Shown here: positions 1-15,034 of the stretch, one piece after another | Layout of the letters: every line of letters begins with the position of its first letter | Position numbering within the stretch: position 1 is the stretch's first letter | Assembly: GCA_905373315.1 (NCBI GenBank) | Contig: CAJPSL010000002.1 | Coordinates: 1 to 15,034, forward strand | Source of the DNA: Candidatus Saccharimonadota bacterium | GTDB taxonomy: Bacteria > Patescibacteriota > Saccharimonadia > Saccharimonadales > Saccharimonadaceae | DNA: 15,034 nucleotides | Direction of reading: 5' to 3' | The notes under the pieces: generated by a model | Seen by the model: only the letters and a program-made list of their open reading frames with translations | What the model was told of the DNA's origin: nothing | Database searches by the model: none | Translations under genes and position numbers: made by a program

Positions 1-1361
1 CCGCCGTGTGACTCGACAAAGGCTTTACAGATGTATAGGCCGATGCCGGTGCCTGCCACTGTTTCGCGTGATCGGTGTGAGCGGTAAAATTTGCGAAAGA
101 GGTTTTTGATCACGCCAGCTGGCATGCCGACACCGTTGTCTGAGACGGAAACTTCTACAAATTCGCCTTTTTGCACGGCGGAGACTTGGACGACTCCGCC
201 CTCGAAGCTGTATTTGATGGCATTGTCGATGAGGTTGGAAATCACTTCCCCGATGCTACCGCGGTCGGCTGCGATGGTCGGCAAATCGCTGGGGATGGAT
301 ACATTCAACATGCGGTGCTGGGCTGAGGCGCGCAGTTGCATGTCGTCAGCGATGGTGGCGTAAATGGCTTCCAATGTGTCTTCGCGCAGATGTACGTACA
401 GGTGGTGTCGATCAAATTTTGAGACGTTGAGGATGTTATTGATGTAGCTGGACAAACGGTTGGCAGAAACGGTCAGACGATTGAACAATTGTGGCTCATC
501 ATCCCGCAGGCGGTCGTGAAGCTCTTGCTCCAAGATGTCCAAGTAGCCGCGGATGACGGTGATGGGTCCGCGGAGTTCATGCGCAGCAAAAGCGATGAAA
601 TTGAGGTCTTCCTCTTCGGGTAAGTATTTGGCTGAGCGGTCAAAGAGGATGATGACCGTTTCGCCGGCTGCACCTTTTTCGTAGGAGGCACTGACGTCAT
701 AGAACTTTTGTGGCGCAGAGGTTTTGGCCTGAGCTGGTACGCGCGTCCACTGGTGGTGAGCGGTGATGTTGTCTTTGGCAATTTCTTGGATCCACTGGTT
801 GATGGAGATTTCATCAATAAAGTCTAGCCCCAAAGTCAGCACGCCGTCCATGTTGGAAACGACTGGCGCAGTTTCATTGGCAAAGATGATGTTTTGTTGG
901 TGGTCTAACACGACGATGCCACACGGGGTGTGATTGAACGACTGAATGATGGCGTCAAGTTGGGAGGAGGTTTTTTTGGCAGTCGGCTTGGCTGGTACAC
1001 CGTTGGTATATATGGCCTCAAGCACGGTCTGGAAACCAGTGCGTGCGTGTGCTGGTGAATTGATTTTGGTTGGCTTTTCGGCAGTCAGCTCCCCTGTTTT
1101 GTAAGCTACAGCATAAAGCACGTTGCGCATTGGTTTGCTGATGAACGGTGTGATTGTCACCGCACCAATGACACCTCCGGCTGCGCCGAGGAGGATGACA
1201 ACGTACCAGTTGACCTCGACAGCCGCTAAGTTTGTCAGTATGAGATGAGTGATGGTAGCAAAAGCAGCAGCGATGCCGACAGGCACCAGTAATAATAATA
1301 CTAATCGACGCATGTAATATCGATTGTAGTCGCGAATCGATCGGCGATGGGCTACTGCCAT
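1..1361 (-). CDS. Sensor histidine kinase, 3' end cut by the window edge
   Basis: About 453 codons are visible, ending inside the ATP-binding domain at the window edge. Reading from ATG at 1361, two hydrophobic segments (about residues 17-40 and 49-72) suggest a membrane anchor. A PAS-like region follows (about 130-190), then a HisKA domain with the H-box HELRGP (His261, codon at 579-581). The HATPase domain has an N box (SNLIDNAIKYS), G1 (DNGVGMP), F box (FRKFYRS) and G2 (GTGIGLYI). It should autophosphorylate His261 and pass phosphate to a response regulator, which is not in the window. I chose ATG 1361 because a GAGGAAG ribosome site lies about 6 bases upstream. It overlaps the DUF3048 gene by 10 bases, so translation is probably coupled. 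An in-frame ATG at 1313, just before the first membrane segment, is the alternative start. The signal it senses is unknown. Confidence 0.93.
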   Translation of the reverse strand, partial: MAVAHRRSIRDYNRYYMRRLVLLLLVPVGIAAAFATITHLILTNLAAVEVNWYVVILLGAAGGVIGAVTITPFISKPMRNVLYAVAYKTGELTAEKPTKINSPAHARTGFQTVLEAIYTNGVPAKPTAKKTSSQLDAIIQSFNHTPCGIVVLDHQQNIIFANETAPVVSNMDGVLTLGLDFIDEISINQWIQEIAKDNITAHHQWTRVPAQAKTSAPQKFYDVSASYEKGAAGETVIILFDRSAKYLPEEEDLNFIAFAAHELRGPITVIRGYLDILEQELHDRLRDDEPQLFNRLTVSANRLSSYINNILNVSKFDRHHLYVHLREDTLEAIYATIADDMQLRASAQHRMLNVSIPSDLPTIAADRGSIGEVISNLIDNAIKYSFEGGVVQVSAVQKGEFVEVSVSDNGVGMPAGVIKNLFRKFYRSHRSRETVAGTGIGLYICKAFVESHG

Positions 1362-2449
1362 GCAATGCTTCCTCGCCCTGGCGTAAAGGCGGCGATCCAC
1401 GTCTGGCCTCGGTTCAGCGCGATGTCTTTGCCGGCGGCGTCGACCAATTTCAATTCCGCACTTTCGTTGTCACGCTTCCAGGTGGCCTGAGCCACAACAC
1501 CATTTTGGAAAATATATGCCTTGCCAGTGCCGACGGTGATGACGTCTTCGTACCCTTCGCGACTGCCTGGGCGATGCTCAACGTTCACCTCCAGCGCTAC
1601 GACGCTGTTTGGTGCAATCTGCCCGGCCTCAGCGTCATTGTGCGGTTGCCCTGCCAGCGTGCGAGCGTAGGTATTAGAGTCTTTGTTGTACGTGTAATTG
1701 GTGTTGAACAGTGGACCGCTGAAATTGATGGCAATTTGGGTGGCGTTTGGCGTTTCGGCAGGTTTACCATCGGCGCGCTTAAACCCAGTGAATACTGATT
1801 CGTTGTGACCTTTGGCTGAGTTGGTTTGATCAATTTTCTCGCCTGAGGTGTAGGCATTGTGCGGCGCACGTCGGTCATTGGCCCGCCAATACGAATTGCC
1901 ATTGCTGAACTCGTCAATGTCGTGATATTTGCCGTTGCGAACTGTGCTCAAGGCGTTTGCGCTACCGCCAACATGGAAAATTGAGGCCTTGTACGGCGTT
2001 GACCACTGCAGATAGTACAAGCGTAGGCTGCGTACCGGACCAATTTTGGCTGGCTTGGTTCCCTGGTACAAGGCGAAGAAACGAGTAATTCCACCTTCAG
2101 CCACGGCTTCATAGACGATGCCGGCTTTTGATAGCCCAGACTGTGGCCGCGCGTTAGGACTGTTTTCGACAATCACGCCAGCAACTGGAGCTTTAACGGC
2201 ATTGGCGTCAGCTACTTCCAGGCCGGTCAGTGCCGAATAGAACTTCTCTTTTGGCTTTTTAGTGCCAGCGAAAAATGGTGAACCGCTATCTGATTGGACG
2301 GAATACATAGCGATGATGAAGATAATCGCAACAACCGCCGCGCTTACGACGAGTGCCAGTGCCAAATGGTGCTTGTGAACCCACTGAGTGAACGCTTTAA
2401 ATTTAGAGTGATTGATGAGTTTATCCTGAGGAATTCGAGGCTTTTCCAT
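1352..2449 (-). CDS. DUF3048 (YerB-like) membrane-anchored extracytoplasmic protein
   Basis: The protein has 365 residues. A basic N-terminus is followed by one membrane segment (about 28-50) and a long exported part. Residues about 73-215 match my recollection of the DUF3048/YerB N-terminal domain: LTGLEV, then VIVENSPNARPQSGLSKAGI, VYEAVAEGGITRF and KIGPVRSLR. The rest (about 233-365) fits the C-terminal DUF3048 domain. Bacillus YerB is a lipoprotein, but no lipobox is visible here and the anchor is a plain membrane helix. The biochemical role of the family is not known. The stop codon overlaps the start of the histidine kinase by 10 bases, so the two are probably made together and may work together at the envelope. 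A -10 box lies only 6 bases before the ATG and no Shine-Dalgarno sequence is visible, which suggests a leaderless mRNA. Confidence 0.85.
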   Translation of the reverse strand: MEKPRIPQDKLINHSKFKAFTQWVHKHHLALALVVSAAVVAIIFIIAMYSVQSDSGSPFFAGTKKPKEKFYSALTGLEVADANAVKAPVAGVIVENSPNARPQSGLSKAGIVYEAVAEGGITRFFALYQGTKPAKIGPVRSLRLYYLQWSTPYKASIFHVGGSANALSTVRNGKYHDIDEFSNGNSYWRANDRRAPHNAYTSGEKIDQTNSAKGHNESVFTGFKRADGKPAETPNATQIAINFSGPLFNTNYTYNKDSNTYARTLAGQPHNDAEAGQIAPNSVVALEVNVEHRPGSREGYEDVITVGTGKAYIFQNGVVAQATWKRDNESAELKLVDAAGKDIALNRGQTWIAAFTPGRGSIAWQ

Positions 2450-2455
2450 ATGATT

Positions 2456-2461
2456 AGTATA
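2456..2461 (-). promoter_or_regulatory. -10 box for the DUF3048 gene, leaderless type
   Basis: TATACT preceded by TGC (extended -10 pattern), ending 6 bases before the ATG at 2449. Transcription would start at or next to the start codon. No good -35 is visible at 17 bases (TTTTAT). Confidence 0.5.
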
Positions 2462-2484
2462 GCATGTCGCTTATGCTAATAAAA

Positions 2485-3105
2485 CTAAGACAGCGTGCGT
2501 CGGCCTTCGAGTGCGTGCGATAACGTGATCTGGTCGGCGTATTCTAAGTCGACTCCCACAGGGATGCCGCGAGCCAGTCGTGACACAGTCAGCGTCAAGC
2601 CAGCTTCTTGGATGTATCGCTGCAGAAACAGCGCGGTCGATTCACCCTCGACTGAGGCATTGGTGGCGATGATGATCTCAGTGACGCCGTCATTTTTGAT
2701 GCGCTCAATCAACTCGGGAATGTGCAGCTGTTCTGGTCCGATGCCGTCGATTGGTGAAATCGCTCCACCCAGCACGTGGTAGGTGCCATCAAACTGGCCA
2801 GTTCGTTCCAGTGCCATGATATCCAACGGTTCTTCGACGACGCAGATGAGCTGGCGATTGCGGCGGCTGTCAGCATAAAGCGGCGATACGTCATCGCCAT
2901 CGTCAATTAGCGCAAAGGTTACCGGACACGTTTTGACGCGTTGATGCAACTCATTTAACGCTTGAGCTAACCTTTTGGATTGTCCTGGCTCGCGCCGCAA
3001 AGCAGCATAAGCGTAGCGTTCGGCAGTTCGCGGACCAACTCCCGGTAGATTACCAAATTCATCAATCAACGCCGTCAGCGCTTTTGGCAAAATATGAGCA
3101 CTCAT
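2485..3105 (-). CDS. recR: Recombination mediator RecR with degenerate zinc finger
   Basis: The protein has 206 residues, close to the usual 200. RecR works with RecO/RecF to load RecA on gapped DNA. The helix-hairpin-helix is clear (LPGVGPRTAERYA, residues 20-32). The Toprim domain starts near residue 85 (QLICVVEEP) and carries YHVLGGAISPIDGIGP, NASVEGESTA and SRLARGIPVGVDLEYAD. The four-cysteine zinc finger that normally lies between them is almost gone: only Cys60 remains, and the stretch 61-79 is acidic (DDGDDVSP) without further cysteines. Spacing around it is otherwise kept, so the fold may persist without metal. It begins 8 bases after the ybaB stop, the classic ybaB-recR arrangement, with no strong ribosome site of its own, which fits translational coupling. 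Confidence 0.95.
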   Translation of the reverse strand: MSAHILPKALTALIDEFGNLPGVGPRTAERYAYAALRREPGQSKRLAQALNELHQRVKTCPVTFALIDDGDDVSPLYADSRRNRQLICVVEEPLDIMALERTGQFDGTYHVLGGAISPIDGIGPEQLHIPELIERIKNDGVTEIIIATNASVEGESTALFLQRYIQEAGLTLTVSRLARGIPVGVDLEYADQITLSHALEGRRTLS

Positions 3106-3113
3106 TATTGAGA

Positions 3114-3404
3114 TTAGATGCCCAGGTTACCCAAGCCGCCCATCAATGGCTTCATTGTTTCAGCAGCAACTTCTTGCGCCTTTGCTAGACCGTCGCGCAC
3201 TGCAATTTGAATCCAGTGCTCGAGCTGTTCGATGTTGTCTAGGTCTACCATATCAGGATTAATCTTGACTGATTTGATTTTCAATTCACCAGTGATCTGA
3301 ACGATGACCGCGCCATCACCAGCTTCTACTTCAATGATTTCTTTACCGAGTTGTTTTTGTGCTTTACGCAGCTGTTGCAGCATTTTTACCTGATCAAAAG
3401 CCAT
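3114..3404 (-). CDS. ybaB: YbaB/EbfC family nucleoid-associated protein
   Basis: The protein has 96 residues, typical of the family. It contains the basic N-terminal helix (QVKMLQQLRKAQKQLGKEI), the beta segment with GELKIKSVKINPDMV, and a C-terminal helix ending in a Gly/Met-rich tail (MKPLMGGLGNLGI). Family members form tweezer-shaped dimers that bind DNA and are usually encoded next to recR, as here. A near-perfect AGGAGG ribosome site precedes the ATG by 6 bases, and a TATAAT box lies about 27 bases upstream, so ybaB-recR probably has its own promoter. Confidence 0.95.
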   Translation of the reverse strand: MAFDQVKMLQQLRKAQKQLGKEIIEVEAGDGAVIVQITGELKIKSVKINPDMVDLDNIEQLEHWIQIAVRDGLAKAQEVAAETMKPLMGGLGNLGI

Positions 3405-3431
3405 GTTGTTCCTCCTTCAATTAACTCACTT

Positions 3432-3437
3432 ATTATA
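3432..3437 (-). promoter_or_regulatory. -10 box for ybaB-recR
   Basis: TATAAT preceded by GG, 27 bases before the ybaB ATG, leaving room for a short leader with the AGGAGG site. The -35 region is poor. It lies in the 38-base gap after the glycosyltransferase gene. Confidence 0.5.
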
Positions 3438-3442
3438 CCGCA

Positions 3443-4915
3443 TTATTGACTAAGTTTGTAGACATAAAACCGGTCGCCAGCCTCAGCCCAATCATTCGTG
3501 ATGACGCGCGTGATAGTTCCAGGTATGCCAGTGATATCTTGGCGAGCAGCGCGGGTGACGACCACCTCTTCTTGAGTGCCCTCTGCTGGCAGGCCGTCGC
3601 TGATGGATATTGCCCTATTATGCTTATTCATGTGGCTGGACAAAGCGTCGTACAACGGTTTTTCGGCAGCTGCCACCACGAATATATATTTCTTGTTTGC
3701 AGCGTCGCGCAGTAGTGTGTCACGCACAAGGCTCAAATCTTTGGAATGCTCGCGCACGGCGTCAGGCAGGTCGTGGTAACTGTGGACGTACCGATTGACA
3801 CCACTCAGGGTCATGACGCCGACCAAGATGATCATCAGTACCAGTCCTGTGCCACGAGCGTATGGGTTCTTTGGAAACAATCGGTACCACTCGTACAGCA
3901 AACGCTCTACGCCAGTGGCAAGCAAGATGAACATCGGCACAGAGATGATCATGTTGACTTGCGGCGCCAGGGCTAGTAGCGGTAGTGACAAAAATAGCCA
4001 GATGTTGACTACGTAGGACCGAGCGGTGTGCCAGTTGCGGAAAGTGATGATCATGCCAAGGAACATCAGCGCTACGGTGCTGACGTCGATGGCTGGCAGC
4101 ACTTGCCCGTTGGAGATGTATGGCACTGGCCACAGATAGGTTCGAACGATGATCTTGAGGTTTGCTAATACATCAAAGTTGAGCGATGACCAGCCTGACA
4201 CATCCAGTAAGAAGCCGTGATTTTTCAAGCAGAAGTACACCAATGGCGCGCTTACCAGTAGAAAGACGATGGATGCTGGTGTCCAGCTGGCGCGATATTT
4301 TCGTGACACGATGATGTAGCGTGTATATGGGTGCAATAATGCTACCAAGATGAGACCAAGGTTGAGATACCAGAAAAATGGCGTATATAAGCTGGCGGCC
4401 ATGACGGCGGCGAGGAGGATTTTCCAGAGTTGGGCGAATTTGGCTTTTTGGATGATCAGGCTGGCGAACAGCAAAATCAATGACGCCGTGGTGATGTAGA
4501 TGATGCCAGGGGTGAAGCTTTGTGCTAAGTAGATGAATTGACCAGTGGCGATCATGAGAGAAAGCGACAGTACGGCGATGCCCGGTTTGAACCAGTGCCT
4601 GAGGAGGAAAAAGAGTGCCAGAGCTGCCAAACACATCAGTGTGACGGCTGGTAACTTGACGGTGAGTGTGCTGACGCCAAATAACAAGAACAGTGCTGCT
4701 TGGAATGCGTGAAGTGGCAGATTGACGATGGACCAATTGCCTTCCATAAGCAAGTTGGTTCGTGCGACCATGTTGATCTCTGACTGGCTAATGCCACCTG
4801 GCGCGTACAACAACGCCACGCTGATGACCGCGGAAAATATCAATATCAAAGCACTATAGCCCCAAAGATAGCGCCAACGGTAAAGAAACAGATGAGACAG
4901 AGTTTTCTTTTTCAC
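3443..4915 (-). CDS. Multi-pass GT-C glycosyltransferase (family 39/ArnT-like)
   Basis: The protein has 490 residues with about ten hydrophobic segments spread over residues 20-375 and a soluble C-terminal part of about 110 residues. The first loop (APGGISQSEINMVART, Glu46) is where GT-C enzymes of the PMT/ArnT group carry their catalytic Asp/Glu. It is followed by a typical NLPLHAFQAALFLLFGVST then VKLPAV segment. I infer transfer of a sugar from a polyprenyl-phosphate donor onto a lipid or protein outside the membrane; donor and acceptor cannot be read from the sequence. The start is GTG at 4915 (GTG AAA AAG), with TATAAT ending 8 bases upstream and no ribosome site, so the mRNA is probably near-leaderless. 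It separates dnaB from ybaB. Confidence 0.75.
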   Translation of the reverse strand: MKKKTLSHLFLYRWRYLWGYSALILIFSAVISVALLYAPGGISQSEINMVARTNLLMEGNWSIVNLPLHAFQAALFLLFGVSTLTVKLPAVTLMCLAALALFFLLRHWFKPGIAVLSLSLMIATGQFIYLAQSFTPGIIYITTASLILLFASLIIQKAKFAQLWKILLAAVMAASLYTPFFWYLNLGLILVALLHPYTRYIIVSRKYRASWTPASIVFLLVSAPLVYFCLKNHGFLLDVSGWSSLNFDVLANLKIIVRTYLWPVPYISNGQVLPAIDVSTVALMFLGMIITFRNWHTARSYVVNIWLFLSLPLLALAPQVNMIISVPMFILLATGVERLLYEWYRLFPKNPYARGTGLVLMIILVGVMTLSGVNRYVHSYHDLPDAVREHSKDLSLVRDTLLRDAANKKYIFVVAAAEKPLYDALSSHMNKHNRAISISDGLPAEGTQEEVVVTRAARQDITGIPGTITRVITNDWAEAGDRFYVYKLSQ

Positions 4916-4923
4916 TGCGGTTT

Positions 4924-4929
4924 ATTATA
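4924..4929 (-). promoter_or_regulatory. -10 box for the glycosyltransferase gene
   Basis: ATGCTATAAT: consensus TATAAT with an extended TGC element, 8 bases before the GTG start. The predicted transcription start falls at or within a base or two of the start codon. No convincing -35. Confidence 0.55.
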
Positions 4930-4939
4930 GCATGGTTTG

Positions 4940-6295
4940 TTAATCGTGTCGTCTGTCGAGGCTCATGAAACGGAGGCGTTCTGGGTGGAAGTACAATTGG
5001 ACTTTGCCGACAGGACCGTTACGGTGCTTAGCGATGATCAAGTCGGTGATATTTTGGACTTCTGGATTGTCTGGTTCGTAGTAACCTGGGCGGTAAATAA
5101 AGCTGACAATGTCGGCGTCCTGCTCAATGGATCCGGATTCACGCAGGTCGGCCAGCTGTGGAATTGGTGGCGTGCGCGACTCGACGGAACGGCTCAGCTG
5201 ACTCAGGGCGATCAGCGGCACGTTAAGCTCACGAGCGATCAACTTCAGGCCGCGGGAAATTTCCGACACTTCCTGGACACGGTTGCCGTTGTGATTGTTG
5301 GTAGCTTGCATCAGCTGCAAGTAGTCGACGATGATCAGGCCAATTTCGCCTTCATGCGCCAGGCGGCGAGCTTTGGTACGCATTTCCAAGATGCTGAGGC
5401 CCGGTGTATCATCGATGTAAATCGGCGCTTCGGCCATCTCGCCCATGGCTTCAGACAATTTGGCAAAATCATTATCGCTCAAGTTTCCGGTGCGGATATT
5501 CCAGCTGTCAACACCTGAGGCGTCTGCGAGCATGCGGTCAACCAATTGCTCTTTACTCATCTCCAAGCTAAAAAACAGCACTGGTTTTTTCTCAATTGTT
5601 GCCACGTTGTACGCCAAGTTGGTCACCAGCGTGGTCTTACCCATGGCTGGGCGAGCCGCCAGGATGATCAAGTCGGAACGCTGCAGCCCAGCGGTCATGT
5701 TGTCGAGGTCGCGGTAACCAGTGCGAATGCCACGGAGCGTGTCTTTGTTACGATGCAATTCTTCGATTCGGTCAAAGCTGTCAGTCAGAATATTTTCCAG
5801 GCTAATCAAGTCTTGCTTGAGTGATTGATCGGAGACGCTAAATAGTTCAGCTTCGGCCTTCTCCAATAGCTCCTGAGTGGTTGTCGATTCGTCATAGCCG
5901 AGCTCAGTGATGTCAGCGCTGGCTTTGATGAGTCGGCGTCGTACGGCTTTTTGCGCCACCATCTCAGCATAGGCTTCAGCGTGCGCAGCGGTCGGTACAT
6001 AGTTGGTGAGCTCCGTCAGATATGCCGAGCCGCCAATGAGCTCCAGTTCATCCTTGCGCTTCAGCTCATCGGTCAAGGTCAACAGGTCGACTGGCTTGTG
6101 CTTTTCAAACAAGCGCATCATCCCGGCGAAAATCAGTCCATGATTTTTATCATAAAAATCAGCAGGATGCACGTGCTCAGTCGCATCTGCCAAGACTTCT
6201 TCGTCGATCAATATCGCGCCCAGTAAACTCTTTTCGGCATCCAGATTTTGCGGTGGCAGTTTGCCCGATGATGTATGTTGACTTGCTTCGCTCAC
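4940..6295 (-). CDS. dnaB: Replicative DNA helicase DnaB
   Basis: The protein has 451 residues, the normal size. The N-terminal primase-binding domain starts with the family hallmark PPQNLDAEKSLLGAIL (residues 14-29). The RecA-like domain has Walker A ARPAMGKTT (214-222), the SLEMSKEQL segment (243-251), Walker B LIIVDYLQLM (320-329), and LSQLSRSVESR then LADLRESGSIEQDAD (364-395). It forms the hexameric ring that unwinds DNA at the fork. The start is GTG at 6295, directly after the dnaX stop (TAAGTG). Its ribosome site GGAGG lies inside the last dnaX codons, so dnaB translation should be coupled to dnaX, tying helicase to clamp-loader supply. No intein and no key residue is missing. Confidence 0.97.
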   Translation of the reverse strand: MSEASQHTSSGKLPPQNLDAEKSLLGAILIDEEVLADATEHVHPADFYDKNHGLIFAGMMRLFEKHKPVDLLTLTDELKRKDELELIGGSAYLTELTNYVPTAAHAEAYAEMVAQKAVRRRLIKASADITELGYDESTTTQELLEKAEAELFSVSDQSLKQDLISLENILTDSFDRIEELHRNKDTLRGIRTGYRDLDNMTAGLQRSDLIILAARPAMGKTTLVTNLAYNVATIEKKPVLFFSLEMSKEQLVDRMLADASGVDSWNIRTGNLSDNDFAKLSEAMGEMAEAPIYIDDTPGLSILEMRTKARRLAHEGEIGLIIVDYLQLMQATNNHNGNRVQEVSEISRGLKLIARELNVPLIALSQLSRSVESRTPPIPQLADLRESGSIEQDADIVSFIYRPGYYEPDNPEVQNITDLIIAKHRNGPVGKVQLYFHPERLRFMSLDRRHD

Positions 6296-7762
6296 TTATA
6301 GTTCCTCCAGATTCACTTCTTCGCCACCGCCCATCATGGCAGCGATTTCTGCCAATTTTTCGTCTTCGGGTGGTTTCTTCTCTCCAATTATATCAACTTC
6401 CAGCTCCATTCCCGCTTCTGTGGTGATGATTTCTGCCAGCAATGGTCGATTTTTTGTATCATCCAGCTTTTTCTTGTAGAACGCACTGCCGGCAAAAATA
6501 GTTAGTTTATCTCCGTCAAACGCCCATTGGCTTTTTTGGAGTAGCGATGACAGGCCGACTGATTTTTCCTTGGCTTGTTTGATTACCCTGTGCCAGTCCA
6601 GTTCCAGCGGTGTGCTAGATTTACGTGGTTTCGTGGATGACTTTTTAGCTGGCTTGATGTCTTGGCTTTCGGGCGCTTTTTTGGCTGGTTCAGCTGACTT
6701 GATGCTTTGATTTTTCGGTGATTTTTTTGCCGATGGAGTTGGCTTGACTGGTGTCGAGATGACGGTTGGCGTTGCGGTGGCAGCTTGAGCAACCGTTTTC
6801 TTTGGTGCGGCTGGTTGAGCGTGATGTTTCATGAAAATAGTCAATAATTTCAGGTCGGGGTGTGGGTGGCGATCAACTTCGATCAGCTGCTGGATGAGTT
6901 CAACAAGGCTCGGGTTTGTACGCAGTCTGGCGCGAGCGATTGACAATAGCTGGTGCGACACCACAGTCGGGCTGATGCCACTTTGCTCTAGCTCTTGCAG
7001 GATTCTAAGGATGTCAGCGCTGTCCTCTGATTGATATAAATCAAGCAGCTTCTCTAGCGTGGCTGCGTCGCTTAAGCCTAAGTATTCAGTAACCATGGCG
7101 ACGGTCAGTGGCTGATCGGGCGTGGCCAAAATTGACAATTGATCGAGCATGCTGATGCCGTCGCGAAACCCGCCGCGCGAACGCTCAGCGATTAGTCGTG
7201 CGGCGTCCGCCTCGATGGCAAAGCCCTCTTTTTCGGCGATGGCCATCAGCTGGCGTGCCATGACGTCGACTGAGATGGGGTGAAAGAAAAATTGCTGGAC
7301 GCGGCTGAGAATGGTGGCGGGCAGCTTGTCGGCGTCGGTGGTCGCCAAGATGAATACTACGTGCGCTGGTGGTTCCTCCAGGGTTTTTAATAGCGCGTTG
7401 AAGGCAGGCTTGGACAACATGTGAACTTCGTCGATGATGTAGATTTTCTTTGGTGCGGAAACGGGTGCGACCTGAGCTTTTTCACGTAGGGCGCGGATGT
7501 CGTCGACGCCGTTGTTGCTGGCGGCATCAATTTCAATGATATCCAGGTGTGAGGCTTCCTCATTGTACGGCAGCTTATTAATTTCATGCGCCAAAATGCG
7601 CGCCACGCTGGTCTTTCCCACGCCGCGCGGACCCGTCAGCAAATACGCATGGGCGATTTTCCCCTGCTCCAAGGCTCGGCGCAAAATGTTGGTCACGTGA
7701 TCTTGCCCCAACACCTCGTCCAAGCTACGACTGCGATATTTGCGGTACAGTGCTTGACTCAT
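6296..7762 (-). CDS. dnaX: DNA polymerase III gamma/tau clamp-loader subunit DnaX
   Basis: The protein has 488 residues. The AAA+ core shows Walker A GPRGVGKTS (44-52), Walker B IYIIDEVHML (107-116), KTLEEPPAHV, and the sensor/arginine-finger motif as SRV (153-155) instead of the usual SRC. The zinc module that normally holds four cysteines between Walker A and the DIIEIDAAS motif is missing: only NKLPYNEEASH fills residues 62-72, about 18 residues shorter than in E. coli as I recall it. Domain III ends near residue 310. A Lys/Pro/Ser-rich linker (about 315-395) then leads to a C-terminal tau-like domain. A run of seven A in the linker forms a possible frameshift site (separate entry). TATAAT lies 9 bases before the ATG with no ribosome site, so the message is near-leaderless. 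Confidence 0.96.
   Translation of the reverse strand: MSQALYRKYRSRSLDEVLGQDHVTNILRRALEQGKIAHAYLLTGPRGVGKTSVARILAHEINKLPYNEEASHLDIIEIDAASNNGVDDIRALREKAQVAPVSAPKKIYIIDEVHMLSKPAFNALLKTLEEPPAHVVFILATTDADKLPATILSRVQQFFFHPISVDVMARQLMAIAEKEGFAIEADAARLIAERSRGGFRDGISMLDQLSILATPDQPLTVAMVTEYLGLSDAATLEKLLDLYQSEDSADILRILQELEQSGISPTVVSHQLLSIARARLRTNPSLVELIQQLIEVDRHPHPDLKLLTIFMKHHAQPAAPKKTVAQAATATPTVISTPVKPTPSAKKSPKNQSIKSAEPAKKAPESQDIKPAKKSSTKPRKSSTPLELDWHRVIKQAKEKSVGLSSLLQKSQWAFDGDKLTIFAGSAFYKKKLDDTKNRPLLAEIITTEAGMELEVDIIGEKKPPEDEKLAEIAAMMGGGEEVNLEEL
6690..6730 (-). other. Possible programmed -1 frameshift site in dnaX
   Basis: In the mRNA the codons GCA AAA AAA (6730 down to 6722) form a phased A AAA AAA slippery heptamer at 6722-6728. 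After a -1 slip the new frame reads 10 codons and stops at TGA (6690-6692), giving a product of about 357 residues that keeps domains I-III and loses the tau tail. This is the layout of the E. coli dnaX gamma-producing site. No upstream Shine-Dalgarno stimulator or strong downstream stem was seen, and lysine-rich linkers produce A runs by chance. Confidence 0.4.
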
Positions 7763-7771
7763 TACTTATGT

Positions 7772-7777
7772 ATTATA
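7772..7777 (-). promoter_or_regulatory. -10 box for dnaX-dnaB
   Basis: Consensus TATAAT, 9 bases before the dnaX ATG at 7762, in the 42-base gap after the acyltransferase gene. The -35 at 17 bases (CTTACT) is weak. The leader would be only about 2-3 bases. Confidence 0.55.
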
Positions 7778-7804
7778 GCGCAAAGTGCGGGATTAGTAAG
7801 CTCT

Positions 7805-8554
7805 TTAGCGGTCAGGAATGGGAACTTCTTCACCACTTTCTAAAATCATGGTCTTTCTCGGCCATAGTTCTATCGGTTCGTCAATATACGGCAAGTCAGT
7901 CGCTTCTGCGATGGCTCGCATGGCCATGTCTATCGGTGCACGTAGAGCCTGACGTCGAGATTCGTGGTCTGTCGAAGCGGTATAATCTCTATACGCTGTT
8001 CTATAGTCAATGGGGTCACACAGAGTAACGTGGATTTGCTCATCTTGTGGTATGTATGCATCCAGATCAGTAGGCCACGGCTCGTAGCGAATACCTACTG
8101 GCAATAAGTTAGGCTCCACCCCCCCTACATTTGCGTCAAATAAAATTCGTGACGCACCCGTTCGCCCTTTGGTTACCTGAGCGTCACCTGTGTATGCACC
8201 TTCTGGAAAGATGAGCAGTGAGTGTCCGTCAAGTAACGCGCGTCTGGCCATTTCGAGCCCAGTTTTCAAATATTCTTTTCCGCCATGTACTTCAAGTGGT
8301 ATCGTATGCAGCGCATTTTCTATAACCAATCGTCGCACTGCCGTGTCCACAGAGCTATTTTTATACGCCAATCGTGAACTAATGACAACGTCGCAGTCCT
8401 CCGGCAGACTTGCTGGTATGGCAAAGATATCGCGCATACAGGCATGATTTGCTACGAATACATTTGGGCCTTCTGGCATATCGTCAAAGCCGTGAGTAGT
8501 AATGGCCATTTCCCGACCTATAGTCTGTAAGAGCGGTTTCTTTCCCCTGCTCAT
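7805..8554 (-). CDS. PlsC-like lysophospholipid acyltransferase
   Basis: The protein has 249 residues. It carries the two family signatures: the catalytic H(X4)D as NHACMRD (His37, Asp42) and FPEG (116-119), with GRTGASRILF and LLPVGIRYE segments of the acceptor site after it. Family members move an acyl chain from acyl-ACP, acyl-CoA or acyl-phosphate onto a lysophospholipid such as 1-acylglycerol-3-phosphate. No N-terminal membrane helix is visible, so peripheral membrane attachment is likely. Its ATG overlaps the stop of the SGNH hydrolase gene (ATGA), so the two are translationally coupled. CPR bacteria usually lack fatty-acid synthesis, so re-acylation of scavenged lysolipids is a reasonable inference; the exact acceptor is unknown. 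Confidence 0.85.
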   Translation of the reverse strand: MSRGKKPLLQTIGREMAITTHGFDDMPEGPNVFVANHACMRDIFAIPASLPEDCDVVISSRLAYKNSSVDTAVRRLVIENALHTIPLEVHGGKEYLKTGLEMARRALLDGHSLLIFPEGAYTGDAQVTKGRTGASRILFDANVGGVEPNLLPVGIRYEPWPTDLDAYIPQDEQIHVTLCDPIDYRTAYRDYTASTDHESRRQALRAPIDMAMRAIAEATDLPYIDEPIELWPRKTMILESGEEVPIPDR

Positions 8555-9144
8555 GCCTGCCTCGCTTTCAAGGCATTTTTAACAATGCGTGCCAGTAAGC
8601 GGTGGCCCTTTGCTGAAAAATGAATACCATCAGATAGTGGCATAAGCGGCAGCTCAATATACTCACCAAGCGAATCTTTATCTCTCAAGATTTCTTGTCG
8701 TATTTCTTCTGATTGTTCCGTAAACTCTGGGCCAGAGTCTTCACCAGTTGAAAATGCTGGCGGCAAGAGGTATATGACGTCGGCGCTGTCAGCCAGTTTT
8801 TGATAATCTGTCAAATCGTGAATGATAGCTTGCGCCGTCCTGTTGTATTGCTGCTGCAAGTCATTGGTGCCAAGGGCGATGATGACGATGTCCACATTGC
8901 CTGCCTGTTGCAAAGCTTCTGCAAACGTATGTTTACCATTTTTGTATGGCTTTACCTTACAGAAATCTCCCGCTACGCGACCTGACAGCCCGTCGGCGAT
9001 GATATGCGCTTTGCCTCGCAGTTCTCGCTTCAGGCGGTTAACCCAGCGGTCGCTGTATCGCACTCGTGATCCAACGAAACTGTCTCCCCAAACATTAGAA
9101 TCGCCATAAATAAAAACCCTTTTGCTTGCGTGGTTGCTACTCAT
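8551..9144 (-). CDS. SGNH/GDSL-type hydrolase
   Basis: The protein has 197 residues. Block I is GDSN with the nucleophile Ser16 (IYGDSNVWGDS), block III is GTND (92-95, Asn94) and block V is DGIHF with Asp172 and His175. An oxyanion Gly probably lies in ADGLSGR (50-56). These are the catalytic blocks of SGNH esterases/lipases, close to the arylesterase/TesA-type group. There is no signal peptide, so it acts in the cytoplasm. It precedes and overlaps the PlsC-like gene by 4 bases. Together they could remove and replace acyl chains on lipids. A GGAG ribosome site sits about 7 bases before the ATG, and TATAAT lies 20 bases upstream. Confidence 0.9.
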   Translation of the reverse strand: MSSNHASKRVFIYGDSNVWGDSFVGSRVRYSDRWVNRLKRELRGKAHIIADGLSGRVAGDFCKVKPYKNGKHTFAEALQQAGNVDIVIIALGTNDLQQQYNRTAQAIIHDLTDYQKLADSADVIYLLPPAFSTGEDSGPEFTEQSEEIRQEILRDKDSLGEYIELPLMPLSDGIHFSAKGHRLLARIVKNALKARQA

Positions 9145-9164
9145 ACATAAACTCCGTTTTTCAT

Positions 9165-9170
9165 ATTATA
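9165..9170 (-). promoter_or_regulatory. -10 box for the SGNH hydrolase-acyltransferase pair
   Basis: TATAAT 20 bases before the ATG at 9144, with a GGAG ribosome site in the short leader. A TTGACA at 9179-9184 is only 8 bases away, too close to serve as its -35. Confidence 0.5.
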
Positions 9171-9180
9171 CCATGTTCTG

Positions 9181-10053
9181 TCAAAACAGCGTCAGCTGCG
9201 TGTTAGGTATCTCAAGGTCGACTACACCTTGCACTGCCTGCGCTCGGTGGCCGATAAACTTTTTCAGGTTATACGCCAGTAGCTGCCCGTCATATTCAGT
9301 GATGAGCACCGAGCCAATGACGCTAACAACCGTGCCAGCTAAGACCTTATTTCCTGTCATATCAATCACACTGCTGAGGTCTCGACCGTTCGTGTAAAAA
9401 TAATCTTCACATGTGATGAGTTCTCGGTTTGGAAAATCCAGCCCCAACTGGTGGTGAATGCGCATCAACGCATCAGCCAAAGTCTGTTCCGCCACCGCAG
9501 CATCGAGCGGCTGCTTGATCAGCCCTAATTTTTTGTTGGCAGCCACTGTTTCCATGATGCCATCCAGCTTGGCTATCTTCGCTTCGTATTGCCGGGCGAT
9601 CAACGCCGAAGCGAACGTCTCCAGTTTCAATGCCACGCGTGCCCCCTGTTCTAGCAGCCGCCGAATACCACGCTCCTCCTGTGAAATGCCAACTTTGATC
9701 ACCTCTGGTGAAAAATACGCCAAATACAAAAAATGTGGAGTTTGATTGATTTTTTCCTGCTGCGCCGACACCGAATCGGCGTGATAAAACGCTGGATTAA
9801 ATCCAGTTCGGTTACGGCATTTCAAGCAATTTTCATATTTCTCATCGACCGTCGCGCCGTCAGGACAAATCTGGCTGCAGTGATTGTCAAAATCCACCCA
9901 GCCCGTACAATATTTGGTCGAAATATCAAACGCCAGCGACAACTCCCGCCCCGCAACATCACCACGCTCAGTCTTGCCATCAACCTGCCACTCTAAAAAT
10001 GGCCGATTTTCAGCGTCAAAGCTAGCGTAGCTTAGTAAAAACTCCTCAGGCAT
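9181..10053 (-). CDS. DUF2797 family protein, GIY-YIG-like
   Basis: The protein has 290 residues. I recognise the DUF2797 pattern: a Cys cluster (Cys49, Cys59, Cys63, Cys76, Cys79; last pair as CLKCRN), then NPAFYH (86-91), PHFLYLAYF (106-114), KVGIS (120-124) and RRLLEQGA (131-138), with a later ARQYEAKI. The YLAYF...KVGIS...R...E order resembles a GIY-YIG nuclease core, and the cysteines could bind zinc. Function is not established. Unlike RecR and DnaX in this window, this protein keeps its metal-binding cysteines. TATAAT lies 6 bases before the ATG and no ribosome site is present, so translation is probably leaderless. Confidence 0.75.
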   Translation of the reverse strand: MPEEFLLSYASFDAENRPFLEWQVDGKTERGDVAGRELSLAFDISTKYCTGWVDFDNHCSQICPDGATVDEKYENCLKCRNRTGFNPAFYHADSVSAQQEKINQTPHFLYLAYFSPEVIKVGISQEERGIRRLLEQGARVALKLETFASALIARQYEAKIAKLDGIMETVAANKKLGLIKQPLDAAVAEQTLADALMRIHHQLGLDFPNRELITCEDYFYTNGRDLSSVIDMTGNKVLAGTVVSVIGSVLITEYDGQLLAYNLKKFIGHRAQAVQGVVDLEIPNTQLTLF

Positions 10054-10059
10054 AGCACA

Positions 10060-10065
10060 ATTATA
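10060..10065 (-). promoter_or_regulatory. -10 box for DUF2797 gene, overlapping the preceding terminator tail
   Basis: Consensus TATAAT followed by 6 bases and then ATG (10053), the clearest leaderless start in the window. It follows directly on the T-run of the terminator of the upstream gene. No -35 is recognisable; the terminator stem occupies that region. Confidence 0.6.
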
Positions 10066-10067
10066 TC

Positions 10068-10098
10068 AAAAACCGCCCGGCAACTGCGCGGACGGTTT
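10068..10098 (-). terminator. Intrinsic terminator of the 171-residue protein gene
   Basis: A 10-bp stem pairs 10070-10079 with 10089-10098 (one G-U in the RNA), with a 9-base loop, followed on the minus strand by five T (10072-10068). It starts 17 bases after the stop at 10115. Confidence 0.8.
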
Positions 10099-10114
10099 CA
10101 AGTGCAAAAATAGG

Positions 10115-10630
10115 CTACAACGCTGCTTCAACGGCTGCCCACGTAGCGTCAGGATTGTCCTCTGGCACGATGATGGTGACTTGGTCGCCGATGTTGATGC
10201 GGAAGAAGGTCACGCTGGCGAGCAAAATGCGATACTCGCGGCCATTAGCCTCGACGTAGTAAACGCCGTCATGTTGTACCAGTGTACCGATGACTTGTTT
10301 GCGCGCCACCGGGCCGATTTGCTTGTAGATGAAGCTACCGTCATCAGCGATGGTTAATTTCAAAATATCGCCCTCAACCAGCTTTGATTTTGAGGCGTAG
10401 TTGGCTGGGATTGGGTAATTTTTGCCGTCTGGGCCGAGCATAGTCTGACCGTCAAACACGCCCTCGACGACCTTGCCGGTCACGTCTTCGGTCGAGGTTT
10501 TTGGTGTAACAACTTGACCGTCATCACCGATGATGCTGATCAGTAACTCTTTTGCTGCTGCCAAATTAGTTTCTGCCTCTTGTATCAGTGAGCGAAGCCG
10601 CTTTACTTGTTTTTCTGGTAGTTCAGACAT
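10115..10630 (-). CDS. Conserved-looking hypothetical protein, 171 residues
   Basis: I do not recognise this protein. From ATG 10630 it begins MSELPEKQVKRL with a helical, coiled-coil-like stretch (about 1-36). Two beta-rich parts follow (about 50-110 and 115-171) with GDILKLTI, GVYYVEANGREYRILLA and NIGDQVTIIVPEDN, reminiscent of small barrel or OB-like folds. There is no signal peptide or membrane segment. The frame is open back to an ATG at 10705, but that start overlaps the -35 of a good promoter and its extra 25 residues look non-coding, so 10630 is preferred. It has its own promoter and terminator. The ribosome site is weak (AGGG about 17 bases upstream). Confidence 0.75.
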   Translation of the reverse strand: MSELPEKQVKRLRSLIQEAETNLAAAKELLISIIGDDGQVVTPKTSTEDVTGKVVEGVFDGQTMLGPDGKNYPIPANYASKSKLVEGDILKLTIADDGSFIYKQIGPVARKQVIGTLVQHDGVYYVEANGREYRILLASVTFFRINIGDQVTIIVPEDNPDATWAAVEAAL

Positions 10631-10676
10631 AGTGATTCTCGCATTTCCCTGTCTATTTTTGATAGTTCTCGTTCTA

Positions 10677-10705
10677 TATATAGCATAGGAAAAAGGTTCG
10701 GTCAA
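10677..10705 (-). promoter_or_regulatory. Promoter of the 171-residue protein gene
   Basis: TTGACC (10700-10705), 17-base spacer, TATATA (10677-10682) with TGC before it. The predicted start is near 10670, giving a leader of about 40 bases to the ATG at 10630. This position rules out the ATG at 10705. Confidence 0.7.
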
Positions 10706-10755
10706 GGATTACATAAGCAAGTTATTTCAGATTTCCACAGCATTTTAAGGGGTGC

Positions 10756-10787
10756 TTGCAAAACTGTTGCAAATTTTACCCTTGCAA
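10756..10787. repeat. Three TTGCAA palindromes upstream of the 171-residue gene
   Basis: The self-complementary hexamer TTGCAA occurs at 10756-10761, 10767-10772 and 10782-10787, about 50-80 bases upstream of the -35. The first two are 11 bases apart, about one helical turn. It could be a regulator site or chance in an AT-rich gap. Confidence 0.3.
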
Positions 10788-10789
10788 TC

Positions 10790-10818
10790 AAAATACCGCC
10801 CATGGTATGGGGCGGCAT
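10790..10818 (-). terminator. Intrinsic terminator after rplL
   Basis: A 9-bp stem pairs 10793-10801 with 10810-10818 (one G-U in RNA), with an 8-base loop and a short T4 run (10793-10790) on the minus strand. It lies about 40 bases after the rplL stop. Confidence 0.7.
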
Positions 10819-10859
10819 AATGATTTCGAAAACAAATTGGCATCATGTTCAGAATGAAA

Positions 10860-11237
10860 TTAGCTGAGCTCGACGCTAGCGCCAGCGTCTTCCAGAGTCT
10901 TCTTAGCAGCTTCAGCTTCGTCTTTTGAAACTTTTTCCTTGACTGGTGCTGGCGCGCCGTCAACGATAGCTTTAGCTTCACCCAGACCCAAGCCGGTGAT
11001 TTCCTTAACAGCCTTGATGACTGCAACTTTCTGAGCACCTGCGTCCTTCAACGTAACGGTGAACTCAGTTTTTTCGTCAGCCGCAGCAGCGTCACCGCCA
11101 GCAGCTGGACCAGCAACAGCCACAGCTGCAGCAGCTGGCTCGATGCCGTATTCTTCTTTCAAGTGGTTTTTCAATTCGTTAACTTCCAGAACTGTCAATT
11201 TGGTCAGTTCTTCAGCCAATTTCTTAATATCAGCCAT
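10860..11237 (-). CDS. rplL: 50S ribosomal protein L7/L12
   Basis: The protein has 125 residues. The N-terminal dimerisation domain ([20 protein letters not shown]) is followed by an Ala/Gly hinge ([19 protein letters not shown]). The C-terminal factor-binding domain has [38 protein letters not shown] and [21 protein letters not shown]. It forms the flexible stalk that recruits GTPase factors to the ribosome. It lies 36 bases after rplJ with its own AAGGAG site, the usual L10-L7/L12 order. A terminator follows. Confidence 0.98.
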
Positions 11238-11273
11238 GATATGTCTCCTTACATTATTGATTGATTGCTAAAC

Positions 11274-11798
11274 TTAAGCCGTAGCTTTGGCTTCGATGCC
11301 GTCCAAAAGTCCGTGCAAATTGCCGCCCAGCGCGCCCACAGTGTCGTGGACTGGTGAGAGCAATTGCGCCACCACTTCGGCGACAAGCTGGTCTTTGCTT
11401 GGCAAGCCAGCCAACGCTTTGATGTCAGCTTCGTTAATGCTGAGGCCCTCACCTGAGAAACCACCAGCCAACTGCAGTGCTGGATGCGTCTTTGCAAACG
11501 TGTCCAAAACTTTCGCTGGCATGACCTCGTCCTCGGCGCTGATGGCGTAGACCAACTGGCCGACCAGGAGGTCGGTGTCAGCTTCTTTGTAGGTGTCGAC
11601 GCCCTCTAGTGCTACGCGCACCAAGCGGTTTTTGACCACCTTGATGACCACGTTTGCCTCGCGGGCAGCCTTGCGCAGCTCTTGTAGTTCAGCCACGCTC
11701 AGCCCCTGGTACCGCGCAAATGCTGTACCTTTAGCGTCTTTCAGAAGCTCGGTTAGTTCAGCAACCAAAGTTTGTTTTTTATCGCGTGAAATTGCCAT
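11274..11798 (-). CDS. rplJ: 50S ribosomal protein L10
   Basis: The protein has 174 residues. It starts MAISRDKKQTLVAELTELL with the typical globular rRNA-binding domain: YQGLSVAELQELRKAAREA, then VIKVVKNRLVRVAL. A later LQLAGGFSGEG segment follows. The C-terminal helix that binds L7/L12 dimers is around residues 125-165. AAAGGA lies about 6 bases before the ATG. It is preceded by a roughly 190-base leader that carries mutually exclusive stems, one of them an intrinsic terminator, which points to feedback control by L10 or the L10-L12 complex. Confidence 0.97.
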   Translation of the reverse strand: MAISRDKKQTLVAELTELLKDAKGTAFARYQGLSVAELQELRKAAREANVVIKVVKNRLVRVALEGVDTYKEADTDLLVGQLVYAISAEDEVMPAKVLDTFAKTHPALQLAGGFSGEGLSINEADIKALAGLPSKDQLVAEVVAQLLSPVHDTVGALGGNLHGLLDGIEAKATA

Positions 11799-11862
11799 AA
11801 AAATCCTTTCTTTGATTGAGTTAATTTCATTCTTTTCGCCAATTTGTTAACGTGCGGTAATG

Positions 11863-11989
11863 GAGAATCAAAAAGACGTCTTTGATTCTCGCACTACCAA
11901 AGACGTCAAATAAAACTGTTCGTTTCATCCCTCGGCGGCATATTTACATCTGTTTATCAGCCAGATCGCCGCTGTCTTTGGTAATGTTC
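11863..11989 (-). promoter_or_regulatory. rplJ leader, L10-type attenuator with mutually exclusive stems
   Basis: In RNA order, P1 pairs 11974-11982 with 11896-11904 (9 bp, perfect) and encloses P2 (11968-11972 with 11935-11939) and P3 (11962-11966 with 11948-11952). The 3' arm of P1 is also the 5' arm of a terminator hairpin (11898-11907 with 11875-11884, 10 bp perfect). A third hairpin (11881-11890 with 11863-11872, 10 bp perfect) competes with the terminator's 3' arm. So P1 acts as antiterminator against the terminator stem. Known L10 leaders in Firmicutes use L10-(L12)4 binding to switch such stems; that the same protein acts here is inference. Confidence 0.7.
11870..11907 (-). terminator. 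Attenuating terminator in the rplJ leader
   Basis: A perfect 10-bp stem (11898-11907 with 11875-11884), 13-base loop, followed on the minus strand by five T (11874-11870). It lies about 70 bases before the rplJ start, so it must be conditional. Confidence 0.7.
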
Positions 11990-11995
11990 CTCACC

Positions 11996-12024
11996 ATTGT
12001 AGCAGAAATGACAACGAAATGCAA
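11996..12024 (-). promoter_or_regulatory. Promoter of rplJ-rplL
   Basis: TTGCAT (12019-12024), 17-base spacer ending in TGC, TACAAT (11996-12001). Transcription would start near 11989, which is just ahead of the P1 stem of the leader. It is close in design to the adhesin promoter (TTGCAT-17-TAGAAT). Confidence 0.7.
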
Positions 12025-12042
12025 CAGGCATATTATATCAAA

Positions 12043-12076
12043 CCAAAGAGAAAGCCCGCTCCATGGTGGAGCGGGC
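12043..12076 (-). terminator. Intrinsic terminator after the adhesin gene
   Basis: A perfect 10-bp GC-rich stem (12054-12063 with 12067-12076), 3-base loop, and a T-rich tail on the minus strand (TTTCTCTTT). It separates the adhesin unit from the rplJ promoter. Confidence 0.85.
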
Positions 12077-12110
12077 AGCAAACCTCCTTTCTCTCTGTAT
12101 CTCATTTCCT

Positions 12111-12151
12111 CACCGAGGGATGCCCGTCGTGATGACGAGCATCCCTCGGTG
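12111..12151 (-). terminator. Long hairpin just after the adhesin stop, no T tail
   Basis: A perfect 13-bp stem (12111-12123 with 12139-12151) continues, after one mismatch, into a 4-bp inner stem with a 5-base loop. It begins 5 bases after the stop codon and is followed by a mixed sequence, not T's. Such tail-less GC-rich hairpins are commonly called as terminators in Actinobacteria. It could instead protect the mRNA 3' end. The standard terminator lies further on. Confidence 0.55.
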
Positions 12152-12156
12152 GTATG

Positions 12157-13629
12157 TCAATCCTCGCGCGAGGAGCGACGCCGCTGAGCCTCGACGAAAC
12201 CGCCGAAGCCTAGGCCTACAACAATCAGACCTGCCGATAGTTTAATCAGCAGGTCACCGTTGGTGCCCGTGTGGGCCAGCCCCCCTCCCGGCCGCTTGTG
12301 CGGCGGCTGGGGAGGTGTCACAACCTCCTGACCCCGCGTGGGGGTCGGGGAGGCGGCCGGCACCGTCGCCGAAGGCGTGGCCTTCGGCGACGGCGTGACC
12401 AACGGCGATGGGGTTGCCGTCGCGCTTGGCGACGGCGTCGGTGTCACTGTCGCGCTGGGCGATGGTGACGGAGTTGGCATCGGTGTTACGCTTGGCGTCG
12501 CCGAAGGTGTCGGTGTCGGCTCCGGGGTAGGAGTTGGAGTCGGCTCCGGACTCGGTGTAGGCTCCGGAGTTGGTTCCGGAGTCGGACTCGGGGTTGGTTC
12601 TGGAGTCGGCTCTGGTGTCGGAACCGGCTCCGGCCTGGTGAGGTAGCTGGCGCCACCCCCAGCTTCTGGCCTCCGCACGGTAGCGCTACTGTCCCAGGAT
12701 TTCTCCTGGGACGTAATTACGACAGAGTCAGTCCACGGACCAGGGTCCGTGGAACTGACGGTGAGTTGCAGTTCAAAACGGGCTTTTTCGCCCGTGTTGA
12801 GCTGCAGCCTTAGGGTCACGGTGGTGGAGGTGCACTCCACCACCGTGACAGGAACGTGACGGGTATACTGGGGTTGCCCCCATACACCCGCGGACGAGTA
12901 GACCCCCGCTTGCCCCGCTGGCGCGGGACAAGCGAACTCCTGGCCGGAGGACGTAAGCACGTCCCGGATTAGGAACTCCTGAGAGTCGGTGGTGGCGGTG
13001 GGACTAACCACCGTCACCGTAGCCTTTGAGGGGTTGTTCTGATGAACGACCCCCCACTTGGAGACTCCGGGTCCGGGCTGGTTACAGCCCGGACATTCAG
13101 AGACGTGCACCTCTGTCCGACGGGTTTCACCGTCGATTTGCCAGAGGAGATCCCGGGTTTCCCCGGGGATGAGGGTGTCCTTCATGGACACCCGCCAGAA
13201 TGCGAACCCCTCAAAGTCATGCTTTGAGGGGTCTTCCACGACATCGGTCAGCGTAATGCTGACCTTGCCGTTGATGTAGGTGGCGTGGGCAATGATCTCG
13301 CCACTGTCTGTGGCGAGATCAACGGGGGCTCCGTTGGCCCCCAATTCAGCTGGGGGCGTGAAGGTGATGCTATCACCTTCACAGTGGCCCTCAGCGAGGG
13401 TCAAACCGACTCCAAACTCTACGGCCTTGTAGGCCGTAAAGTCTTTGCCATCTAGAGTGCGGATATATTCCGCACTCACTTCCCCCGCCGAGATCGGCCG
13501 GGGAGTGCACGACGACGTTGCCGTTGTCGCGTCGGGGGCCTCGGGGGCAGCGGCTGCCACCCCCGAGAACCCGAAGACCATAGCTAACAGCGCAAACAGC
13601 GCTGCTAGCCCATGTCGCTTTTGTGTCAT
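12157..13629 (-). CDS. Secreted adhesin-like protein, Pro/Thr-rich stalk, LAHTG sortase signal
   Basis: The protein has 490 residues. A signal peptide (about 1-28, KRH then a hydrophobic core ending VAAAA) starts it. The exported region 30-325 is beta-rich, with [36 protein letters not shown] and a following [11 protein letters not shown] segment. These resemble MSCRAMM/Cna-type Ig-like adhesin domains. A few cysteines (such as those in CPGC) could form disulfides. Residues about 330-430 are a [13 protein letters not shown] stalk. The end is a cell-wall sorting signal: LAHTG (451-455), a hydrophobic segment and a basic tail QRRRSSRED. It is probably displayed on the cell surface by a sortase, not seen here. 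AGGAG precedes the ATG by about 6 bases. G+C is about 62% in sampled lines. The coding sequence is saturated with hairpins (separate entry). The family style suggests acquisition from an actinobacterium. Confidence 0.85.
12334..12642 (-). repeat. Pro/Thr/Glu/Ser codon repeats encoding the stalk
   Basis: Imperfect tandem 6-12 base units encode PTPEP, PSP and PSAT runs (about residues 330-430). They create a false open frame on the plus strand. Perfect hairpins also occur here: 12363-12375 with 12381-12393 (13 bp, loop 5), 12416-12423 with 12429-12436 (8 bp, loop 5) and 12562-12568 with 12575-12581 (7 bp, loop 6). Unit number may vary between strains. Confidence 0.75.
12691..13609 (-). repeat. 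Contiguous array of about 25 hairpins inside the adhesin coding sequence
   Basis: Perfect stems (arm with arm): 12691-12699/12704-12712, 12732-12740/12745-12753, 12815-12829/12835-12849 (15 bp), 13071-13080/13085-13094, 13173-13180/13186-13193, 13206-13216/13222-13232, 13246-13252/13258-13264, 13294-13304/13310-13320, 13358-13368/13372-13382, 13420-13427/13431-13438, 13455-13463/13469-13477. With one RNA G-U: 12907-12918/12923-12934, 13583-13593/13599-13609. With one mismatch: 12991-13001/13008-13018, 13030-13039/13044-13053, 13510-13517/13522-13529. With a bulge: 13150-13157/13162-13170. Shorter or two-tier: 12778-12783/12790-12795, 12869-12873/12878-12882, 12949-12954/12959-12964, 13118-13123/13130-13135 inside 13110-13115/13142-13147, 13324-13329/13337-13342, 13388-13392/13396-13400, 13487-13490/13495-13498, 13540-13547/13560-13567. 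The arm sequences differ from hairpin to hairpin, so this is not a copied repeat. Typical spacing is 30-45 bases and most loops are 3-6 bases. Confidence 0.9.
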
Positions 13630-13684
13630 GGGATCTCCTAGCGTATAGGGATTGAAAGGATACAGATGTTAAAGTACATTTCGG

Positions 13685-13713
13685 TTCGCGTCCAGCTGGG
13701 CTGGAACAGCGAA
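13685..13713 (-). promoter_or_regulatory. Two-tier hairpin in the adhesin 5' leader
   Basis: 13691-13696 pairs with 13700-13705 (6 bp, 3-base loop), enclosed by 13685-13689 with 13709-13713 (5 bp). It lies in the roughly 120-base untranslated leader, about 55 bases before the ATG, and continues the hairpin theme of the gene. Confidence 0.55.
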
Positions 13714-13756
13714 TCAAAAATGACTCTAGCACATCCGTATCCCACTGGGCTTTACT

Positions 13757-13785
13757 ATTCTAGCATAAAATACAGAAAAATGCAA
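13757..13785 (-). promoter_or_regulatory. Promoter of the adhesin gene
   Basis: TTGCAT (13780-13785), 17-base spacer ending in TGC, TAGAAT (13757-13762). The predicted start near 13750 gives a leader of about 120 bases. The -35 and extended -10 match the rplJ promoter, so the gene appears wired to the resident sigma factor. Confidence 0.7.
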
Positions 13786-13819
13786 TACTCCCACGGCTAT
13801 CTCGGCGACGTCACCCCCA

Positions 13820-13849
13820 GTAAAAATCCCGCCATGATCGGCGGGATTT
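13820..13849 (-). terminator. Intrinsic terminator after rplA
   Basis: A perfect 10-bp stem (13824-13833 with 13840-13849), 6-base loop, and a five-T run on the minus strand (13826-13822). It begins 30 bases after the rplA stop and insulates rplA from the adhesin. Confidence 0.85.
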
Positions 13850-13878
13850 GATGGGTTAAACTGCGAGATTAACTATGT

Positions 13879-14850
13879 CTAGAGGTTGTTTTCAACCTTG
13901 ATGCCAGGACCCATGGTAGTAGTCACGGCGACGCTTTTGACGTAGGCGCCTTTGAGGCTGCTTGGTTTTTGGGCGTTCAGGCTGCTCAAAAATGCGCGGG
14001 CGTTGTCTTGCAATTTGTCCGCACCAAACGACACCTTACCAACACTTAAGTGGACGATGGCTTGTTTGTCGACGCGGTATTCAACTTTACCAGCTTTGGC
14101 TTCGGTGACGGCAGTCGCCACGTCTGTTGCTACGGTACCAGACTTTGGATTTGGCATCAAACCACGTGGACCGAGCAAGCGAGCGTATTTACCAAGTTTT
14201 GGCATGTACTGTGGCGTTGCTACCAAAATGTCAAAGTTCAGCTCTTCTTTGTCCAGCTGCTTCAAAAATTCTTCATCACCGATGATGTCGGCGCCAGCTT
14301 TTTTGGCAGCGGCGTGCTCTTCTTCTGGTGCAAATACTGCGACGCGTACGTCTTTACCAGTACCGTGAGGCAGTGACACGGTTGAGCGAATGTTCTGGTC
14401 TGCCTGGCGTGGGTCAACACCGAGCCGAACGTGCAGTTCTACTGACGCGTCAAATTTGACTGGGCTGGTCTCGGTCGCTAGCTTCAAGGCTTCTTCTAGA
14501 GTGTAAACCTTATTTTTCTCAATCTTTTTGGCAGCTTCTTGGTATTTTTTACCGCGGCGCTCTAGGCGTGGTCGAGTGACTGGCTTTGGACCCTTTTTGA
14601 TGTGTGCTTCAGCATCTTCGTCTTGTGGAGTGGTATCGCCTGCTTCTTTGCGAGCTTCCTTCTCTGCTTTAGCTTCAGCTTCGTCCAAAGCTTTTTGGCT
14701 GCGCTTGCCTGCTTTGGCAACGTGCGCTTCACGGACTTCGTGTTTTTCAGCGCCAGCAATGGCAGCTTCAATCTCAGCGATGGTGTTTTTTTCGCTGACT
14801 TCTAGGTTTAGTTCTGCTGCTTTTTCCAGTAATTCGGCTTTTTTGGCCAT
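13879..14850 (-). CDS. rplA: 50S ribosomal protein L1 with N-terminal extension
   Basis: The protein has 323 residues against about 230 usually. The L1 body begins near residue 97 (RRGKKYQEAAKKIEKNKVYTLEEAL). It includes FDASVELHVRLGVDPRQADQ, VSLPHGTGKDVRVAVFA, the hallmark LLGPRGLMPNPKSGTV, and the C-terminal GAYVKSVAVTTTMGPGIKV. L1 binds 23S rRNA at the L1 stalk and often represses its own mRNA. The extra N-terminus starts AKKAELLEKAAELNLEV then SEKNTIAEIEAAI, which looks like a small SAP/Rho-N-type helical motif, followed by a charged Lys/Ala/Glu linker. ATG 14850 is chosen because AAAGGA lies 8-9 bases upstream and the promoter is at 14930-14958. The frame is open further, to 14958, but that would start inside the -35. 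Confidence 0.95.
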   Translation of the reverse strand: MAKKAELLEKAAELNLEVSEKNTIAEIEAAIAGAEKHEVREAHVAKAGKRSQKALDEAEAKAEKEARKEAGDTTPQDEDAEAHIKKGPKPVTRPRLERRGKKYQEAAKKIEKNKVYTLEEALKLATETSPVKFDASVELHVRLGVDPRQADQNIRSTVSLPHGTGKDVRVAVFAPEEEHAAAKKAGADIIGDEEFLKQLDKEELNFDILVATPQYMPKLGKYARLLGPRGLMPNPKSGTVATDVATAVTEAKAGKVEYRVDKQAIVHLSVGKVSFGADKLQDNARAFLSSLNAQKPSSLKGAYVKSVAVTTTMGPGIKVENNL

Positions 14851-14923
14851 GAGATATATCCTTTCTGTGGTGCAATCGGTGCTCGGTTCCTCCGAATTCA
14901 CCTCCCAACATTGATTGTTATTC
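14851..14923 (-). promoter_or_regulatory. rplA leader with possible L1-binding hairpin
   Basis: In the RNA a 4-bp stem (14899-14902 with 14878-14881) and a 3-bp stem (14892-14894 with 14884-14886) are separated by an asymmetric 4/2-base internal loop, with a 5-base terminal loop. Known L1 mRNA targets combine short helices with an asymmetric loop. This is a resemblance only, and the stems are short. Confidence 0.3.
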
Positions 14924-14929
14924 TCGCTG

Positions 14930-14958
14930 ATTATATCAGTTTTGGTGACTGTTTTCAA
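14930..14958 (-). promoter_or_regulatory. Promoter of rplA
   Basis: TTGAAA (14953-14958), 17-base spacer, TATAAT (14930-14935): the best consensus promoter in the window. Predicted start near 14923. It shows that rplA can be transcribed without an upstream rplK promoter. Confidence 0.8.
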
Positions 14959-15034
14959 TGAGGCTCGTGTGTCGAACGCCGAAAGGCTGTGACGAAGGTG
15001 TTGTTAGGTACCACAAACAGGTTTGCCTGTGAGC
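14959..15034. other. Right-edge sequence without a recognised gene
   Basis: I see no coding frame or RNA gene here. Two small hairpins are present: one with a GAAA loop in GCCGAAAGGC, and one with a TTTG loop (ACAGG/CCTGT) near 15010-15030. The latter may be part of a terminator of a gene outside the window. Confidence 0.3.

Follow-up and report, generated by a model that had tools for sequence, protein, structure and literature searches.

The lpp transcript of E. coli is a stable structured message, and the messages of ompA and lpp reportedly owe their stability to stem-loops at the 5' end or to folding further inside. The adhesin transcript described here resembles them in having a leader hairpin beside the likely transcript start and hairpins at its end, but the lpp coding sequence has a folding z-score of only -1.55 and a single stem of at least 7 bp. 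We know of no bacterial message with a density of coding-region hairpins like that of the adhesin gene. Perfect inverted repeats within coding genes, with arms that encode conserved residues, have been described in the mitochondria of Nematomorpha, where the arms change together with amino-acid consequences, few stems are imperfect, and arm conversion via template switching is discussed for the palindromes (PMC6649704; a further hairworm paper is PMC10380579). Template switching can create and maintain RNA hairpins (PMC8794818), and the arms of inverted repeats in yeast coding sequences are homogenised by it (PMC8604942). In studies on coding-region mRNA structure in bacteria (PMC3763529, PMC4619774) and on protein constraint in yeast (PMC2216430), structure acts as an evolutionary constraint, and the effects appear to be transcriptome-wide and statistical. 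A bacterial transcript tiled in hairpins has not been described within the open-access literature searched.

Oral Saccharibacteria have a lifestyle attached to other bacteria. The window, by which we mean the whole stretch of 15,034 nucleotides that was analysed, comes from a Candidatus Saccharimonadota bacterium and contains an adhesin coding sequence of 490 amino acids on the minus strand (12157..13629). Judged by its sequence, the product has a signal-like start, a head of about 300 amino acids and a Pro/Thr stalk, followed by an LAHTG motif, a hydrophobic segment and, at the end, a basic tail. The head is predicted to be all-beta, and structure comparison of the model (alignment of 39 sequences) shows the MSCRAMM adhesin fold of the tandem Ig-like type found in CNA, ClfA and SdrG. 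Similar to CNA, ClfA, SdrG and Cnm, the protein has a two-domain beta head, which appears to be joined to a stalk and a putative sortase-type anchor. However, its candidate anchor motif is LAxTG rather than the LPxTG of sortase anchors, and the head is only 8-16% identical to MSCRAMM proteins in this protein-level comparison (50 matches listed). The Pfam domain Big_8 (PF17961) scores 19.9 bits in the window protein, which is below the gathering cut-off of 22.9, and is present as a precomputed domain in many of the listed homologues.

The interval between rplA and rplJ is an adhesin exchange site, with promoter, leader and terminator regions that are alike and head domains that differ between relatives (window 12157-13629; L001:7957-9261; L002:8225-9519). 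No open reading frame of at least 60 amino acids was listed in this interval in L006 and L008. The adhesin of OX335598 (L002:8225-9519) is read in more than one frame, and a pseudogene, an assembly error and phase variation are alike possible. By eye, the homologues look mosaic, with near-identical C-terminal blocks and divergent head segments (23 of the 120 listed were aligned), which suggests frequent recombination. Further candidates weighed on the basis of the sequence are diversity-generating retroelements, integron cassettes and invertible segments.

The coding sequence contains 26 perfect stems of at least 6 bp with loops of 3-8 bases, 15 of at least 7 bp, 12 of at least 8 bp, nine of at least 9 bp and six of at least 10 bp; with overlaps removed, 24 stems of at least 6 bp are left. 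The corresponding means in 1000 codon shuffles are 3.5, 1.3, 0.52, 0.16 and 0.08, with maxima of five stems of at least 8 bp and two of at least 10 bp, and none of the 1000 shuffles matched any native count. With isolated defects tolerated, 23 stem-loops cover 581 of the gene's first 960 nt, and the head domain (12670..13609, minus strand) is thus tiled with hairpins. A preliminary description of this DNA had claimed about 25 stem-loops in about 920 bases within 12691-13609, ten of them perfect, with 8-15 bp in the stem and 3-5 bases in the loop. The count of ten holds if the stem at 12732-12753 is taken with a four-base loop. Its expectation of about 0.1 such stems is a few times too small when the whole gene is considered, which is of no consequence. 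It had further claimed, rightly, that this is a real adhesin coding region, and also that nothing similar occurs in the other genes. Each of the ten other window genes tested has zero or one stem of at least 8 bp, which agrees with that claim and differs from the long repeats across many genes of the hairworm type. Across 6458 windows of 900 nt from 128 loci, the maximum was four stems of at least 8 bp, as compared to ten in the adhesin gene, and in 2240 such windows from the near-complete genome of a close relative (G002) it was three.

The longest perfect stem of the head, all features being on the minus strand, has 15 bp and a loop of 5 (12815..12849), and in some homologues its residue pairs VT or TV are replaced by TV, NL, MM or IM. 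A stem of 12 bp with a loop of 5 is located at 13293..13321, and two stems of 11 bp have loops of 3 (13358..13382) and 5 bases (13206..13232), the latter with third codon positions that pair mutually. The stem at 13071..13094, which encodes CPGCNQPGP, has 10 bp and a loop of 4. Stems of 9 bp are found at 13455..13477 (loop of 5), at 12732..12753 (loop of 4, or alternatively 10 bp with a loop of 2) and at 12691..12712 (GAAA loop), and stems of 8 bp at 13420..13438 (loop of 3, extendable via wobbles) and 13173..13193 (loop of 5). The arms differ in sequence from stem to stem, as had been claimed. Perfect stems extend into the Pro/Thr stalk, with one of 14 bp and a loop of 3 (12363..12393) and another of 8 bp and a loop of 5 (12416..12436), and strong hairpins are present in the leader and beyond the stop codon, the other places where the preliminary description had seen more stems. 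The loops are slightly A-rich (44 A and 24 T among 119 bases). Like the hairworm palindromes, the stems are perfect inverted repeats of coding DNA, and conserved residues are encoded on either arm. The hairworm repeats are up to 284 bp long, occur in many genes and are depleted in phase 3 (third positions paired) among the long ones (PMC6649704), whereas the adhesin stems are at most 15 bp long, tile one bacterial transcript together with its leader and post-stop hairpins, and are in phase 3 in six cases out of 12 (stems of at least 8 bp).

The predicted folding energy is equally extreme. The minimum free energy of the whole coding sequence is -772 kcal/mol, as compared to -489 ± 14.5 kcal/mol in 200 codon shuffles with pairs restricted to 60 nt, which corresponds to z-scores of -19.5 for the sense and -14.2 for the antisense strand. 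In the first 990 nt, shuffles that keep the protein, the codons and the dinucleotides gave -14.25 for sense and -11.44 for antisense, at -0.187 kcal/mol per nt, while the remainder of the coding sequence gave -3.7. Plain codon shuffles of the same 990 nt gave -13.81 and -14.25, respectively. Which strand folds more strongly hence depends on the shuffle, with sense ahead when dinucleotides are kept and antisense slightly ahead otherwise. For comparison, 150 of the 237 open reading frames of at least 300 amino acids in G002 (first 900 nt, 14 shuffles each) have a mean z-score of 0.02 ± 1.23 and a minimum of -4.6. The gene with this minimum, L105:10221-11657, is presumably an ATP synthase beta-like gene, and mild mRNA structure may accompany high expression.

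Fourteen phage genes at 68-74% G+C have z-scores from -2.98 to +1.16, which rules out G+C richness as the cause. A related idea is that the structure is a by-product of protein symmetry, with Val/Thr-rich antiparallel beta hairpins that are self-complementary and codons that follow from the high G+C content. The Val GTN and Thr ACN codons are indeed complementary, and the hairpin centres lie near predicted turns by one of two measures. However, the structure is lost in shuffles that keep protein, codons and dinucleotides, the G+C-rich genes lack such an excess, and coupled residue pairs such as P-G to A-A and G-P to N-L are atypical of strands, so that we find this explanation scarcely credible.

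The structured stretch coincides with the predicted transcript. Minus-strand windows of 120 nt centred at 12050-13757 have z-scores below -3 in 23 of 28 cases, as compared to two of 219 windows outside this range, both at the rplJ leader region. The border windows, counted in neither set, have z-scores of -3.6 (12034) and 0.3 (13774), and the window beyond, at 11974, has 0.1. Two leader windows miss -3 with windows of 120 nt and pairs of at most 60 nt. Read from the sequence, a promoter-like element with TTGCAT, 17 bp and TGCTAGAAT is placed at 13757..13785 on the minus strand, and L001 and L002 have a similar TTGCAT and a -10-like stretch ahead of the adhesin. The leader hairpin (13657..13743, minus strand), a single long interrupted stem, begins a few bases past the likely transcript start. 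Its z-score is -6.1 in the window, and that of the same hairpin is -2.1 in L001 and -4.1 in L002. Three of its 28 consensus pairs have both sides changed somewhere among the three sequences, and each of these lies at the outer end, adjacent to gapped columns. Compared with L001 and L002, both arms of the window hairpin (13657-13743) contain additional bases, which could be the trace of a template switch.

The post-stop hairpin (12111..12151, minus strand) has 18 pairs and a loop of 5 nt, and the z-score of the stretch from 12034 to 12159 is -9.7. In L001 and L002, the same helix is built from another sequence. Both partners differ in four of the 18 pairs, pairing is kept in 90.7% of 54 cells, and the covariation score of the helix was reached by nine of 500 shuffles, with three sequences only. 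Wobble-type changes are present in both the leader and the post-stop hairpins of these three sequences. A terminator-like hairpin of 10 bp (12054..12076, minus strand), with a T-rich run behind it, marks the place where the structure ends. The Shine-Dalgarno sequence and the start codon are predicted to be mostly paired and the following codons open, so that an open ribosome-binding site is unsupported as a mark of RNA selection. None of the eight Rfam matches at E ≤ 1 reaches its gathering score; the best one within the adhesin transcript is sucA-II on the antisense strand, with 30.3 bits against 70. Ahead of rplJ, the structured stretch at 11901-11999 resembles the ribosomal protein L10 leader, but below the threshold (34.1 bits where 44 are required, E 0.0028).

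The selected form might instead be a hairpin or cruciform of DNA, which could matter in single-strand uptake, for instance, or in guiding the recombination of mosaic alleles. Such selection would fit a pairing that is symmetric between the strands, homologues that share blocks by eye in a mosaic manner, and head domains that differ at the locus. The limitation of the structure to the transcript and the wobble-type changes seen in the leader hairpin and past the stop codon argue against it, as does the L001 adhesin, which is located at the same locus and has no perfect stem of at least 7 bp, and we regard it as very unlikely.

The pairing also concerns the amino-acid sequence. In half of the 12 stems of at least 8 bp, third codon positions face one another, and because of this mutual pairing two thirds of the pairs in these six stems are fixed by the amino acids. 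The earlier view that codon choice serves base pairing is borne out in that the shuffles are far exceeded, but it is incomplete, since the amino-acid sequence is itself shaped. Among encodable stems of at least 9 bp, six of 16 are in the third-to-third phase in the native protein, as compared to 44 of 918 in residue-shuffled proteins. Since no orthologue of this domain was found in the DNA searched, we turned to covariation at the protein level, with the first 120 matches listed from each of two protein searches. The mean z-score for encodable-stem content is 2.81 in 111 close homologues, 1.84 in nine distant ones and 0.07 in 121 rows with an L001-type head, all groups including near-identical rows.

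Stem by stem, a test of proteins in which both arms had changed gave 18 of 77 native combinations that are fully stem-compatible, as compared to nine of 198 unobserved combinations, and a mean difference of 0.028 against 0.003 ± 0.050 in the control. Since this was only suggestive, we permuted alignment columns independently. The set consisted of 44 of the 112 rows of group A, including the window protein, at less than 90% identity and with one gapped row removed, and six of 330 columns were set to the window residue. The mean encodable-stem length in these 44 proteins is 166.2, as compared to 150.4 ± 2.0 after permutation (z 8.1), and that of third-to-third stems is 46.0, as compared to 33.3 ± 1.4 (z 9.4), with none of 20 permutations reaching either value. 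Permutation in blocks of 30 columns retains an encodable length of 163.6, which indicates that the coupling between residues is local, as hairpins need. The covariation is specific to Watson-Crick pairing, with z-scores of 7.0 to 9.5 under this rule and -1.0 to 2.0 under three false pairing rules. For the control proteins with an L001-type head (12 of 121 rows), we obtained an overall z-score of about 2.5, while that of third-to-third stems was -0.5.

Several residue pairs illustrate these joint changes at the protein level, which may parallel the joint evolution of the hairworm arms. T262-V271 is TV in 99 of 120 proteins, NL in seven and incompatible in 14, and V263-T270 is VT in 67, TV in 11, MM and IM in one each and incompatible in 40. 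G181-P185, in the stem at 13071..13094, reads GP in 107 of 119 proteins, with NL in nine others, while P134-G141 is PG in 26 of 117, AA in 12 and incompatible in 79. Other pairs show no excess, for instance S135-E140, with 41 compatible proteins against 44 expected. Several of these changes may be single events in one clade.

The defects in the helices speak less clearly for RNA. They comprise 10 G-T, eight A-C and three other mismatches (10, 14 and 8 with a looser penalty), and the helices of codon-shuffled genes contain mostly other mismatches. The first non-pair past each stem is G-T in seven cases, A-C in seven and other in 10 (n=24). The near-equal counts weigh against the RNA reading, because RNA selection should tolerate G-U more, and they suit a process at the DNA level. 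The probability of at most 10 G-T among 18 is 0.003 if RNA selection gave 85% G-T, and 0.14 at 70%. The G-U share of the predicted fold lies under that of the shuffles on both strands (0.07 against 0.11, and 0.06 against 0.13). When G-T or A-C pairs are allowed in the covariation analysis, the z-scores are 4.4 and 4.3 and the ratios 1.09 and 1.04, which leans slightly to RNA but is not decisive. The transcript borders also count for RNA, as do the wobble-type changes of the hairpins in the leader and after the stop. Further points that weigh against RNA selection are the nearly equal folding of the antisense strand, the merely slight A excess of the loops, the two leader windows that miss -3, the predicted pairing of the Shine-Dalgarno sequence and start codon, and the weak z-score of lpp.

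Because the defects are strand-symmetric and the G-U share is low, template switching is retained, both because it is a strong rival and because it may be what supplies the stems. As a rival, it would produce concerted evolution with no benefit: the nascent strand folds back at quasi-palindromes, one arm is copied onto the other, and amino-acid changes spread to both. The template-switch model predicts perfect stems, multi-base compensation and paired amino-acid changes (PMC8794818, PMC8604942). In line with this, the adhesin stems are Watson-Crick perfect, their defects are mostly transitions with G-T about as frequent as A-C, paired changes such as T-V to N-L require double transversions, and the leader hairpin carries its extra bases in both arms; there are precedents for such a process (PMC6649704, PMC8794818). 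However, template switching should act genome-wide, and nothing comparable is seen in the ten other genes of the window or in the relative's near-complete genome. The cases described are scattered events in many genes (PMC8794818, PMC8604942), unlike this single saturated transcript with matching borders, and the structure stops at the transcript limits. The directional excess of G-C and T-A that is predicted for intrastrand switching (PMC8794818) is weak or absent, with GC 77, CG 65, TA 27 and AT 30 among the stem pairs. We thus consider template switching with no benefit unlikely as the whole explanation. The candidate causes named in the preliminary description, namely a folded mRNA, hairpins in DNA and template switching, are still the live ones.

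If the folded RNA is what is selected, its benefit could lie less in stability than in slow or punctuated translation, in step with the way a beta-rich adhesin is exported and folds. The predicted all-beta head behind a signal-like start would fit this. So would the hairpin centres, which lie 3.5 residues from predicted beta turns as compared to 5.0 in circular shifts, closer than 99% of them. A second measure shows no coincidence with the predicted strands, since half of the centres lie outside strands, as compared to 0.45 in the shifts, and 37% of the shifts are as good. Four of 16 open reading frames selected by their stalk have z-scores of -4.7 or lower (L088, L091, L092 and L093), one of which, L091, is the L001 allele, while two sortase-type genes of G002 are unstructured (z -0.4 and -0.7). 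The leader and post-stop hairpins, moreover, are unable to pace elongation, and we find pacing quite unlikely to be the benefit. The structured stalked surface-type genes L088:433-1779 (z -9.7), L092:970-2328 (z -6.0) and L093:1240-3309 (z -6.4) contain one, six and two perfect stems of at least 7 bp, respectively, at a density below that of the window adhesin.

The searches for homologue DNA gave 51 pattern matches in genome contigs and four in viral contigs, none of which was confirmed, and tblastn searches of phages and plasmids retrieved no homologue DNA of the adhesin. The head domain was not found in searches of 12, 392, 9 and 394 genomes, which are overlapping sets with the larger ones being samples, and the set of 392 contained no known positive and is uninformative. 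The 12-genome search gave one match and the 394-genome search 12, all on the stalk and anchor side (query 273 onward). The adhesins at the same locus in L001 and L002, which have another head domain, show mild excess structure, with z-scores of -3.1 and -3.3 in L001 and, in the second open piece of L002, of -1.8 and -2.9. Short-loop helices are unsupported as the source of the mild excess in L001 (z 1.1 to 1.5), and L002 is left out of this helix comparison, its shuffles having crossed the frame breaks. The locus or secretion is ruled out as a sufficient cause by the L001 allele, with its lack of perfect stems of at least 7 bp. The extreme form is so far that of one family, with DNA from one gene.

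We suggest, with a probability of roughly 0.45, that the adhesin transcript is selected as a folded RNA object, and we infer that selection acts on the RNA, not the DNA, and that stability is the benefit. The leader hairpin, the run of hairpins in the coding sequence, the post-stop hairpin and the terminator would leave little of the message single-stranded, and the folded message would most likely be shielded from single-strand-specific RNases, while folding may also slow the ribosome during export. Selection would be strong enough to pick codons and, over the history of the family, amino acids in coordinated pairs. Template switching in replication may supply perfect stems and copy changes from arm to arm. 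That whole-length folding is selected strongly enough for pairing to dictate coordinated amino-acid substitutions across a large adhesin family, with the protein following its own message, is a tentative proposal that we place a little short of even odds.

Synonymous choice for RNA structure is familiar, and structure that steers amino-acid replacement across a bacterial family was not found in the open-access literature searched. The locus offers a natural system in which RNA selection, DNA selection and template switching are separable by strain sequences alone. The adhesin belongs to the oral Saccharibacteria, whose attachment to other bacteria is poorly understood, and base pairing appears to steer the evolution of this protein.
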